Of a stretch of DNA of 64,000 bases, positions 1-64,000 are shown piece after piece. Every line of letters begins with the position of its first letter. Position 1 is the stretch's first letter. This DNA is from Ensifer adhaerens (GTDB taxonomy: Bacteria > Pseudomonadota > Alphaproteobacteria > Rhizobiales > Rhizobiaceae), in contig NZ_CP015882.1 in NCBI RefSeq assembly GCF_000697965.2, forward strand, positions 868,001 to 932,000. Reading direction: 5' to 3'. The notes under the pieces were generated by a model that was given only the letters and a program-made list of their open reading frames with translations, had not been told where the DNA came from and did not search any database. A program made the position numbers and the translations under genes.

Positions 1-1496
1 TGAACGCCTACACGACGTCGGTCGATCCGCACACGGATTACTTTGGCGCCCGGGCTTCGGCCGACTTCGATATCGCCATGAAGCTCTCGCTGGTTGGAAT
101 CGGCGCGGTGCTGCAGGAACGGGACGACTACACGACGATCCGCGAGCTCGTGCCTGGTGGGCCGGCGCAGCTGTCCGGCAAGCTTGCGGTCGGAGACCGC
201 ATCACCGGCGTTGGGCAGGGTCACGACGGCCCGATAAAGGAAGTGGTCGGCACGCGCATCGATGAAGTCGTGCAGTTGATCCGCGGGAAGAAGGGGTCGG
301 TCGTGCGCCTCGACGTTCTGCCGGCCGATGCGGGAGCAGACGCCGCCCATCGCATCGTCACCCTCGTGCGCGACAAGATCAGCCTCGAAAAGCAGGCGGC
401 GCAGAAGAGCGTTCTGTCTGTGAAGGCGGGCGATACCACCCGCAAGATCGGGGTGATCACTCTTCCGGCCTTCTATGAGGATTTCGAAGCCCGGCGCAAA
501 AGAGAGCAGGATTATCGCAGCGCGAGCCGCGACGTCGCAAAGCTTCTCGAAGAGCTGAAGCAGGAACAGGTCGACAGCGTTCTGATCGACGTTCGCAACA
601 ATGGCGGCGGTTCGCTGGACCAGGCGATTGCCCTGACCGGCCTGTTCATCGGCTCTGGACCGGTCGTTCAGCAACGCAGTGGCGACGGCAAGGTCGTGGT
701 GACAAGCTCGGAGTTTCCTGAGCCTCTCTGGTCAGGACCCGTCGGTGTTTTGATCAATCGCGGCTCGGCTTCGGCCTCTGAGATTTTTGCTGCGGCCATC
801 CAGGACTACGGCCGCGGTGTCGTCATCGGCGAGCCCAGCTTCGGCAAGGGCACGGTTCAAACCGTCGTCGACCTCGACCAGATGGTCCGCAACAGCAAGC
901 CTGCGTTTGGCGAACTCAAGGTGACGATCGCCCAGTTCTTCCGGGTCAATGGCGGCACTACGCAGCTGCACGGCGTAACGCCCGATATCAGTCTGCCGGG
1001 GCTTTCCGACCCGACGCGCTTTGGCGAAACGAGCTATGATAATGCCCTGCCGTGGTCAGAGATCAAGCCTGCGGATTATATGCCGGCCGATACCGTCACG
1101 GCGCTGCTGCCGGCACTGCAGGACCGCCATAATGCGCGCATTGCAAGCGACCCCGATTTCCAGCGCCTCCTCGAAGACATCGCCGACATCAAGGCGCAAC
1201 GCGAAAAAGGCGTTGTCTCCCTCAACGAAGCCGAACGCCGCAAGGAAATGAAGGATCGCGAAAATCGTCTTAAGGCTCGAGCTCAGGGAAGCGATGGCGA
1301 GGATACCGGTGAGGACGATGGATTGAATGCGGACGAACGCAGCCTGAGTGCCGATATCGCAATGGAAAACGCCCGCAAGAACGCAAAGGACGTTCTCCTT
1401 GCTGAGGCGACCGCCATTCTGGCCGATGAGGCGGATTTGCAGGAAGGTGGGTTGAAGGCGGCCACGCAGCCACCGGCAAGTGCCACCAGAAAGTAG
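1..1496 (+). CDS. prc: Carboxy-terminal processing protease Prc/Tsp (S41 family), 5' end missing
   Basis: This is the 3' part of a tail-specific periplasmic protease; codons are in frame from base 3 and the true start lies left of the window. A PDZ domain follows the first 30 codons (GIGAVLQ through PGGPAQLSG). The S41 protease core carries the catalytic serine at 771-773 (in GSASASE) and the catalytic lysine at 846-848 (in FGKGTVQ), exactly 25 residues apart as in E. coli Prc. The C-terminal region (DNALPWSEI, HNARIASDPDF, VVSLNE) matches the Prc-specific tail rather than the shorter CtpA type. Family role: degrades or trims periplasmic and envelope proteins with non-polar C-termini. A strong terminator follows directly, so this gene ends its transcript. 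Confidence 0.93.
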   Translation, partial: NAYTTSVDPHTDYFGARASADFDIAMKLSLVGIGAVLQERDDYTTIRELVPGGPAQLSGKLAVGDRITGVGQGHDGPIKEVVGTRIDEVVQLIRGKKGSVVRLDVLPADAGADAAHRIVTLVRDKISLEKQAAQKSVLSVKAGDTTRKIGVITLPAFYEDFEARRKREQDYRSASRDVAKLLEELKQEQVDSVLIDVRNNGGGSLDQAIALTGLFIGSGPVVQQRSGDGKVVVTSSEFPEPLWSGPVGVLINRGSASASEIFAAAIQDYGRGVVIGEPSFGKGTVQTVVDLDQMVRNSKPAFGELKVTIAQFFRVNGGTTQLHGVTPDISLPGLSDPTRFGETSYDNALPWSEIKPADYMPADTVTALLPALQDRHNARIASDPDFQRLLEDIADIKAQREKGVVSLNEAERRKEMKDRENRLKARAQGSDGEDTGEDDGLNADERSLSADIAMENARKNAKDVLLAEATAILADEADLQEGGLKAATQPPASATRK

Positions 1497-1526
1497 TCTG
1501 CTCGGCCGATGCGCGGGTACTTGAGG

Positions 1527-1562
1527 AAAGGTCGACAAAGCACTCTTTTGTCGACCTTTTTT
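1527..1562 (+). terminator. Rho-independent terminator after prc
   Basis: Perfect 13-bp stem (1527-1539 with 1547-1559), 7-base loop, then an unbroken T tract to 1562. It lies 31 bases after the prc stop codon. Confidence 0.9.
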
Positions 1563-1592
1563 GTTTCCCGCGCTCAGCGCAGACGTACAAGC

Positions 1593-1727
1593 CTATAAAA
1601 TATCGTTGGCGTCGCTGAGCTGCGAGTAAATGGAGTATGCGCTCAGGAACAGAATGCTGAATACGATTATCGCGCTAAAAAACATAAAAAGGTACATCAA
1701 TGTGCTCCGAGTAAAATCACCGTACAT
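1593..1727 (-). CDS. Possible 44-aa single-pass membrane protein
   Basis: A short minus-strand reading frame encodes MYGDFTRSTL followed by one strongly hydrophobic helix (about residues 10-34, rich in F, I, L) and a polar tail ending SDANDIL. An AGGA-type ribosome site sits about five bases before the ATG. It is convergent with prc, whose terminator lies between them. No homologue is recognised. The frame stays open upstream to 1958, but that part looks like an antisense shadow of the next gene. The membrane helix and ribosome site are seen; that it is expressed is inference. Confidence 0.42.
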   Translation of the reverse strand: MYGDFTRSTLMYLFMFFSAIIVFSILFLSAYSIYSQLSDANDIL

Positions 1728-1894
1728 CCTTGTCCTATTGTTCTTTTGCAGGAACATTACGCTGCAAGAGACCTGATTTTTCCCGGATATTGAATTCAAA
1801 TGGTAGTCAGCGCGTTTGAGCTGAATTCGTAATGTTTTCACAAGGTGCAGGACCCCAATCGGCGCTCGTCTTTGACAACGAGGGTTCTGGGCGA

Positions 1895-2818
1895 ATGACA
1901 TGCAATGAGAAGACGAACAGCCATAGAAGGGGCGTGGCAGGGGGTCGGGGAATCGCAAGAATAGTGCCGATCATGCTCACTCTTGGGGGATGTACGACCG
2001 TTCCCTTGAAGGAAGCAGGAACGCTTACCTCCTACAGCAACCTCAGTGCTCCGGAGGGGAAGTTCGAGAAGAAGAGAGTCTATTTCAGCAAGGATGGCCT
2101 GAAGGACGTCAAAACGGTGAGCATCGCGCCGACGTCTCTGGCCCCGCCTGCTCTGCAGCGTGTCGAGAAGCAGAAGGACCGCCTGCTGGTAACGAACGCG
2201 ATTGACCGCGCGATCTGCATCGCCATGAGCGAAAAATATCGGATCGTCCCGTTCGGTACGCCCGCAGATCTGACGGTCCGAACGGTTGTTACGGACATTG
2301 TCCCGACCGAGCCGTCCGTCGCTGGTGCCGCCAAGGCGATTTCCATCGGCAGTTCGCTTGCCTTGCCGGTCGGCATACCACGACTGCCCTTCGGGCTCGG
2401 CGGGCTGGCCGTCGAAGCGGAGGCCGTCGATCGAACCGGCAAACAAACGGCGGCGATCGTTTGGTCGAAGGGCGCGAACTCGTTTACGAGTGAAGCGCGC
2501 GTTTCGCAGGTTGGTGACGCCTATGACCTGGCCGCGGCTTTCGGCAAGGATTTCTCAAGAATGGTCGTCGCCGGCAAAGAACCTGGAGATTTCGATCTGT
2601 ACTTGCCGTCCGTTTATGACATTCGCACGTCGCTTGGTGGGAAACCCGGTTCTGCGATCTGTGAGGACTTCGGGCGTGCGCCGGGTGTGGTCGGCATGAT
2701 CGGCGCCTCCATCGGAGCGCCGCCGTCCTGGACGGACAGGGGAGGCAAGCTCGCCGTCGCGGCAACCGGAACAGCCGTTTCTGCCGAAAAAACAATCCCT
2801 TCCATTGGCAGCCGCTGA
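1895..2818 (+). CDS. DUF3313-like lipoprotein
   Basis: Predicted outer-membrane lipoprotein of about 307 residues. The ATG at 1895 is chosen because it gives a basic N-terminus (NEKTNSHRRG) followed by a hydrophobic stretch and a lipobox TLGGC; an earlier ATG at 1832 would put an unlikely 21 residues in front. The mature part has a KRVYFSKDGL segment and DLTVRTVVTDIVP and shares the layout of DUF3313 proteins, whose function is not known. The glycine-rich middle (ISIGSSLALPVGIPRLPFG) may contact membrane. It stands alone, followed by another small lipoprotein. Family assignment rests on pattern memory and is moderate. Confidence 0.7.
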   Translation: MTCNEKTNSHRRGVAGGRGIARIVPIMLTLGGCTTVPLKEAGTLTSYSNLSAPEGKFEKKRVYFSKDGLKDVKTVSIAPTSLAPPALQRVEKQKDRLLVTNAIDRAICIAMSEKYRIVPFGTPADLTVRTVVTDIVPTEPSVAGAAKAISIGSSLALPVGIPRLPFGLGGLAVEAEAVDRTGKQTAAIVWSKGANSFTSEARVSQVGDAYDLAAAFGKDFSRMVVAGKEPGDFDLYLPSVYDIRTSLGGKPGSAICEDFGRAPGVVGMIGASIGAPPSWTDRGGKLAVAATGTAVSAEKTIPSIGSR

Positions 2819-2908
2819 GGCGGACTACGCTTGTGTCTCGTAACATTGTCGCAAGGTGGCAATGGGATCCAGGTATCGACAAAACGAGAAATAAACCGAG
2901 GTCATTTT

Positions 2909-3103
2909 ATGCGTCTTTTCATTGCAGCGGGCCTGCTGATCGTGCTGGCGGGATGCGAAACGGTAGAATACAGAAACCGTTGTGCCGAGTACGGATTCGT
3001 GCCGGGAACCGATGCTTATGCTAATTGCGTACAACGTCTTGATATGTCCGATGAACGCCGTAGAGGACGCGATTACGATCCTCCCGTGTATTCTTACGAG
3101 TAA
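2909..3103 (+). CDS. Small lipoprotein, 64 aa
   Basis: Starts MRLFIAAGLLIVLAGC: a compact lipoprotein signal with a perfect lipobox, so Cys16 is probably lipidated. A CCGAGG ribosome site lies eight bases before this ATG; the earlier in-frame start at 2831 would bury the signal peptide. The mature part contains CAEYGFVPGTDAYANCVQRL, a pattern common in short alphaproteobacterial lipoproteins of unknown role, and an acidic/basic tail ending in YSYE. Function unknown; an envelope role is all that can be inferred. Confidence 0.78.
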   Translation: MRLFIAAGLLIVLAGCETVEYRNRCAEYGFVPGTDAYANCVQRLDMSDERRRGRDYDPPVYSYE

Positions 3104-3254
3104 TTCCGCAGGGATGACGGATGTTTTAGCGAGGGCTGTTTCGATTAGGATGATTGCGACCTGACTTACGTCGCGTTGTTTAGGATCCTCTTTTGTTTCC
3201 TTCATGAATATTCGCATCTTCAAAACTCAATTCTAGTCGACACTGGCAGGCAAC

Positions 3255-3926
3255 ATGCGAATTCTGATCGTAGAAGATGATCGTGAGCTGGCGTCTTCGC
3301 TCAAGACCATGCTGGAAGCCGCGATCGGCGTTGCGGATGTATTCGAAACGCTTGCGGATGCCGAGGCGGCACTGCTTGCCTTCAAGTTCGATCTCGTGGT
3401 CATCGACCGCAACCTACCTGATGGTGACGGCCTGTCGCTGCTGCCGACGCTGCGGCAACTCCGCCCGAGGCCGGCAACGCTCGTTCTGACGGCATTGGAC
3501 GATCCGACCGATATCGTGTCTGCGCTCGACAAGGGCGCAGACGAATATGTCGGCAAACCATTCGAGCCCATGGAGCTTATTGCACGGGCGCGCGCGGTTC
3601 TTCGTCGCTACAGCCTGGACGAGACCGGCTGCACGCAATTCGGCAATCTATCGTTTGATCTCATCAATCGATCCGCCATGATCGGTGCGAACGCGCTGAG
3701 CGTTCCGAGACGCGAACTCGCCGTTCTGGAAGCGTTGATCCGGCGGGCAGGGCGCGTCGTGCAGCGCGACAATCTTGAAGCTGCCGTCTATAATATCGAC
3801 GAGGAGATCGAGTCCAACGTGCTCGATTCCCATGTCTCGCGGCTACGCAAGCGTCTGCGCGAGGGCAATTGCAGCGCAACGATCCGGACCATTCGCGGCA
3901 TCGGCTACATGCTGGTGCAAGAGTAA
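3255..3926 (+). CDS. OmpR/PhoB-family response regulator
   Basis: Two-domain transcription factor of 223 aa. The receiver domain has the acidic pair E7/D8/D9, phospho-acceptor D51 (VVIDRNLP), the LTALDD switch and the conserved lysine in VGKPFEP. A winged-helix DNA-binding domain follows (RRELAVLEALIRRAGRVVQRD, ending IRTIRGIGYML), as in OmpR/PhoB. Its stop codon overlaps the ATG of the following histidine kinase by one base, so the two are translationally coupled and form one two-component system. The stimulus and targets cannot be read from the sequence. Confidence 0.95.
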   Translation: MRILIVEDDRELASSLKTMLEAAIGVADVFETLADAEAALLAFKFDLVVIDRNLPDGDGLSLLPTLRQLRPRPATLVLTALDDPTDIVSALDKGADEYVGKPFEPMELIARARAVLRRYSLDETGCTQFGNLSFDLINRSAMIGANALSVPRRELAVLEALIRRAGRVVQRDNLEAAVYNIDEEIESNVLDSHVSRLRKRLREGNCSATIRTIRGIGYMLVQE

Positions 3927-5311
3927 TGAGGCGTCCGAATTCAATCGCGTTTCCGGTGGCCATTGTGCTCATCTTGGGCATGGCGCTGATGATGGTGATC
4001 AGCACCGTCCTCACCGTCGCGGTGTTCCTGTTGACGGATGGGCAGAGCAGGAAAAAAATCGCAGTCGAAAGTGTCGTCGAACTTCTCCAGGATGGTGTGA
4101 GCTACGATCACACCGGCAAGTTTGTGCTCGAGGTCGAAGGCGTAATTGCGGAAAAGATTATCAGGCTTTCCGAAGAGCAGTCCGAATTCTGGTACTTTGT
4201 CAGTGACGGAACCCAAGCCATCATACACGGTGCCGTGCCGGCATCGGTCCAACACATCATCGATACGACCTCTCCCCAGGTATTCTCCTCTGAGTTTTCT
4301 TACATGGCGGGCCAGCAGCAGTTTCTCGGGCTCCGAAAACTGAACGCGGAGGATCCACCCAAACTCGTTGTGGTCGGCGGAGTGACATTTTCGAATGCTG
4401 AAACGCTGCTCGTGGTCCTGCGCGAAATTTGGCCGCAGGGGCTTTACCATCTTCTGGGTATTGTTCTTGTTGCCACGGCCACGATCGCTGTCGTTGCTGT
4501 CAAGCGCACGATCGCAACCCCTGTAAGAAGGGTTGTCGATTCAGCCGAGCAGATCGACGGGCTTCCCAATGGTCGCCGGATATCGGATCGCGACACTCCG
4601 ATAGAACTGAAGCCGATGGTTGCCGCGTTCAACACGGCGCTCGGTTGTATCGACAACGCGTTCGAAGCGCAGCGAAACTTTCTTGCCAACGCATCCCACG
4701 AATTGCGGACGCCGCTGACCAAATTGCGGTTGAAGCTCGACCTTGTTCAGGACCCGGACGTGCGGGAGATCCTTGTTCGCGACACGGCGCGGCTTGCATC
4801 AATCGTCACGACATCGTTGCAGTTGGCGCGTTTGTCAGGCCAGGCGCTGACCTTCACCATGGTAGATCTCGCAGCCATCGCGCGCGCGGCCATTGCCGAG
4901 CATGTGCCATCCGTGATGAAGCAGGGCATGGACATCGAGTTCAAAGCAGAGGGGCGGGTCATTGTCCCCGGTTCCGAACCGGCCATTCGCCTGGCCTTGG
5001 ACAACTTGATCATCAATGCGATGCGACACGCACGCGGAACGGAAGTGCTTGTAGTCGAGGTTCTGCAAGCCCGGATCGTGCGGGTCAGCGATGAGGGCCC
5101 AGGAATCCCGGCCGCGGAGCGCGAGAAAATGCTGAGGCCGTTTGTGCGGGGCAATACCAGCGCGAGTGAGGGAACAGGCATGGGACTGGCCATCGTTGCC
5201 CAGATTATGACGGCACACAACGGCTCCGTGGCGCTCGGAGAAGCAGCGAACGGCGGTTTGGTCGTCGATCTGGCGTTTCCGAAAACTGCGAAGGAATCCG
5301 CGTTTTCGTGA
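3926..5311 (+). CDS. Two-component sensor histidine kinase
   Basis: Membrane kinase of 461 aa that partners the upstream regulator. The ATG at 3926 overlaps the regulator stop (TAATG). A first transmembrane helix (about residues 8-32) and a second (about 170-195) enclose a periplasmic sensor of about 140 residues. A HAMP-like linker leads to the dimerisation helix with phospho-accepting His258 (NASHELRTPL), then the ATPase domain with N box (DNLIINAMRHA), G1 (DEGPGIP) and G2 (GTGMGLAIV). All catalytic boxes are present, so the kinase appears intact. The periplasmic part resembles no sensor that I can name. Confidence 0.94.
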   Translation: MRRPNSIAFPVAIVLILGMALMMVISTVLTVAVFLLTDGQSRKKIAVESVVELLQDGVSYDHTGKFVLEVEGVIAEKIIRLSEEQSEFWYFVSDGTQAIIHGAVPASVQHIIDTTSPQVFSSEFSYMAGQQQFLGLRKLNAEDPPKLVVVGGVTFSNAETLLVVLREIWPQGLYHLLGIVLVATATIAVVAVKRTIATPVRRVVDSAEQIDGLPNGRRISDRDTPIELKPMVAAFNTALGCIDNAFEAQRNFLANASHELRTPLTKLRLKLDLVQDPDVREILVRDTARLASIVTTSLQLARLSGQALTFTMVDLAAIARAAIAEHVPSVMKQGMDIEFKAEGRVIVPGSEPAIRLALDNLIINAMRHARGTEVLVVEVLQARIVRVSDEGPGIPAAEREKMLRPFVRGNTSASEGTGMGLAIVAQIMTAHNGSVALGEAANGGLVVDLAFPKTAKESAFS

Positions 5312-5363
5312 TAGCCGCGCCATTGTTCCTTGAAGCCGCTCGCGCACAATCTCTTCGGCTCGC

Positions 5364-5882
5364 TCACTCCGCCAAATATTCGCGCAACAGCAGGCGTGCA
5401 CGGTGCAGCCGCGCTTTCACTGCCTGTCGCGAAAGATCGAGAGCCGCGGCGATCTCGTCGATCGTCATCTCCTGGAGGTCGCGCATCAGAGCCACGTCGC
5501 GATAGTGCGGCGGCAGAGCCTCGAAGGCCGCTGCCAGATCAAGCCGCAACACATGTTCGGGCCGCTGCACCAGACTTGTTTCAAGTGCGTCCTCGTCTAC
5601 GGCGGCGATCATGCCGGTACGTCGGGCGAGCCTCAGGCACTCCCGCCGCACCACGCTGAACAACCAGTTCGACAGGGTCGCGAGTGCCCGGATCGCGCCG
5701 ACATGGCGCGACAGAAGCCAAAGCGTTTCTTGTGTCGCATCGTCGACATCGGCGGTCCGGCAGGTTGCTCGGGCATATCGGCGAATATCCGGCTGCGTCC
5801 GCTCGAGCAGCCGGACGATCGCATTGCGATCGCCGTGGCGGGCGGCTTCGAAAGTTTCAGTCGTCACCGCCTTTGTGTTCAT
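5364..5882 (-). CDS. ECF-type RNA polymerase sigma factor
   Basis: A 172-aa extracytoplasmic-function sigma factor. Region 2 covers about residues 25-90 (DIRRYARATCRTADVDDATQ, then LSNWLFSVVRRECLRLAR) and region 4 covers about 110-170 (FEALPPHYRDVALMRDLQ, then the helix-turn-helix IDEIAAALDLSRQAVKARLHRAR). Its ATG overlaps the stop of the upstream DUF2892 gene (ATGA), so the two are co-translated. No classical anti-sigma factor with a zinc finger or FecR domain is adjacent. It is convergent with the histidine kinase on the other strand. Confidence 0.93.
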   Translation of the reverse strand: MNTKAVTTETFEAARHGDRNAIVRLLERTQPDIRRYARATCRTADVDDATQETLWLLSRHVGAIRALATLSNWLFSVVRRECLRLARRTGMIAAVDEDALETSLVQRPEHVLRLDLAAAFEALPPHYRDVALMRDLQEMTIDEIAAALDLSRQAVKARLHRARLLLREYLAE

Positions 5883-6088
5883 GGCTTGATCCGATCATGG
5901 ATCCCGGCAACGGCGCAGGCCGGGCAATAGCCGATGAGGCCGGTGAGGACGAAGGTGAGGGCCGATACGCCCACCAAGAGGGCGATCCACCCGCTCAGGA
6001 AACTGTATGCCATCACAGCCGCGCCAACCCCAAGGCCAATCCGCACGATCTGCTGCCCCTTACCTATATTCTTGCGAAAAAATGCCAT
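5879..6088 (-). CDS. DUF2892 (YgaP-type) small inner-membrane protein
   Basis: A 69-aa protein starting MAFFRKNIGKGQQIVRIGLG, with two hydrophobic helices (about residues 15-30 and 35-53) and a conserved C-terminal GYCPACAV motif, which fits the DUF2892 family. The start at 6088 is fixed by an ideal GGAGG site six bases upstream. Its stop overlaps the sigma-factor ATG by four bases, so it is the first gene of a two-gene operon. DUF2892 proteins have no settled function; the CxxC could bind metal or sense redox state, and it could act on the sigma factor, but that is inference. Confidence 0.82.
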   Translation of the reverse strand: MAFFRKNIGKGQQIVRIGLGVGAAVMAYSFLSGWIALLVGVSALTFVLTGLIGYCPACAVAGIHDRIKP

Positions 6089-6354
6089 GCAACACCTCCG
6101 GTGCAAACCGAGACCCATCGTCTCAGTCACAAGAGGCGCGGAACCCGGAAAAGGATTCGCGACGGCACGACTTTTTTCGTGACGGCGGATCCATCGGTAC
6201 CAAATTTGGGCCGCTGTACTTCTGCCATGGCGCCGGCCAAGTGCTGTTCGGCCGTTGGCCGTCCCTTGACGCCGTCCGCCGAGCGTCTCCGTGCCCTCGA
6301 TCCGGATTATCTCGCTTGCGAGCCATCCGGGTTCCCAACGGAGATTCCTGTTCG

Positions 6355-7653
6355 ATGAAACGAATACTGGTGACCCTGGTTGCAATGATTGCTCCGATTG
6401 CCATGGCTGAGGCTCATGCCGAGCCGCTTTCAAGTGCCTTGGCGAAGGCCTACCACAACAACCCGACGCTCAATGCAGCGCGGGCCGGAGTGCGCGCGAG
6501 CGCGTACGACATCGACATCGCACGGTCGGCGATGCATCCGAAAATCACCTGGCGCAGCGGGATCGGGTACAATTCCAGTGCGGCGACCAATCGCGGCACG
6601 TTTGGTATCGTTCTCGATCAGACCCTCTTCGACGGCCTGCAGACGACCAACAATGTCGAGGTCAATAAGGCGCGACAGCGCGCCGCCGAGGAAAACACCC
6701 GCAACACCGAGCAGAACATCCTGTTCGAGGCGACCGAGGCATATATGGACGTGGTGCTGACGCGCCGCATCGTCGTGCTACGCAAACAGGATCTGGATTT
6801 CCTCAAGGAGCTCACGCGATCCGAGATCGCCCGCCACCAAGCAGGCGAACGGACCCGAACAAACATCGCTCAGGCCGAGGCGCGCCGCGCTGCGGCGCAG
6901 GCGGAACTGAGCCTCGCCCATGCCGAAGCCAAGCGTGCCCAAGCGACCTACAGGCAGGTCATCGGCGACGAACCGGGCAATTTAACCGGTGGAAAAGTTC
7001 CCGTGAAAATGCTGCCCGCCAACATCGATAAGGCGCTGGCGATTGCCGCCAAGCAGCATCCCGCTCTTCTGGCGAAACGGCACCTCGCCGAAGGCGCCAT
7101 GTTCAATGTTGCCGTCAGCGAGGGAAAGCTCCTGCCGACCGTGAAGGGGGCGATCGGGATTGGCAGAGGTGAGCGCGTGAGCGCGATCGACGCAATGGCG
7201 TTCGACGGATCGGCGATGGAGCAAAAGGCGGGCAACGAGCTCAAGGTACCCATCTATCAGGGAGGAAAGGCGGCGGCCGAGGTACGGCGCTCGAAGGAGG
7301 ACCTCGGGAAATCGAACTTCACCGTCGACGTTCAGCACGCCGAAGTTCAGTCGAAGGCGGCCTCTGCCTGGGCGCAATACCAGGGAGCGCTCGCAACCGC
7401 GTCCGCCAACCGGGCCGCCGTCAAGGCGGCAAAAATGGCCAAGGACGGCATGATGGCAGAACAAGCGATCGGCCAGCGCACGCTACTCAACGTACTGGAA
7501 GCCCAGGCCGACGTGGTGAAGGCGCAGGTGAAGCTCGCCACCGCTGAGCGGGAGACCGTCGTCGGAGGCTACCGCATCCTGTCGGCCATCGGCAGGCTCG
7601 GGGCCAAGGACCTGGGCCTCGTGGCCCGACGGGCGGATACCGAGACACGATGA
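6355..7653 (+). CDS. TolC-family outer membrane channel protein
   Basis: A 432-aa outer-membrane efflux component, the exit duct for type I secretion or tripartite pumps. A signal peptide ends near AEAHA. The mature protein opens with LSSALAKAYHNNPTLNAARAG, typical of TolC, and contains two repeated long-helix segments rich in alanine and charged residues, ending LLNVLEAQADVVKAQVKLATAERETVVGGYRILSAIGRL, also typical. Start chosen at 6355 for its signal peptide and a GGAG site at 6340. No inner-membrane pump or adaptor is adjacent, so it may serve transporters encoded elsewhere. Confidence 0.92.
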   Translation: MKRILVTLVAMIAPIAMAEAHAEPLSSALAKAYHNNPTLNAARAGVRASAYDIDIARSAMHPKITWRSGIGYNSSAATNRGTFGIVLDQTLFDGLQTTNNVEVNKARQRAAEENTRNTEQNILFEATEAYMDVVLTRRIVVLRKQDLDFLKELTRSEIARHQAGERTRTNIAQAEARRAAAQAELSLAHAEAKRAQATYRQVIGDEPGNLTGGKVPVKMLPANIDKALAIAAKQHPALLAKRHLAEGAMFNVAVSEGKLLPTVKGAIGIGRGERVSAIDAMAFDGSAMEQKAGNELKVPIYQGGKAAAEVRRSKEDLGKSNFTVDVQHAEVQSKAASAWAQYQGALATASANRAAVKAAKMAKDGMMAEQAIGQRTLLNVLEAQADVVKAQVKLATAERETVVGGYRILSAIGRLGAKDLGLVARRADTETR

Positions 7654-7734
7654 GCGGACAAGCTCCCTAATGTTGCGCCGTGGCCCTCGCCGCGGTGGAT
7701 TGCGACATGTTGCGTCTGAGGGGAAATCGGCCAC

Positions 7735-8187
7735 CTATCCAAATGTCTCGATGCCTTCCGTCAGGTCGTACCAGGTATGTCGGCGCGAGGCCCAGAACAC
7801 GGCGGCGGGCGGCGGGAAGTCCGGGTCGGCAAAGCAGCCCGCGGAGATCATGACCGCGTCCGTCAGCGCCTCCGCCTCCATGTAGACCAGCGTTCCGCAT
7901 TTCGGGCAGAAGGTCTGGTCCACCCAGCGGCCGGCGTCGCTGCCGCGTCGCCACACCCGGCGTTCCCCTTCGATGCCGATGACGGACGCTCTGGAAAATC
8001 GGGCGCGATAGCCGAAGCCCGATCCCGTTGCGCGTTGGCATTCCAGACAGGCGCAGGCGTAGACACGGGCAGGGGGTCCGTTCACGGTAATCTTCAGGCC
8101 ACCGCAGGCACAGCTTGCCGTTCGCTTTCCGGCGCACTCTAGGGTCTGCGGCCGTCCATTGTCTTTCAGGCGATCGCTTGTGGTCAT
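7735..8187 (-). CDS. GFA/CENP-V-fold zinc protein
   Basis: A 150-aa protein of the glutathione-dependent formaldehyde-activating (GFA) superfamily. Zinc-binding cysteines are visible in the usual order: C26/C28 in SCACGG, the CACLECQ cluster, and FCPKCGT; the C-terminal PPAAVFWASRRHTWYDL is also typical. Most members have no proven reaction; some relate to glutathione adduct handling. It ends convergent to the TolC gene. Its ATG overlaps the end of a short upstream remnant by four bases. Confidence 0.9.
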   Translation of the reverse strand: MTTSDRLKDNGRPQTLECAGKRTASCACGGLKITVNGPPARVYACACLECQRATGSGFGYRARFSRASVIGIEGERRVWRRGSDAGRWVDQTFCPKCGTLVYMEAEALTDAVMISAGCFADPDFPPPAAVFWASRRHTWYDLTEGIETFG

Positions 8188-8315
8188 GGCACGGACCTGG
8201 CCAGGGCCGCGCGTTCACGCGACAGATATCTTGCCGCAAACGTGCCAGGCTTCAGAAATATCCGGGCGCGCGCGGGGCCAATGCGCCCGCCGCCGGCAAC
8301 ACCTATATTGGTCAT
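8184..8315 (-). pseudogene. Possible remnant of an NAD(P)-binding oxidoreductase
   Basis: A 43-codon frame begins MTNIGVAGGGRIGPARARI, which resembles the first beta strand and GxGxxG dinucleotide-binding turn of a Rossmann-fold reductase, then degenerates and stops where the GFA gene starts. It is divergent from the HxlR regulator, the usual place for a reductase regulated by HxlR-type proteins. Most of the enzyme (over 150 residues) is absent, so if real this is a deleted gene. It could also be a chance frame. Confidence 0.35.
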
Positions 8316-8422
8316 GAACGACAACTCCGGTTGAAAGCTGCCGTCTAATAGGAGCGGTTTTCGGAGCCTGTAAATTACGCACTTTAAAGTAAGCGGTAAC
8401 TCGAAAGTAGGGAGCGGGGCGC

Positions 8423-8785
8423 GTGAAACGGTTGCAGCAGGACGATTGTGGCTTCGCATCGGCGCTGAACGCGATCGGCGGCAAATGGAAGACCCTGATA
8501 TTGTGGGAGGTCAACATCGAACCGCGTCGCTTCGGCGAATTGCGACGTCTTCTGCCGGGGATCAGCGAAAAGGTCCTGGCACAACAACTTCGCGAAATGG
8601 AAGCCGATCGTCTGGTTCGCCGCGAGGTTTTTCCGGCCGCCGTTCAAAGGGTCGAGTATTCGGTGACGGAGTTCGGCAAGACCCTGAACGAGGCGGTCAC
8701 GGTCCTGTCGACTTGGGGCAAGGAACATCAGGCAAGGCTTGCCGCGAAGGGCGAAGGATGTGGCGCCGATCCCGGCCGAAACTGA
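8423..8785 (+). CDS. HxlR-family transcriptional regulator
   Basis: A 120-aa winged-helix regulator. The conserved opening CGFASALNAIGGKWKTLILW, the helix-turn-helix RRFGELRRLLPGISEKVLAQQLREME and the wing LVRREVFPAAVQRVEYSVTEFG identify the HxlR family. These proteins often respond to reactive aldehydes, quinones or thiol stress; the cysteine near the N-terminus (C9) is in the position used for sensing in some members. It is divergent from the reductase remnant and GFA gene, which it may control. The tail GEGCGADPGRN is probably disordered. Confidence 0.92.
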   Translation: MKRLQQDDCGFASALNAIGGKWKTLILWEVNIEPRRFGELRRLLPGISEKVLAQQLREMEADRLVRREVFPAAVQRVEYSVTEFGKTLNEAVTVLSTWGKEHQARLAAKGEGCGADPGRN

Positions 8786-8952
8786 AACTGCAGTCCTTGG
8801 GTGATGGGGAATGGCTGGCATTCGCTCCAGGAGTGATGGCGCAGCGAGACGGGGTGTTCAGCCGTATGCGGCGGCCGGATATGTTTTGGCCGCCGCCGCC
8901 ATCCCGATGTGAGCCTGGGTGCTAGAAGCCTCAGGCCTTTATGTCGGACAAG

Positions 8953-9252
8953 CTACGAGTCGTAATGCTCGGGCATTTCCTTGAGTTGATCCTTGGTCCA
9001 CGTCGTCACGGCGTGGACGTCGCCGTCTTCGTCACGCATGAAATCGAGATCGGCAAGCGGCACGGCAACGGGTTTTGCTCCGATGCCCAGAAACCCGCCG
9101 ACGTCGATGACGACGGTGCTCGCTGTGCCGACGCCGTGGACGTGGTCGACCGTGCCGACCTTATCGTCGTCCGCTCCGTAAACCGTTGCCCCTTCCAAAA
9201 TCGCCGGTGTCAGTTCCGTGGCTGCAAGGCGTACGTGACCAGTGTGATCCAT
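8953..9252 (-). CDS. PRC-barrel domain protein, probable general-stress protein
   Basis: A 99-aa soluble protein: MDHTGHVRLAATEL, then a PRC-barrel (LEGATVYGADDDKVGTVDHVHG, VIDVGGFLGIGAKPVAVPL, FMRDEDGDVHAVT) and a C-terminal TKDQLKEMPEHYD. Such short PRC-barrel proteins are abundant in rhizobia and often stress-induced. Start chosen at 9252 because an AAGGAG site lies just upstream. A GGAAC-N18-TT element 32 bases before the ATG fits the RpoE2/EcfG promoter, which agrees with a stress role. Molecular function unknown. Confidence 0.88.
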   Translation of the reverse strand: MDHTGHVRLAATELTPAILEGATVYGADDDKVGTVDHVHGVGTASTVVIDVGGFLGIGAKPVAVPLADLDFMRDEDGDVHAVTTWTKDQLKEMPEHYDS

Positions 9253-9283
9253 CTTCGTTGCTCCTTTGACTTGATAGTGGGAG

Positions 9284-9308
9284 AACCGACTCGAGCGCAA
9301 ACGGTTCC
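9284..9308 (-). promoter_or_regulatory. RpoE2/EcfG-type general-stress promoter
   Basis: On the minus strand GGAAC (bases 9308-9304) is followed after exactly 18 bases by TT (9285-9284). This matches the Sinorhizobium RpoE2 consensus GGAAC-N18/19-TT. It lies 32 bases before the PRC-barrel ATG, giving a short leader that still contains the ribosome site. Confidence 0.65.
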
Positions 9309-9368
9309 ATCACCGTGTCACAGGTTCAAGCACGGGCATGAGTTTCTAGAAGGGCTGCGAATGTCGCG

Positions 9369-10391
9369 TCATCGCCGTGCCGGCGGGGGGCCAACGGAGT
9401 TGCGGATGACGAGGTCAGGCCGCAGCAGGATTTCGGTTTCGGAGGGCGCGCGGTCTGAAAGCAGTTCCAGAAGCAGCGCCATCGCGTGTTTGCCGATGGC
9501 GGTGCGGGGCTGGCGGATGGTCGTCAGCGAAGGCGTCATGAAACTCGCTTGCGGGACATCATCGAAGCCGGTGACGGAAAAATCGTCAGGGATGTCGTAG
9601 CCGCGGGCGCGCAGGCCAAGCGTCACGCCAAGTGCGGTCTGGTCGTTGACGCACATGAAGGCGGTCGGCAGGTCGTCACGCATGAAGAGTTGTTCGAGCG
9701 CCAGCCTGCCGCTTTCCACCGTGCCGTCGCCTTCCATGATCAGACGGCTATTGATGGCAATATCGGCCGCTGCAAGCCCCGCTTCATATCCCTGCCGCCG
9801 GCGACCATAGGCAAGGCGGGTGTTGGAATCGCCGATGAAGGCGATGCGCCGGTGGCCTTCGGAAATCAGGAGATCGACGACTTTGCGAGCGCCCTCGACG
9901 TCATCGACCCCGACATAGGGGATGCCGCCGTTAAAGACCGGCTCGAAAACGCCGACGGTCGGCGGCAGCCGCGCCGTTAGCGTCTGATGGCCGAAGGGAA
10001 GGATGCCCGTAAACAGGATCATGCCCGCCGCCTGGTTGGAATTGAAGAACTTCAAATATTCCAGGCCACGCTGGGCGTCGTTCTGCGTATGGCCGATCAG
10101 GACGCCGTAACCATGCGCGCGCGCTTCGTTTTCGAGACCCACAAGAATGCTGGAAAAGTTCGGATCACCGATATCCGGTGCGACAACGAGGATCATGTTC
10201 GACCGCCCGAGCCGCAGGCTGCGCGCCATCGCATTGGGCGTGTAGCCGGTAATCGCGATCGCCTGGTTTACCTTGAGGCGCGTCGATTTGGCTACCTTTT
10301 CCGGCATGTGAATGGCCCGCGATACGGTCGCGATCGACACTTCGGCGATCCGTGCGACGTCTTCAATGGTTGCGGGCTGGGAATTGGACAC
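9369..10391 (-). CDS. LacI-family repressor of the adjacent sugar ABC operon
   Basis: A 340-aa regulator: N-terminal LacI helix-turn-helix and hinge (TIEDVARIAEVSIATVSRAI, then KVNQAIAITGYTPNAMARSLR) followed by a periplasmic-binding-protein-like sensor (MILVVAPDIGDPNFSSIL through GFDDVPQASFMTPSLTTIRQP). The GTG at 10391 is chosen: it has a GAGG site upstream and gives the usual short N-terminus; an upstream in-frame start adds 29 residues of non-family sequence. The gene is divergent from the sugar ABC operon, and paired palindromes between them are the likely operators, so it probably controls both the operon and itself. Inducer unknown, probably the transported sugar. Confidence 0.93.
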   Translation of the reverse strand: MSNSQPATIEDVARIAEVSIATVSRAIHMPEKVAKSTRLKVNQAIAITGYTPNAMARSLRLGRSNMILVVAPDIGDPNFSSILVGLENEARAHGYGVLIGHTQNDAQRGLEYLKFFNSNQAAGMILFTGILPFGHQTLTARLPPTVGVFEPVFNGGIPYVGVDDVEGARKVVDLLISEGHRRIAFIGDSNTRLAYGRRRQGYEAGLAAADIAINSRLIMEGDGTVESGRLALEQLFMRDDLPTAFMCVNDQTALGVTLGLRARGYDIPDDFSVTGFDDVPQASFMTPSLTTIRQPRTAIGKHAMALLLELLSDRAPSETEILLRPDLVIRNSVGPPPARR

Positions 10392-10478
10392 ACTTGGCCT
10401 CGGGATTTGCTGCGAGGACGTTACACAGGTTCGCCCGACGGTCAAACGAAGAAGCCAAAAAAATTGTCGAGCAATCAC

Positions 10479-10518
10479 GATGTAAACCTTTACATCGGCG
10501 AGTGTAAAGGTTTACATC
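10479..10518. promoter_or_regulatory. Paired LacI-type operators
   Basis: Two palindromes: 10479-10496 with arms GATGTAAA/TTTACATC around CC, and 10503-10516 with arms TGTAAA/TTTACA around GG. Centres are 22 bases apart, about two helical turns. Together they form a larger inverted repeat. They sit between the divergent LacI gene and ABC operon, 36-75 bases before the operon ATG. Confidence 0.75.
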
Positions 10519-10553
10519 ATTGAAATAGCGGTGGAGGCCGCAGGGAGGGGATA

Positions 10554-12080
10554 ATGACCACGGAGCATGTCGACGGGGCTCCCGTCGTGCTGTCGGCGCG
10601 CCGCATCAGCAAATCGTTCAGCGGCGTGCAGGTCCTGTTCAGCGTCGATTTCGAGCTTCGCCAGGGCGAAATCCATGCGCTCATGGGCGAGAACGGGGCT
10701 GGAAAATCCACGCTGGTGAAGATCCTGTCGGGCTTCGAGCAGCCGACATCGGGCGAGATCCTGCTTGACGGGAAGTCGACGAAGCTGCCGGCCAATGGCG
10801 CTGCGGAAGCGCTCGGCATCGTCATCATCCACCAGGAATTCAATCTTGCCGAACATCTGACCGTTACCGAGAGCCTGTTTCTCGGCCGCGAGGTAACCCG
10901 TTTCGGCGTGCTCGACCGCAAGTTCATGCGCGCCGAGACCCGTCGTGTGCTCGATCTCCTCGGTTCGCATGTCGATGAGAGCGCGATGATCGGATCGCTC
11001 TCGATTGCCGAAAAGCAGATGGTCGAGATCGCCAAGGCCATCAGCCGCGATGCGCGCGTCGTGTTCATGGACGAGCCGACGGCTGTGCTGTCGCGCGAGG
11101 AGACGAACTTCCTGTTCCGGCTGGTGCGCAAGCTGCGCGACAAGGGAACGAGCTTCGTCTTCGTGTCGCACAAGCTCGACGAGGTGATGGAACTGACCGA
11201 CCGCGTGACGGTGCTGCGCGACGGCCAGTGGATCAAGACGTCGCCGACCTCCATTCTCGACGGCGAGGCGATCGCCCAGCTGATGGTCGGGCGCGAGCTG
11301 TCGAGCCTTTATCCCGCAAAGAACGAGCCGGATGTCGACGAAGACGTGGTTCTGCGCGTCGATGCGGTATCGACCGGCTATGTCCGCGACGCGAGCTTCG
11401 AGGTGCGCCGCGGCGAAGTCCTCGGCTTTTCCGGCATGATCGGCTCAGGCCGGACGGAGCTGATGGAGGCGATCGTCGGCTTGCGCGCGCGCACGGCCGG
11501 CGAGGTGCTGGTGCGTGGCGAGCCGGTGCCATCCGGCGACGTGCATGCGGCCAACAAGGCTGGCCTTGCCTATATGACCAAGGACCGCAAGGCCAAGGGG
11601 CTCCTGCTCAATGCCGGCATGATGGCGAACCTGACGCTGCAATCGCTCGGCCGCCACAGCCGCCTCGGCTATCTCGATCCCGGCAGCGAAGAGGCGGCCC
11701 TGGTCAAGGCGCGGCGTCGCTTCGACATTCGCGTGCGGGACGACAGGATCGTAGCCGGGCGCATGTCCGGCGGCAATCAGCAGAAGCTGCTTCTCGCCAA
11801 GGTCATGGAAACCGACCCCAGCATCATCATCATCGATGAGCCGACGCGGGGCATCGACGTCGGCACCAAGCAGCAGATCTATCACTTCATTTCGGCGCTC
11901 GCCCGGGATGGCCGCTCGATCATCGTCGTCTCCTCCGAGATGCCGGAGATCATTGGCCTTTGCAGTCGCGTCGCGGTCATGCGGGAAGGCCATATCGCCG
12001 GCATTCTCGAAGGCGACGAGATCTCCGAACAGGAGATCATGCGTTACGCCGCAGGCCTGAAGAAAAAGACGGCGGCTTGA
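10554..12080 (+). CDS. Ribose-type sugar ABC transporter, ATP-binding protein (RbsA-like)
   Basis: A 508-aa double ATPase that powers sugar import at the inner membrane. The first half has a complete Walker A (GENGAGKST), a signature-like LSIAEKQ and Walker B (VVFMDEPTAVLS). The second half has a degenerate Walker A (GMIGSGRTE), the signature SGGNQQK and Walker B (IIIIDEPTRGID), as is normal for the RbsA/XylG/AraG class. First gene of an operon with permease and binding protein, divergent from the LacI repressor. The sugar cannot be named from sequence; pentose, polyol or hexose are all possible. Confidence 0.93.
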   Translation: MTTEHVDGAPVVLSARRISKSFSGVQVLFSVDFELRQGEIHALMGENGAGKSTLVKILSGFEQPTSGEILLDGKSTKLPANGAAEALGIVIIHQEFNLAEHLTVTESLFLGREVTRFGVLDRKFMRAETRRVLDLLGSHVDESAMIGSLSIAEKQMVEIAKAISRDARVVFMDEPTAVLSREETNFLFRLVRKLRDKGTSFVFVSHKLDEVMELTDRVTVLRDGQWIKTSPTSILDGEAIAQLMVGRELSSLYPAKNEPDVDEDVVLRVDAVSTGYVRDASFEVRRGEVLGFSGMIGSGRTELMEAIVGLRARTAGEVLVRGEPVPSGDVHAANKAGLAYMTKDRKAKGLLLNAGMMANLTLQSLGRHSRLGYLDPGSEEAALVKARRRFDIRVRDDRIVAGRMSGGNQQKLLLAKVMETDPSIIIIDEPTRGIDVGTKQQIYHFISALARDGRSIIVVSSEMPEIIGLCSRVAVMREGHIAGILEGDEISEQEIMRYAAGLKKKTAA

Positions 12081-12150
12081 GCCGCATCAGCGGCGCGGCC
12101 GACGGCAACAACAACAAGATTCCCGACAGATGGGGGAGGTTCGATTGGAC

Positions 12151-13161
12151 ATGAGCGTGAACCAGGAAGGCAGCCAGGAAGCCATCCGCCGCCGCAGCTG
12201 GCGTGACATTGATCTGAGGGCAGTGGCGCCATTCGTTGCGCTGGCGTTGCTTCTCTTGGTCGGCGCGCTGGTCAATCCCAATTTCATCAGCATCACCAAC
12301 CTCGCCAATGTCGCCACCCGAAGCGCCTTCATTGCGATCATCGCGGTTGGCGCGACCTTCGTGATTTCGTCCGGAGATCTCGACCTCTCCGTGGGCGCCA
12401 TGGTCGCGTTCATCGCCAGCCTGATGATCCTGTTCATGAACTCCGGCGTCATTGCCGATCCGGTTCTCATGCTCCTGGCGGCAATCCTCTTTGCCATCGT
12501 CGCCGGTGCGCTTTGCGGCCTCACCAACGGCCTGATCACCACCGTCGGCAAGATCGAGCCCTTCATCGCGACACTCGGCACCATGGGCATCTATCGCGGG
12601 CTGACGACTTGGCTCTCGCAGGGCGGAGCGATCACGCTCAAGGAGCCTGAGCTGCAGGAAATGTACCGGCCAGCCTATTTCGGCACGATCGCCGGCGTGC
12701 CGGTTCCGATCGTCGTCATCCTTGCGGTGACTGCTGTTGCTGCCTTTGTCCTCTACCGCACGCGCTACGGTCGCCACGTCGTTGCTGTCGGTTCCAACCG
12801 CGACGTTGCCCGCTATTCGGGCATCTCCGTCAATCGCGTGCGCACCATCGCCTTCGTCATTCAAGGGCTCTGCGTTGCGGTCGCTGTTCTCCTCTATGTG
12901 CCGCGCCTCGGCTCGACCTCGGCCACGACGGGCATTTTGTGGGAGCTGCAGGCGATCACCGCCGTCGTCGTCGGCGGCACGGCGCTGAAGGGCGGCGCAG
13001 GGCGCGTCTGGGGCACGATCTGCGGCGCGTTCATCCTCGAGTTGGTCGGCAACATCATGCTGCTCTCCAACTTCATCAGCGAATATCTGATCGGTGCCAT
13101 CCAGGGCGCGATCATCATCATTGCGATGCTCGTCCAGCGTTCGCTGGTGCGGAAGTCGTGA
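12151..13161 (+). CDS. Ribose-type sugar ABC transporter permease (RbsC-like)
   Basis: A 336-aa inner-membrane permease of the BPD_transp_2 family with about nine to ten hydrophobic segments. Typical motifs are FVISSGDLDLSVGAMVAFIA, GLTNGLITTVGKIEPFIATLGTM and AITAVVVGGTALKGGAGRVWGT. ATG 12151 is preferred because a GGGGGAGG site lies 12 bases upstream; a TTG at 12145 has closer spacing and is an alternative. Only one permease gene is present, so it probably forms a homodimer with the RbsA-like ATPase. Confidence 0.92.
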   Translation: MSVNQEGSQEAIRRRSWRDIDLRAVAPFVALALLLLVGALVNPNFISITNLANVATRSAFIAIIAVGATFVISSGDLDLSVGAMVAFIASLMILFMNSGVIADPVLMLLAAILFAIVAGALCGLTNGLITTVGKIEPFIATLGTMGIYRGLTTWLSQGGAITLKEPELQEMYRPAYFGTIAGVPVPIVVILAVTAVAAFVLYRTRYGRHVVAVGSNRDVARYSGISVNRVRTIAFVIQGLCVAVAVLLYVPRLGSTSATTGILWELQAITAVVVGGTALKGGAGRVWGTICGAFILELVGNIMLLSNFISEYLIGAIQGAIIIIAMLVQRSLVRKS

Positions 13162-13164
13162 GAC

Positions 13165-13189
13165 GGCCGGGCCTACAGGTCTCCCGGCC
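13165..13189 (+). terminator. Intercistronic hairpin between permease and binding-protein genes
   Basis: Seven-base GC stem (GGCCGGG at 13165-13171, CCCGGCC at 13183-13189) with an 11-base loop and no T tract. It more likely protects or processes mRNA to favour the binding protein than ends transcription. Confidence 0.4.
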
Positions 13190-13224
13190 TTGAACAGGCT
13201 GACCTGAAATTTGGGAGGAACTTA

Positions 13225-14178
13225 ATGCACAAGAAGCTATTCGGCCTGACCCTTGCCGCGATGACCGCCTTTGCCGGCGTGTCTCACGCGCAAGAGGAAA
13301 AGAAAGTAACCATCGGCGTCTCGATCCCGGCGGCCGACCATGGCTGGACGGCCGGCGTGGTGTTCCATGCCGAACGGGTCGCCAAGATCCTGATGGAGCG
13401 TAATCCCGGCCTGAACGTCATCGTCAAGACCTCACCCGATCCGGCAAGCCAGGCCAACGCCGTGCAGGATCTTGAGACGCAAGGCATCGACGCGCTCGTC
13501 ATCCTGCCGACCGATCCGGATCCGCTGGTCAACGCCATCAAGGAAGTGAAGGGCAAGGGCACCTTCGTCGCTCTCGTCGACCGTGCCCCGAGTGTCAACG
13601 ACAACTCGGTGCGTGACCTCTACGTTGCCGGCAACAATCCGGCGCTTGGCCAGGTCGCTGGCGAGTACATCAAGGCAACGACGCCGGAAGCTGAAGTCGT
13701 CGTCATCCGCGGCCTGCCGATCCCGATCGACCAGCAGCGCCAGGACGGCTTCGACAAGGGCATCGAAGGCTCGAAGGTCAAGGTTCTCGACCGCCAGTAC
13801 GGCAACTGGAACCGCGACGATGCCTTCAAGGTCATGCAGGACTACCTGACCAAGTACCCGAAGATCGATGTTGTCTGGTGCCAGGACGACGACATGGCCG
13901 TCGGCGTGCTGCAGGCGATCGAGCAGGCCAAGCGCACCGACATCCAGTATGTCGTCGCCGGCGCAGGCTCGAAGGAAATGATCAAGAAGGTCATGGACGG
14001 CGACAAGATGATCCCGGTCGACGTGCTCTATCCGCCGGCAATGGTCGGCACGGCGCTCGAAATGACCGTCGCCAACTTCTACGGCCAGGTTCCGGTGCGC
14101 GGCGTCTACACGATCGATGCAACGCTCGTGACCAAGGACAATGCGAAGGACTTCTACTTCCCGGATTCGCCGTTCTGA
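13225..14178 (+). CDS. Sugar ABC transporter periplasmic binding protein
   Basis: A 317-aa periplasmic sugar-binding protein (Peripl_BP_4 class) with a signal peptide ending VSHAQ. The mature protein starts KKVTIGVSIPAADHGWTAGV, has QDLETQGIDALVILPTDPDPL and a C-terminal lobe with WCQDDDMAVGVLQAIEQ. A GGGAGG site precedes the ATG. Last gene of the operon; its product delivers the ligand to the RbsC-like permease. The aromatic residues near the front (HGW) fit a sugar ligand. A hairpin and a second weaker one follow. Confidence 0.93.
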   Translation: MHKKLFGLTLAAMTAFAGVSHAQEEKKVTIGVSIPAADHGWTAGVVFHAERVAKILMERNPGLNVIVKTSPDPASQANAVQDLETQGIDALVILPTDPDPLVNAIKEVKGKGTFVALVDRAPSVNDNSVRDLYVAGNNPALGQVAGEYIKATTPEAEVVVIRGLPIPIDQQRQDGFDKGIEGSKVKVLDRQYGNWNRDDAFKVMQDYLTKYPKIDVVWCQDDDMAVGVLQAIEQAKRTDIQYVVAGAGSKEMIKKVMDGDKMIPVDVLYPPAMVGTALEMTVANFYGQVPVRGVYTIDATLVTKDNAKDFYFPDSPF

Positions 14179-14192
14179 TTAAGCTTTGATGT

Positions 14193-14223
14193 GATGACGG
14201 CCCGCGATTTGTGGGCCGTCATC
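14193..14223 (+). terminator. Hairpin terminator after sugar ABC operon
   Basis: An 11-bp perfect stem GATGACGGCCC/GGGCCGTCATC, extended to 13 with one mismatch, lies 15 bases after the binding-protein stop. No T tract follows directly. A second 7-bp GC hairpin (14255-14274) followed by TTT may complete termination. Confidence 0.55.
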
Positions 14224-14371
14224 AGGCTCGACGAGGCTGAAAATACTGCCCCGCGGCCGGCCATCTTGCCGGCCTTTCAATTGCATTAGCATGCTGTTGA
14301 ATTTCACTATGAATCGTCATAAAACCGTCACATAGCCGCCTGACCTTCCCTTGGCTTCCAGTCAGTTCAAC

Positions 14372-14884
14372 ATGAGAGCGATGATGCAAACACCCGCTGT
14401 GTCACGTCTGTCATCTGACGCGATAGCCGCTTCCGACGCAGAGCCGGTCGTCGTCGACCAGGCTGGTGCGATCTGCATTCGCAAGGAAAGCGGCGGAGAC
14501 CGGTTCGAGGTGCTGCTCATTTGCGGCCGCACCACCGGGCTCTGGGGCATTCCCAAGGGGCACCTGGAGTATGGTGAAGACACCCCTGGCGCTGCCGTCC
14601 GGGAAGCGTTCGAAGAGGCCGGTGTCATCGGAACGGCGTTAAACGACGAAATCGGCGGTTACACCTACAGCAAGCTCGGCAAGGCCGCCGTCTATCACGT
14701 CCAGGTTCACTTGATCGCCGTTGTGTCCATGGCGCCCGACTTTCCGGAAAAGGGCGCGCGCGCGATGCGCTGGGTGCCGGCGTCCCTCGCGGCGTCGCTT
14801 GTCGGGCAGCCTGGCCTTAAAACGCTTCTCACCGAACGGCTGGGCGGGCTTGGAAACGATAGTCTCGCGAGTTGCGCCGATTAG
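14372..14884 (+). CDS. Nudix hydrolase
   Basis: A protein of about 170 aa that hydrolyses nucleoside-diphosphate-linked substrates. The Nudix box is complete: GHLEYGEDTPGAAVREAFEEAGV fits G-x5-E-x7-REUxEE-x-GU. The strand before it (GAICIRKESGGDRFEVLLIC) and TGLWGIPKG are also family features. Start is uncertain: ATGs at 14372, 14381 and 14384 lie together and none has a strong ribosome site. It resembles Nudix proteins that act on diphosphoinositol or dinucleoside polyphosphates, but substrate cannot be assigned. Confidence 0.9.
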   Translation: MRAMMQTPAVSRLSSDAIAASDAEPVVVDQAGAICIRKESGGDRFEVLLICGRTTGLWGIPKGHLEYGEDTPGAAVREAFEEAGVIGTALNDEIGGYTYSKLGKAAVYHVQVHLIAVVSMAPDFPEKGARAMRWVPASLAASLVGQPGLKTLLTERLGGLGNDSLASCAD

Positions 14885-14892
14885 TCACGTCC

Positions 14893-17800
14893 CTAAAGCC
14901 GGTCCCGCCTGCGACGCAGCTCGGCGGCGATCATGGCCTCGTCGCGCCGAAGACTGAGGTGTTGCGCGGCCGCCATGCCATCCTTCCACACCGACATTGC
15001 GCCGGCCTCCTTGCCCTCCAGCCAGAGCGATACGCCCGACCACAGCGCGAGTTGAGGTACGCCGATCGGAAAGGCTCGGGCATAACGTTTGAGTTCGCGT
15101 AGCGCTTGGGCCTCCCAGCGCGGCCATTCGTCGTAAGCGTGTGCGAGGCCGGCCTCGCGGCCCCGCAGGAAAACCTCGGCGGCGCCGGAGATGCCGACCA
15201 AAGTGCTGTGGGACGAAGGCCGGCGCATCAATTTGACCAGTTGCAAGGTTTCGGCGGCCGCCTGGACACTCTCCGCATGCCGCCCCGTGCGCGCGAGCGC
15301 CAGCGCCAGCGCACCCTTCGCCGAGATCTGCGCGGCCAGATCGACCGACCCGAGCATCGCCGAGCCGATCAGCCGGAGAATGTCGACGGCCTCGCGCGGC
15401 TGATCCGTGTGAAGCACGCACAACGCCTTGCACCGCAACGCCCAGATTTCCTGCTGGATATTGCCGGCATTCTGCGCGCGCGAGAGCAGGGCGGTCGCCG
15501 TTGGTTCGAGCGCGGCCTGCTCGCCACGGTAGTAGAGCGACCAGAAGCGCATGCCCTGGGCATTGCACCACCGCAATTGGTCGCCGGCTCGAAGGCAGAA
15601 CTGCTGGCCCTGTTCCAGCCTTGCGTCCACCCCCGCCCATTCTCCGCGTCCGAGCTGCCAGAGCGCGTCGAGATTGCAGACATGCGCATGGATCGCGGTG
15701 TCTGAAAGCTCGGTCGCGATCCGCTCCGCCCTTTCCATGAAATAGCGGCACCCGGAGCGCCAGCCCATCATCCCGAAGCCGCAGCCGAGCTGCGAGGCGG
15801 CGACGGCCATTTCGATCGTCCGTCCGGTCCGTTCGGCGCGCGCCACCGCGCCAACGAGATTGCACATTCCACGGGTGAAGCGCAGCTCGAAGTAGTCAAC
15901 CAGCGCTGCCTGGTTCAGGCACCGCGCCATTTCCCTCTCCCAGGACAGCCGGTCCTCGCGGCGGGCAAGCTTCGCTGTTTCCGGCAGCATCTGCTGCGCC
16001 GCAAGCCGCAAGCTGCGAGCGGCAAGCCGTACCAGCGTCGCAGACGAAGAGACGGGAACCGGTTGGCCGGCCGCTTTCAGCGCATTCCTGACGGCAATGC
16101 CCTGCGCGTGAATGTCGCCGCGACTGTAGTGCGCTTCGGCAAGTTTGCGCCGCCAGCGAACCGCCTGCAGTCGCTGTTCGGGCGTCCAGTCCTGCGGCTT
16201 CGGCTCGTGCGCCATGCAAATGCCGAGAAAGAACTCGACCTCGCGGAAGGCGCCGACCTGCAAAGCCCTCGCGGCCGCCAGGTCCGCGTATTTCACGACC
16301 TTCTCCTTGTTGTCCGCCGCCTCGAAATGCTGAACGAGAACCGCCAGATCTCCACCCATTGCTTCAATGCGGCTGCGCTCCAGCCAGTGGGCGAGCGATG
16401 CGTGGAGGCGGCTGCGCAGGTCGCCCGGCATCGATCCGTAGACCACATCGCGCGTCTGGTCGTGACGGAATTCGTAGCTTCCGGCTTGGCCGAGCCGGCG
16501 CACCAGATGGGCATCGACCAGCCTTTCGACGGCGGAGCCGAGCCCTTCCGCATTCAGCTCTTCTTTCAGCAATGCCTCCAGCTCGGCAAAGGTGAACGAG
16601 CGTCCGATGACGGCCGCCGCTTTGATCACGTCCTGCGATGTCGAATCGAGGCGATCCACTCGCTCTCGGATGACGCGCTCGACTCCCTCGAAATACTGGA
16701 GGTCCTCAAGGGGGCGGATCGAGCGCCAGAGGCCATCGCGCACGGCGATCAAGCCTTCGCTCTTCAGCGTCAGCGCGATCTCCTCGGCAAAGAAGGGATT
16801 GCCTCCGGCAAGGGCGGCGACCCTGCGCGCGAGTTCCTGTTGTGGCGGAACCTCGCCAAGGGTGCGCGAAACGAGTTCGCAAACAGTGCCGTCGTCGAGC
16901 TCTTCGAGTTCGAGGATGCGGTAGCGCCGTGCCGGCTCCTCTGTCTCGGTCCCGGCTTCGCCTGCCGCCTCGACCCGTCGTCGCAATTGCTTCAGATCCT
17001 CGGGCACCTCTTCGGAGCGCACGCAGAGCACGAGCAGCAGCGAAGGCACAGAACCGAGCACCCATTCGACCAGCCGCCAGGAGGCGGAATCCAGCCACTG
17101 GCTGTCTTCGAGTACGAGGGCGAACGGCCGTGGCGCCAAGACGCCGAGGATATCGCCGAGGAGGCGCATGGTCGCATCGGCGCGGTGGGCACCTTCCAGG
17201 TGGCGCGTTCCCTCGTTCTGCTCGATCTCGATCGCCAGCAGGTCGTTAAGAAGGGGCAGGCGGTCTGCGATCCACGGCGCCGTGCGGATGCGCGCGGTAA
17301 TGCTTTCGAGCAGGACGAGGCCATCGCTTTCGGCGGGCAATCCCAAAAGCGTTTCAAGAACGCGTCGCCAGGCCAGAAGCGAGCTTCGCCGGTCGTCCCG
17401 TTCGGCGAGCGTCACGGCAATCGCCACTCCCGCGGCGTGAAGATTCTCGGTAAAGGTGGCAGCCAGCCTGCTCTTGCCGATGCCGGGTTCGCCCAGGATG
17501 ACGACAAGACGGCTCGAACCGCCGCGCGTCTCCTCGAAAGCATGCTGCAGGAAAGCGAGTTCCCGCTCTCGGCCAATCAGCGTTGCCGCAGACAGGGCCC
17601 GCGACTTCGGCTCAAGAGGCCGAAAGACCGGCGCCACGTCGCCAAGTCCCGCCAGCTGGACGGTTCCGCGTTGCTCGAAATCGAAGGACGCCCGGCTTGC
17701 CCTTTCGGTCGGCGCATCGCACAGCACATCATTGGAGACGGTCGTGACGAGGCGCGCGGCGCGATTGACCGGCGTGCCGAGAACCATCAGCTGTCGCCGG

Positions 17801-18906
17801 CGCGTGCTGCCGACGACTCGAAACAGGGCCTCGCCCGTCGCCACGCCGACCGAGACGGCAAGCCCCATCTCCGTGATATGGCGACCGATGGCGCGGGCGG
17901 CATCCACGGCGCGGGCCGGGTCGTCGCGGTGAAACGTCCCGCGTGTCCCGAAAGCGCAGAGATAAACGAGCCCCTTGTCGTCGAAGAGGAGTTCGCCCGG
18001 AGGGCCGCCGTAGCGGTGCGAAATCGCCTGAAGCGTTGCGCAGAGGTTCTGGTGTCGGACGAGCGCTTGGGCATCTTGGTGTTGCAGACCGATTATCCGG
18101 ACGAAAATGACGGACACTGGTCTGATCTCCGCAAGCGTGTCCAGCCGTGCATCGCGATGGACATTGCCTTCGGCTAAGGCGTTGGGGGATGCGGGTTCGA
18201 TGCCCATCATCGTCGGCGAGGGGCCAAGCAACTCCTGAAGCTGCATCGGCAGGAATGCGACGAGCCATTCGTGCGCGATGTGCGGATGCGCTGGAGCAGC
18301 GGCGGGCGCGCGCGCATTTGCCTCGCCATCGGTCAGGGCATTTGCCGCCTCTGGTGACAGAACGACTTCCCAGCGATGGGCAAGTGTCTGCGCACTTGCG
18401 GCCTGAACGACGGCATCGCCCCCAGCCACAAGGTTCCAGACCGGCTGGCCGCCGATGGCGGCCGCCCAGAGCTGCCCGGCGCCGATGCCGATATGTAGGG
18501 TAGGTCCGATTTCGCCTGCACCCGGATTTCGCTGCTCGCGGCTCTCCTTGCAGATCGCTTCGGCGCACTCGGCCGCACTCTTGACCGCGCGCGCCAGACC
18601 CGTTTCGTCGGCGGGCCAATAGGCCAGAAGCGAGTCACCCGCAAAGAGGAGGACTTCGCCGCCCCGGTCGCAGACATGGTCGGCGCAACGCGCGTAGGAA
18701 ATACTGAGCAGCTTCGGGATCTGCACCAGCCCTTCCTTGCCGCGCCGCGCCAGTTGCTCGACGAGGGCCGTATAGCGCGAGACGTCGACAAAGATCACGG
18801 CGGCCGGAAACTCTACCGCCGACGGCCGCTCTCCGTGAGAGCCGTGAAGCCGGCCAAGCAAGTTCAGCGGCAAAAACCCTTCGAGCGATTTTGCGATCGT
18901 CTCCAT
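14893..18906 (-). CDS. Soluble-adenylyl-cyclase-like protein: two cyclase domains, NTPase, TPR-like tail
   Basis: A 1337-aa cytosolic protein with the layout of soluble adenylyl cyclases (ADCY10 type). Cyclase domain 1 (about residues 33-190) keeps both metal-binding aspartates, D41 (FVDVSRYT) and D91 (FAGDSLLAYW). Domain 2 (about 262-425) has arginine (R270 in FVRIIG) where a metal aspartate usually sits but keeps N381 and R385 (PVNRAARL), the expected role for the partner domain. A P-loop NTPase follows with Walker A GEPGIGKS (472-479) and Walker B LVLEDSQWLDS, then about 500 residues of helical TPR-like repeats. Likely makes cAMP or acts as a signalling ATPase. The residues that select adenine in animal enzymes appear changed (K to E, T to M by eye), so nucleotide preference is open. 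Its stop lies 8 bases beyond the convergent Nudix gene. Confidence 0.88.
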   Translation of the reverse strand: METIAKSLEGFLPLNLLGRLHGSHGERPSAVEFPAAVIFVDVSRYTALVEQLARRGKEGLVQIPKLLSISYARCADHVCDRGGEVLLFAGDSLLAYWPADETGLARAVKSAAECAEAICKESREQRNPGAGEIGPTLHIGIGAGQLWAAAIGGQPVWNLVAGGDAVVQAASAQTLAHRWEVVLSPEAANALTDGEANARAPAAAPAHPHIAHEWLVAFLPMQLQELLGPSPTMMGIEPASPNALAEGNVHRDARLDTLAEIRPVSVIFVRIIGLQHQDAQALVRHQNLCATLQAISHRYGGPPGELLFDDKGLVYLCAFGTRGTFHRDDPARAVDAARAIGRHITEMGLAVSVGVATGEALFRVVGSTRRRQLMVLGTPVNRAARLVTTVSNDVLCDAPTERASRASFDFEQRGTVQLAGLGDVAPVFRPLEPKSRALSAATLIGRERELAFLQHAFEETRGGSSRLVVILGEPGIGKSRLAATFTENLHAAGVAIAVTLAERDDRRSSLLAWRRVLETLLGLPAESDGLVLLESITARIRTAPWIADRLPLLNDLLAIEIEQNEGTRHLEGAHRADATMRLLGDILGVLAPRPFALVLEDSQWLDSASWRLVEWVLGSVPSLLLVLCVRSEEVPEDLKQLRRRVEAAGEAGTETEEPARRYRILELEELDDGTVCELVSRTLGEVPPQQELARRVAALAGGNPFFAEEIALTLKSEGLIAVRDGLWRSIRPLEDLQYFEGVERVIRERVDRLDSTSQDVIKAAAVIGRSFTFAELEALLKEELNAEGLGSAVERLVDAHLVRRLGQAGSYEFRHDQTRDVVYGSMPGDLRSRLHASLAHWLERSRIEAMGGDLAVLVQHFEAADNKEKVVKYADLAAARALQVGAFREVEFFLGICMAHEPKPQDWTPEQRLQAVRWRRKLAEAHYSRGDIHAQGIAVRNALKAAGQPVPVSSSATLVRLAARSLRLAAQQMLPETAKLARREDRLSWEREMARCLNQAALVDYFELRFTRGMCNLVGAVARAERTGRTIEMAVAASQLGCGFGMMGWRSGCRYFMERAERIATELSDTAIHAHVCNLDALWQLGRGEWAGVDARLEQGQQFCLRAGDQLRWCNAQGMRFWSLYYRGEQAALEPTATALLSRAQNAGNIQQEIWALRCKALCVLHTDQPREAVDILRLIGSAMLGSVDLAAQISAKGALALALARTGRHAESVQAAAETLQLVKLMRRPSSHSTLVGISGAAEVFLRGREAGLAHAYDEWPRWEAQALRELKRYARAFPIGVPQLALWSGVSLWLEGKEAGAMSVWKDGMAAAQHLSLRRDEAMIAAELRRRRDRL

Positions 18907-19252
18907 GTTTCCTTCGCGCGGTGATTGATCACGAAATGCGCGAAACAGGGGCCATCTTCGCGCAGAAGTGCATTTATCCCTCGCCGATTTGCTGACTCTC
19001 GCATATTATTTAGCAATCGCTAAGAGGGCTAGCCGACTTCGATCGATCGGCTTTGGCAGAAACCGCGCAGGTTTCGGATTTTTGCATTCTTCCCGGATGT
19101 CGATGCCCCCTGTTGGGGATCACCGAAAGACATGAGCCATCGCGGCTCGCACACCGAGTTCAGGCGTCAGACGCATCTTATGGAGAGCGTTATGTCCGAT
19201 TGGAGCTACGGATACCCGCACCGTGCCCGAGACCGACGTCCCGGAGGCGACC
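18907..19252. other. Divergent intergenic region between the two giant genes
   Basis: 346 bases without a convincing gene. It must contain promoters for both large genes. It includes an AT-rich patch near 18995-19023 with an inverted repeat TTAGC-AATC-GCTAA (19010-19023), a candidate regulator site. No known consensus was recognised. Confidence 0.5.
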
Positions 19253-22200
19253 ATGGCCAGCATTGACTTCGACAACACCTCGCACACCGCGTGGATTTCC
19301 CAGGGTTTCGAAAGGCTGGTCGACCGGGTTCGGAAGACGCCGGCGGCGCTCCACTTTGATGTTCTGGTCGTCGGCAGTGGCTATGGCGGCGCAATCGCTG
19401 CCGCCACCATGGCCGGCCGCACGAAGGGAGGCGCTCCGATCAAGGTCGGGGTGCTCGAGCGGGGCAAGGAGTATCTGCCGGGCGCGTTTCCAACAGGTCT
19501 TGCCGAACTGCCTCGCCATATCCGCCGCGATCGCAACAAGGAAGGGCTGGTCGACGTGCGGATCGGCCCGGAGGTCGTCACGGTGGTCGCAAACGGCGTC
19601 GGCGGCGGTTCGCTGATCAATGCCGGCGTCATGGAAGTTCCCGACGAGAGCGTGTTTCACACGCGCTGGCCCGACGACCTCAAGGACCTGACGACCTGGC
19701 GGCAGTATTATGATCGTGCGGGCGAGCTTCTGGGCGGCACCGCAAACGGCGTCCCCAACAGCATCTCGAAACATCCCGACGGCATTCCCCAGAAACACAA
19801 GTCCTTCCGCAGCATCGCGTCGACGGGTTTTCGCGAGGCAGCGATTACGGTCGCGATGACCGACACGGTGAGCTCGGGAAATGTCAGGCTCAATAAATGC
19901 GTGCGCTGCGGCGACTGCGCGACGGGCTGCAATTTCGGCGCAAAGAACTCGCTCGACGTCAACCTGCTCGTGACGGCGCTGCGCAACGAGGCAGAGATCT
20001 TCAGCGGCGCGACCGTGCTCAGCGTCAAGCCGGACGGCGGCAACTGGATCGTCGATTGCGTCTACACCGACGCGGCCCTGCGCGCACGCGACGGCGACGT
20101 GCTGCAGGTGCGCGCAGGCAAGGTCGTGCTGGCGGCGGGCACGCTCGGCTCGTTCGAAATCCTGAAGCGCTCACAGGCCAAAGGCCTCAGCCTCTCCGTG
20201 CATTTCGGCAACCATTGCTCGACCAATGGCGACATGCTGGTGACCGATTATGCCACGTCAAATCCGGTCAATACCGTCTCGGACGAGGCCGTGCAGCCCT
20301 CCAAGCGTGCGATCGGACCCACCATCACCGGCGTGCTCGATCTTCGAAAAACGGCAGGTGTTCTGATCGAGGAACTCTCCGTTCCAGCTGGCTTGCGCCT
20401 CGCCTTCACCGAGATCTTTGCAACGCTCAACACGCTTCACGGGCTCGACCGGTTCGACTGGTCGACGCATACGCGGGGCTTTCCGGACGACGACGCCTAT
20501 GTGGCGCCGACCGGCAGGATCGAACATTCCGCCGTCTATGCCGTCATGGCCGATGACGGCGCCGCCGGGCGTATGGAACTGGATGAAACGGCTTCCGACA
20601 GCGATGACGGCACGGCGCGGATGCGCTGGGACGATCTGCCGTCCCTGCCGATCTTCGACACCGAGGTTGAGGCGCTGGCACGGCTGGCGAAGAATACGGG
20701 CGGGCGCGTCATCGCCAATCCCGTCTGGAAGCTCCTGCCGGCCAGCCTGAACTGGCTGCTGCAAAACAAGCGCGGTCCGCTCACCACCGTGCATCCGCTC
20801 GGTGGCTGCGTGATGGGCAACACCGGCGCGACGGGCGTCGTCGATCATTTGGGGCGTGTTTTCAAATCGGAGCTCCCGAACGACTTCCATAGTGGCCTCG
20901 TGGTCCTCGACGGCTCGATTATCCCGACGGCGCTTGGCACCAATCCGGCGCTCACCATAGCGGCAGTGGCCCTGCGCGCCTCGGAGACACTCGCGGCCGC
21001 CTGGAATTATGTCGCCCCGGCCCCTGCGGCGCCCGGCCTAGCTTTGGTCCGCCCGGTGTTTCGTGAAACCGATGCCGCTGCACCTGCCCCTGATACCGAT
21101 GCCGAGATCATCGAGCGCCTTGCCGGCCGGGTCAGGTTTTCAGCGCCCGGGACGGCCTCTGAAACGAGAGTTGTCGAGCTCACACTGCGTTTCGAGCCGA
21201 AGGCGCTGGCCGATTTGGCGCCAAGCAATGGTGGCGATGGAACCCTTGAGGTCGCGACCGACGCCTCCGTGCCGTTGGCCCGCAGCATGATCCGAATTTT
21301 TCCGGCGGATCAGTGGGACAATCTCCATCAGACATGGGCGCCCGCCGGTCTGGTGGAGCAGAAGCTCCAGGCGATCGCCGTCTTTACGGCGCCCCTGACC
21401 GGCAGCCTGCGGGTCCTCGAGCGCCAGTCGACGTGGGTCGGCGGCAGGATCTGGCGTGCCGGCAAGGCATGGGTGCTCAACCGAGGCCTGCGCGACAGCT
21501 ATCAGGCGATCGTCGACGGCGACGGTGGGCCCGGCTTCTTTGAGCGCGTCCGCTCAGGTCTTGCCATCGCCAGCCGGTCCGGCGAGATCCGCGCCTTCGT
21601 CTATGATCTAAAGGTCGGCGCGCCGGACCCGATCACCGGTGGCATCTCGCTTGCGGGCGATCGTATCGTCGGCACCAAGCGCTTCACCTATGATCGGCGT
21701 TCCAATCCCTGGCGTCAGCTCATGGAAGTCGCGCTGGAGCAATTTCCGGGGTTGGAGGCAGCGTCCGGCGGGCGCGTGCTGACGCTCGACCTTGACTATC
21801 TCGCCCGCATCGGCGTGCCGCTCGTGCGCATCACGGAACAGCGTGACGGCGTCGCCGCGATCGGAGCGCTCCTGACTTTCCTCGGGTATTTTCTCCGGCT
21901 GCTTTTGGGAATGCATATCTGGAGTTTCCGTGCACCCGATAAAGACAAGGACCCGGCAAACGACGCGGTGGATTTCCGCCCGCCGGCGCAGTTGAAGATC
22001 AAGGGCGGCGGCACGGTCGCGGCGCAACGACAGACGCTCGTCGTCGGAACGAGCAAGCCTCAACTCGGCGGCCCGCCGGTTGTCGGGAAAGTACTGCTAA
22101 CCCGCTATCCCTATCCGGGCACGACGAAGCGGCCGCTGGTGATGATCCACGGATACAGCGCCGGCGGGACGACCTTTGCCCACCACGCCGTCAATCCCAA

Positions 22201-24955
22201 CTTCGCCAGCCATTTCTGGAAGACGGGGCGTGATGTCTGGATCGCCGACCTCAGAACCAGCCCGGCGCACCCGACCGCAAGTGCGGCCTGGAGCTTCGAC
22301 GAAATCGGCAAGGAAGACGTGCCCTTGGTGTTGCGGACGATCGCCACACAGACCGGTGTGCCGAAACTCGACGTCATCGCCCATTGCATGGGCACGATGG
22401 TTTTCAGCATCGCCACACTGGAGGGTAAGATCCAGGACCTCGTTGACCGGGTGGCCTTCACGCAGGTCGGTCCGCTGGTGGTCTTTACGCCTGCCAACAT
22501 CTTCCGCGCCTATGCGGTGCGTTACCTTCTCGGCTTCCTGCCCGACAGCTACAGCTTCAATCCGGATAAGCCGACGCTCGCCGATGACCTTTGGGACCGC
22601 GTGCTTTCGACGCTTCCTTACCCGGTCGAGGAGTTCGACGTGGAAAATCCGATCTGGCCATGGAAGCGGACGCCGTGGACAAGAACCCGGCACCGGATGG
22701 ACGCGCTCTACGGACGCGACTTCAACGTCGCCAACATGGAGCCCGAAATGCTGCGCTTCATCAACGAGCATTTCGGCGCGCTCAGCCTCAATACGGTCTC
22801 CACGACGGTGCATTTCGTGCGTAATGCCATGCTCACCGACTTCCGGGGGCAAAACCGACTGGTGTCACGAGAAGTCCTGCAGGATAAGTGGAAGTTCCCC
22901 ACCTTCAGCGTCCATGGATCGGGCAACGGTCTCACGGATCCTGCCACCGTCGACCGCATGCGCCGCGTCTTCGACGATGCAGGTCGTGTCTACCTGGAAC
23001 CCTATCTCAACCCCGGCGCCGGTCACCAGGACGCCCTTATCGGGACGACCCGGCATGCGACCTTGCAGAAGATCGAAGCTTTCCTCGACCAGAACATCCA
23101 ACGCCAGCCTGTGGCCGCAGACACCGAGATGACGGCCTACCCGCCCTGGATCGGGCCGATCATTACCGAGGAGAACGGCGAGCTGACCATTCGCCTTGGC
23201 ACGCTGCCGTCGATCCGCCAGACCGAGGGCGTGATCATGCTGCGCGTGCTGGTAAACGGCGACGACATCCAGCGCCCGGATGGCCAGCCCTGGGATCTGC
23301 CTTACATCGTCAGCCACATGATGGTCTACTGGTCCCCGGCGTTGCGCGACAACCACTGGGATGCGTTCAAGGCGCCGCTCCCGACATCAATGCCGGGGTA
23401 TGATCCGAACTTCCCGGGAAACGCGTTGCTCGTCTTGCTTGCCTACGCGGAAGACAAGCTTCTGCCGCCGTTCATTGAGGAGACATACTACGCGCTCGCC
23501 AAGAATGGCGTCGTCTATCGGGCGCTGCTTCGCGAGTCGAACGAGAACCCGGAGAGGGTGCTGGAGGTACTTCCCTATCAGCGTTTCGAGCGGATCTCGC
23601 AGGCCGCCTCGCGGATGATGGATGCGCCGCAGCCCGACATCAATCCGGGCAAGGCTGTGAAATTTTCGCCGAACCGCCTCGTCTACAAGGACACGACCCC
23701 GACGACCAACCTGACGGTCGGCGCCGCTCCGCAGACGGCGACGCCTGCAAGTTCCTCGATGAACCTCAACTTCCTTATGGGAGCGTCGGTTCTGGAAAAT
23801 CTGGTCGAGCAGGACCGGGCAATGATGGACGGCGTTATCCCCTACGATTCCCCGCTCGCTCCTCCTGTTCAGCCTTCGCCCGCCGGCACCAGCTTCATCC
23901 TGGCTTCGTGCCAGTACCCGGCCGGGTTCATCGACAGGAAGGTTGCCTATCGCTCCTTCGCCGAGGTCGCTGACAGAATAGGGGCGGGGGTGGGTATCCA
24001 GCCGAAGTTCGCGCTCCTCGTCGGCGATCAGGTCTATGTGGATCCGACCGCAGGGCTCTACGATCCGGCCGCGAGCGATGACAGGTATCGCCTCCCTTAC
24101 GAAGCTTGGTTGCAGGAACGCAGCGTGCGCGAGGTCCTGCGCCGCATACCATCGTTCATGCTGCTCGACGACCATGAGATCGACGACAACTGGGAGCCGC
24201 TCGCCTCTCCGAACGATATCGATACGAATGCCAAGCTGAAGAAGGAGGGTTTCGCGGCCTTCGAGAAATACCAGCGTGGAGTGGATCCCAAGCTGAAGAC
24301 GTTCGACTACGAGGGCTTCCATTTCTTCCTGCTCGACACGCGCAGCGAAAGGACGCACCGCAAGATCGGCGCCGGGCTTGCCAATGCGACCCTGTTCAAG
24401 ACGGGCGTCGGCGAGACGATGAGCGACCTGGAGACGTGGCTTTTAAAAAATGGCCCGAAGTTCATAGCGTCGCCATCGATGTTTCTCCCGCGTCATCGCC
24501 GGGCGATCCAGCGCGATGCCAGCCTCAGCCCGGACAACCTGAGTGCGCTGCGTTCCGATGGCTGGGATGGCTATCCGAACAGTCTGCGTGATGTTCTCGG
24601 CGCCATCGCCGCCGGAAAGATCAAGCATGTCGTGCTCCTCTCCGGTGATGAACACCGGGGCTGCATTGCAACGGCGCTTCTGACGGAAATGGACGGCACG
24701 CCGATCACGACCGTGCATTCGATCCACACCGCGGCAATGTATGCGCCTTATCCTTTTGCAAACGGGATCGACGAGGATATCGTCGAGCAGGAGACGTTCG
24801 AGTTCGACTACAAGGCCAAGCGCTATCACTGCATCGTCGACGCGACCCGGCCGGCTCCCGGCGACGGTGCGACTTTTCTCCACGTCCGGCAGGATGGCGC
24901 CGATTGGAAGCTCGACTGCGAATATGCGGGGACTGTGCAGACGCTCACGCTCTGA
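19253..24955 (+). CDS. Giant fusion: GMC oxidoreductase + alpha/beta hydrolase + PhoD-like phosphatase
   Basis: A single 1900-aa chain with three enzyme regions. (1) About residues 30-590: cholesterol-oxidase-like GMC flavoprotein with FAD motif VVGSGYGGAIAA, a four-cysteine cluster C216, C219, C222, C226 (CVRCGDCATGC) and the C-terminal GTNPALTIAA. (2) About 690-1280: a linking region and an alpha/beta hydrolase with oxyanion segment MIHGYSAGG and nucleophile elbow AHCMG, where C1045 replaces serine. (3) About 1545-1900: PhoD-type metallophosphatase with GDQVY, LLDDHEIDDNW and LSGDEHRGC. ATG 19253 has GGAGG five bases upstream; a GTG at 19223 is less likely. No signal peptide is seen, so it is probably cytosolic. 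The set suggests stepwise attack on a hydroxylated, esterified, perhaps phosphorylated lipid or sterol; substrate is unknown. Confidence 0.9.
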   Translation: MASIDFDNTSHTAWISQGFERLVDRVRKTPAALHFDVLVVGSGYGGAIAAATMAGRTKGGAPIKVGVLERGKEYLPGAFPTGLAELPRHIRRDRNKEGLVDVRIGPEVVTVVANGVGGGSLINAGVMEVPDESVFHTRWPDDLKDLTTWRQYYDRAGELLGGTANGVPNSISKHPDGIPQKHKSFRSIASTGFREAAITVAMTDTVSSGNVRLNKCVRCGDCATGCNFGAKNSLDVNLLVTALRNEAEIFSGATVLSVKPDGGNWIVDCVYTDAALRARDGDVLQVRAGKVVLAAGTLGSFEILKRSQAKGLSLSVHFGNHCSTNGDMLVTDYATSNPVNTVSDEAVQPSKRAIGPTITGVLDLRKTAGVLIEELSVPAGLRLAFTEIFATLNTLHGLDRFDWSTHTRGFPDDDAYVAPTGRIEHSAVYAVMADDGAAGRMELDETASDSDDGTARMRWDDLPSLPIFDTEVEALARLAKNTGGRVIANPVWKLLPASLNWLLQNKRGPLTTVHPLGGCVMGNTGATGVVDHLGRVFKSELPNDFHSGLVVLDGSIIPTALGTNPALTIAAVALRASETLAAAWNYVAPAPAAPGLALVRPVFRETDAAAPAPDTDAEIIERLAGRVRFSAPGTASETRVVELTLRFEPKALADLAPSNGGDGTLEVATDASVPLARSMIRIFPADQWDNLHQTWAPAGLVEQKLQAIAVFTAPLTGSLRVLERQSTWVGGRIWRAGKAWVLNRGLRDSYQAIVDGDGGPGFFERVRSGLAIASRSGEIRAFVYDLKVGAPDPITGGISLAGDRIVGTKRFTYDRRSNPWRQLMEVALEQFPGLEAASGGRVLTLDLDYLARIGVPLVRITEQRDGVAAIGALLTFLGYFLRLLLGMHIWSFRAPDKDKDPANDAVDFRPPAQLKIKGGGTVAAQRQTLVVGTSKPQLGGPPVVGKVLLTRYPYPGTTKRPLVMIHGYSAGGTTFAHHAVNPNFASHFWKTGRDVWIADLRTSPAHPTASAAWSFDEIGKEDVPLVLRTIATQTGVPKLDVIAHCMGTMVFSIATLEGKIQDLVDRVAFTQVGPLVVFTPANIFRAYAVRYLLGFLPDSYSFNPDKPTLADDLWDRVLSTLPYPVEEFDVENPIWPWKRTPWTRTRHRMDALYGRDFNVANMEPEMLRFINEHFGALSLNTVSTTVHFVRNAMLTDFRGQNRLVSREVLQDKWKFPTFSVHGSGNGLTDPATVDRMRRVFDDAGRVYLEPYLNPGAGHQDALIGTTRHATLQKIEAFLDQNIQRQPVAADTEMTAYPPWIGPIITEENGELTIRLGTLPSIRQTEGVIMLRVLVNGDDIQRPDGQPWDLPYIVSHMMVYWSPALRDNHWDAFKAPLPTSMPGYDPNFPGNALLVLLAYAEDKLLPPFIEETYYALAKNGVVYRALLRESNENPERVLEVLPYQRFERISQAASRMMDAPQPDINPGKAVKFSPNRLVYKDTTPTTNLTVGAAPQTATPASSSMNLNFLMGASVLENLVEQDRAMMDGVIPYDSPLAPPVQPSPAGTSFILASCQYPAGFIDRKVAYRSFAEVADRIGAGVGIQPKFALLVGDQVYVDPTAGLYDPAASDDRYRLPYEAWLQERSVREVLRRIPSFMLLDDHEIDDNWEPLASPNDIDTNAKLKKEGFAAFEKYQRGVDPKLKTFDYEGFHFFLLDTRSERTHRKIGAGLANATLFKTGVGETMSDLETWLLKNGPKFIASPSMFLPRHRRAIQRDASLSPDNLSALRSDGWDGYPNSLRDVLGAIAAGKIKHVVLLSGDEHRGCIATALLTEMDGTPITTVHSIHTAAMYAPYPFANGIDEDIVEQETFEFDYKAKRYHCIVDATRPAPGDGATFLHVRQDGADWKLDCEYAGTVQTLTL

Positions 24956-25244
24956 TCCCATCTCCTGGCGCGTTACTGGTTCAAATCCTTACGGGAAGGC
25001 TCGAGCGGGCCCGTTCACGAGGACGTGTCCGGGTGATCCGCCATGCCGTTTTGTCGCCCGATGCCGTCGCTTGACAGTCGGTTCAAAATAAACTTAACAT
25101 GTTAATGGATTGAAGCTTTCCGATGAGGAGCAAAGGGAAGTTTCAAGCGACCAGGGAGATCTGCCCGCCGGATGGCCGTGAAGGATCAGGTGCGTGCATG
25201 CGATGTTCGCCGCGCGTGAATGTGGGGTCGACAGGGAGGAACCT

Positions 25245-26300
25245 ATGAAACTGAGCAGACGGAATTTGATGAAGACCGGCGGCGCTCTGCTTGCAGCGCC
25301 CTTCGTTCTGAAAATCGGTGCGGCGCGCGCCCAGGAAACAGTCACGCTGAAGCTGCACCATTTCCTGCCGCCGGCATCCAACGTTCATCAGCGGCTGTTG
25401 ACGCCATGGGCGAAATTGCTGGCAGAACAAAGCGGCGGTGCGCTGAAGGTCGACATCTTCCCGGCCATGCAACTCGGCGGAAAGCCGCCGCAGCTCTACG
25501 ATCAGGCGTCGAACGGCGTCGTCGATATCGTCTGGACCTTGCCCGGCAACACGCCCGGACGTTTCCCGTCCACGGAAGTGTTCGAACTGCCATTCGTCGC
25601 CGCCAAGGAGGCGACCGTCAACGCGCAAGCCTGCCAGGAATATGGCCAGACGCACGTACTGAAGGAAACTGGCGATACCCAGCTCTTGTGCTTCTGGGCG
25701 CATGATCAGGGCCTGATCCACACCAATAAGGAAGTGAAGACCGGAGCGGACCTCGCCGGGCTGAAGCTTCGCAATCCGACGCGCCTTGCCGGTGAGGCGC
25801 TGGCGGCACTGGGGGCGACGCCGGTCGGCATGCCCATTCCGCAGGTGCCCGAAGCACTGGCCCAGCGGTCGATCGACGGCTGCGTGCTCCCGTGGGAAGT
25901 GGTTCCCTCGATCAAGGTGAACGAGCTCACCAAGTTCCATACCGAAATCCCGGGCTCGCCGACGCTCTATACCGCAACTTTCTTCCTGGCGATGAACAAG
26001 GGCAAGTACGACGGGTTGCCGGCCGACCTCAAGGCCGTGCTGGACGCCAACAGCGGCATGGCCTTCGCCAAGAAGGCCGGCGAGATGTGGGACAGCGTCG
26101 GTGCCGAAGTGCGCGCGGCAATCGAGACATCCGGAGAAGGAACAATCAGCACGATCAGCGAGGACGAAAAGGCGAAGTGGGTGGAGGCAACCAGACCCGT
26201 CCACGACAAGTGGATCGAGGACATGAAGGCCAAGGACCTCGACGGCAAGGCGCTGATCGCCACGGCGCAGGCGCTTGTGCAGAAATATTCGAGCGCCTGA
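25245..26300 (+). CDS. TRAP transporter substrate-binding protein (DctP family)
   Basis: A 351-aa periplasmic solute receptor. The N-terminus MKLSRRNLMKTGG with a hydrophobic stretch and ARAQ cleavage site suggests export, possibly through Tat (two arginines). The mature part has LKLHHFLPPASNVHQRLLTPWAKLL and the LRNPTRLAGEALAALGATPV segment in which the conserved arginine binds the ligand carboxylate in DctP proteins. GGGAGGA lies before ATG 25245. It works with the two downstream membrane genes for sodium-driven uptake of an organic acid. Which acid is not shown. Confidence 0.93.
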   Translation: MKLSRRNLMKTGGALLAAPFVLKIGAARAQETVTLKLHHFLPPASNVHQRLLTPWAKLLAEQSGGALKVDIFPAMQLGGKPPQLYDQASNGVVDIVWTLPGNTPGRFPSTEVFELPFVAAKEATVNAQACQEYGQTHVLKETGDTQLLCFWAHDQGLIHTNKEVKTGADLAGLKLRNPTRLAGEALAALGATPVGMPIPQVPEALAQRSIDGCVLPWEVVPSIKVNELTKFHTEIPGSPTLYTATFFLAMNKGKYDGLPADLKAVLDANSGMAFAKKAGEMWDSVGAEVRAAIETSGEGTISTISEDEKAKWVEATRPVHDKWIEDMKAKDLDGKALIATAQALVQKYSSA

Positions 26301-26351
26301 GCGCACTGCCGGCCGTACTCGCCTGAACGTGGCGCCTGAACGCGCCGCTGC

Positions 26352-26891
26352 ATGAACCAACAGCTCGAGGCCTCAACAATGGAAGACGTAGGATACGAGG
26401 ACGCGGTGAGGGTGCCGCGCCGCAGGGAAGTCGAACGCCTCGCGGCCGGTTTGGCACTGATCGGCGGCACGCTTCTTTGCCTTGCGGCGGGATTGGTCAC
26501 CGTCAGCGTGCTGGGCCGATGGCTGTTCAATCGGCCGGTGCCGGCCGACTACGAGCTGGTGGAGGTGGCGGTCGGCGTCGCCGCCTTCTCCTTTCTCGCA
26601 TACACACAGGCCCGCAACGGCCATATTGCCGTCGATACCTTCACGTTGGCTCTCCCCGCACGCGTCACGCGGGTCATCGACGGCCTTTGGGACCTGCTTT
26701 TGGCCGGCTGCCTGGCGTTTTTTGCCTGGGGTCTGTTTACCGGTGGCCTGGAGGCGAGGGGATACGGGACGACGCTGATCCAGCTGCCCTGGCCGATCTG
26801 GCCAGTCTATCTGACCTGTGCGGCGCTGGCGGCGCTCGCAGCCATCATCGGAGTTTCCGTTTCCCTCTTGAAAATCGGAGGCGGCCGATGA
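26352..26891 (+). CDS. TRAP transporter small permease (DctQ family)
   Basis: A 179-aa membrane protein with four hydrophobic helices (about residues 28-50, 65-85, 105-130, 145-170). The motif LGRWLFNRPVPADYELVEVAVGV and the FAWGLFTGG region are typical DctQ features. It lies between the binding protein and the large permease and overlaps the latter by four bases (ATGA). DctQ and DctM form the membrane unit. The ATG at 26379 is an alternative start. Confidence 0.9.
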   Translation: MNQQLEASTMEDVGYEDAVRVPRRREVERLAAGLALIGGTLLCLAAGLVTVSVLGRWLFNRPVPADYELVEVAVGVAAFSFLAYTQARNGHIAVDTFTLALPARVTRVIDGLWDLLLAGCLAFFAWGLFTGGLEARGYGTTLIQLPWPIWPVYLTCAALAALAAIIGVSVSLLKIGGGR

Positions 26892-28330
26892 GCGGTTTTG
26901 CCATTGCCTTCGTCGGATTCGCAGCCATGCTGCTCTTGATCGCCATCCGGATGCCGATCGCCCTTGCCATGCTTGCGGTGGGCGCTGCCGGTTATGCCTA
27001 TCTCTCTGGCCCGCATGCGCTGGTCTACTATCTGCAGACCAACACCTACAGCCAGTTTGCCAGCTACACGCTTTCCGTCATACCGCTCTTCATCCTGATG
27101 GGCGCGCTTGCCGAGCAATCGGGCATCGCCGCAACGCTCTTTCGCGTCGCCGAGCGAGGCTTCGGACGGTTCAAGGGCGGAATGCCAATGGCGGTCATCG
27201 CCGCCTGCACAGGATTCGGCGCGATCTGCGGCTCGTCGGTCGCAACCACGGCGACCTTCGGGCGTGCGGCCCTGCCGGAACTGCGCCGGGCGCGCGTCGA
27301 TGTCGGTCTTGGCACCGGGACGATTGCCGCCGGTGGCACGCTCGGCATCCTCATTCCCCCATCCGTCATCCTGGTGATCTATGCGATCACCGCCGAGCAG
27401 AATATCGCCAAGCTGTTTCAGGCCGCCCTGGTGCCGGGGCTGCTGGCGGCCGCCTTCTATCTGATCGCGATCGCCGTCGTCGTCCGGCGCAAACCCGATC
27501 TCGCACCGCCGGTCACGGCGACCGAGGCGGTTCGAACCCCCCGTCCTTTCTGGGCGAGGCCCGTAGGGCTGATCATCTTTGCCGGTGGCGCGATCGGCTG
27601 GCTGCTCGGCTCGCTCGGGACGGTAGGGGGCGTATTGCTGGCGATATTCGGCCTGCTGCTGCTGGCTGCGGACTTTGCGATCGTGCCCGCGGCGGCGGTT
27701 GCCGTCACGGTGGTCGGCGGCATCTATGGCGAAGTGTTCACACCGACGGAAGGTGCCGCGGTGGGTGCCGCCGTAACGCTGCTGGTGGGGCTGCTGCAAC
27801 GGACCCTGAGCCTTGGCGCCCTGAAAAACGCCCTGCTGCAGACGGCTGAAACGAGCGGGATGATCTTCCTGATCCTGCTCGGCGCCGAGGTCTTTGGCGC
27901 GTTTCTGGCGCTGACGCAGATGCCGGCGACGCTGGCCTCAATGGTCGGACAGTCGGGTCTACCGCCCTATGTCGTCATTTGCGGAATGCTCGTCACCTAT
28001 CTCGTGCTCGGCGCCGTCATGGACGAGTTGGCGATGATCCTGCTGACGTTGCCGGTCTTCATTCCGATCATCCTGACGCTGGACTTGGGCATGCCGACCG
28101 AGGACGTTGCCATCTGGTTCGGCATTCTCGTGCTCATCGTCGTCGGCATCGGCCTTTCCGCCCCGCCGATCGGCCTCAACGTGTTTATCATCAACAAGCT
28201 GGCGACCGACGTTCCGATCGTTGAGACCTATCGTGGCGTGATGCCATTCGTGATCGCCGACCTCATCAGGCTGGTGATCATCACGCTGTCACCCGGCGTC
28301 GCTCTGGCGCTCGTCCGGTTGTTGAATTGA
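26888..28330 (+). CDS. TRAP transporter large permease (DctM family)
   Basis: A 480-aa inner-membrane transporter subunit with about twelve helices. Recognised by SVIPLFILMGALAEQSG, GFGAICGSSVATTATFGRAALPE, GTIAAGGTLGILIPPSVILVIYAI and the C-terminal APPIGLNVFIINKLA, all typical of DctM. Its ATG at 26888 overlaps the DctQ stop. A more upstream start in the same frame would lie inside DctQ and is rejected. It is the ion-coupled translocation channel of the TRAP system. Confidence 0.93.
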   Translation: MSGFAIAFVGFAAMLLLIAIRMPIALAMLAVGAAGYAYLSGPHALVYYLQTNTYSQFASYTLSVIPLFILMGALAEQSGIAATLFRVAERGFGRFKGGMPMAVIAACTGFGAICGSSVATTATFGRAALPELRRARVDVGLGTGTIAAGGTLGILIPPSVILVIYAITAEQNIAKLFQAALVPGLLAAAFYLIAIAVVVRRKPDLAPPVTATEAVRTPRPFWARPVGLIIFAGGAIGWLLGSLGTVGGVLLAIFGLLLLAADFAIVPAAAVAVTVVGGIYGEVFTPTEGAAVGAAVTLLVGLLQRTLSLGALKNALLQTAETSGMIFLILLGAEVFGAFLALTQMPATLASMVGQSGLPPYVVICGMLVTYLVLGAVMDELAMILLTLPVFIPIILTLDLGMPTEDVAIWFGILVLIVVGIGLSAPPIGLNVFIINKLATDVPIVETYRGVMPFVIADLIRLVIITLSPGVALALVRLLN

Positions 28331-28372
28331 GAAGAAGCTGGCAGGGCGCGACCTCCGCCTTGGACGGCGCGC

Positions 28373-28819
28373 TCACAGATCCTTCCAGCTATGGAACATG
28401 GCGGCCTGGCCGGCATGTTCGCCGTTGGCGCGCACCAATTGCCACACGATGGCGTTCTCGATCCAGAAACGGCGTCCGGATTTTGCGATCCGAAGCCCAC
28501 GATAGTCGTCGATGAAGCCCTTGGTGGAGACACTGTCTAAAAGACGCTGCCGTTCCTCACGGTTCGGCGCCTCGGCCGAGAGGCGCGACGGCATGCCGAT
28601 GAACTCCTGCCAACTGTAGCCGAAGCAGGCCTGGGCGGTTTTGTTCGCGTAGAAGAAACGCGGGTCGTCCGACCGGTCGTGCGCCAAAAGCGCAAAGGGT
28701 GCGTTCTCGTAGAGCCAGCGGCCGTCGAACGGATGGTCGACCAGCTCCTTGCCGGTCACCTGGCGGTAACTTGCAACGATCAGGGCGAAGGCGTCATCGG
28801 CATCATATTCGGTTGTCAT
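28373..28819 (-). CDS. MEKHLA (PAS-related) domain protein
   Basis: A 148-aa soluble protein made almost entirely of a MEKHLA domain, a PAS relative: FFYANKTAQACFGYSWQEFIGMP, RLSAEAPNREERQRLLDSVS, GFIDDYRGLRIAKSGRRFWIE and a final GQAAMFHSW. The domain is known at the C-terminus of plant HD-ZIP III proteins, and free-standing bacterial versions exist without known function. It could bind a small ligand or flavin. The gene is convergent with the TRAP operon and followed upstream by another minus-strand gene; a joint role is not evident. Confidence 0.88.
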   Translation of the reverse strand: MTTEYDADDAFALIVASYRQVTGKELVDHPFDGRWLYENAPFALLAHDRSDDPRFFYANKTAQACFGYSWQEFIGMPSRLSAEAPNREERQRLLDSVSTKGFIDDYRGLRIAKSGRRFWIENAIVWQLVRANGEHAGQAAMFHSWKDL

Positions 28820-28851
28820 CGCCCTTCGTCTCCATAGCGCCGGGGTGGGCG

Positions 28852-29304
28852 TCAGGCGTTCAAGGACGGAATGAACTTCCCGTCATAACGCACGCGGAAA
28901 TTCCGGCGTTGCGCATCTTCCTGGAAGCAGACGAAGACCAGCTCGAGGTCATTTGCGCTGCTGCGCCTTCCAAGCAGGCTGAGCGTGATCACGACCACGC
29001 CGCCATAGGTGCGGGTCAGGGCGATCGCTGCCCTTCGAATTTCGTTGGTGCCGGCGTCGTCCCGCTCTTCGCGGCGCTCATAGACCTGCCAGAAGGGCGA
29101 AGCTTCCCAGGCCGCGCGCAGCGCCTCGGTGATCTGGTCCTTGAACTCCTCGACGGATCTGCCCTTGCTCCACGAGACGGTCTTTTCGGTGTAGTCGGCA
29201 AAAATGTCGAGATAGCCGTCATAGTCGTTCGCATCGGAGAAACAACGCTCGATCATCCCGAGCGCCATTTCATCGGAAATTCCTGCCTTGAAGTATATCG
29301 TCAT
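28852..29304 (-). CDS. Uncharacterised 150-aa protein
   Basis: A soluble protein starting MTIYFKAGISDEMALGMIERCFSD, with an acidic helical N-terminal half, a conserved-looking central helix (EEFKDQITEALRAAWEASPFW) and a strand-rich end (GGVVVITLSLL, LELVFVCFQED, NFRVRYDGKFIPSL). The size and alpha/beta pattern would fit an NTF2-like or stress-inducible fold, but no family is recognised. It is followed by the MEKHLA gene on the same strand 32 bases later, so they may be co-transcribed. Codon use and GC look like the neighbours. Confidence 0.7.
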   Translation of the reverse strand: MTIYFKAGISDEMALGMIERCFSDANDYDGYLDIFADYTEKTVSWSKGRSVEEFKDQITEALRAAWEASPFWQVYERREERDDAGTNEIRRAAIALTRTYGGVVVITLSLLGRRSSANDLELVFVCFQEDAQRRNFRVRYDGKFIPSLNA

Positions 29305-29331
29305 CGAATCGCCAACCCTGCCTTGAACGCC

Positions 29332-29364
29332 TATCTAGTCAAAGCGCCAAGGATGTATCTAGTC
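29332..29364. repeat. Direct repeat TATCTAGTC, two copies
   Basis: TATCTAGTC occurs at 29332-29340 and 29356-29364, 24 bases start to start, in the promoter region between the minus-strand 150-aa gene and the parD gene. It may be a regulator binding site. Confidence 0.35.
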
Positions 29365-29475
29365 CCCGATTGTCATATTGCTGCGGCCGAGAGGTTCCCC
29401 GCGTAAGGCGATCGGCTCTGGTGTTAAAGATCACCATTCATGCCAGTTTTTGCCGAATGCGCTATTCTGCCACCC

Positions 29476-29715
29476 ATGAACACCATGAACATTTCCCTCC
29501 CGGACTCTCTCAAAAGCTTCGTCGACGAGCAGGTCGCCCGGCGAGGTTATGGTACGAGCAGCGAGTCTATCCTGGAGTTGATCCGCCGGGTTCAGGACTG
29601 GCTCAATCTGCGTCGGCTATTGCTCGATGGTGCCTCTTCCGCACAAGCCGACCCGACCGACGCTGGCTACTTCGCCGATTTGCGTGACCGGGTTCGTGGT
29701 CGATCGGCCAAGTGA
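29476..29715 (+). CDS. parD: ParD-type antitoxin (CopG/RHH family)
   Basis: A 79-aa antitoxin beginning MNTMNISLPDSLKSFVDEQV, the ribbon-helix-helix pattern of ParD, with RRGYGTSSESILELIRR forming the DNA-binding dimer and an acidic C-terminal tail that would wrap the toxin. ATG 29476 is chosen because the ribbon strand starts at once; 29440 would add unrelated residues. Its stop overlaps the GTG of parE, the usual arrangement. The antitoxin is intact although its toxin gene is interrupted. Confidence 0.88.
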   Translation: MNTMNISLPDSLKSFVDEQVARRGYGTSSESILELIRRVQDWLNLRRLLLDGASSAQADPTDAGYFADLRDRVRGRSAK

Positions 29716-30002
29716 GCAACAAGCCGGTCATTTCGCGTCAACCGGCCAGCAGCGACGTCGAGGCGGCGATCGAGTGTTATGCAACGTAGGCTGGGGCTGA
29801 CGTCGCTCACGCTTTTGGCGACGCGTTTCAGGCTGCCTATGCGTTGATTGTTGCGCGTCCGGAATCCGGTTCGTTGCGCTTTGCCTACGAACTGGCGCTC
29901 CCTCATTGGCGAAGTGTCGGTCTGAAGAGGTACCCATACCTCGTGTTCTATCGTCAACGGGCCGACCATATCGACGTGTGGCGCGTGCTGAATAAGCCCT
30001 GA
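29712..30002 (+). pseudogene. parE: ParE-type toxin gene with in-frame nonsense codon
   Basis: Read from the GTG at 29712, which overlaps the parD stop, the frame gives a recognisable ParE of 97 codons but is broken by TAG at 29787-29789 (codon 26). After the stop the family sequence continues in the same frame: AHAFGDAFQAAYALIVARPESGS, then HWRSVGLKRYPYLVFYRQRADHIDVWRVLNKP. The stop sits where ParE proteins commonly have Glu, so a single G-to-T change (GAG to TAG) explains it. The toxin is probably inactive unless suppressed or the base call is wrong. Confidence 0.88.
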
Positions 30003-30167
30003 CTGTAAGCTATTGGTTGCCTTGGGAAAGCTGAGGCAAAAACTCCGCGAAACTGAGCGGAAACGAGACGAAATTTCTAAGGCTTGGCACAACCAGGGTC
30101 CGCGTTCCCTCGCGCTCCCACACGCCTGCCGATAGGTTCTGGGTCAGCATCAACACCGGAGAACCGC

Positions 30168-31154
30168 ATGAAACGCCTCCTCATTCTCGGCGCCACCCTT
30201 GTCGCGCACTTTGTGACCCCTGCGCTGGCACAGGAGCCGACGAAGCTTCTCAACGCCTCCTACGACGTTTCCCGCGAGCTCTTCGTTGCCGAGAACGAGG
30301 CCTTCATCAAGCAGCATCCGGGCGTGACCATCGACCAGTCGCATGCCGGCACGTCGAAGCAGGCCCGCTCGATCCTCGAAGGCCTGGAAGCCGACGTCGT
30401 CACCTTCAACCAGACCACCGATATCGAGTTCCTGGCCAAGAACGGCTTTGTCTCCAAGGATTGGGCGAAGGCGTTCCCGAACAATGCCTCGCCTTTCTAT
30501 TCCTTCCCGTCCTTCCTGGTGCGCAAGGGCAACCCGAAGAACATCAAGGACTGGTCCGATCTCGCCCGTGACGATGTTCACGCTGTCTTCCCCAATCCGA
30601 AAACGTCGGGCAATGCGCGCTACACCTATCTGGCGGCCTATGCCTGGGCCAAGGAGGCCTATGAAGGCGACGAGGCGAAGATCGAAGCCTACATTACCAA
30701 GATCTTCGACAACGTTCCGGTGTTCGACACCGGCGGCCGCGCCTCGACAACCACCTTCGTCGAGCGCGAAACCGGCGACGTCCTGATCACCTTCGAGGCA
30801 GAGACCCGCAGCATCGCCAAACAGTATGGCGCCGACAAGGTCGAGGCCGTCATCCCGTCGGTCAGCCTGCTCGCCGAGTTCCCGGTCGCGGTCGTCGACA
30901 AGGTCGCCGAGAAGCACGGCACTCAGGCGCTCGCCAAGACCTATCTCGATTTCCTCTATACCGAGGAAGGCCAGCGCATCGCCGCCGAGTTCGGCCACCG
31001 CGTCCGCAACGAAAAGGTTGCCGGCGAATTCAAGGCGCAGTTCCCCGACATTCGCCTCGTCAATGTCGATGACGTCTTTGGCGGCTGGAGCAAGATCCAG
31101 GCAGAGCACTTCGCCTCGGGCGGCGTTCTGGACAAGCTCTACGGCAGCCGCTGA
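30168..31154 (+). CDS. sbp: Sulfate ABC transporter periplasmic binding protein
   Basis: A 328-aa sulfate-binding protein. The signal peptide ends PALAQ. The mature sequence LLNASYDVSRELFVAENEAF, SHAGTSKQARSILEGLEADVVT, FPNPKTSGNARYTYLAAY and GGWSKIQAEHFASGG follows Sbp/CysP closely, including the SHxGxSxKQ oxyanion loop. ATG 30168 has a GGAGA site and gives the signal peptide directly. It heads the sulfate operon sbp-cysT-cysW-cysA and captures sulfate or thiosulfate. A perfect 11-bp hairpin follows. Confidence 0.95.
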   Translation: MKRLLILGATLVAHFVTPALAQEPTKLLNASYDVSRELFVAENEAFIKQHPGVTIDQSHAGTSKQARSILEGLEADVVTFNQTTDIEFLAKNGFVSKDWAKAFPNNASPFYSFPSFLVRKGNPKNIKDWSDLARDDVHAVFPNPKTSGNARYTYLAAYAWAKEAYEGDEAKIEAYITKIFDNVPVFDTGGRASTTTFVERETGDVLITFEAETRSIAKQYGADKVEAVIPSVSLLAEFPVAVVDKVAEKHGTQALAKTYLDFLYTEEGQRIAAEFGHRVRNEKVAGEFKAQFPDIRLVNVDDVFGGWSKIQAEHFASGGVLDKLYGSR

Positions 31155-31181
31155 TCGCTCTTTAAACTCGCATTCAGTCAG

Positions 31182-31209
31182 CCCGGCAGACGAACCGTCT
31201 GCCGGGTTT
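31182..31209 (+). terminator. Hairpin between sbp and cysT
   Basis: Perfect 11-bp stem CCCGGCAGACG/CGTCTGCCGGG with a three-base loop, then TTT. It probably attenuates read-through so that binding protein exceeds permease. Confidence 0.65.
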
Positions 31210-31237
31210 CACCATGACATGACAAGGAAATGAACGC

Positions 31238-32059
31238 TTGAGACGCAATGTCCTGCCCGGGTTCCGCCTGTCGCTGGGGGTGACGCTGCTCTATGTGAGC
31301 CTGATCGTCGTTCTGCCGCTGGCAGCCCTCGTGTTCAAGGCCGCAAGCCTCGGCCCTCTCGACTACTGGCAGATCGTCTCGTCGCCGCGGGCACTCGCAA
31401 GCTATCGCGTCACCGTGACGGCCGCCCTTGGCGCGACGCTCTTCAATCTCTTCTTCGGCCTGGCGCTCGCCTGGGTGCTGGTGCGCTACCGCTTTCCGGG
31501 GCGCCGCATCGTCGATGCCATGGTCGACCTGCCGTTTGCCTTGCCGACGGCCGTTGCCGGCATTTCGCTGACCGCACTTTTCACGACCAACGGCGTGTTT
31601 GGCTCAATCCTCGAAGACTACGGCATCAAGGTTGCCTATACGCCTATCGGCATCATGATCGCCATGTGCTTCACCTCGCTGCCCTTCATCGTGCGCACGG
31701 TGCAACCGGTACTGGAGGATCTCGATCCGGCGCTGGAGGAGGCAGCCCAGTCGCTTGGCGGCTCGGACCTCGCGATCTTCCGCAAGGTCATTCTGCCGCT
31801 GCTGACACCGGCGCTTCTCGCCGGCGTCTCTTTGTCCTTCGCCCGCTCGCTCGGCGAATTCGGCGCGATCATCTTCATCGCCGGCAACCAGCCGATGTCG
31901 ACCGAGATCACCGCGCTGCTGATCTTCATCCGGCTTGAGGAATACGACTATCAGGCAGCGGCGGCGATCGCGTCCGTCCTGCTGCTCACGGCGTTCCTCA
32001 TGCTCGCGGTAACCAACTGGCTGCAGGCGCGGGCGCTGCGCTACACCCGGAGGTCTTGA
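31238..32059 (+). CDS. cysT: Sulfate ABC transporter permease CysT (CysU)
   Basis: A 273-aa inner-membrane permease with six helices. Features: PFALPTAVAGISLTALF, FTSLPFIVRTVQPVLEDLDPALEEAAQSLG (EAA loop that contacts the ATPase) and ARSLGEFGAIIFIAGNQP, as in CysT. The start is TTG at 31238, since the nearby ATG at 31230 is out of frame; AAGGAA lies eight bases before it. The next gene starts three bases after its stop. Confidence 0.93.
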   Translation: MRRNVLPGFRLSLGVTLLYVSLIVVLPLAALVFKAASLGPLDYWQIVSSPRALASYRVTVTAALGATLFNLFFGLALAWVLVRYRFPGRRIVDAMVDLPFALPTAVAGISLTALFTTNGVFGSILEDYGIKVAYTPIGIMIAMCFTSLPFIVRTVQPVLEDLDPALEEAAQSLGGSDLAIFRKVILPLLTPALLAGVSLSFARSLGEFGAIIFIAGNQPMSTEITALLIFIRLEEYDYQAAAAIASVLLLTAFLMLAVTNWLQARALRYTRRS

Positions 32060-32061
32060 CG

Positions 32062-32940
32062 ATGAGTTTCAAAAAGACCGTACGCACGCTGCCGCGGGTC
32101 GGTGACGGCCCCGTGTTCCGCCGCGCCCTTATCGGTATCGTGCTGATCATCGGCGCATTCCTCATTCTCGCGCCGCTGCTGATCATCGGTGTCGAAGCCT
32201 TTGCCAAAGGCTGGCAGGTCTATCGCGACACGATCCTGCATCCCGACACGCGCCATGCGATCATGCTGACCGTGCTTGCGGCGCTGATCGCCGTACCCAT
32301 CAACACCGCCTTCGGCGTCGCCGCCGCCTGGGCGATCACCAAATTCGATTTCCGCGGCAAGGGCTTCCTGCTGGTGGTGATCGAGATCCCGTTCTCGGTT
32401 TCACCGATCGTCGCGGGTGTTGCCTATCTCTTCGTCTACGGGCTGCAGGGCCTGTTTGGTCCGACACTTGATGCCTATGGCATCAAGATCCTGTTTGCCA
32501 TTCCAGGCATCGTGCTCGCCTCGATGTTCGTCACCGCGCCGTTTGTCGCCCGGGAGCTCATTCCGCTGATGCAGGCCCAGGGGCGCGATCTCGAAGAGGC
32601 GGCCGTTTCCCTCGGCGCTTCCGGCTTCCGCACCTTCTTTTCGGTGACGTTGCCCAACATCAAGTGGGCGCTGCTCTACGGCGTCGTCCTTTGTAATGCG
32701 CGCGTGATGGGCGAGTTCGGCGCGGTTTCGGTCGTCTCTGGTAACATCCGTGGCCAGACCAACACCCTGCCGCTCCATATCGAGCTGCTCTATCACGACT
32801 ATCAGGCGGCGGGCGCTTTTGCGTCGGCGTCCATTCTGGCGCTCATCGCCGTCTTCACCATCATCGCCAAGGTCGCTCTGGAGCGCCAAGGGGCGGGCCG
32901 CGTCCGCCCAGTTGCCAATTCCGCGGAGAATGCATCATGA
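32062..32940 (+). CDS. cysW: Sulfate ABC transporter permease CysW
   Basis: A 292-aa permease that pairs with CysT. Typical segments: AAWAITKFDFRGKGFLLVVI, EIPFSVSPIVAGVAYLFVYG, ARELIPLMQAQGRDLEEAAVSLGASG (EAA loop) and GEFGAVSVVSGNIRGQTNTLPLHIELLYHDY, the last being a hallmark of CysW. A GGAGG site lies nine bases before ATG 32062. Its stop overlaps the ATG of cysA, so translation is coupled. Confidence 0.94.
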   Translation: MSFKKTVRTLPRVGDGPVFRRALIGIVLIIGAFLILAPLLIIGVEAFAKGWQVYRDTILHPDTRHAIMLTVLAALIAVPINTAFGVAAAWAITKFDFRGKGFLLVVIEIPFSVSPIVAGVAYLFVYGLQGLFGPTLDAYGIKILFAIPGIVLASMFVTAPFVARELIPLMQAQGRDLEEAAVSLGASGFRTFFSVTLPNIKWALLYGVVLCNARVMGEFGAVSVVSGNIRGQTNTLPLHIELLYHDYQAAGAFASASILALIAVFTIIAKVALERQGAGRVRPVANSAENAS

Positions 32941-33956
32941 AGATCCGCCTTGACCACGTCGTCAAGACTTTCCAAACCTTCCGTGCCGTCAAGGACGTCT
33001 CCCTGGAGATCGAAAGCGGCGAGCTCGTCGCGCTGCTTGGGCCCTCCGGTTCTGGCAAGACGACGATATTGCGCATGGTTGCCGGCCTCGAATTCGCCGA
33101 TGGCGGTCACATCTATTTCGGCGACCAGGATGCGACCGACATCCCGGTGCGCGATCGCGGCGTCGGCTTCGTGTTCCAGCACTACGCGCTTTTCCCGCAT
33201 ATGACCGTGGCGCAGAACATCGCCTTCGGCATGGAGGTCTCGAAGGTCAAGCGCGACAAGGCGGCCATCCATGCGCGGGTCGCTGAACTGTTGCGCCTGG
33301 TTCGCCTCGAAGGGCTCGGCGAACGGTTTCCGGCGCAGATCTCCGGCGGTCAGCGCCAGCGCGTCGCACTTGCCCGCGCGCTTGCCGTCGATCCAAAGGT
33401 GCTGCTGCTGGACGAGCCTTTCGGCGCGCTTGATGCCAATGTCCGGCGTGAGCTGCGGCGCTGGCTGCGCGAAATCCATAGTGAGCTCGGCATCACCACG
33501 CTCTTCGTCACGCACGACCAGGAAGAGGCGCTCGATCTCGCTGACCGCGTGGTGATCCTGAAGGATGGCCATATCGTTCAACAGGGGACGCCGGAGGAGG
33601 TCTGCCGCGAGCCGAAATCGGCCTTCGTCATGAAGTTCCTCGGCGATGCCAACATGCTTCCCGCCGAGGTGCGCGATGGTCGGGCCTATGCCGATGGCGC
33701 GGTCATCGATGCCGCAGGGATTGCCGACGGCAAGGCCGAGCTTTACGCCCGGCCGGTCGATCTCGACTGGGCGGCGGGAGGCCCGGGTATCGCGGCCAAT
33801 ATCAGCCGGGTGATGGATCGCCCTGGCGGCCGCCGGGTGGTCGCGACGACCGAGCGTGGCGTGCCGCTGGAGTTGGACCTGGAGCCGGAGCGGATCGTGA
33901 AGGCCGGCGACACCGGTTACGTGACGCTGCGGCGGGCAACGGTATTTGCGATTTAG
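32937..33956 (+). CDS. cysA: Sulfate/thiosulfate ABC transporter ATP-binding protein CysA
   Basis: A 339-aa ATPase: Walker A GPSGSGKTT, Q loop, signature SGGQRQRVALARAL, Walker B VLLLDEPFGALDAN and switch histidine (FVTHDQEEAL). The C-terminal about 100 residues form a regulatory TOBE-like domain (AELYARPVDLDW through VTLRRATVFAI), slightly different in rhizobia from the enteric form. ATG overlaps cysW by four bases. Last gene of the operon; ends convergent to the DUF2277 gene. Confidence 0.95.
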   Translation: MKIRLDHVVKTFQTFRAVKDVSLEIESGELVALLGPSGSGKTTILRMVAGLEFADGGHIYFGDQDATDIPVRDRGVGFVFQHYALFPHMTVAQNIAFGMEVSKVKRDKAAIHARVAELLRLVRLEGLGERFPAQISGGQRQRVALARALAVDPKVLLLDEPFGALDANVRRELRRWLREIHSELGITTLFVTHDQEEALDLADRVVILKDGHIVQQGTPEEVCREPKSAFVMKFLGDANMLPAEVRDGRAYADGAVIDAAGIADGKAELYARPVDLDWAAGGPGIAANISRVMDRPGGRRVVATTERGVPLELDLEPERIVKAGDTGYVTLRRATVFAI

Positions 33957-33986
33957 GCTGAGCGCGCGGCCAGCCTCTTGCCGCCG

Positions 33987-34253
33987 TCAGGCGAAGCGGA
34001 GGGCGGACCGAGCGCGCGCCTTGGCTGCTTCTTCTTCCCGGTTGCGTGGGGGCTGTGACGTCTCGAGCGCATCGAGCAGTTCTTGCGCGCATGCCGCAAT
34101 CGAATTGACCGCGTGCTCGAACGCCGCTTCGTTCCGCTTGGACGGCTTGCTCGTTCCGCTTAACTTGCGCACGAACTGCAGCGCAGCGTCATGGATCTCG
34201 GCGTTCGTCGCCGGCGGCTCGAAATTGAACAGGGGTTTGATGTTTCGGCACAT
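33987..34253 (-). CDS. DUF2277 family protein
   Basis: An 88-aa protein starting MCRNIKPLFNFEPPATNAEIHDAALQFVRKLSG, the invariant opening of DUF2277, followed by TSKPSKRNEAAFEHAV and a basic tail. The family is widespread in alphaproteobacteria and actinobacteria and small, soluble and of unknown function; Cys2 is conserved. It stands alone between the convergent sulfate operon and the cell-wall enzyme. Confidence 0.92.
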   Translation of the reverse strand: MCRNIKPLFNFEPPATNAEIHDAALQFVRKLSGTSKPSKRNEAAFEHAVNSIAACAQELLDALETSQPPRNREEEAAKARARSALRFA

Positions 34254-34374
34254 GACGGGCTCCCGGTCCTCTTCGTTCTCGCTCCTGTCGAGGGCCGGAT
34301 CTTAGTGCCCGTTCCTCGTCAGCGAAAGACCTTTACCGTCCGCTGCCTGCGATCCAACCGTTGGCCGGCTCCGC

Positions 34375-35730
34375 TCAGGAGTTCCGGCCGTTCTGTGCCA
34401 GGCGCATGCCGGCCGCGCGTCCGCCGCTCGGCACCACGACGATCTGCTTGACCTTGCCCTGCTTGAAGGCGGTCAGGAAACGCGGATAGTCGGCGAAGGC
34501 GACGCAGCCATGGGATTCCGCGCGCTTGCCGCGCAGCAGGTAGCTATGCGTCAGGAAACCGTCGCGGCCGTGCTTGTTCCTTCCGTCGACCGGCAGCATG
34601 CGGATCGCCTCGACCCCGTGGAAACGCGTTTCGCGCATCCTGAGGTTATAGGTGTGCGGCGGGGTCGGTCCGGTCATTTTGACGTCGACGTAGCGCGGGT
34701 TGTCGGCCATCTTGCCGATACCGGAATGGGCCTCGAGCACGCTGCCGTCAGGCATATAGACCTTGGCAGCGGTGATGTCGTAGACGGCGACGCCGTTGCC
34801 GGCCTTCGCTCCGCCGCCAAACATGTTACGCAACGCCTGGCCGAAACCGGTGCCGGCACTGTTCTCGGTCGGATCTTCCGGCCGTGAATAGGCAAGATTC
34901 TGCTTCTTCGGCGCTTCGTCCGCGTCTGCCTTGGCTGTCTCTTCTTCCTTTTTCACCGCTGCGTCTTCCGCCTGCTTGGTCGCAGGCTTTTCGTCTTCGG
35001 CGGGCGGCTTTTCCGCTTGCGCGGTGCGGGGGCGGAATTGCGGCATGGGACCGACCGAGGGCGTGTCCTCATGGCTCGGCAGGGCGGCCGTGTCTTCAGC
35101 CTGGTCCTGGTCCGGCTGTTCGGCGAGATCGTCCTCGGACGGCGCCGTCAACAGAGCCGAAAAGGCGCTGCCTTCCACGTGGCTCTGGGAGGGGGTGGCG
35201 TAGGCGAGCTGGACCGGGTTCTTGGCAACGGCAACAGACGCCACCGGCGCGAAGCGTTCTGGCGCCGGGAGCTTTACCGTGGCGATCTGATGGTGAACCT
35301 GGGTAGCGGGAACGGGGTCGCTCGCGACTTTCTCGGACGAGAGAACAGCCTTTTTCACCGCGGCTGCAATCCGGGCGCTCTTGCCGATCGTTTCCGCATC
35401 TATCGGGAACAGGGCATCGTGCCCGAACCTCGCCTCGCTGGGAGCGAGGCTTGCGACCATGACGGGCTGCGCCGCGGCGGCGGCCACGAGCCGCGTCGCC
35501 TGGTTGGTTCTGGCGTGCTTGTCCCAGGCGCGCTCTTTGGTCGTCTCGGCCAAATGCAGCTGCGGCTTCGGCAGCAGGCGGCCGGAACCATGCGCGTAGG
35601 AACTGCCGATCGCGGCCATGCCGACAAGCGACCACGCAGCCGCGCCGACGAGGGCGGTGCCGCAGCAAGTGATCAGCAATGGGCGCAACAGACGGTGCAA
35701 AGACTGTGGGCGAATGATCTTACTCAACAA
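34375..35730 (-). CDS. DUF2778 (Tlde1-like) L,D-transpeptidase-fold protein
   Basis: A 451-aa envelope protein. A membrane anchor or signal lies at about residues 16-40, then a long low-complexity Ala/Pro/Glu/Lys linker (about 50-300) that could cross the periplasm. The C-terminal domain (about 310-435) has the DUF2778/Tlde1 pattern VYMPDGSVLEAHSGIG, GRDGFLTHSYLLRG and SHGCVAF with likely catalytic C409. Tlde1 is a known T6SS effector that acts on peptidoglycan stem peptides; in rhizobia, anchored versions are common. No secretion system is adjacent, so a housekeeping wall role is more likely. The only usable start is TTG at 35730 (or the next codon), because a stop lies three codons upstream. 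Confidence 0.85.
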   Translation of the reverse strand: MLSKIIRPQSLHRLLRPLLITCCGTALVGAAAWSLVGMAAIGSSYAHGSGRLLPKPQLHLAETTKERAWDKHARTNQATRLVAAAAAQPVMVASLAPSEARFGHDALFPIDAETIGKSARIAAAVKKAVLSSEKVASDPVPATQVHHQIATVKLPAPERFAPVASVAVAKNPVQLAYATPSQSHVEGSAFSALLTAPSEDDLAEQPDQDQAEDTAALPSHEDTPSVGPMPQFRPRTAQAEKPPAEDEKPATKQAEDAAVKKEEETAKADADEAPKKQNLAYSRPEDPTENSAGTGFGQALRNMFGGGAKAGNGVAVYDITAAKVYMPDGSVLEAHSGIGKMADNPRYVDVKMTGPTPPHTYNLRMRETRFHGVEAIRMLPVDGRNKHGRDGFLTHSYLLRGKRAESHGCVAFADYPRFLTAFKQGKVKQIVVVPSGGRAAGMRLAQNGRNS

Positions 35731-36003
35731 CGCAAATCAAGCCAGAAAATCTCACAAAGGCTCTCAGCCCGGCGAGCGAACGCCGCTGCGCGATTTCTGG
35801 ATTGTCCCCTTCTTGACGACTGATGGACAAAAGATGGAGAAGTATGGTTAAATTTTGCTTTCCAACCGCCGAAATAGATCCCGGATCGATTTTTTTCCGC
35901 CGAAAAGGCCCATTTCGGCCGCTTTCCGGACGACTAGTACTCGGACTACGCTCACACTTGCCTGTTGGGGGTACTACGGATTGCAGCTCAGATGCGTCCG
36001 TTC

Positions 36004-37344
36004 TCAAAGGCCAGCCGAAAGCAGGCACCGCCGCTCTGTGAGGTGAGGATGCTCACGCGGCCTTTGTCGCTGCGCGATCTGCAGAACGAGATTGAGGCCG
36101 AGACCAGCGCCACGTTCGCGCGGCTTGAGGCGGTAAAAAGCCTCGAAGACGCGCTCGCGTTCCGCCTCCGGGATGCCCGGGCCGTCGTCGCTGACTTCGA
36201 TCACGCCGTCCGGCTCGACCCGTACGACGATCACGCCCTGGTTCCCGGCATGCTCGATCGCGTTCTGGACGAGATTGGTAACCGCCCGTTCGAGCGAGAC
36301 TGCGTCGCCCTGTATCAGGGACTGCTCGGTGTTTTGTTCAAACGACAGGTCGTAGCCTTCGTCGATGGCGAGCGGCGCAAGGTCGGCAACGACGTTGCGG
36401 CAGAGCGCGACGATGTCCACGGCGGTGAAGGGCCTGGCGTCGGCTTCCAGCCGTTGCAGATCGAGCAACTGCTCGGCAAGCGCTGAAATCCTCTCGCAGT
36501 CGGAGATCAACCGGTCGCGCTCCGGCCCTGAGGCGAGCAAGTCGAGCCGCGCCTGAAGAATGGCCACAGGCGTCCGCAGCTCATGGGCGGCGTCGAGAAT
36601 GAAGCGCTGATGTTGGCCATAGGATTGATCGAGCCGGTGAAGGGCGCTGTTGATGCCGCGCACGAGCGGGCGGACCTCGCTCGGAACCGCCGTTTCGGCC
36701 AGCCGGTGGCTCCGGTGCGTAATGTTGATCTCATCCGTTTCGCGGGCGAGATCGGAGATGCCCCGGATCGCCCGGTTGACGATGCGGGGCACCGCGAAGA
36801 TCGTGACGAGCGCGAGCAGCACCAGCATCGGCGCGACGAACAGGCGTGAGAACGAGAGGATGAGCGACGGTTGGCTCAGAAGCGTTCCCTGTCCGAATAC
36901 GGTGAAGCTGCCTTCCTCGTTTGTCATGCGCCGGATGACGGCGAGATAGTTCGATGGCGGGCCGTCGTCGCGGATGTCCGAATAGGTCATTCGGTCGAGG
37001 GCCACGGTCATGCCGCGGTAGATGTCCGGTACGTCGCCGGACTGAACGATCTCGCCCCCGTCGCTGCGCGCGATGAACCAGAAATGCGGTTGCTCGCGAC
37101 GAACGCGTGCCAGTTCCGCGGTGTCAGCGAGTTCGAGCTTGCCGCTGGCACTCCGCTTGATCGCGCGGAACGCCGTCTCGACCGGGGCGGGACTGACGAG
37201 CGCGCCGCCTTCGTCAGCGACGACGAGCAGCGTGACGAAGGATAGGCCGAACGCAAGAAGCACCGCCAGCTGCAGAACCAGCAAGTGTGCAATGAGACGT
37301 TGCTTGAGAGACCGTGGCCAGAGCTTCCACACTATCCGCACCAT
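36004..37344 (-). CDS. Orphan sensor histidine kinase, C-terminus frameshifted
   Basis: A 446-aa membrane kinase from ATG 37344. It has a first helix (about 17-40), a periplasmic sensor, a second helix (about 150-170), HAMP, the H box (DAAHELRTPVAIL), N box (NLVQNAIEHAG), G1 (DDGPGIPEAE) and G2 (GAGLGLNLV). After LVLQIAQ the frame becomes atypical (RQRPREHPH), but the usual ending (DKGRVSIL through ACFRLAFENG) is present in another frame that stops at 35988. A loss of two bases in the GCGC run near 36072-36076 explains this. All catalytic boxes precede the shift, so activity may persist. No response regulator gene is next to it. Confidence 0.78.
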   Translation of the reverse strand: MVRIVWKLWPRSLKQRLIAHLLVLQLAVLLAFGLSFVTLLVVADEGGALVSPAPVETAFRAIKRSASGKLELADTAELARVRREQPHFWFIARSDGGEIVQSGDVPDIYRGMTVALDRMTYSDIRDDGPPSNYLAVIRRMTNEEGSFTVFGQGTLLSQPSLILSFSRLFVAPMLVLLALVTIFAVPRIVNRAIRGISDLARETDEINITHRSHRLAETAVPSEVRPLVRGINSALHRLDQSYGQHQRFILDAAHELRTPVAILQARLDLLASGPERDRLISDCERISALAEQLLDLQRLEADARPFTAVDIVALCRNVVADLAPLAIDEGYDLSFEQNTEQSLIQGDAVSLERAVTNLVQNAIEHAGNQGVIVVRVEPDGVIEVSDDGPGIPEAERERVFEAFYRLKPRERGAGLGLNLVLQIAQRQRPREHPHLTERRCLLSAGL

Positions 37345-37507
37345 GTTGTTGGACCGGCAACGCCGTTCGGCTGACGCTTTTATTGAGGCGGCATAGACCG
37401 GTGTCAGTAAAACCTTGCCGAGACGATTGTAAACGCGAGGTTGCACGGACATTACGCGGAAAGGGGGGGCAGCGAGCGGGCTCGACGATCGCTTGCGCCG
37501 TTCCGGC

Positions 37508-38410
37508 TCAAGGCGTTGACTTGTCCCAGACCCTGGCGAAATCGACGAATGCCCTGAGCGCCGCCGGCATCTGGCGTCGGCTCGGATAATAGAGATAGAA
37601 GCCACCATAATAGGGGCACCAGTCTTCAAGGACGCGGACCAGCTTGCCCTCGTCGATGAGCGCGCGCACCTGGTCCTCGAAGGCAAAGGCGATCCCCGCG
37701 CCGAGAAGGGCCGCATCGACCATCATGTCCTGGTCATCGACGATCAGGGCACCGGTCACCTCGACCTGAACTTCGACACCGCCGCGCTCGAACTCCCAGG
37801 CATAGAGCCTTCCGCTGCCGAAGCGCAGTCCGATGCAGGACAGCGCCTTCAGATGCTCGGGAGCAGTCGGCCTTGCGTGGCGCTCGAAGAAGGAAGGTGT
37901 TGCCACGATCGCGGTACGCTGGCGCGGACCGATCGGGACGGCGATCATGTCCTGCGCGACGATCTCGCCAAAGCGAACACCCGCATCGAAACCCTCCGAC
38001 ACCATGTCGACAAGGTCGTTATCGACGACGATCTCGATGTTGACCTTCGGATGACTTTCGAGAAACCGCGCAACGATTGGCAGGAGAACCATTTTTGCCG
38101 AAGCGCGCGCCGTGTTGAACCTCAACCGTCCGATCGGCGCTCCCCGGAAATTGTTGAGATCGTCAAGGGCGTCCTCGATGTCGCGGAAGGCGGGCGCCAC
38201 GCGGGCGAGCAGAAGTTCTCCCGCCTCGGTCAGCGCAACGCTGCGGGTGGTCCGGTTGAAGAGCCTAAGGTCCAGGCGCTCCTCAAGCGCCTTCAAGGCG
38301 TGGCTGAGTGCGGACGGCGTGCAGCCGATCTCGTCGGCGGCACGGCGGAAGCTCTGGTGGCGGGCGAGCGCAAGGAAAGGCGACAGGTCGGACGGCGATA
38401 TGGTTCGCAT
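37508..38410 (-). CDS. LysR-family transcriptional regulator
   Basis: A 300-aa regulator: N-terminal winged helix (LSPFLALARHQSFRRAADEIG, TPSALSHALKALEERLDLRLFNRTTRSVALTEAG) and a C-terminal ligand-binding domain (GRLRFNTARASAKMVLLPIVARFLESHP, etc.). It belongs to the subgroup often found beside SDR or aldo-keto reductase genes. It is divergent from the SDR gene at 38527, with a 116-base shared promoter region, so that SDR is its probable target. Effector unknown. Confidence 0.93.
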   Translation of the reverse strand: MRTISPSDLSPFLALARHQSFRRAADEIGCTPSALSHALKALEERLDLRLFNRTTRSVALTEAGELLLARVAPAFRDIEDALDDLNNFRGAPIGRLRFNTARASAKMVLLPIVARFLESHPKVNIEIVVDNDLVDMVSEGFDAGVRFGEIVAQDMIAVPIGPRQRTAIVATPSFFERHARPTAPEHLKALSCIGLRFGSGRLYAWEFERGGVEVQVEVTGALIVDDQDMMVDAALLGAGIAFAFEDQVRALIDEGKLVRVLEDWCPYYGGFYLYYPSRRQMPAALRAFVDFARVWDKSTP

Positions 38411-38526
38411 TGATGAATGCTATTCAACAACTCAACAAGAATCCAGTCGATTATCTCAGCAGACGTCTCGCAGTACAACCTTCCCAGCCGCCGACGATGG
38501 AGCGGCGAAACAAACCGGAGGTTCAC

Positions 38527-39363
38527 ATGCATACGTGGTTCATCACTGGCGCATCCCGTGGATTTGGTGCTCTTATCGTTGAAAAGGCCCTGGCGAAGGG
38601 TGATCAGGTGGTCGCGACGGCGCGCAATCCCAGGGCGATCGCGAACCGCTTCGGGGATCATCCCAATCTCCTGGCCGTCGCGCTCGACGTCACTGACGAG
38701 GCCCAGGCGCATCAGGCTGTGGGCCAGGCGATCGCGCGCTTCGGGCGCATCGACATCCTGGTCAACAACGCCGGCTACGGTCTCCTGGGCGCGGTCGAGG
38801 AAGCGACAGGTCCCGAGATTGAAGCGCTCTATCGGACCAACGTCTTCGGACTTCTGGCCGTGACCCGCGCGGTGCTGCCGCACATGCGCCGCCAACGCCA
38901 TGGGCGGATCCTCAACTTCTCATCCGTCGGCGGCTACCGCAGCGGACCTGGTTTCGGCGTTTACTGCTCGACGAAGTTTGCCGTCGAGGGACTGACCGAG
39001 GCTTTGGCGGCGGAACTCGCGCCCCTCGGAATCTACGCGACGGCGATCGAGCCCGGTTATTTCCGCACGGATTTTCTCGACTCGACGTCACTGAGCATCA
39101 GCCCGATCGAGATCAGCGACTATGCGGAGACCGCAGGTGCCGTTCGCAGCAAGGCGAAGGAGATCAGCCACAACCAGCCGGGCAACCCCGACACGCTTGC
39201 GAACGTACTGATTGCGTTCGTCGATGCGGAGCAGCCGCCGGTCCGGCTTCCGCTTGGCAGCGACACGGTGGCTGCGATCGAGGCCAAGCACGCTTCGGAT
39301 CGCGATCTTCTTGCCCAGTGGCACACGGTTTCCGTTTCGACAGACTTCGAACAGGCCGTTTGA
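38527..39363 (+). CDS. Short-chain dehydrogenase/reductase (SDR)
   Basis: A 278-aa NAD(P)-dependent oxidoreductase of the classical SDR family: cofactor turn TGASRGFG (residues 7-14), DVTD, the NNAG motif (LVNNAGYG), the catalytic serine (FSSVGG) and YxxxK (YCSTK). Start 38527 has GGAGG before it and gives the usual short N-terminus; earlier starts are inside the regulator. Substrate is not predictable; regulated probably by the divergent LysR. Confidence 0.93.
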   Translation: MHTWFITGASRGFGALIVEKALAKGDQVVATARNPRAIANRFGDHPNLLAVALDVTDEAQAHQAVGQAIARFGRIDILVNNAGYGLLGAVEEATGPEIEALYRTNVFGLLAVTRAVLPHMRRQRHGRILNFSSVGGYRSGPGFGVYCSTKFAVEGLTEALAAELAPLGIYATAIEPGYFRTDFLDSTSLSISPIEISDYAETAGAVRSKAKEISHNQPGNPDTLANVLIAFVDAEQPPVRLPLGSDTVAAIEAKHASDRDLLAQWHTVSVSTDFEQAV

Positions 39364-39628
39364 AACAGAGCCTGGATCGATTTTCTTCTGATCAGCAATA
39401 AATGCCGCCGGTACCGACTGCCCGGAACCATCCGGGGTTCGGTGCCGGCGATCCAATCCCAGCGTTTTCGCGCAAAGGCGCTTGTCGGGCTCTAAAACAT
39501 GAGTATAAGAGACAAGTATTGGCGTGCGGCATCGGACGAGCCGCAGCTTTTCCCGCGAAGTTTGCATCATGCCTGAAGAAATCCACCCCCAAGACCGCCG
39601 TGGCGCGCTTCGCTAGGAAGGGTGGCTG

Positions 39629-40156
39629 ATGGCAAGCTCTCTCAATCACTGGCTCGGTCTGCTCTTCAGGCGTCACCACAAGGAGGTGGTGCGCTACGCA
39701 TCGCGCCTGATCGGCAATCGGGATGACGGTGAGGAAGTTGTGCAGAACGCCTATCTGCGCATGGTGAGGGTAGACCGCCGCAGCGTCGAGCACCCGCGTT
39801 CCTACCTGTTCAGGGCAGCGCGAAATGCGGCGATCGACTTTCGCATCAAGCTCGAGCGGGAGTGGTCGCGCCGGGTCGAATTGGACCAGGCAGACCGTCT
39901 GTCATCGTCGGACGATTTTGCGTTGCGGCTGGAATTTCGCGACAAGGTCGCAGCCCTTTCCGTTCTCTTGAACGAGTTGCCGGTGGCCTGCCGAACGGCC
40001 TTCATCATGAACAAGGTCGAGGGCCTTTCGCACCGCGAAATAGCCGAAACGCTGGGCATCTCGGTCAGCATGGTCGAAAAGCACATGCTGCGTGCCCTGA
40101 GCCATTGCGCGACGTGCGGCGAGAGCTGGACCATGTCTGACAAGGGGCGGCGATGA
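39629..40156 (+). CDS. fecI: FecI-type ECF sigma factor
   Basis: A 175-aa iron-starvation-type sigma factor. Region 2 includes EVVRYASRLIGNRDDGEEVVQNAYLRMVR and HPRSYLFRAARNAAID; region 4 has LNELPVACRTAFIMNKVEGLSHREIAETLGISVSMVEKHMLRAL, the signature of the FecI group. It is followed by FecR (ATGA overlap) and a TonB receptor, a classical cell-surface signalling module: FecR transmits the ligand-loaded receptor's signal to this sigma factor, which transcribes the receptor gene. Confidence 0.93.
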   Translation: MASSLNHWLGLLFRRHHKEVVRYASRLIGNRDDGEEVVQNAYLRMVRVDRRSVEHPRSYLFRAARNAAIDFRIKLEREWSRRVELDQADRLSSSDDFALRLEFRDKVAALSVLLNELPVACRTAFIMNKVEGLSHREIAETLGISVSMVEKHMLRALSHCATCGESWTMSDKGRR

Positions 40157-41136
40157 AACCGGCATCAGCGACAACGCAATGTCCCGCAAGGGACATCTCC
40201 GACGCGGCGCTCGCCTGGGTCGTCCGGCTGCATTCCGGCGAGGCGACCAGCGAGGACCAACGCGCCTATGATGCGTGGCGCGGACAAAGTGCCGAGCACG
40301 AGGCGGCGGCGGTCGAAGCGGAAGCCTTGTGGGACGATGCGGCACATCTGCGCCGCGATCGCCGCACCGGTCTCGTCTATCCCGGCCGCGACACCGCACT
40401 CCTTTCGCGCCGCCGTCTTCTAACCGGTGCGGTCGGCATCGCTGTTCTGGGAGGCGGGCTTGCCGCTTCGCGCCCCTGGCTGCGCATCCTCGGCTCCGAC
40501 TATGCGACCACCACGGCAGAGACGCGTTCGATCAACCTGCCCGACGGGTCACGGGTGGTCCTCAACGCGCGCACTGCGATGGACGTGGATTTCGACGAAC
40601 GGGCGCGCCGGGTGGTCCTGAAGGAAGGCCAGGCATTCTTCGACGTGGCGGCGGACGCACGACCCTTTCAGGTTGCCTCAGGTGAAACCATCGTCAAGGC
40701 CCTTGGAACCGCCTTCGACGTGGACGCCAATGCCGCCGATGGTTCGCTCGGCATTGCTGTCACCCGCCATTCCGTTCGCGTATCGCCAATGGCAGGCGGG
40801 GACCTCATGGGCGTTACGATCGCCGAGGGAGAGCGCGTGTCGGTCGGGGGTGACGGCGCCATCGGTAACCCTGTCGTGCAGGATCCGGCAATCGCACTCG
40901 CATGGCAGTCCGGCATGTATGTCGCCGAAAACCGCAGGCTCGGCGACGTCGTCGCTGCCCTTAGCCGCTATCACGGCGGCTGGATCGTCTTCAGCCACGA
41001 CCGCTTGAAGTCGACATTGGTCAGCGCGGTGCTGGATCTCAGAACCCCTGACGCCTCGCTTTCAGCACTTGCGTCCGGCCTGCCGATCCGGGTCACGCGC
41101 ATGACGCGCTTCGTGACATTGATCTCGGCGGTCTAG
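40153..41136 (+). CDS. fecR: FecR-type anti-sigma/signal-transducing membrane protein
   Basis: A 327-aa single-pass inner-membrane protein. The cytoplasmic DUF4880 domain (ISDAALAWVVRLHSGEATSEDQRAYDAWR) binds the sigma factor; a membrane helix follows at about 92-107 (LTGAVGIAVLGGGLAAS); the periplasmic FecR domain (RSINLPDGSRVVLNARTAMDVDF, ARRVVLKEGQAFFDVA) and C-terminal STN-like portion contact the receptor's N-terminus. Translation is coupled to fecI by an ATGA overlap. Confidence 0.94.
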   Translation: MKPASATTQCPARDISDAALAWVVRLHSGEATSEDQRAYDAWRGQSAEHEAAAVEAEALWDDAAHLRRDRRTGLVYPGRDTALLSRRRLLTGAVGIAVLGGGLAASRPWLRILGSDYATTTAETRSINLPDGSRVVLNARTAMDVDFDERARRVVLKEGQAFFDVAADARPFQVASGETIVKALGTAFDVDANAADGSLGIAVTRHSVRVSPMAGGDLMGVTIAEGERVSVGGDGAIGNPVVQDPAIALAWQSGMYVAENRRLGDVVAALSRYHGGWIVFSHDRLKSTLVSAVLDLRTPDASLSALASGLPIRVTRMTRFVTLISAV

Positions 41137-41261
41137 CCGGTTTCATTTTTTTTCGAACATCGTTGCGGGTTTTTGGGTGACGCCTCGTCTCGGCTTTTGA
41201 GGGGTGTGTCCTGCCAGCAGGAAGAACGATCCCTCGCTCACAGCATGGGAATAGGGATCAG

Positions 41262-43955
41262 ATGTCCAGACAAACGGGGCGAAACAAACTTCTTGGCGCG
41301 GTCGTGGTCGCAACCACGGCGGTCGGTTCACTTCAAACGGCAATGCCGGCTCTGGCACAACAGGAACGGTCTGCCCGTTCCGGCGCCACCACCTTCGACA
41401 TACCGGCGCAGTCCCTGACCGCGGCGCTTACGGCATTTGCGCGGCAGTCGGGGCTGAGACTTGCCTATTCGGCATCGCTGACCCAGGGGAAATCCGCGCC
41501 TGCCGTCAGCGGACCGATCCCCCCGGCAGAGGCGCTCTCCCAGCTTTTGTCCGGCAGCGGCCTCTCCTATAGCCTGAACGGCGGGACCGTCACGATCACC
41601 GAGCGCGTTTCCGGTGCGCACGCGGTCGGTGCGGCCAACGGCGAGACGATGCTTGCGCCGATCGTCGCCGGCGGCGGCATCATCAATCCGGTGGATGCGC
41701 CCTATGAAACGGCTGCGCCGACCGCCTACATCTCGCAAGAAAATATCGACCGCTTCCGCGGCTCGAGCCCGGCCGACATTTTCCGCGGCACGCCGGGCGT
41801 GCTTTCCGGCGAAGCGCGCAACGGCGCCGGCGCCGTCGACGTCAACATCCGCGGCATGCAGGGTATGGGCCGCGTTGCCGTCACCGTCGACGGAGCCAGC
41901 AATTCGGCCACGGTCTATCAGGGCTATCAGGGCATCTCCAACCGGACCTTCGTCGATCCGGATTTCCTGGGGGGCGTCGATATCACCAAGGGATCGGACG
42001 TCGCATCGAGCGGTATCTCCGGCACGGTGGCGATGCGCACGCTGGACGCCGGCGACATCGTGAAGGAGGGGCACACATTCGGCCTTCGGGTCAAAGGCGG
42101 CTTTGGCACCAACACATCCACGCCGCCGCCGGCCGGCACCACGGCGGGCTATGCCTGGCCGGGGGGCACCTGGGCGCCTCCGGTCGCAACGGCAAAAAGC
42201 GACGGAATGGACCGCCCCTCGTTCTTCGATCCGACCAGCGGCTCGGGCAGCATCGTCGGTGCGATGCAGGAAGAAAACGTCGACCTCCTTGCCGGTTACG
42301 CCTATCGCCGGCAGGGCAACTATCACGCGGGCACCAACGGACCCTCGGCAGTACCGGTGAGTATGGGACCGCGACCCTTCTGCTATGAGAGCGGCGTATG
42401 CCTGCCGCCCGCCCGGGGCTGGAAAGACTATATCGACAATATTGGCATCGCCAACTACCGCGCCGGCGAGGAGGTGCTGAACACCCAGCTCCAGACAAAG
42501 TCCTATCTCGCCAAGGGCACCGTTCGCTTCGAGAACGGTCACAGCCTGCAGTTCGGCTACAATGGTTTTCGCAGCGAGGCCGGCGACCTCCTGGCGTCGC
42601 GCCTGACCTCGGATCGGGGTCAGGCGATGCAGCAGGGCCAGACGGCGGGAACGAAGGTCGATGCCGGCACGCTTCGATACGGCTGGAAGCCTGACGACAA
42701 CGACCTCATCGATCTCAAGGCCAATCTCTGGGCCACGCGGCTGGAGCTGCGCAATCCCCGGCGGAGCGGCGTGCTCTATCCGCAGCCCGGAGATTTCGGC
42801 CTGCCGGCCGATTTCCGCACCGGCTCCGACACCTTCATGTGGGGCGCCGATGTCGCAAACACGTCGGTTTTGACGACCGACTACGGCGGGCTCGACCTGA
42901 CCTACGGCCTGTCGTTCCTGAGCGAGGATACGCGACCGAGCAAGTTCACACCGGAACTGGAGACCTGGCTCGACCTTCGCGATGGCACGCGGCAGGAGGC
43001 GGCGGCCTTCACTAAGGCTGCCTGGAAAGCCACCGATTGGCTGACGATCAATGGTGGCCTGCGCTACCAGCACTACTGGACCGAGGATCGAAATGCCCCC
43101 GAACAGGCCCGACCGGGCTACACCTACGACACAGCCCTCAGCGACGGCGGCTTCAGCCCCTCGGTGGGCGTGACGTTGGAGCCTTTCGACGGCACTCAAT
43201 TTTATGTGAACTACTCGAACGCACTGCGCTCGCCGAGCATCTTCGAGGGCGTTTCGGCCTTCACCATGAACGTCAATTCCAACCTGCGGCCGGAACGGTC
43301 GAGCAATTGGGAAGTGGGCACCAACCTGAGGCGCGAAGGCGTATTTTCGGCCGACGACCAGGCGATGATGAAGCTCGGCTTCTTCGACTGGAATGTCGAC
43401 AACTACATCTCGCGCGAATGGTATACCGATCCGCGCGGGATCTCCGGCATGCGCATTCACAACATTGCCGGCGCGCACTTCCAGGGCATAGAACTGTCCG
43501 GTCGTTATGAACGCGGCGGCTTTACCGCCGAGCTCGCCGCCAACTACTACACTGACGTCGAGTTTTGCCGAACAGCGACCACTTGCGGACACAAGTCGCT
43601 CTATGCCGACTACGCCACCAACCAGGTGCCGCCGGAATACACGGTCGCGCTGACGCTGTCGCAGACATTCCTCGACGACGCCTTGACGGTTGGCGGGCGG
43701 ATTTCTCGCACAGGATCGCGCGCGATCGGTCATGGCGACGTGACCGCGCAGGGCGCTTCCCAGTTCATCTCGCTGATCGACTGGAAGCCCTATACGCTGG
43801 TGGACGCGTTCGCCGAGTACCGGATCAACGAGACCCTGACGGCGGCCTTCCGCATCGAGAACCTGACCGACGCCTATTATGTCGATCCCTTGAGCCTGGT
43901 GCAGCAGCCCGGCCCGGGACGTACCTTCTACGCGTCGTTGAAGGCGGAGTTCTGA
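41262..43955 (+). CDS. TonB-dependent outer-membrane receptor with STN signalling domain (heme/siderophore type)
   Basis: An 897-aa outer membrane receptor. The signal peptide ends PALAQ. The secretin/TonB N-terminal (STN) domain at about 45-115 (FDIPAQSLTAALTAFARQSGLRL, GSGLSYSLNGGTVTI) couples it to FecR. The plug (about 145-260) has SSPADIFRGTPGVLSGEARNGAGAVDVNIRGMQGMGRV. The 22-strand barrel ends in the aromatic KAEF. The plug and the RSPSIFEG segment resemble heme/hemoglobin receptors, and the fecI-fecR order resembles the S. meliloti iron/heme locus, so heme is the best guess. An AGGGA site precedes ATG 41262. The 125 bases upstream, between fecR and this gene, probably hold the FecI-dependent promoter. 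Confidence 0.92.
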   Translation: MSRQTGRNKLLGAVVVATTAVGSLQTAMPALAQQERSARSGATTFDIPAQSLTAALTAFARQSGLRLAYSASLTQGKSAPAVSGPIPPAEALSQLLSGSGLSYSLNGGTVTITERVSGAHAVGAANGETMLAPIVAGGGIINPVDAPYETAAPTAYISQENIDRFRGSSPADIFRGTPGVLSGEARNGAGAVDVNIRGMQGMGRVAVTVDGASNSATVYQGYQGISNRTFVDPDFLGGVDITKGSDVASSGISGTVAMRTLDAGDIVKEGHTFGLRVKGGFGTNTSTPPPAGTTAGYAWPGGTWAPPVATAKSDGMDRPSFFDPTSGSGSIVGAMQEENVDLLAGYAYRRQGNYHAGTNGPSAVPVSMGPRPFCYESGVCLPPARGWKDYIDNIGIANYRAGEEVLNTQLQTKSYLAKGTVRFENGHSLQFGYNGFRSEAGDLLASRLTSDRGQAMQQGQTAGTKVDAGTLRYGWKPDDNDLIDLKANLWATRLELRNPRRSGVLYPQPGDFGLPADFRTGSDTFMWGADVANTSVLTTDYGGLDLTYGLSFLSEDTRPSKFTPELETWLDLRDGTRQEAAAFTKAAWKATDWLTINGGLRYQHYWTEDRNAPEQARPGYTYDTALSDGGFSPSVGVTLEPFDGTQFYVNYSNALRSPSIFEGVSAFTMNVNSNLRPERSSNWEVGTNLRREGVFSADDQAMMKLGFFDWNVDNYISREWYTDPRGISGMRIHNIAGAHFQGIELSGRYERGGFTAELAANYYTDVEFCRTATTCGHKSLYADYATNQVPPEYTVALTLSQTFLDDALTVGGRISRTGSRAIGHGDVTAQGASQFISLIDWKPYTLVDAFAEYRINETLTAAFRIENLTDAYYVDPLSLVQQPGPGRTFYASLKAEF

Positions 43956-43981
43956 GCCCGCGAACCGCATGCCGTTCATGA

Positions 43982-44001
43982 CCGCGCCGGCGCCGGCGCG
44001 G
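43982..44001. repeat. 20-bp perfect GC palindrome between convergent genes
   Basis: A self-complementary run of 20 bases (CCGCGCCGGC and its complement) lies between the receptor stop (43955) and the MFS stop (44006). It can fold as a hairpin on either strand and may help terminate both transcripts; there is no T tract. Confidence 0.5.
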
Positions 44002-44005
44002 CCAG

Positions 44006-45490
44006 CTATTCGACGACTGCGGCGACAGGATTTTCGTCACGGCCTCGCAGTGGTTTTTCCGGCATGAGATGAAAGAAGACGAGCGCCGCCGCCACCGCTG
44101 CGGCGCTCGCGATGAAGATATAGGTGAAGGGCACGGCCGACGTAACCGTCGTGCCGAGCGGTCCCACCCCTTCGCCAGCAAGCGGCAGTCCGTTGCCAAG
44201 AGCGATCGCGCCGAATGCCGCGACGCCGAGGGCGCCACCGAGCGATCGCAGGAACGTCAGAACACCGGTTGCGACGCCAAGATGCGCCTGGTCGACGGCG
44301 TTCTGAACCGAAATCGTCGCCACCGGAAAGGTCATGCCCGAGCCGAAACCGGCGGCGAATGTCAGCATTTCGAGGACGACGAGCGAGGTCCGACCGGCGA
44401 GAGCAGCAAGGGCCGCCAGGCAAAGAAAGGCCAGCGCGCCGCCGACCAGCGCCATCCTCTTATAGTGAACGATGCGCGGTATCGTCCGCCCGCTGGTCGT
44501 CGCTCCACAGACGGTCCCAAGCAGCAGGCCGAGCATCACCACGCCCGAACTGCTGGCCGACAGGCCATGGAACGTTTGCGCATAGACGGGGATATAGACC
44601 GAGAGCCCGACATTGGCGCCCTGCGCCAGGAACATGGCGAGCGTTCCGTAGCGGACGATGGGATTGCCAAGCACTTCCAGCGAGATCAGTGGCTCGCTCG
44701 CCCTGCACAGCCGCAGGGCGAAGGCGAGCCAGAGGACGACGGAAGCGCCGAGCAAGCCGAGTATGACGGTGGAAAGCCAGGGATAGCGGCTGCCGCCCCA
44801 GTTGAGCGCAAGCAGCAAGAGCGCGGTCGCGGCGACGAGCAACAGAGCGCCAACCCCGTCGATCCGGTGCGCACGGGCGACGGTCGGCAGTTTCCTCAAC
44901 GGTTTGTTGATGATCGCCATCGCCGCAAGCCCGAGCGGGATGTTGATCCAGAAGATCAGGGACCAGTGCAGGTGTTCGGCGAAGGTGCCGCCGAGCAGCG
45001 GTCCGGCAATGCTCGCAACCGCCCACGTTCCGGATATCCAGGCGGCGTAGCGCGCCCGTTCCTTGGGCGGAACGAGGTCGCCGATGACGGTCTGCGCCAG
45101 TGCGAACAGGCCGCCGCCACCCAGGCCCTGGACGGCGCGGCCGACGATCAACGTCAGCATGTTGGGTGCCAGCGCGCTGATCAGCGATCCCGCAAGGAAG
45201 ATGATGATGGCCGCAAAGATCGTCGGCCGCCGTCCGTAGATATCCGAGATCTTGCCGTAAAGCGGCGCCATGGCCGTCGCGGTCAGGAGGTAGCCGGTCA
45301 CGACCCAGGGCAGGTAGTCGCTATGTCCCAGCGCCTTGCCGATGGTCGGCATCGCCGGCGCCACGATCGTCTGGTCGAGCGCGGCCAGAAGCATGGAGAG
45401 AAGAACGCCGCCGATGATGACGTTCTTTTCCGGCTCGGAAAGGGCGGACCCCGTTGCTGCCATTGCATTTCGATGAAGCGTCTCAGTCAT
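44006..45490 (-). CDS. MFS drug-resistance transporter, DHA2 (EmrB/QacA) family
   Basis: A 494-aa inner-membrane exporter with 14 helices. Motifs: LDQTIVAPAMPTIGKALG (motif D1 of DHA2), GKISDIYGRRP (motif A), GRAVQGLGGGGLFALAQTVIGDLVPP (motif B region) and GPLLGGTFAEHLHWSLIFWINIPLG (motif C). These proton antiporters expel drugs or metabolites; the substrate is unknown. No regulator is adjacent. Starts at the ATG of MTETLHRNAM, though a start at residue 9 or 10 cannot be excluded. Confidence 0.93.
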   Translation of the reverse strand: MTETLHRNAMAATGSALSEPEKNVIIGGVLLSMLLAALDQTIVAPAMPTIGKALGHSDYLPWVVTGYLLTATAMAPLYGKISDIYGRRPTIFAAIIIFLAGSLISALAPNMLTLIVGRAVQGLGGGGLFALAQTVIGDLVPPKERARYAAWISGTWAVASIAGPLLGGTFAEHLHWSLIFWINIPLGLAAMAIINKPLRKLPTVARAHRIDGVGALLLVAATALLLLALNWGGSRYPWLSTVILGLLGASVVLWLAFALRLCRASEPLISLEVLGNPIVRYGTLAMFLAQGANVGLSVYIPVYAQTFHGLSASSSGVVMLGLLLGTVCGATTSGRTIPRIVHYKRMALVGGALAFLCLAALAALAGRTSLVVLEMLTFAAGFGSGMTFPVATISVQNAVDQAHLGVATGVLTFLRSLGGALGVAAFGAIALGNGLPLAGEGVGPLGTTVTSAVPFTYIFIASAAAVAAALVFFHLMPEKPLRGRDENPVAAVVE

Positions 45491-45733
45491 TCTTGCGGCC
45501 TGATTGCAATCCGACGTTTAGTAGTGCCGACGGCATTCAGAAAGGCTGGCATGCCGATAGTCAACCGCCTTGGCGATCAGACCGGACCGGCGCCTCCGAT
45601 GCACCGCACGATGGTCTGCACGAGCGTAGCAGGATGCGGGGCTGTGCGGGGCGAAAACCGGCAGCCTGGGCTTGCTGATTTGACAAACTTTGCCAAAGTA
45701 TGCCATGCTTGCCCGCAGGAAATGGAGACCGAC

Positions 45734-45982
45734 ATGGCGACGATGAACGTATCCTTGCCCGACCCGATGAAGGATTGGGTGGAAGCGCAAACGCGCACGG
45801 GCCGTTATGCCAACGCCAGCGATTATGTGCGCGACCTCATCCGCAGGGATCAGGAGCGAAATGACAAGGTTGCGGTGATGCAACGCTTTGTCGACGACGG
45901 TCTGAAGAGCGGCGTCGGGTCCCGCTCCAAGGACGAGCTCTTTTCCGCGGCGCTTACGCGCGCTGAAGTGCCGCGCGGATAA
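45734..45982 (+). CDS. parD: ParD-type antitoxin, second module
   Basis: An 82-aa ribbon-helix-helix antitoxin: MATMNVSLPDPMKDWVEAQTRTGRYANASDYVRDLIRRDQERND is classical ParD. The ATG at 45734 has GGAG six bases upstream; a start at 45722 is possible. Its stop shares one base with the ATG of the following toxin. It should repress its own operon through the DNA-binding dimer and neutralise ParE with its C-terminal tail. Confidence 0.93.
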   Translation: MATMNVSLPDPMKDWVEAQTRTGRYANASDYVRDLIRRDQERNDKVAVMQRFVDDGLKSGVGSRSKDELFSAALTRAEVPRG

Positions 45983-46275
45983 TGGCGTTTCGGCTTTCCG
46001 TCGCGGCAGAAGAAGACATCATCGCGATCGCCGCAGATGGGGTGCGCCTTTTCGGCTCCGCCCAGGCGCGGCGATATCACGATGAACTCTTCGCCGTATT
46101 CGCCTTGATTGCCGCCAACCCGCGCATGGCGCGCGAACGCACGGAGCTGTCGCCGCCGATGCGCATCCATCCGTTCAAGGCGCATCTGGTCGTCTACCGG
46201 GTCGAGGCGGACGGCGACATCCTCGTCGTTCGCGTCCGTCATGGGCATGAGGACTGGATCAGCAACGCATTTTAA
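45982..46275 (+). CDS. parE: ParE-type toxin, intact
   Basis: A 97-aa toxin of the RelE/ParE superfamily: LSVAAEEDIIAIAADGVRLFG, the Tyr-His (YHDEL) segment, and LVVYRVEADGDILVVRVRHGHEDW, the typical ParE ending. ParE proteins usually poison DNA gyrase. It overlaps parD by one base. Unlike the module at 29.7 kb, no lesion is seen. A strong hairpin follows. Confidence 0.93.
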   Translation: MAFRLSVAAEEDIIAIAADGVRLFGSAQARRYHDELFAVFALIAANPRMARERTELSPPMRIHPFKAHLVVYRVEADGDILVVRVRHGHEDWISNAF

Positions 46276-46276
46276 G

Positions 46277-46308
46277 CAGGGGACGGCGCCATCGGGCGCC
46301 GTCCCCTG
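46277..46308. terminator. Strong bidirectional hairpin between parE and aldehyde dehydrogenase
   Basis: Perfect 14-bp stem (46277-46290 with 46295-46308) and a four-base loop, between convergent genes, one base after the parE stop. T-rich only weakly (TT, then CTTC), so efficiency is uncertain. Confidence 0.75.
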
Positions 46309-46346
46309 TTGCTTCTCGGTCGCGAGGCAGTTGCCTGCGGCCGGTG

Positions 46347-47786
46347 TCAGACGCTCTTTCGCGTGACGAAGCGTGTTTCCAGATAGGCCTCGATCGCTTC
46401 GGATCCGCCCTCGGTGCCGTAGCCGGAATCCTTGATGCCGCCGAAGGGGACTTCGGGGAGCGCCAGGCCCAGATGGTTGATCGAAATCATTCCGCTTTCG
46501 ACCTCGCTTGCCAGGCGGTGGGCGCTGCGCTCCGATCCGGTAAAGGCATAGGCCGCAAGACCGAAGGGCAGGCGATTGGCCTCGTTGATCGCCTCGTCGA
46601 GATCATGGAAGCGATTGATGATCGAGACCGGGCCGAACGGCTCGTCGTTCATGATCCGGGCGGAAAGCGGCACGTCCGCCAGAACCGTCGGCTCGAAGAA
46701 GTAGCCGCGGTTGCCGATGCGATGGCCGCCGGTCGCCAATCGGGCACCATGCTCGAGCGCGTCGGCAACCAGGCTTTCGATCGCCGGGATGCGCCGCTCG
46801 TTGGCAAGCGGCCCCATGTCGACGCCGGCTTCGAGACCGTTGCCGACCTTGATCGTCTTCGAGGCGGCGACGAAGCCGTCGAGGAACTGATCGGCGACGC
46901 GCTCCTGCACGAGGAAGCGGGTCGGCGACACGCAGACCTGGCCGGCATTGCGGTACTTGCTGGCGGACATGATGGCGACGGCGCGTTCGACATCGGCATC
47001 ATCGGTGACGATGACAGGCGCATGCCCGCCCAGTTCCATCGTCGCGCGCTTCATGTGCTGGCCGGCAAGGGCCGCCAGCATCTTGCCGACCGGGGTCGAG
47101 CCGGTAAACGACATCTTGCGGATCACCGGATGGGCGATCAGGTATTCCGAGATGACCGAGGGCACGCCGTAGACGAGGTTGACGACGCCGGCCGGAAGCC
47201 CGGCATCGACGAAGCAGCGGATGAGTTCGGCCGGCGACGCCGGTGTTTCCTCGGGCGCCTTGACGATGATCGAGCATCCGGTGGTCAGCGCCGCCGACAG
47301 CTTGCGCACCACCTGGTTGATCGGGAAGTTCCAGGGCGTGAAGGCGGCAACCGGACCGACCGGCAGCTTGACGGTCATCTGGGTGACATCGGGTGCGCGC
47401 GGCGGAATGATCTGGCCGTAGGCCCGCTTTCCCTCCTCGGCGAACCACTCGATGATGTCGGCGGCGCCAAGGATCTCGCCCTTCGACTGGGCAAGCGGCT
47501 TGCCTTGCTCGCGCGTCATCAGAAAGGCGATGTCGCCGGCCCGTTCGCGCAGCAGGGCGGCTGCCGACCGCATCACCTGGGCGCGGTCGAAGGCGGAGGT
47601 TGCCCGCCACGTCTTGAAGCCCTTCTCGGCGGCCGCAAGCGCCTCATTGAGGTCTTCCACTTCGGCCCAGGCCACCTGGCCGATCGTTTCCTCGTTGGCG
47701 GGGTCGATGACGGGAATGGTCTTGCCGGAACGCGCCGGCCGCCAGGCGCCGTCGATATGAAGCAGGATGTCTGGATAGTGAGCCAT
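46347..47786 (-). CDS. NAD(P)-dependent succinate-semialdehyde-type dehydrogenase
   Basis: A 479-aa aldehyde dehydrogenase. The cofactor region [19 protein letters not shown], the glycine motif FTGSTPVGK, the general-base glutamate ([11 protein letters not shown]) and the catalytic cysteine ([11 protein letters not shown]) are intact, and [17 protein letters not shown] closes the oligomer face. This pattern best fits GabD-like succinate-semialdehyde dehydrogenases, but related semialdehyde enzymes cannot be excluded. The LysR gene upstream on the same strand may regulate it. Confidence 0.9.
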
Positions 47787-48012
47787 GGGAAACCCTTTAC
47801 TGAATGAAGTTCGCCGCTTTGAGCGCGATGCCGTAGGATCAGGTCAATGGGGAACAGGTCGCCTGGCCAGGCGACCTTGAGATCTGGAGATGGGGACGTG
47901 GCCGCCCCGTTGCAAGGCGGCAACCCTATTCGGGGCGAACTGAAGACGCTCCGCTCGCAGACGTCAACCCCCTGGCTGCCTTCTCGAACTCGTCTGCGTA
48001 TTGCTAGCCCGA

Positions 48013-48960
48013 TCAGGGGAGTGCCGATGTGGCCTGCGGCTGACCGCCGAAGTGGGCAATCATGAGCCTGCACAGGCTTTCCATTGCGGGTCCGCGGACC
48101 CGATCGATCCGGCGGATCGTGTAGAGGGGGAGAAGCGGGCCGGGGAGACCGTTGCGGGCCGCGAGTGGCACCTCGCAGAGCCGCCCTTCACCAATATCTG
48201 CCGCGACCAGCCATAGCGGCAGATGACCCCACCCGGCCCCGGCAAGAATGAGGGCGTGTTTGGTCGCAAGGTCGCTGACCCTCAGCGTTTGCTGCGAGAA
48301 GACTGCGTAGCTCACCGCCTGCGCATCGGCTGCAGGATCCGCAACGACGATCTGCAGATGGTCGGCAAGATCGACCGTCGTCAGGCCAACGGTTCCGTCG
48401 CGGGGTGCGGCCAGGGGATGACCGCCGGCGCATACCGGAACCATGCCCGGAAAGGCTGCGACCGCCTCGCTGGCGATATGTGCGTCCGTTTCCTGTGCCG
48501 CCGTCAGGCCGAGGTCGCAGTCGCCGTCGAGCACCAGGCTCAACGCCATCGTCATCGGCGCCGTCACAAGCTCCACCCGCACGCCGGGATGGGCGCGGGT
48601 AAAATCGCTGATGACCCGTGCAATATCCGGCAGAGGAAGCAGCGGGTCGAGCGCCACGCGCAGCGCCGATTCCATGCCCTGATTGAAGCCGTTCGCCTTG
48701 GCCCGCAGCGCGTCGGCCTTTATCAGCAAGGTCCTGGCTTCTGCAAGCAGGGTCGCTCCGGCCTTCGTCAATTCGGGGCGGTGCTGGGAGCGGTCGAACA
48801 GCGGCAGGCGCAGTTCCGTTTCGAGGTTCAGGATGGCGCTGCTGAGGCCGGATTGGGCACGCCCGAGCGCGCGCGCTGCCGCCCGGAACGAACCGTGGTC
48901 GACGACGGGACGAATACGCGCAACTGGTCGAGCGTCAAGGCATCCAGCATGATCGGCCAT
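48013..48960 (-). CDS. LysR-family regulator with apparent 5' frameshift
   Basis: The body is a typical LysR protein: HGSFRAAARALGRAQSGLSSAILNLETELRLPLFDR helix-turn-helix and a sensor domain ending MIAHFGGQPQAT. The first residues in this frame (ADHAGCLDARPVARIRP) do not fit, whereas another frame from ATG 48950 reads MLDALTLDQLRVFV, the standard LysR opening. The frames join near 48900-48908 if one base is missing in GTCCCGTCGTC. Either the first helix is scrambled and the gene is damaged, or the base call is wrong. It lies upstream of the dehydrogenase on the same strand and is divergent from the small genes at 49 kb. Confidence 0.72.
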   Translation of the reverse strand: MADHAGCLDARPVARIRPVVDHGSFRAAARALGRAQSGLSSAILNLETELRLPLFDRSQHRPELTKAGATLLAEARTLLIKADALRAKANGFNQGMESALRVALDPLLPLPDIARVISDFTRAHPGVRVELVTAPMTMALSLVLDGDCDLGLTAAQETDAHIASEAVAAFPGMVPVCAGGHPLAAPRDGTVGLTTVDLADHLQIVVADPAADAQAVSYAVFSQQTLRVSDLATKHALILAGAGWGHLPLWLVAADIGEGRLCEVPLAARNGLPGPLLPLYTIRRIDRVRGPAMESLCRLMIAHFGGQPQATSALP

Positions 48961-49045
48961 CCCGATCAAAGTGATCGATATTTGAGCAATTACATTGATC
49001 ATTTGAATTGGGCAATGCTCCGCCCACGGGTCAAGGGAGCAGGCA

Positions 49046-49297
49046 ATGGAACGGCCGATCATCAATCACCACACCTCCGACACGCGGGAGGCATGCGACT
49101 GTGATCGCATCACCGTCCGTATCTTCGCCTCTTCCGTCCCGTGTAACGTCGATGAAGCTTCTATCGCCGGCCGGCCGCCGGACGAGGCTTTCCTGCTGCT
49201 AGGGCCTGGCGTGGATCCGGTATTTCGCACCCACGTTTCCGGATCTGTCGCCCAGGCTCTAGCGGTCGGGTACCGCACCGTTGGGAGCACGCCGTGA
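49046..49297 (+). CDS. Hypothetical 83-aa protein
   Basis: Starts MERPIINHHTSDTREACDCD, 85 bases from the divergent LysR start, with an AAGGGAG ribosome site. It contains two cysteines near the front (CDCD) and a hydrophobic middle (DEAFLLLGPGVDPVF). Its stop overlaps the next gene's ATG by one base, which supports an operon. No family is recognised; a chance frame is possible. Confidence 0.42.
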   Translation: MERPIINHHTSDTREACDCDRITVRIFASSVPCNVDEASIAGRPPDEAFLLLGPGVDPVFRTHVSGSVAQALAVGYRTVGSTP

Positions 49298-49812
49298 TGC
49301 CGCGCATGCGCCCCATTCCCGCAATCGGCCAAGCTCGTGGCGTATCGTCACCTGATGCCCGCGATGTCAGTGCCGTTCTCGCGTTCGTCGCCCGGGTCGA
49401 AGAGACCCAATGGCTCCGGGACGTCGACGGTTTCGTCTCGTTGCTGGCGCCACAGGCCGTATGGACAACCGCATTCGGGCGCCAAATCGTCGGCGCGCCG
49501 GCAATCCATGCCTTCACCGCCGCCGTACTCCCGAACCTGTTTCGCGATTTTCAGGCGCTCTACGACGTCGAGCGCATCACCTTCCTGCATGCGGATGTCG
49601 TCGCGGTGAACGTGCGGCAAATTCCTGTCGATGCCGAAGGCAACCGCCGGCCGGGCGAGGACGAGGGGCGGCCGCTCTATATTCTTCGACGCCACGATGG
49701 CGCCTGGAGGATCGTTGTCGCCCAGAACACCACGCACCAGAACGAAAAGATCGCCGCCCAGCAGCGGGCGGTGGATGAAGCAACCAGCGGCGAGACCCAT
49801 GCGCATGAATGA
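49297..49812 (+). CDS. SnoaL/SgcJ-like NTF2-fold protein
   Basis: A protein of about 171 aa with the NTF2-like (SgcJ/EcaC, DUF4440) pattern: VSAVLAFVARVEETQWLRDVDGFVSLLAPQAVWTTAFGRQIVGAPAI, then a strand-rich half with PLYILRRHDGAWRIVVAQNTTH. Such proteins bind or modify small hydrophobic ligands, but most have no known role. The start could be the adjacent GTG at 49294 or a later ATG. It overlaps the next gene, and the pair may be regulated by the divergent LysR gene. Confidence 0.8.
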   Translation: MPRMRPIPAIGQARGVSSPDARDVSAVLAFVARVEETQWLRDVDGFVSLLAPQAVWTTAFGRQIVGAPAIHAFTAAVLPNLFRDFQALYDVERITFLHADVVAVNVRQIPVDAEGNRRPGEDEGRPLYILRRHDGAWRIVVAQNTTHQNEKIAAQQRAVDEATSGETHAHE

Positions 49813-50278
49813 AAGATCTGCCGGCCACGCCACCTTCGTCATTCGCCGCAGCTATGCCGCAACACCGGCGACCGTTGTCCATGCCTTTGCGGATCCCGCC
49901 ACCAAACGACGCTGGTTCTTCGAAGGGGAGGGGTGGACGGTCGACGAATTCACCTCGTCTTTCGAGGTCGGCGGCCGCGAGCACAGCCGCTTCCGCTTCG
50001 GAAACGGCCCGGTCATGTGCAACGACACGATCTATCTTGAGATCGTTGCGAATAAGCGCATCGTCTTCTCCTACACGATGACCGTGGCGGGAAGGCCGAT
50101 TTCGGCTTCGCTCGGAACCCTCGAATTTTCCGCCGACGGCGAGGGAACGCGCCTCAACTACACCGAGCAGGCCGCTTTCCTCGATCGTCTCAACGAGCCG
50201 GGCGAACGTGAGGTTGGGTTTCGCGAATTGTTTCAGGCGCTTGCCGACGAAATCGAGCGCGCGCCGGCCGATGCCTGA
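49799..50278 (+). CDS. SRPBCC (AHSA1-like) domain protein
   Basis: A 159-aa START/SRPBCC-fold protein: FVIRRSYAATPATVVHAFADPATKRRWFFEG opening, FEVGGREHSRFRFGNG, and a C-terminal LNYTEQAAFLDRLNEPGEREVGFRELFQALADEI helix, typical of AHSA1-like members. They form a hydrophobic pocket; function here unknown. It overlaps the SnoaL-like gene by 14 bases (ATG 49799; a start at 49805 is also possible), so they are one operon. Confidence 0.88.
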   Translation: MRMNERSAGHATFVIRRSYAATPATVVHAFADPATKRRWFFEGEGWTVDEFTSSFEVGGREHSRFRFGNGPVMCNDTIYLEIVANKRIVFSYTMTVAGRPISASLGTLEFSADGEGTRLNYTEQAAFLDRLNEPGEREVGFRELFQALADEIERAPADA

Positions 50279-50464
50279 CGGACGGAGGAACCGTCACCAC
50301 TGAAGCGATGGCCGTCAAAACCTGATGAGCGACACCCGAATATGAACAATTTTTAATTGTTTTTCAGGGTGTTGCGCCATTGAAGCGGCCACATTTAGGC
50401 CCAGCTTCCGATAGTCGGCACCACCTATCGCCGCGTGCCGACAGCAAGGTCTGCGGAGGCGCCG

Positions 50465-51637
50465 ATGCTCAGCCGATCAAGTGTCACGTGTCGTATCGCC
50501 GTCGTTCTTCTCGCAATCGCCGCCGTCGGGTTCGTGGTGGCGCGCAAGCCCGTGCCGAGCGAAGCGAAATTGCCAGCCAACGCGGCCGTCAGCACCAAGC
50601 GTGGCGCCGTGTCCGTGCAGACGGCGACAGTGACGCTTAAAGATGTTCCCGTTGTCGTCCATGCCCTGGGCAACGTGCAGGCCCCCGATACCGTGGAAGT
50701 GGGCGCGCGCATTGCGAGCCAGATCACGGCCATCCACATCAAGGACGGGCAGATGGTCAAGGCGGGCGACCTGCTGTTCACGCTCGACGACCGCACGATA
50801 AAGGCCGGGCTTGCCCGTGACCAGGCGATCGTCGCCAAGGATACCGCGCAGCTTGCCGACGCCAACACGGAACTCGAGCGTGCCAAAACCTTGCGCGACG
50901 ACAAGACCGGCACCCAGCAAAGCTATGACACCGCTCTCTCGCTTCAGCAGGCGGCGCAGGGGACCCTGGATGCCGATCGCGCCACCGTGGATGCCGATCA
51001 GGTCGCGCTGAGCCTGACCGAGATCACCGCGCCGATCGGTGGACGCCTGGGCGCCGTGCAGGTCGCGCTCGGAGATCTTGTCGGCCAATCGGGCGCGACA
51101 TCGAACAATCTGGTGACGATCACGGCGATCGACCCGATCGACGTTACGTTCCGCCTGCCGGAAGAGCGCTTGCAGACGTTCAAGGATCTGATTGATCGCG
51201 GGACGCCTCCACCGGTTCGTGCCAGGTCGAGCGGCACGCAAACAGTGATCGGCGAAGGCGTACTCGATTTCATCGATTCTGCCGTCGATACCGCATCCGG
51301 CACCATCGCCATGCGCGCGACCTTCCCCAATACCGCTCAGAAGCTCTGGCCGGGCCAGTTCGTGGATGTCGATATCGATCAGGCGCAACTGCATCAGGCG
51401 CCTGTTATCCCGAGCGTTGCGGTCCAGCCCGGGCAGGACGGCCCGTTCGTCTTTGATGTGAAGGATGACAACACGGTCGAGACCCGCGCCGTGTCCGTGC
51501 TGGCCGACGACGGCAAGGAGGCCGCCATCGGCACGGGCCTTGCCGCCGGTGACCGGGTCATCATCGAAGGACAGGCGCGGCTGAAGTCGGGTGATGTCGT
51601 TGTCGCTGCAGGCGCGGCCGATCTGGCCGCGGATTAG
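50465..51637 (+). CDS. RND efflux periplasmic adaptor (membrane-fusion protein)
   Basis: A 390-aa adaptor with an N-terminal membrane anchor (about 8-26). The lipoyl half-motifs (VEVGARIASQITAIHIKDGQMVKAGDLLFTLDD and LTEITAPIGGRLGAVQVALGDLVG) flank a long coiled-coil hairpin (about 105-185), followed by a beta-barrel domain (GQFVDVDIDQAQ). It resembles MdtA. ATG 50465 has a GGAGG site; the GTG at 50435 is less likely. It forms a pump with the next gene and an outer-membrane TolC-like channel, possibly the one at 6.3 kb. Confidence 0.93.
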   Translation: MLSRSSVTCRIAVVLLAIAAVGFVVARKPVPSEAKLPANAAVSTKRGAVSVQTATVTLKDVPVVVHALGNVQAPDTVEVGARIASQITAIHIKDGQMVKAGDLLFTLDDRTIKAGLARDQAIVAKDTAQLADANTELERAKTLRDDKTGTQQSYDTALSLQQAAQGTLDADRATVDADQVALSLTEITAPIGGRLGAVQVALGDLVGQSGATSNNLVTITAIDPIDVTFRLPEERLQTFKDLIDRGTPPPVRARSSGTQTVIGEGVLDFIDSAVDTASGTIAMRATFPNTAQKLWPGQFVDVDIDQAQLHQAPVIPSVAVQPGQDGPFVFDVKDDNTVETRAVSVLADDGKEAAIGTGLAAGDRVIIEGQARLKSGDVVVAAGAADLAAD

Positions 51638-51665
51638 GATTTGCCATCATTCGGGAGTGCGTGAA

Positions 51666-54600
51666 ATGCCGCTGTCCGAGTTCAGTATCCGCCGCCCGAT
51701 CGCGACCGTATTGTTATCGGTCGCGCTCATCCTGGCCGGCGTTTTCAGCTATCTCGTCCTGCCGATTGCCGCGCTTCCGCGAACGGATTTCCCGGTCATC
51801 AACGTTTCTGCCTCGTTGCCCGGCGCCTCGCCCGAGACCATGTCGACGTCGGTCGCCATTCCGCTGATCAAGCAGTTCGCCACCATCGCCGGGATCGACA
51901 CGATCTCGACGACGAATGCACTCGGCTCGACATCGATTTCAATCGAGTTCGTGCTCGGGCGCAACATCGATGCCGCCGCCGCCGACGTGCAGGCAGCTAT
52001 CACCAGGACGCTCAGGCTGCTGCCACAGGACATGCCGGCGCCGCCAAGTTACCGGAAGATCAACCCGGCGGATGCACCGGTCTTGCTCCTGGCGCTGAAG
52101 AGCAGCACCGTGCCGCTCACCGCCCTCGACGCCATCGCGCAGCAGGTGATTTCGCCCACGCTTTCGGTGCTCGACGGGGTGGCGGAAGTGTCCATCTTCG
52201 GCAGCCAGCAATATGCCGTGCGCATTCAGATGCATCCTGACGCGCTTGCCGCGCGCGGCATTTCCGTCGACCAGTTGAGGACGGCGGTCGCGGCGGCGAA
52301 CGACAATTCGCCTCTCGGCACCGCGCAGACCAGCGATCGTCAGGCGGCGATCGTTGCGGACACGCAGCGCATGAATGCCGCCAGTTTCGCGGATATCATC
52401 GTCAAAAGCGTCGACGGCAGGACCGTGCGGCTCGGTGACGTCGCGACGGTGATCGATTCCGTTGCCAACAACCAGACGGCAAGCTGGCACGACGGTTCGC
52501 GGGCGATCATCCTGGCCATCCAGCGGCAGCCGGATGCAAATACTGTTGAAGTCGTCGACCGGGTGCAGGCGCTTCTGCCGTCGCTTCGCCAGTCGCTTCC
52601 GGCCGCAGCCTCGATCGAAACGCTCAGCGACCGCTCCATGTCGATCCGCGGGGCGGTGCACGACGTCCAGTTCACCCTGATCCTCACCGTCGGCCTCGTG
52701 ATCCTCGTCATCTTCGCCTTCGTTCGCCGCCTCTGGGCGACGCTTATTCCAGCGCTTGCCGTTCCGATCTCGATCATCGCCACCTTCGCGGCGATGTATC
52801 CGCTTGGCTTTTCGATCGACAATATCTCGCTGATGGCGCTCACGCTTTCCGTCGGGCTGGTGGTGGATGACGCCATCGTCATGCTGGAAAATATCGTGCG
52901 GCACATGGAAGAGGACGGCATCGATGCCTTCTCGGCGGCGCTCATCGGTTCGCGTGAGATCGGCTTTACGATCATCGCGATTTCGCTGTCGCTCGTCGCG
53001 GTCTTCATTCCCGTCTTGCTGATGGGCGGCGTGATCGGCCGCATTCTCAACGAATTTGCGATCGTCGTCACCGTTGCCATCCTCGCTTCCGCCTTCGTTT
53101 CCCTTACCCTGACGCCGATGCTTGCAGCGCGGCTTCCGGTGAGGGCGGATGGAGCAGAGAAAGCGCGCTGGCTGCGGCAGCTGGATCTTGTATTCGAACG
53201 AGGTTTCGACGGGCTTCTGCGCGCCTATGAGCGGCTGCTATCGCTCTGCATAAAGGCGCGCGCGCTGGTGTTTCTGCTTTTCCTGTTTACCGTCGTGATC
53301 ACGGGCTACCAGATCGCCACGATCCCGAAGGGGTTCTTCCCGCAGGAGGACATCGGCCAGTTGCAGGTTACGACCCAGGCGCGCCAGGACATTTCCTTCG
53401 CCGCCATGTCGAAGCTCCAGTCCAATGTGGAGGCGGTGTTTGCCAGTTCACCCTACGTCGCCCATGTCGCAAGCACGATCGGCTCGGGCGGCGCGTCGAG
53501 CGCGCTCAACTCCGGTCGGCTTTTCGTCGAGCTAAAGCCCAAGACCGAGCGTCCGCCGCTTGAAACCGTCCTTGCGGATTTGCGCCGGAAGCTGGCGGCG
53601 ATCCCCGGTATCCAGGCCTTCATGTCGCCGGTCCAGAACCTCTCGTTCGGATCGCGCGCGTCGGCCAGCCAGTACCAGCTGGTGCTCCAGAGCCTCGATC
53701 AGCCGTTGATGAACGAATGGGCGCAGAAGCTCCATGATGCGATGAGCGCGGATCGGACCTTCTTTACCGACGTCAACAGCGACCTTCAGATCAACGCTCC
53801 ACAAACACGCCTCGTGGTCGACCTCGACAAGGCGGCAACGCTCGGGGTCAACGCGAGCGAACTGCGCACCACGCTCTATGGCAGTTTCGGTACCGAGCAG
53901 ATCTCGACGATCTACACGGCGGGCGACAGCTACGAAGTGATCCTGGAACTCGATCCCTCGATGCAATGGTCAGCCGACAAGTTCGACGAACTGCGTGTCG
54001 GCAGTGCCAATGGCGGCCTTGTTCCGCTCGGGGCCTTCGCCCGGGTCGAGACCGTATCCGGACCGCTCACCGTCAACCAGCTCGGCCAGCTGCCAGCGGT
54101 CACGCTTTCCTTCAACCTGCCGGCCAAGGTCGCCCTCGGTGACGCCCTTGCGGAGATCGACCGCCTCAAGGCAGAAATCGGCATGCCGTCTGAGGTGACG
54201 ACCCGCAATTACGGCACCACGCAGTTATTCGAAGACGCCGCCGCCAACCAGGGTCTGCTGGTGCTGGCGGCTATCCTCACGATCTACCTCGTGCTCGGTA
54301 TTCTCTATGAAAGCCTGATCCATCCATTGACCGTGCTTTCCGGTCTGCCGTCAGCCATATCCGGGGCGTTGCTTGCCATCTATTTCGGCGGTTTCGACCT
54401 CTCGATCATCGCTATTGTCGGCGTGCTAATGCTGATCGGTATCGTCAAGAAGAACGCCATCATGATGATCGACGTTGCGCTGACGCTGCAGCGCGCCGGT
54501 TCGCCGGCCGCCGAGGCCATCCATAAGGCTTGTGTCATGCGCTTCCGCCCGATCATGATGACCTCGGTTGCTGCGATCATGAGCACGCTGCCGATCGCGA

Positions 54601-54818
54601 TCGGCAGCGGCGCCAGCGCAGAACTGCGCCAGCCGCTTGGGGTCGCCGTCGTCGGCGGCCTGCTGGTGTCGCAGCTTGTGACCCTCTTCGTGACCCCTGT
54701 CATCTATCTATACATGGAAGATTTCATGCGGGTCGCTTCCCGCCTGGTTCGCCAGGGGCTGCAGATCACCAGGGGCGAACGACCGACTGCGGTCGACGAT
54801 CAGCCGGGACACGGATAG
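51666..54818 (+). CDS. RND multidrug efflux permease (MdtB/AcrB-like)
   Basis: A 1050-aa inner-membrane proton-driven pump. Starts MPLSEFSIRRPIATVLLSVALILAGVFSYL; twelve helices with two large periplasmic loops. The proton-relay motif GLVVDDAIVMLENIVRHMEED in helix 4 and GIVKKNAIMMIDVAL in helix 10 are conserved. Sequence style matches the MdtB/MdtC branch. ATG 51666 has a GGGAG site. No second permease and no regulator are adjacent. Substrates cannot be predicted. Confidence 0.94.
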   Translation: MPLSEFSIRRPIATVLLSVALILAGVFSYLVLPIAALPRTDFPVINVSASLPGASPETMSTSVAIPLIKQFATIAGIDTISTTNALGSTSISIEFVLGRNIDAAAADVQAAITRTLRLLPQDMPAPPSYRKINPADAPVLLLALKSSTVPLTALDAIAQQVISPTLSVLDGVAEVSIFGSQQYAVRIQMHPDALAARGISVDQLRTAVAAANDNSPLGTAQTSDRQAAIVADTQRMNAASFADIIVKSVDGRTVRLGDVATVIDSVANNQTASWHDGSRAIILAIQRQPDANTVEVVDRVQALLPSLRQSLPAAASIETLSDRSMSIRGAVHDVQFTLILTVGLVILVIFAFVRRLWATLIPALAVPISIIATFAAMYPLGFSIDNISLMALTLSVGLVVDDAIVMLENIVRHMEEDGIDAFSAALIGSREIGFTIIAISLSLVAVFIPVLLMGGVIGRILNEFAIVVTVAILASAFVSLTLTPMLAARLPVRADGAEKARWLRQLDLVFERGFDGLLRAYERLLSLCIKARALVFLLFLFTVVITGYQIATIPKGFFPQEDIGQLQVTTQARQDISFAAMSKLQSNVEAVFASSPYVAHVASTIGSGGASSALNSGRLFVELKPKTERPPLETVLADLRRKLAAIPGIQAFMSPVQNLSFGSRASASQYQLVLQSLDQPLMNEWAQKLHDAMSADRTFFTDVNSDLQINAPQTRLVVDLDKAATLGVNASELRTTLYGSFGTEQISTIYTAGDSYEVILELDPSMQWSADKFDELRVGSANGGLVPLGAFARVETVSGPLTVNQLGQLPAVTLSFNLPAKVALGDALAEIDRLKAEIGMPSEVTTRNYGTTQLFEDAAANQGLLVLAAILTIYLVLGILYESLIHPLTVLSGLPSAISGALLAIYFGGFDLSIIAIVGVLMLIGIVKKNAIMMIDVALTLQRAGSPAAEAIHKACVMRFRPIMMTSVAAIMSTLPIAIGSGASAELRQPLGVAVVGGLLVSQLVTLFVTPVIYLYMEDFMRVASRLVRQGLQITRGERPTAVDDQPGHG

Positions 54819-54845
54819 CCCGCCCGTTCCGGGATCACGCTACCC

Positions 54846-55496
54846 TCAGGCGGATGAGGCGGATGTGAAGACCGCAAGCTGCGCATCGAAGGCGCGCTTG
54901 TAGGCCGGCCGCGCCTTGCCGCGCGCGACGTAGGCGGAGAGGTTGGGATACGCGTCGAGCAAGCCTGAGTTTTCCAGCCTGCGCAGCACCGTTACCATCA
55001 GCAGGTCGCCGGCACTGAAGGCGCCATCGAGCCAGTCGGCCTCCGCGAGCCGCCTGGACAATTGGGCGAGCCGAACTCGGATACGATCTTCGAGCATCAG
55101 CAGGCGCTCGTGATACCAGTCCTTGTCCCGCTCCACGTAGGTGGTCGCTTCACGCTCGAGGATCGGCGGCTCCACGGTGTTAAGCGAGGCAAACATCCAA
55201 GTGATCGCCCGTGCGCGGGCATCGGCGTCACTTGGAAGCAGGCCGGCATGACGCTCCGCGACATGAAACACGATGGCACCGGTTTCGAACAGGGCAAGGT
55301 CGCCGTCCTGATAGGTAGGGATCTGCCCGAACGGCTGAAGCGCGATGTGCGCAGGTTCCTTCATCGTCTTGAAGGTAACGAGGCGAACCTCGTAGGGCTG
55401 CCCCACTTCTTCGAGCGCCCAGCGAACGCGCATGTCGCGTGCGAGACCTCGGCCGCGATCGGGCGATTTTTCAAAGGCGGTAATCGTGATCGTCAT
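54846..55496 (-). CDS. Glutathione S-transferase family protein
   Basis: A 216-aa GST. N-terminal thioredoxin-like domain (MTITITAFEKSPDRGRGLARDMRVRWALEEVGQPYEV, then FGQIPTYQDGDLALFETGAIVFHVAE, with the cis-Pro and the Glu-Thr glutathione contacts) and a helical C-terminal domain (WLDGAFSAGDLLMVTVLRRLENSG with the N-capping motif). ATG 55496 has GGAGG upstream; the track-like longer form to 55553 is not needed. Convergent with the RND permease. Likely conjugates or reduces electrophiles. Confidence 0.92.
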   Translation of the reverse strand: MTITITAFEKSPDRGRGLARDMRVRWALEEVGQPYEVRLVTFKTMKEPAHIALQPFGQIPTYQDGDLALFETGAIVFHVAERHAGLLPSDADARARAITWMFASLNTVEPPILEREATTYVERDKDWYHERLLMLEDRIRVRLAQLSRRLAEADWLDGAFSAGDLLMVTVLRRLENSGLLDAYPNLSAYVARGKARPAYKRAFDAQLAVFTSASSA

Positions 55497-56017
55497 CTTA
55501 TCCTCCACGGCTTGCCTGTCCTGAAGACGATTGGCCAAGCGGGATCCCGACATTCATTTTCGCCGCTCGGCGCCGGAAGCGGAAACCGCGATGATGCTGG
55601 CAGATAAAGTGATCTCTTCCTCGGTCGGAGAACAGCCGGCTCGCTTCAAAAAGACGTACTGCTCGTCGAGACTAGCCCGAATGGACAGCTTGCTCCAACA
55701 GCCGTGGCGAAGTATAAAAGTGTCATAAACGTTATTGTCGAGCGCAATGGAAGTTGATGCCGGCAATTGCGTATCGCTTTCGCCTTTTGACCATGGATGT
55801 ACTGGCAGAAGCCTTGAGAGCGAAAAAGAAAAGAAGGCCGGAGCCAGCGCGCTCCGGCCTTTTTTGCTGTCTGTTTATCGCTGCGATGCGCAATCCTATT
55901 GGCGCGGGCTTGCACCTTTAGCGGTCATGCATTGTTCCTGCTCCACGAGGGCTAATCCAGGGGTAGGTTTCCCCGTTTCGTCCTGTGGATGTTCGCGCCC
56001 CGTTCGCGATGGAGGGT
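55497..56017. other. 521-base intergenic region
   Basis: No convincing protein gene. It contains a strong terminator at 55834-55866. A 70-codon minus-strand frame (55554-55766) starts only with TTG, lacks a ribosome site and has no recognisable family; it is not called. The remainder is AT-richer than the genes and could hold the promoter of the GST gene. Confidence 0.5.
55834..55866. terminator. Bidirectional rho-independent terminator
   Basis: Perfect 10-bp stem AGGCCGGAGC/GCTCCGGCCT with a 6-base loop. T tract on the plus strand (55860-55865) and, on the minus strand, a T/C-rich tract read from 55834 leftward. It most likely ends the minus-strand galactofuranose-type operon about 150 bases after yjfF. 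Confidence 0.85.
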
Positions 56018-57001
56018 CTAGGTGCTGCGATGCCGTGCCATCAGCTTTGCCTGAAGCACGACCACGACGAGCAGGAAGGCGCCGCGGATAACGGACTGCC
56101 AGTAGGCGGAAAGCGAGATCCAGCCGAGGCCGTTTTCGAAGTTCAGGATGTTGAAGACCATGGCAAGCAGCAGCGCGCCGGCAAGCGTCGCACCAACTGA
56201 GCCGGAACCTCCGGTCAACAGCGTACCGCCGACGACGACGGAAGCGATCGCGAAGAGTTCCCAGCCCACGCCTTCCGTCGGTTGCCCCGCGCCGAACTGG
56301 GAAGCGAGGATGACGCCGGCAAGACCGGCGAGCGTGCCCGAGGCGAGATAGACGCCGGCAAGCGCGCGCTCCACCTTCAGGCCCATCAGGCCAGCCGTCG
56401 CCTCGCCGTCACCGATCGCCAGGATATGCCGTCCGATCGGGAGCTTTTGCAGCACGAGCCAGCCGAGCACATAGGCCGCAAGCGCGATCCAGGCGGGAAT
56501 GGGGAACCCCAGGAAATCGTCCTGCCCGATCACCGTGAAACCGGTGTCATAGGAGACGGAGACAGACTGGTTGTCCGCTAACAAAAGGCCGGTGCCATAG
56601 GCGGCGAGCATCGTCGCGAGTGTGGCGATGAAGGGCTGGATCCGCATCTTCGTAATGATGAAGCCGTTGAGCGCGCCGACGGCAAGGCCTGCCGCCATGC
56701 CGCCCGCAAGCCCCGCCGCCCAATGATAGGGGGATAACAGGGCTGCCACCACGCTTGCCATCGCCGCCGTGCCGCCGACCGACAGGTCGATGCCGCCGGT
56801 GATGATGACAAAGGCCATGCCGAGCGCGATCAGCGCGAACATCGAGTTGTAGCGCAGGAAGCTCAGGATGTTATAGGGCGACAGGAAGTTTTCATAGCGC
56901 AGCGCCCCGAAGAGGATGAGACCGGCAAGCGCCAGGATGACGCCGAACCGGGCAAGGTCGCCGGAGTTCTTGACCAGGAAGAGGCGGAGGATCGGTTGCA
57001 T
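56018..57001 (-). CDS. yjfF: Galactofuranose-type ABC transporter permease YjfF
   Basis: A 327-aa BPD_transp_2 permease with about ten helices. Motifs: FVIITGGIDLSVGGTAAMASVVAALL, LNGFIITKMRIQPFIATLATMLAAYGTGLL and ASVVVGGTLLTGGSGSVGATLAGALLL. It is the fourth gene in a row with the E. coli order ytfQ-ytfR-ytfT-yjfF, which sets its name. It should pair with YtfT as a heterodimer. Its start follows the ytfT stop by 11 bases. Confidence 0.9.
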   Translation of the reverse strand: MQPILRLFLVKNSGDLARFGVILALAGLILFGALRYENFLSPYNILSFLRYNSMFALIALGMAFVIITGGIDLSVGGTAAMASVVAALLSPYHWAAGLAGGMAAGLAVGALNGFIITKMRIQPFIATLATMLAAYGTGLLLADNQSVSVSYDTGFTVIGQDDFLGFPIPAWIALAAYVLGWLVLQKLPIGRHILAIGDGEATAGLMGLKVERALAGVYLASGTLAGLAGVILASQFGAGQPTEGVGWELFAIASVVVGGTLLTGGSGSVGATLAGALLLAMVFNILNFENGLGWISLSAYWQSVIRGAFLLVVVVLQAKLMARHRST

Positions 57002-57012
57002 CGTGGTTGCCT

Positions 57013-58023
57013 CTAATGTTTGCTGGCGCGCTGCTGGATGAAGACGGCGGTGACAATCAGCCCGGCCTTGACGATGAGCGCTGCCGCATCCGGAACGCCA
57101 TTGGCAAGCAGCGTGTAACGCACCAACTGGATCACGAGCGCGCCGAGTACCGTGCCGACGATGTTGGCCCGTCCGCCCGTCAGTAGCGTCCCGCCGACAG
57201 CAACCGCGGCGATAGCATCGAGCTCCATGCCGAGGCCGACAAGGTTGGCATCGCTTGCAGAGTTGCGGGCAACGACGATGAGACCGGCCACACCGGCAAG
57301 CGCGCCGCTTATCATGTAGACGAAGAGCTTGACCCGTTTCACCGGTATTCCGGTCAGGCGGGCGGCCTTCTCGTTGCCACCGACGGCGATGATCTGTCGG
57401 CCGATGACGGTGTAGCGGATCATCGCGAAAGCCGCTGCGACGATGACGATCATCAGCAGGACCTGGGCCGGAACGCCGGCGATGCGACCGAGTGCGATGA
57501 ACTGGAAGCCTTCATTCTTGAAGACCTGCAGGTTGCCGTTGGTCATCACCTGGGCGATGCCACGGCCGGCGATGAACAGCACAAGCGTGGCGATGATCGG
57601 CTGGATCGAAAAGCGGGTGACGAGGAAACCGTTGAAGAGGCCGAAGAGGGCAGCGGCGGCGATCGGCAAGAGGAAGGCAAGAGCCACCGCGAGCGCCATG
57701 TTTTCCACCGGCCAGAACTGGCCCATGAAGATCATCGGCGCCAGTGCGCCGGCAATTGCCATCAACGAACCGACGGAGAGGTCGATGCCGCCGGTGGCAA
57801 TAACGAGCGTCATTCCGGTCGCGACGATGACGATTGTCGCAACCTGGGTGAGGTTCACGTTCAGCGTCTGCAAGGACAGGAAGTTCGGCGTGACGGCGAC
57901 GTTGAAGAGGATCAGCGCCAGGAAGGCGACGAAGGTGCCGTAGCGGCTGGCGAGCGTCAAAAGCCTGTTTCCGGACGAAAGGGTTCCCGACGGCTGCGGG
58001 GCAGGGGTCTCGATCGTCGTCAT
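57013..58023 (-). CDS. ytfT: Galactofuranose-type ABC transporter permease YtfT
   Basis: A 336-aa permease from ATG 58023 (a longer start within the ATPase gene is rejected). Motifs: LVIATGGIDLSVGSLMAIAGALAPMI, LFNGFLVTRFSIQPIIATLVLFIAGRGIAQVMTNG, and GMELDAIAAVAVGGTLLTGGRANIVGT. It starts one base after the ytfR stop, so expression is coupled. It forms the membrane channel with YjfF. Confidence 0.91.
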   Translation of the reverse strand: MTTIETPAPQPSGTLSSGNRLLTLASRYGTFVAFLALILFNVAVTPNFLSLQTLNVNLTQVATIVIVATGMTLVIATGGIDLSVGSLMAIAGALAPMIFMGQFWPVENMALAVALAFLLPIAAAALFGLFNGFLVTRFSIQPIIATLVLFIAGRGIAQVMTNGNLQVFKNEGFQFIALGRIAGVPAQVLLMIVIVAAAFAMIRYTVIGRQIIAVGGNEKAARLTGIPVKRVKLFVYMISGALAGVAGLIVVARNSASDANLVGLGMELDAIAAVAVGGTLLTGGRANIVGTVLGALVIQLVRYTLLANGVPDAAALIVKAGLIVTAVFIQQRASKH

Positions 58024-58024
58024 G

Positions 58025-59539
58025 TCATTCTTCCTGGTGGGCTTCCTGGTGGACTTCCTGGTGGGCCATGGCGGCAAGCAGCGCCGTCTCGCTCAAGTCC
58101 TTGCGCGACAGCGTCGCGACGGAAGTACCGTCGCTCAGGACCGTCACGCGGTCGGCGGCGGCAAGCAGTTCTTCGAGTTCAGACGAAATCATCAGCACGC
58201 TCAAACCCTCGTCGGCGAGACTGCGCAGGAGTTTGAGGATTTCCGATTTGGCGCCGATGTCGATGCCGCGCGTCGGCTCATCTACGATGAGGACGCGCGG
58301 GTCTGTGGCAAGCCAGCGGGCGAGCAGCACCTTCTGTTGGTTGCCGCCGGAAAGCTCCTTGATCGGCTGATCGGGGGAGGCACATTTGACGCCAAGCGCC
58401 CGGATGTAGCGGCTGACGATCTCATCCTGGCGCGCGCGGTCGACGATACCGGCTTTCTTCAGCTTCGGCAGCAAGGCGAGCGTCATGTTTTCGCGGATGC
58501 TCATGTCGGGCACGATGCCGTCGATCTTCCGGTCCTCGGACACGAGGCCGATCCCATCAGCGATCGCATCCGCCGGTTCGCGATAGCTGCGTCCCTGTCC
58601 CTCCATGCGGATCGTGCCGCGCTCCATCCTATCGGCGCCGAAGATCAAGCGCGCCGTTTCGGTGCGGCCGGAGCCGAGCAGTCCGGCAAGGCCGGAGATC
58701 TCGCCCTCTCGCACAGCAAGGCTGACGTCGCGCACGCGCACGCCGGCGCCCGCCTTGTCGAGTTCGAGGCGGACGGGCCGCACCGGCGCGTCCTTCTCCG
58801 GTGCCATGGCCTGAAAGGCGGCAAGCTCCTTGCCGAGCATGTGGCGCACCAGCGCCATTTTCGGCATGTCCGCCATCGGGCTTTTGGCGACCGTCTGACC
58901 ATCGCGCATGATCGTCACGCGGTCGCATATCTCATAGAGTTCGTCGAGCCGGTGGCCGATGAAGATGACGGCGACGCCGGAGCGTTTCAGCGTGCGGATC
59001 GTATCGAAGAGGATGGCGACCTCGCGCTCGTCGAGCGAGGAGGTCGGTTCGTCCATGATGACGAGCCGGGCGCTCTGCGTCACCGCGCGGGCGATCGCCA
59101 CCATCTGCCGTGTCGCCGCATCGAAATGCGCGACGGGACGGTCGACGTCGATCGTCAGGTTGAAGGTTTTGAGCACCGCTTCGGCCCCGCGCCACATGGC
59201 GGAATAATCGATCATGCCGAACCGCTTCGGCTCGCGGGAGAGGTAGATGTTCTCCGCCACGGAGCGCTGCGGGGCGAGATTGATTTCCTGGTAGATCGTC
59301 GCGATCCCGGCGGCCTGCGCCTCAGCCGGCATCGAGAAATCGACATCCCGACCGTCGTAGGCGATGCTGCCTTCGTCCCGGCGATAGACGCCGGTCAGGA
59401 TCTTGATGAGCGTCGACTTGCCGGCGCCGTTCTGGCCGACAAGCGCCATGACCTCCGCCGGTTCGACCTCGAGCGAGGCGGATTTCAGTGCCGGCACGCC
59501 GGCGAACGCTTTGGAAATGCCCTGCATGGACAGAAGCAT
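58025..59539 (-). CDS. ytfR: Galactofuranose-type ABC transporter ATP-binding protein YtfR
   Basis: A 504-aa double ATPase. First half: Walker A GQNGAGKST, Walker B LVIMDEPTSSLD. Second half: GLLGSGRTE, signature SGGNQQK, IVDEPTRGID. ATG 59539 is chosen for its GGAGGAG site; the longer start 12 codons upstream lacks one. The C-terminal tail AHQEVHQEAHQEE is encoded by a 12-base tandem repeat and is unusual. It drives sugar uptake for the YtfT/YjfF pair. Confidence 0.92.
   Translation of the reverse strand: MLLSMQGISKAFAGVPALKSASLEVEPAEVMALVGQNGAGKSTLIKILTGVYRRDEGSIAYDGRDVDFSMPAEAQAAGIATIYQEINLAPQRSVAENIYLSREPKRFGMIDYSAMWRGAEAVLKTFNLTIDVDRPVAHFDAATRQMVAIARAVTQSARLVIMDEPTSSLDEREVAILFDTIRTLKRSGVAVIFIGHRLDELYEICDRVTIMRDGQTVAKSPMADMPKMALVRHMLGKELAAFQAMAPEKDAPVRPVRLELDKAGAGVRVRDVSLAVREGEISGLAGLLGSGRTETARLIFGADRMERGTIRMEGQGRSYREPADAIADGIGLVSEDRKIDGIVPDMSIRENMTLALLPKLKKAGIVDRARQDEIVSRYIRALGVKCASPDQPIKELSGGNQQKVLLARWLATDPRVLIVDEPTRGIDIGAKSEILKLLRSLADEGLSVLMISSELEELLAAADRVTVLSDGTSVATLSRKDLSETALLAAMAHQEVHQEAHQEE
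58031..58066. repeat. Three tandem 12-bp repeats in the 3' end of ytfR
   Basis: TTCCTGGTGGGC, TTCCTGGTGGAC, TTCCTGGTGGGC follow each other exactly. They encode the repeated HQE tail of YtfR and lie just before the ytfT start. Confidence 0.9.
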
Positions 59540-59632
59540 GGGTCTCCTCCCTATCTTCGCCATCCGCCGCCCCATTTGGGGGTGGGCGTCATCAGCCTAC
59601 ACTTGAACGGGCTGAAGGTCATGCTGCCGTCA

Positions 59633-59668
59633 AAAAGACGGCCGAGACGGTTGCGCCGTCCCGGCCGT
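59633..59668 (-). terminator. Rho-independent terminator/attenuator between ytfQ and ytfR
   Basis: Read on the minus strand, a stem of 7 + 5 bp with one mismatch (59662-59668/59638-59644 and 59656-59660/59646-59650), a 5-base loop and a T-rich tail CTTTTTG. It follows the ytfQ stop by 20 bases and probably lets the binding protein be made in excess. Confidence 0.75.
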
Positions 59669-59687
59669 GGAGGCTCGGGAGATTGGA

Positions 59688-60668
59688 TCAATAGGCGTTG
59701 GCGAGTTCGGCGGCCGCGTTGGAGGCGTCGTAGAACTTGTCGTCGTTGATGATCATCGGGTCGATCTTTTCGCCCTTGGCGTAGCGCATCATCGTCTCAA
59801 ACGCCTTCGGCCCGAAGCGCGGGTTGCACTCGACGACTGCTGCGATCTTGCCGTCGACAACCGCCTGCACGGCTTCCTTGCCGCCGTCGATCGACAGCAC
59901 CAGGACGTCCTTGCCCGGCACCTTGCCGGCCGCTTCGAGTGCCGCGATCGCGCCGATCGCCATTTCGTCGTTGTGGGCGTAGATCACGTCCGCGTCAGGA
60001 TGGGCCTGGAGCAGGGCTTCTGCCACCTGGCGGCCTTTGTCACGGGCGAAATCGCCGGTCTGCGAGGCGACGATCTCGAAACCGCCGGCCGCCTTGATCG
60101 CCTCGTCAAAGCCCTTCTTGCGGTCGTTGGCGGGCGAGGACCCGGTCGTGCCTTCGAGTTCGATGATCTTCGACTTGCCGTTGGCGTTCTTTGCCAGCCA
60201 TTCGGCAACGCGCTTGCCTTCTTCGACGAAGTTCGAGCCGATGAAGGTCAGATAATCCTCGCCGGCCTTGGCCAACGACGGATCGACCGAGCGATCGAGC
60301 AGGATCACTGGAATACCCGCCTTTTTCGCGGCCATGACGGCGGGGATCAGCGGCTTTTCTTCGCGCGGCGCGAGAAAGATCACATCGACGCCTTGAGCGA
60401 TCATCGAGTTGACGTCGGCGACCTGCTTGGCGGCGGAACCGGCGGCATCCGTATAGACGAGCTGGAAGCCGAGCTTTTCCGCTTCGGCCTTCATGCTGTT
60501 CGTCTGGGCGATGCGCCAGGGATTGTTGGATTCGGTCTGCGCGAAGCCGACCTTGTATTTGTCCTTCTGCTCGAGCTTCGGCACTTCGGCGATCGCGACA
60601 CCCGCAAGGGCGAGCGCGCCGACGGCCGTTGCCGCCAGCATGAAGGTACGACGGGAAATCGTGGTCAT
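59688..60668 (-). CDS. ytfQ: Galactofuranose-type ABC transporter binding protein YtfQ
   Basis: A 326-aa periplasmic receptor. Signal peptide: MTTISRRTFMLAATAVGALALAG, with a twin arginine that suggests Tat export. The mature part (YKVGFAQTESNNPWRIAQTNSMKAEAEKLGF, VIFLAPREEKP, LLDRSVDPS, IIELEGTTGSSPANDRKKGF, IVASQTGDFARDKGRQV, VIYAHNDEMAIGAI) follows E. coli YtfQ along its length, so galactofuranose or a related furanose is the probable ligand. First gene of its operon, divergent from a LacI regulator. Confidence 0.91.
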   Translation of the reverse strand: MTTISRRTFMLAATAVGALALAGVAIAEVPKLEQKDKYKVGFAQTESNNPWRIAQTNSMKAEAEKLGFQLVYTDAAGSAAKQVADVNSMIAQGVDVIFLAPREEKPLIPAVMAAKKAGIPVILLDRSVDPSLAKAGEDYLTFIGSNFVEEGKRVAEWLAKNANGKSKIIELEGTTGSSPANDRKKGFDEAIKAAGGFEIVASQTGDFARDKGRQVAEALLQAHPDADVIYAHNDEMAIGAIAALEAAGKVPGKDVLVLSIDGGKEAVQAVVDGKIAAVVECNPRFGPKAFETMMRYAKGEKIDPMIINDDKFYDASNAAAELANAY

Positions 60669-60748
60669 AATCGGGTTCTCCTCCCAGATTGGCCGGTGCT
60701 CCTCTACCGGACGTGAGCGTTTTTGCGCTTCACATCTCCAAATCTTGC

Positions 60749-60763
60749 GCTAATAATATTAGC
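60749..60763. promoter_or_regulatory. Candidate LacI-family operator upstream of ytfQ
   Basis: GCTAATA-A-TATTAGC, a 15-base palindrome with 7-bp arms, 81 bases before the ytfQ ATG and between ytfQ and its divergent LacI gene. A second inverted repeat, GCGTGC/GCACGC (60801-60820), is weaker. The 274-base region holds no gene. Confidence 0.5.
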
Positions 60764-60942
60764 AGTCAAGGCCAAAATTTATGAGCACTTGCAAAAACCC
60801 GCGTGCGGTGCAATGCACGCTCAACTGCATGTTTCCGTCAATCGTCTCTGATTGAAGGGGAAAAACATGCAGAAATTCAAAGTGCTACAGCGACCTTTGC
60901 AAGTCTCCTAGACGCGCGGTGCTGTAGGGTAGGGGAACACAC

Positions 60943-62037
60943 ATGGCCAAGGGAAACGGGCGAAATCTGGAGAAAAAGGGGGAAGGACGCCCAACCATGA
61001 CGGATGTCGCCAGGATAGCCGGCGTTTCCCAGTCAAGCGTTTCCCTGGTGCTGAACGAGATGTCGGGCTCGCGCATCTCGCCCGAAACGCAGCAGAAGGT
61101 GCGCGAGGCTGCTCATAAAATCGGTTATAAACTGCCAGCGACCCGAGGTCCGGTTGCAGCGGCGCCGGCGGTGGAAAAGGACACAATCGCCTTCATCGTC
61201 GATGAAATCTCCACCAGCCCGCACCCGGTCGTCAGCCTCGATGGCATTCGCGATTATGCTTTCGAGCAAGGCATGCTGGTCTCGGCGCATGTCACCCGCT
61301 CGAATCCGGAACTCGAGGAAGCGGTGTTGCGGTCGGTCCTGCGCGACCCCTCCATCGCCGGCGTCATTTACGCGACGATCTTCACCCGCAAGGTTGCCGT
61401 TCCCGAGGCGTTGGCGCCGCTGCCGACCGTGCTTCTCAATTGTTACTGCGAGCCGCGCCAGCATGTGGCGATCGTGCCGGGGGAGGTCGCCGGCGGTTTC
61501 GCCGCCACAGCGCATCTGACGGCGCTCGGCCACAAGCGCATCGGCTTCATCAACGGCGAGTGCTGGATGGACGCCGCCATGGATAGGCTAAAAGGCTACA
61601 AGCAGGCGCTTGCCTCAGCCGACATCGCCTTCGACGAAACGCTTGTGCGCGATGGCGACTGGCTGCCGCTTCGCGGCTACGAGGCCGGGTTGGACCTGCT
61701 CTCCATGCCCAACCCGCCGACAGCCATTTTCTGCGGGAACGACCTGATGGCGATCGGCGTCATGGAGGCGGCCCAGGAGAAGGGCTTGCGGGTGCCCACC
61801 GATCTCTCGGTGATGGGCTATGACGACCAGGAACTGGCGCGCTACACCCATCCGCCGCTCTCGACCCTCGTGCTGCCGAACTACGAAATGGGCCAGAAGG
61901 CGGCTGAACTCCTGATCGACATGGCGATCCACGGAAAACACATGCGGCCGATGACAATAAAAGTCGACGGACCGCTGGTGGTTCGCGATACCACCGCTAT
62001 CCTGTCCGAAGCCAGAGCTTCAAAGAGCGCTCGATAA
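60943..62037 (+). CDS. LacI-family regulator of the galactofuranose-type operon
   Basis: A 364-aa regulator. After a charged leader (MAKGNGRNLEKKGEGRP) comes the LacI helix-turn-helix and hinge (TMTDVARIAGVSQSSVSLVLNE, GSRISPETQQKVREAAHKIGYKL), then the sensor domain (DTIAFIVDEISTSPHPVVSLDGI, ALGHKRIGFINGECWMDAAMDRLKGYK, IFCGNDLMAIGVMEAAQEKG). It is divergent from ytfQ, so it probably controls that operon in response to the sugar. The true start may be a few codons later. Confidence 0.92.
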   Translation: MAKGNGRNLEKKGEGRPTMTDVARIAGVSQSSVSLVLNEMSGSRISPETQQKVREAAHKIGYKLPATRGPVAAAPAVEKDTIAFIVDEISTSPHPVVSLDGIRDYAFEQGMLVSAHVTRSNPELEEAVLRSVLRDPSIAGVIYATIFTRKVAVPEALAPLPTVLLNCYCEPRQHVAIVPGEVAGGFAATAHLTALGHKRIGFINGECWMDAAMDRLKGYKQALASADIAFDETLVRDGDWLPLRGYEAGLDLLSMPNPPTAIFCGNDLMAIGVMEAAQEKGLRVPTDLSVMGYDDQELARYTHPPLSTLVLPNYEMGQKAAELLIDMAIHGKHMRPMTIKVDGPLVVRDTTAILSEARASKSAR

Positions 62038-62271
62038 AAGCCGCCAGCAGCGCTCCCTCCCTTGCCCCGCCGCGGCGCGCGAGGCCGTGACGCAGACGCC
62101 GGTAATCTAGATACTTCGGATCCCTTGCTCAGCGTGTGTCATCAGCACGACCGACATCAAAACGCTCGTTTGTACACAATGGTTACGTGTGTTATCCGGC
62201 CGCGGTGATTTTCGGCGGTCTGAGAGTCTGCGTCTAGCAGACTGCACTCGCGGTAATGGGATTGGTTGTCG

Positions 62272-62943
62272 ATGTTTGAGAAGGAAGCCTACTGGGTTTC
62301 GTGGTTGCGCTGGCATCTCTATCGAAAGCGCAGGGGCAAGCAGGGAGATGCCTTCAAGGGTGCCCTGCTGAAAATGCGGACGGCCGTGCGCAGACTGCCA
62401 AGGGGTGCACTGGTGCTTGATTGCGGCGCCAACGTCGGTGACGTCAGCGGCTATTTCCTGGCCAAGGGAATGAAGGTAATCGCGTTTGAGCCGGACCCGA
62501 CTGCACTTGCGGTCCTCAAAGCGCGCTTCCCGAACGAGCCGCGACTGGTCATCGAGCAGAAGGCTGTCGGGGCGGCCGCCGGCTTTGCGCCTTTCTATCA
62601 GACCGAGGCGCTTGCCGATGGCAACATCAAGGAGACGATTGCCTCCTCCTTGATGCGTCGCGACGTTCACACGACGGCACCCGTTGCTCAGGTGGAGATC
62701 GCCAACCTGGCTGAATACATTCGTGGTTTGCCGGAGCGCGTGCGCATCCTCAAACTCGACATTGAAGGTTACGAGGCTGAAGTCCTCGAAGCCCTGCTCG
62801 CGGAACGCCTCGAGCGTCAGATCGACTTGATCCTGGTGGAAACCCATGAATTCTTCTCGGAAGAGCTAGCCGCTCGGATCGGTGCGCTGCGCTTGCGGAT
62901 CGAACGGGAGAAGATCACGAATGTCTGCCTGGATTGGCACTAG
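62272..62943 (+). CDS. FkbM-family methyltransferase
   Basis: A 223-aa SAM-dependent methyltransferase. Visible motifs: LVLDCGANVGDVSGYFL (SAM glycine motif), KVIAFEPDP (motif II), and ILKLDIEGYEAEVLEALL, the typical FkbM LDIEG signature. FkbM enzymes O-methylate sugars, polyketides or glycolipids. ATG 62272 is chosen over TTG 62266. No other biosynthetic gene is near, so the acceptor is unknown; envelope polysaccharide is possible. Confidence 0.9.
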   Translation: MFEKEAYWVSWLRWHLYRKRRGKQGDAFKGALLKMRTAVRRLPRGALVLDCGANVGDVSGYFLAKGMKVIAFEPDPTALAVLKARFPNEPRLVIEQKAVGAAAGFAPFYQTEALADGNIKETIASSLMRRDVHTTAPVAQVEIANLAEYIRGLPERVRILKLDIEGYEAEVLEALLAERLERQIDLILVETHEFFSEELAARIGALRLRIEREKITNVCLDWH

Positions 62944-63513
62944 AGCAGGCAGATCGTCGCTCTCACCTGGTTGCGCTTGGGTACTTGGTGGCGATCTTGC
63001 AACATCCATGGCAACCAGGAGGCAGGTGCTTCCGGTCGAAGTCCCGCGCGAACGTCGAGTCTTGGTTTGAGGGGCGAAGCCGGGGGCTCGCTTCTCGTCG
63101 CCAGTCGCGCACCAACTAAGGCGCGCCGGAATGCTCCGCGCAGGTAGGTACATGGTCGCGCTCGGCCGGCGCGTCGAAGGGGCACGGCTTTGACCAGTGA
63201 GTCGAGAGGCGAGACTGTCGCATCTCTAACTGGCCCAACTGTCGCACTTCAAATTAGAATGTACCCGGCCACAAGTTCTGTCAAAGCTGAATAGGGCTGC
63301 GACGTCGCCAGCCATTTAGAAATGCGACACTGCCCGCCGGCTTGCTCTGCCAGTCAGCCCCCGATCCGACCGGCTGGTCCGGGTTGAAAGGGCGGAGCGG
63401 GGGCGGGTGATGACACTCCCCTTCGGCTTTAGCTTTCTCAGTAGCAATTGTTTTGTCGCCGGTTGATACTCGCTTGCACCTGCATAGGGCGAGGTAGGGA
63501 TCACAGCCGCACG
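62944..63513. other. 570-base region without a clear gene
   Basis: No convincing protein-coding frame on either strand. The right part contains a 114-base element with inverted ends (63216-63329). The left part (62944-63215) shows only short frames without recognised domains; it could be decayed mobile DNA. Confidence 0.5.
63216..63329. mobile_element. 114-bp element with inverted termini, possible IS remnant
   Basis: Left end TGTCGCATCTCTAACTGGC (63216-63234) and right end, read in reverse complement, TGTCGCATTTCTAAATGGC (63311-63329) match at 17 of 19 bases. A further TGTCGCA copy lies inside at 63240. Multiple copies of a TGTCGCA-type repeat at ends suggest a collapsed IS21-like element or a small non-autonomous one. 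No target duplication is seen at the immediate flanks. Confidence 0.55.
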
Positions 63514-64000
63514 ATGCTTCCGGAAATCAAGCTGCATGGTGACGTCGATGTCGCCGCACTGTCCCCACTTCTTCGCGGTATGCTTCTTTCGGTTGCCTAT
63601 GCTGACGGTGAGGGCGGCATAGGATTGACGGCGACCGGCGCCATGAACCGCAAGTTCGTGCATTGGGCCGCTGTGCACTTCCTTTGGCCAGGCTTCACAG
63701 CCGAAGACCTCTACAGCATCAACAAGGTGCTCAATGAAAGCGACATGCCGCCGCTTTGGGTGGTGCGCGACATGACCCGTCATCTGAAGCTTCTTCGTCG
63801 GAAAAAAGATGTGCTGCTGCCAACCAGACGCGGCCGGGAGTTCCTGGTGAACCCGCAAGCCTTCTTCGATCTGATCGCCACGGATTATCTCTATTCGTAT
63901 GTCCATACCACCGAGCGGGAAGAGGAGGTCCGAGCGCGGTTACGCTGGTGGCGCATGTTCCTCAATCTTCTCAATATCAAAGCCAGGGAAGGGTGCACGC
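63514..64000 (+). CDS. Uncharacterised protein, 3' end beyond the window
   Basis: From ATG 63514 an uninterrupted frame of 162 codons runs to the right edge. It reads MLPEIKLHGDVDVAALSPLL, then GGIGLTATGAMNRKFVHWAAVHFLWPG, FTAEDLYSINKVLNESDMPPLWVV and LLPTRRGREFLVNPQAFFDLI. The TxxG and TRRG pieces suggest winged-helix-like modules at each end, and the FVHWA/KVLNE pattern resembles a group of uncharacterised rhizobial proteins. Function unknown. The start is uncertain since the frame stays open further upstream and no strong ribosome site is seen. Confidence 0.75.
   Translation, partial: MLPEIKLHGDVDVAALSPLLRGMLLSVAYADGEGGIGLTATGAMNRKFVHWAAVHFLWPGFTAEDLYSINKVLNESDMPPLWVVRDMTRHLKLLRRKKDVLLPTRRGREFLVNPQAFFDLIATDYLYSYVHTTEREEEVRARLRWWRMFLNLLNIKAREGCT

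Follow-up and report, generated by a model that had tools for sequence, protein, structure and literature searches.

The window analyzed in this study is a 64,000-nucleotide stretch of Ensifer adhaerens DNA (NZ_CP015882.1, positions 868,001 to 932,000); the genome has 7.27 Mb, and the window is part of its contig 3. It contains a gene for an enzyme in which a GMC oxidoreductase, an α/β hydrolase, and a PhoD-like phosphoesterase are joined in one chain, together with a divergently oriented gene for a protein that resembles soluble adenylyl cyclase. The features of the locus are as follows, in window positions.

14893..18906, minus strand: divergent neighbor of 1,337 residues, with soluble-adenylyl-cyclase-like C1 and C2 domains, an AAA_16 ATPase, and a long C-terminal part that appears to be repeat-like
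18907..19252: divergent intergenic region, with the palindrome TTAGCAATCGCTAA at 19010-19023
19253..24955, plus strand: fused enzyme of 1,900 residues, in the order GMC oxidoreductase, linker, Cys-type α/β hydrolase, PRE, PhoD-like phosphoesterase
19352..20998, plus strand: GMC oxidoreductase domain, approximately residues 34-582, from Pfam and the cholesterol oxidase alignment
19898..19930, plus strand: CxxCxxCxxxC motif (C216, C219, C222, C226), predicted 4Fe-4S site
21020..22057, plus strand: linker domain, approximately residues 590-935
22040..23107, plus strand: α/β hydrolase domain, approximately residues 930-1285, similar to gastric and lysosomal acid lipases
22385..22387, plus strand: Cys1045 of AHCMG at the nucleophile position, aligned with the Ser of gastric lipase
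22925..22927, plus strand: Asn1225 at the usual catalytic-acid position by alignment, putative role
23024..23026, plus strand: His1258 at the catalytic His position by alignment, putative role
23120..23887, plus strand: PRE domain, approximately residues 1290-1545
23894..24952, plus strand: PhoD-like domain with Fe/Ca ligand motifs, from Pfam and alignment

Translation of 19253-24955 on the plus strand yields 1,900 residues and a single terminal stop, and frame 1 of the opposite strand contains several stops. A domain search of the protein placed four families above their Pfam gathering scores, i.e., GMC_oxred_N (residues 107-308, 45.7 bits, cut-off 23), GMC_oxred_C (439-573, 49.0 bits, cut-off 24.6), Abhydrolase_1 (961-1242, 33.0 bits, cut-off 25.8), and PhoD (PF09423; 1548-1807, 69.1 bits, cut-off 27). 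Neither the linker (590-935) nor PRE (1290-1545) matched any Pfam family above its cut-off. The whole three-enzyme protein is unbroken in four E. adhaerens plasmid records at 99.4-100% identity, of which the 100% identical one, plasmid unnamedB of E. adhaerens Casida A-T305, may come from the strain of the window itself, and a copy with 90.9% identity is present in Ensifer sp. PDNC004. An earlier note on this DNA had described three normally separate enzyme classes in one uninterrupted frame, and the continuity of the chain is borne out by these records. When the gene was compared with that of locus L022, the dN/dS values were 0.147 for the GMC part, 0.097 for the linker, 0.083 for the hydrolase, 0.209 for PRE, and 0.160 for PhoD; every segment is thus under purifying selection, and no frame break was found in the window gene. 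The comparison with L027 gave 0.158-0.22 in the segments where the ratio was computable, which did not include the hydrolase.

In the GMC oxidoreductase part, the FAD motif G41-S-G-Y-G-G46 and the four cysteines at 216, 219, 222, and 226 are invariant in an eight-row alignment, so that both the FAD site and the four-cysteine cluster named earlier are confirmed as motifs. The cysteines are present in every compared GMC row that has a complete N-terminal half, and the CxxCxxCxxxC pattern is absent from the GMC protein of an Arthrobacter plasmid. The motif is a putative 4Fe-4S site, with the cluster type predicted from the cysteine pattern, and all Fer4 Pfam models scored below their cut-offs on the fused protein. 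His514 in HPLGG and Asn564 in NPALTI, which we take to be the active-site His and Asn of the cholesterol oxidase type, align with cholesterol oxidase motifs. When the whole protein was compared with the PDB, 12 of 15 matches were cholesterol oxidases, which agrees with the relationship suggested at first sight. The score against the NCBIfam cholesterol oxidase equivalog NF058674 was 142.8, where 850 is required.

The elbow of the hydrolase part reads AHC(1045)MG, and the residue at the nucleophile position is therefore Cys, not Ser. Cys1045 aligns with the nucleophile Ser of gastric lipase and is Cys in 24 of 25 aligned homologues (Gly in L075). The column of Asn1225 contains Asn in 24 of the 25 rows (Thr in L024), and His1258 and Asp1260 are conserved in all 25. 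The hydrolase elbow of the earlier note is thus present in the frame, but it is not that of an ordinary Ser hydrolase, since Cys occupies the nucleophile position and Asn the acid position. Structures were predicted as two models, one of the hydrolase including the linker (mean pLDDT 69.3) and one in which the first part of PRE is β-rich and is followed by a low-confidence stretch (mean pLDDT 66.0). The best fold match of the hydrolase model is dog gastric lipase (1k8q; Foldseek E 3.7e-11). Its TM-score is 0.59 on the target and 0.34 on the query, the latter with the linker as part of the model; homoserine O-acetyltransferase ranks second. According to section 2.7 of PMC11878206, the Cys-nucleophile α/β hydrolases dienelactone hydrolase, PhaZ, and PHA synthase have C-D-H triads, and the catalytic acid can shift to strand 6. 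A papain-like Cys-His-Asn triad, a combination that does not appear in that section, is accordingly proposed for this hydrolase group only as a candidate.

In relatives, a linker-type domain occurs as a protein of its own, attached to a patatin, or inserted between the GMC and hydrolase parts. Toward the C-terminus of the patatin, a part at approximately residues 318-534 matches the linker of two-domain GMC-hydrolase proteins and the product of a separate linker gene at locus L078 (46.6% over 191 aa). Comparison of the window linker with this patatin-type linker by hhalign gave E values of 0.001-0.012 at a probability of 3.5-21%, against 0.49-0.88 with reversed columns; runs with "-M 30 -norealign" were discarded because reversed input scored equally. 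These values lend weak support to the suggestion that the window linker is a patatin-type linker domain.

The PhoD part retains the full set of metal motifs that had been noticed in it, and Cys1553, Asp1592, Asp1639, Asp1640, Asp1645, Asn1646, and Asp1799 are invariant in the eight-row alignment. In PMC4223295, the Fe/Ca ligands of Bacillus subtilis PhoD are given as C180, D207, D265, D266, N271, N272, and D436. Asp1639, Asp1640, Asp1645, Asn1646, and Asp1799 align with D265, D266, N271, N272, and D436 of that list; Cys1553 and Asp1592 lie outside the B. subtilis alignment and were assigned by motif. The domain scored 16.3 against the NCBIfam alkaline phosphatase PhoD equivalog NF058638, for which the cut-off is 1000. 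No export signal was seen on reading the fused protein, in which a Rossmann strand starts near residue 36.

Fused orthologues were found in Ensifer, Rhizobium, Bradyrhizobium, Solimonas, and a Burkholderiales metagenome-assembled genome. The fused form is present in 10 of 60 other genomes in a sample of relatives, namely nine of the same genus (including G014, in which it is broken) and G030. Among the 16 genomes of the genus sample, the gene is in one frame in nine and split over two overlapping frames in G014; only 3' remnants are left in G001 and G002, and four genomes have no match. The remnants lie on G001:C2, G002:C4, and NZ_CP098809.1; in G002, the remnant sits immediately next to a 3' fragment of the cyclase gene, the pattern that loss of the central part of the locus would leave. 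In a named collection, the fused order was observed at eight loci (L022-L028 and L030) and an unfused one at L029. L022, L023, L028, L051, and L056 probably duplicate genomes G010, G011, G013, G005, and G014, to judge from identical coordinates or identical lengths of open frames or contigs, so loci are not to be counted as genomes. No other fused copy was found at E<=1e-20 in the class sample (385 genomes) or the phylum sample (398 genomes), which were screened with at most two candidates scored per genome. Within that scope the phosphatase is the rarer addition, as had been supposed. The fused gene is sporadic and seems to have been lost in places.

The same parts occur as neighboring genes in other genomes. 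At L029, a betaproteobacterial metagenome-assembled genome, a 1,442-aa GMC-hydrolase ORF is followed after 16 bases by a 636-aa PhoD ORF, which is preceded by GAGGTGA. At L077 (G489, of the same family as the window genome), a 1,364-aa GMC-hydrolase and a 558-aa PhoD are encoded on one strand, with the cyclase gene divergent as in the window, and at L078 (G153), four closely packed genes of the same orientation encode PhoD, a linker protein of 235 aa, GMC, and hydrolase. The GMC-hydrolase tree (21 rows) unites the 11 PhoD-linked rows other than L030 with support of 100/100 and has L029 and L077 (98/95) beside nine fused rows (91/86). The fused L030 is a long branch between this main group and the two-domain proteins, and it may or may not represent a second independent fusion. 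The PhoD tree (29 rows), in which the program flags long branches, places the 12 GMC-linked PhoD domains, L030 and L078 included, together (97/96) and apart from the 17 others, with L029 and L077 (93/81) again beside the fused rows (94/72). The fused gene resembles an operon condensed into a single frame. The occurrence of the parts as neighboring genes suggests one common pathway and supports the earlier idea that the three enzymes serve one.

Two-domain GMC-hydrolase proteins were found in several lineages, which means that the first two enzymes are not always separate, in contrast to what had been stated of all three. A scan for phosphoesterase motifs at eight such loci found a fitting ORF at two (L053 and L083); a lone DDHE at L080 lies in a 266-aa regulator-type ORF and was excluded. 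The ninth locus, L097, which was scanned by profile only, gave no phosphoesterase match. L097 (5504-16863) is on a Leptospira borgpetersenii plasmid, where a stretch of 17 kb carries genes for the GMC-hydrolase, a hybrid histidine kinase, and a distant relative of the window cyclase (1.8e-26), as well as another GMC ORF. At L096 (11525-22513), on a Rhizobium leguminosarum plasmid, the two-domain gene lies near genes for a CoA-transferase and an iron-containing alcohol dehydrogenase and near phaE and phaC.

A phosphoesterase of a second family also accompanies these genes. In Azospirillum oryzae, the gene directly before that of the GMC-hydrolase encodes a metallophosphoesterase of 604 aa, whose C-terminal part shows hydrophobic stretches on reading. 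Its assignment to PhoD was rejected, since no Pfam match was obtained at 0.001 and Metallophos was below its cut-off (19.5 versus 21.5 bits). A relative of this protein (34% identity) adjoins the GMC genes of G060. The family is present in five of the 398 phylum-sample genomes, all among the 14 that are GMC-positive (hypergeometric p 2.5e-8, not corrected for kinship), and in six of 200 genomes in the family sample of G671, one of them already counted, for a total of 10 carriers. The GMC gene is adjacent in seven carriers (G060, G671, G846, G856, G869, G905, and G942) and lies on another contig in the other three (G037, G554, and G757). Nine plasmid records carry the second phosphoesterase, and adjacency was read in five of them: the GMC gene is adjacent in Azospirillum, Cupriavidus, and Arthrobacter and was not seen beside it in the plasmids of R. 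phaseoli N831 and Mesorhizobium ciceri. The other four records are a second one of R. phaseoli, one of Nonomuraea, and two of Streptomyces. G846, G856, and the Arthrobacter plasmid share a cluster encoding GMC, the metallophosphoesterase, a separate Cys-hydrolase, an ADC-like protein, an Anthrone_oxy-type protein, and a patatin; between G846/G856 and Arthrobacter, the last four of these are 47-55% identical, and the GMC and phosphoesterase proteins are 32-36% identical.

The match of the divergent neighbor to human soluble adenylyl cyclase (E 4.1e-27) spans the two cyclase domains, and Asp41, Asp91, Lys311, Asn381, and Arg385, which we take to be the catalytic positions, are conserved in nine of nine rows. 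Fifteen rhizobial genomes have the enzyme genes, and the cyclase is intact beside them in 10 (G000, G005, G006, G010, G011, R. leguminosarum Tri-43, two Bradyrhizobium, G030, and G489; E<=1e-60 in part) and broken in G013 and G014; it was not found beside the three intact enzyme copies of G003, G004, and G015. The window's own genome, G000, has at another place a second soluble-adenylyl-cyclase-like gene that is 26% identical (G000:C2:1570028-1573870), and a distant cyclase copy is present in 9 of the 16 genus genomes (E<=1e-60). The palindrome in the intergenic region, found once in the window against 0.00 expected, is kept in close relatives and in R. leguminosarum Tri-43; it occurs in 8 of 106 loci, all of which belong to the close E. 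adhaerens group or are L024. A possible 28-codon leader ORF (19180-19266, plus strand) lies upstream of the enzyme start and overlaps it. Short ORFs that end at or over the enzyme start codon were also read in L022, L023, L025, and L028, and their sequences differ between groups.

Downstream of the enzyme gene, TRAP transporter genes (DctP and DctM; 25194-28330, plus strand) are found in the close E. adhaerens group. Among 20 enzyme loci searched, several of them with short flanks, DctP was found only at L001, L003, L004, and L022, all of this group, so the transporter was rejected as a core partner. A TRAP DctM gene also lies near the unfused enzyme genes of L078. Among the scanned neighbors, no metabolic gene was common to the fused loci across lineages, and no sterol catabolism gene was recognized. 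Regulators do recur, i.e., the cyclase in many rhizobia and histidine kinase and LuxR-type genes at L026, L029, and L030. Genes of the two-component or LuxR type lie close to the enzyme genes of Solimonas, L029, and L030.

The reading we prefer, at a probability of about one-half, is that the window encodes a real, selected trifunctional enzyme that arose by stepwise fusion of an older operon and acts in the cytoplasm on one phosphorylated lipid-like alcohol or ester. In this reading, the older operon would have consisted of the phosphoesterase, the GMC oxidoreductase, the linker domain, and the Cys-type hydrolase. That the three activities form a functional unit is very probable, and the strongest argument for one pathway is their recurring company, fused or not and with either phosphoesterase. 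The substrate is probably lipid-like, to judge from the patatin and from the resemblance of the other parts to lipases and cholesterol oxidase, and our best guess is a phosphorylated one. The particular mechanism, to which we give even odds at the most, would be as follows. The PhoD domain, with its Fe/Ca site, would cut the phosphoester of the substrate; the GMC domain would oxidize the alcohol so released with FAD, and a 4Fe-4S cluster may relay the electrons to an acceptor; and in the domain of acid-lipase type, Cys1045 and His1258, perhaps with the aid of Asn1225, would hydrolyze or transfer an acyl group. The enzyme is most likely cytoplasmic, and in many rhizobia its expression is probably tied to the divergent cyclase-like protein. 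More tentatively, these proteins may belong to a hitherto undescribed pathway module of lipid type that combines a phosphoesterase with an Fe-S GMC protein, a mobile linker, and a Cys-His-Asn hydrolase. Its components would be encoded separately in Pseudomonadota and on an Actinomycetota plasmid, in some cases together with patatin and ADC-like proteins, and in rhizobia they would have been condensed stepwise into a single three-site enzyme of 1,900 aa, often next to the soluble-adenylyl-cyclase-like switch.

Other explanations bear on the hydrolase, the fusion, and the substrate. The hydrolase might be an acyltransferase or thioesterase in the style of PHA synthase or dienelactone hydrolase, so that the enzyme builds or releases hydroxyacyl products. 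The Cys of 24 of the 25 homologues, the Cys enzymes listed in section 2.7 of PMC11878206, the second-ranked homoserine O-acetyltransferase, and the CoA-transferase, phaC, and phaE near the R. leguminosarum two-domain gene all favor this explanation; however, the nearest sequence and fold matches are lipases, the Cys enzymes of that section have Asp where the window hydrolase has Asn, and phaC and phaE lie near just one of the loci read, so we regard it as rather unlikely. It is somewhat less likely still that the fusion serves co-expression or scaffolding of enzymes with separate substrates, e.g., in general phosphate and carbon scavenging: the want of a metabolic gene conserved alongside across lineages would fit, whereas the repeated unfused adjacency, the two phosphoesterase families, and the similar trees of the parts argue against it. 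In steryl-ester or sterol metabolism, the hydrolase would free a sterol, the GMC domain would oxidize it, and PhoD would act on a sterol phosphate or phospholipid. The PDB sequence matches, which are cholesterol oxidases and gastric and lysosomal acid (cholesteryl ester) lipases, and the fold matches of the hydrolase agree with such a role; the equivalog score far below 850, the scanned neighbors, and the replacement of the acid-lipase Ser by Cys make it improbable, and cholesterol or a steryl ester, toward which the earlier note had looked for assays, is accordingly disfavored as the substrate. An error of sequencing or assembly, or chance read-through of three genes, is refuted by the single frame in several records and in nine genus genomes and by the selection on all segments; the only point in its favor is the frame break of the relative G014 at about residue 290, and the window itself offers none.

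The enzyme families concerned are known. Among the open-access PMC papers listed by the searches, no title or abstract opening describes this three-domain protein or gene cluster, and the three-part fusion, the operon forms, and the Cys/Asn hydrolase group were not met there. Gene neighborhoods repeatedly group three activities for which that literature gave no assigned pathway, and because the fusion is a single gene to delete, express, and assay, the pathway is directly testable. If true, an active site with Cys and Asn would stand out as unusual within one of the largest enzyme folds, and the four-gene, two-gene, and one-gene forms provide a clear case of stepwise enzyme fusion.

Among known systems, GMC enzymes of the cholesterol oxidase type (PF00732/PF05199; 1coy and 1b4v) share with the window protein the FAD-binding fold by sequence and the His and Asn motifs, whereas the window protein has additional fused domains and the CxxCxxCxxxC motif and scores far under the equivalog cut-off. 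Gastric and lysosomal acid lipases (1k8q, 1hlg, and 6v7n) match the hydrolase domain best in sequence and fold, although their nucleophile Ser is replaced by Cys and their acid by Asn. The two-domain GMC-α/β-hydrolases (e.g., WP_149201188.1 of Azospirillum, annotated as "alpha/beta fold hydrolase") resemble the fused enzyme in the GMC type, in the position of a linker, and in a Cys-type hydrolase whose His and Asn columns agree; in contrast to it, they have no PhoD domain, are approximately 1,150 aa long, and form a separate group in the tree. ADCY10 (4cm2) has tandem C1 and C2 domains, as does the window neighbor, in which the Asp, Lys, Asn, and Arg positions are kept; the neighbor is bacterial and is without the Lys that precedes FAGD in ADCY10, which is presumably the bicarbonate site. 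Dienelactone hydrolase, PhaZ, and PHA synthase, as treated in section 2.7 of PMC11878206, have Cys at the elbow like the window hydrolase, but the group of the latter has Asn in the usual acid column. B. subtilis PhoD (2yeq; PMC4223295) aligns with the window domain at the metal ligands D265, D266, N272, and D436, while its N271 is Asp1645 in the window protein, where the PhoD-like domain forms the C-terminal piece of a fusion.
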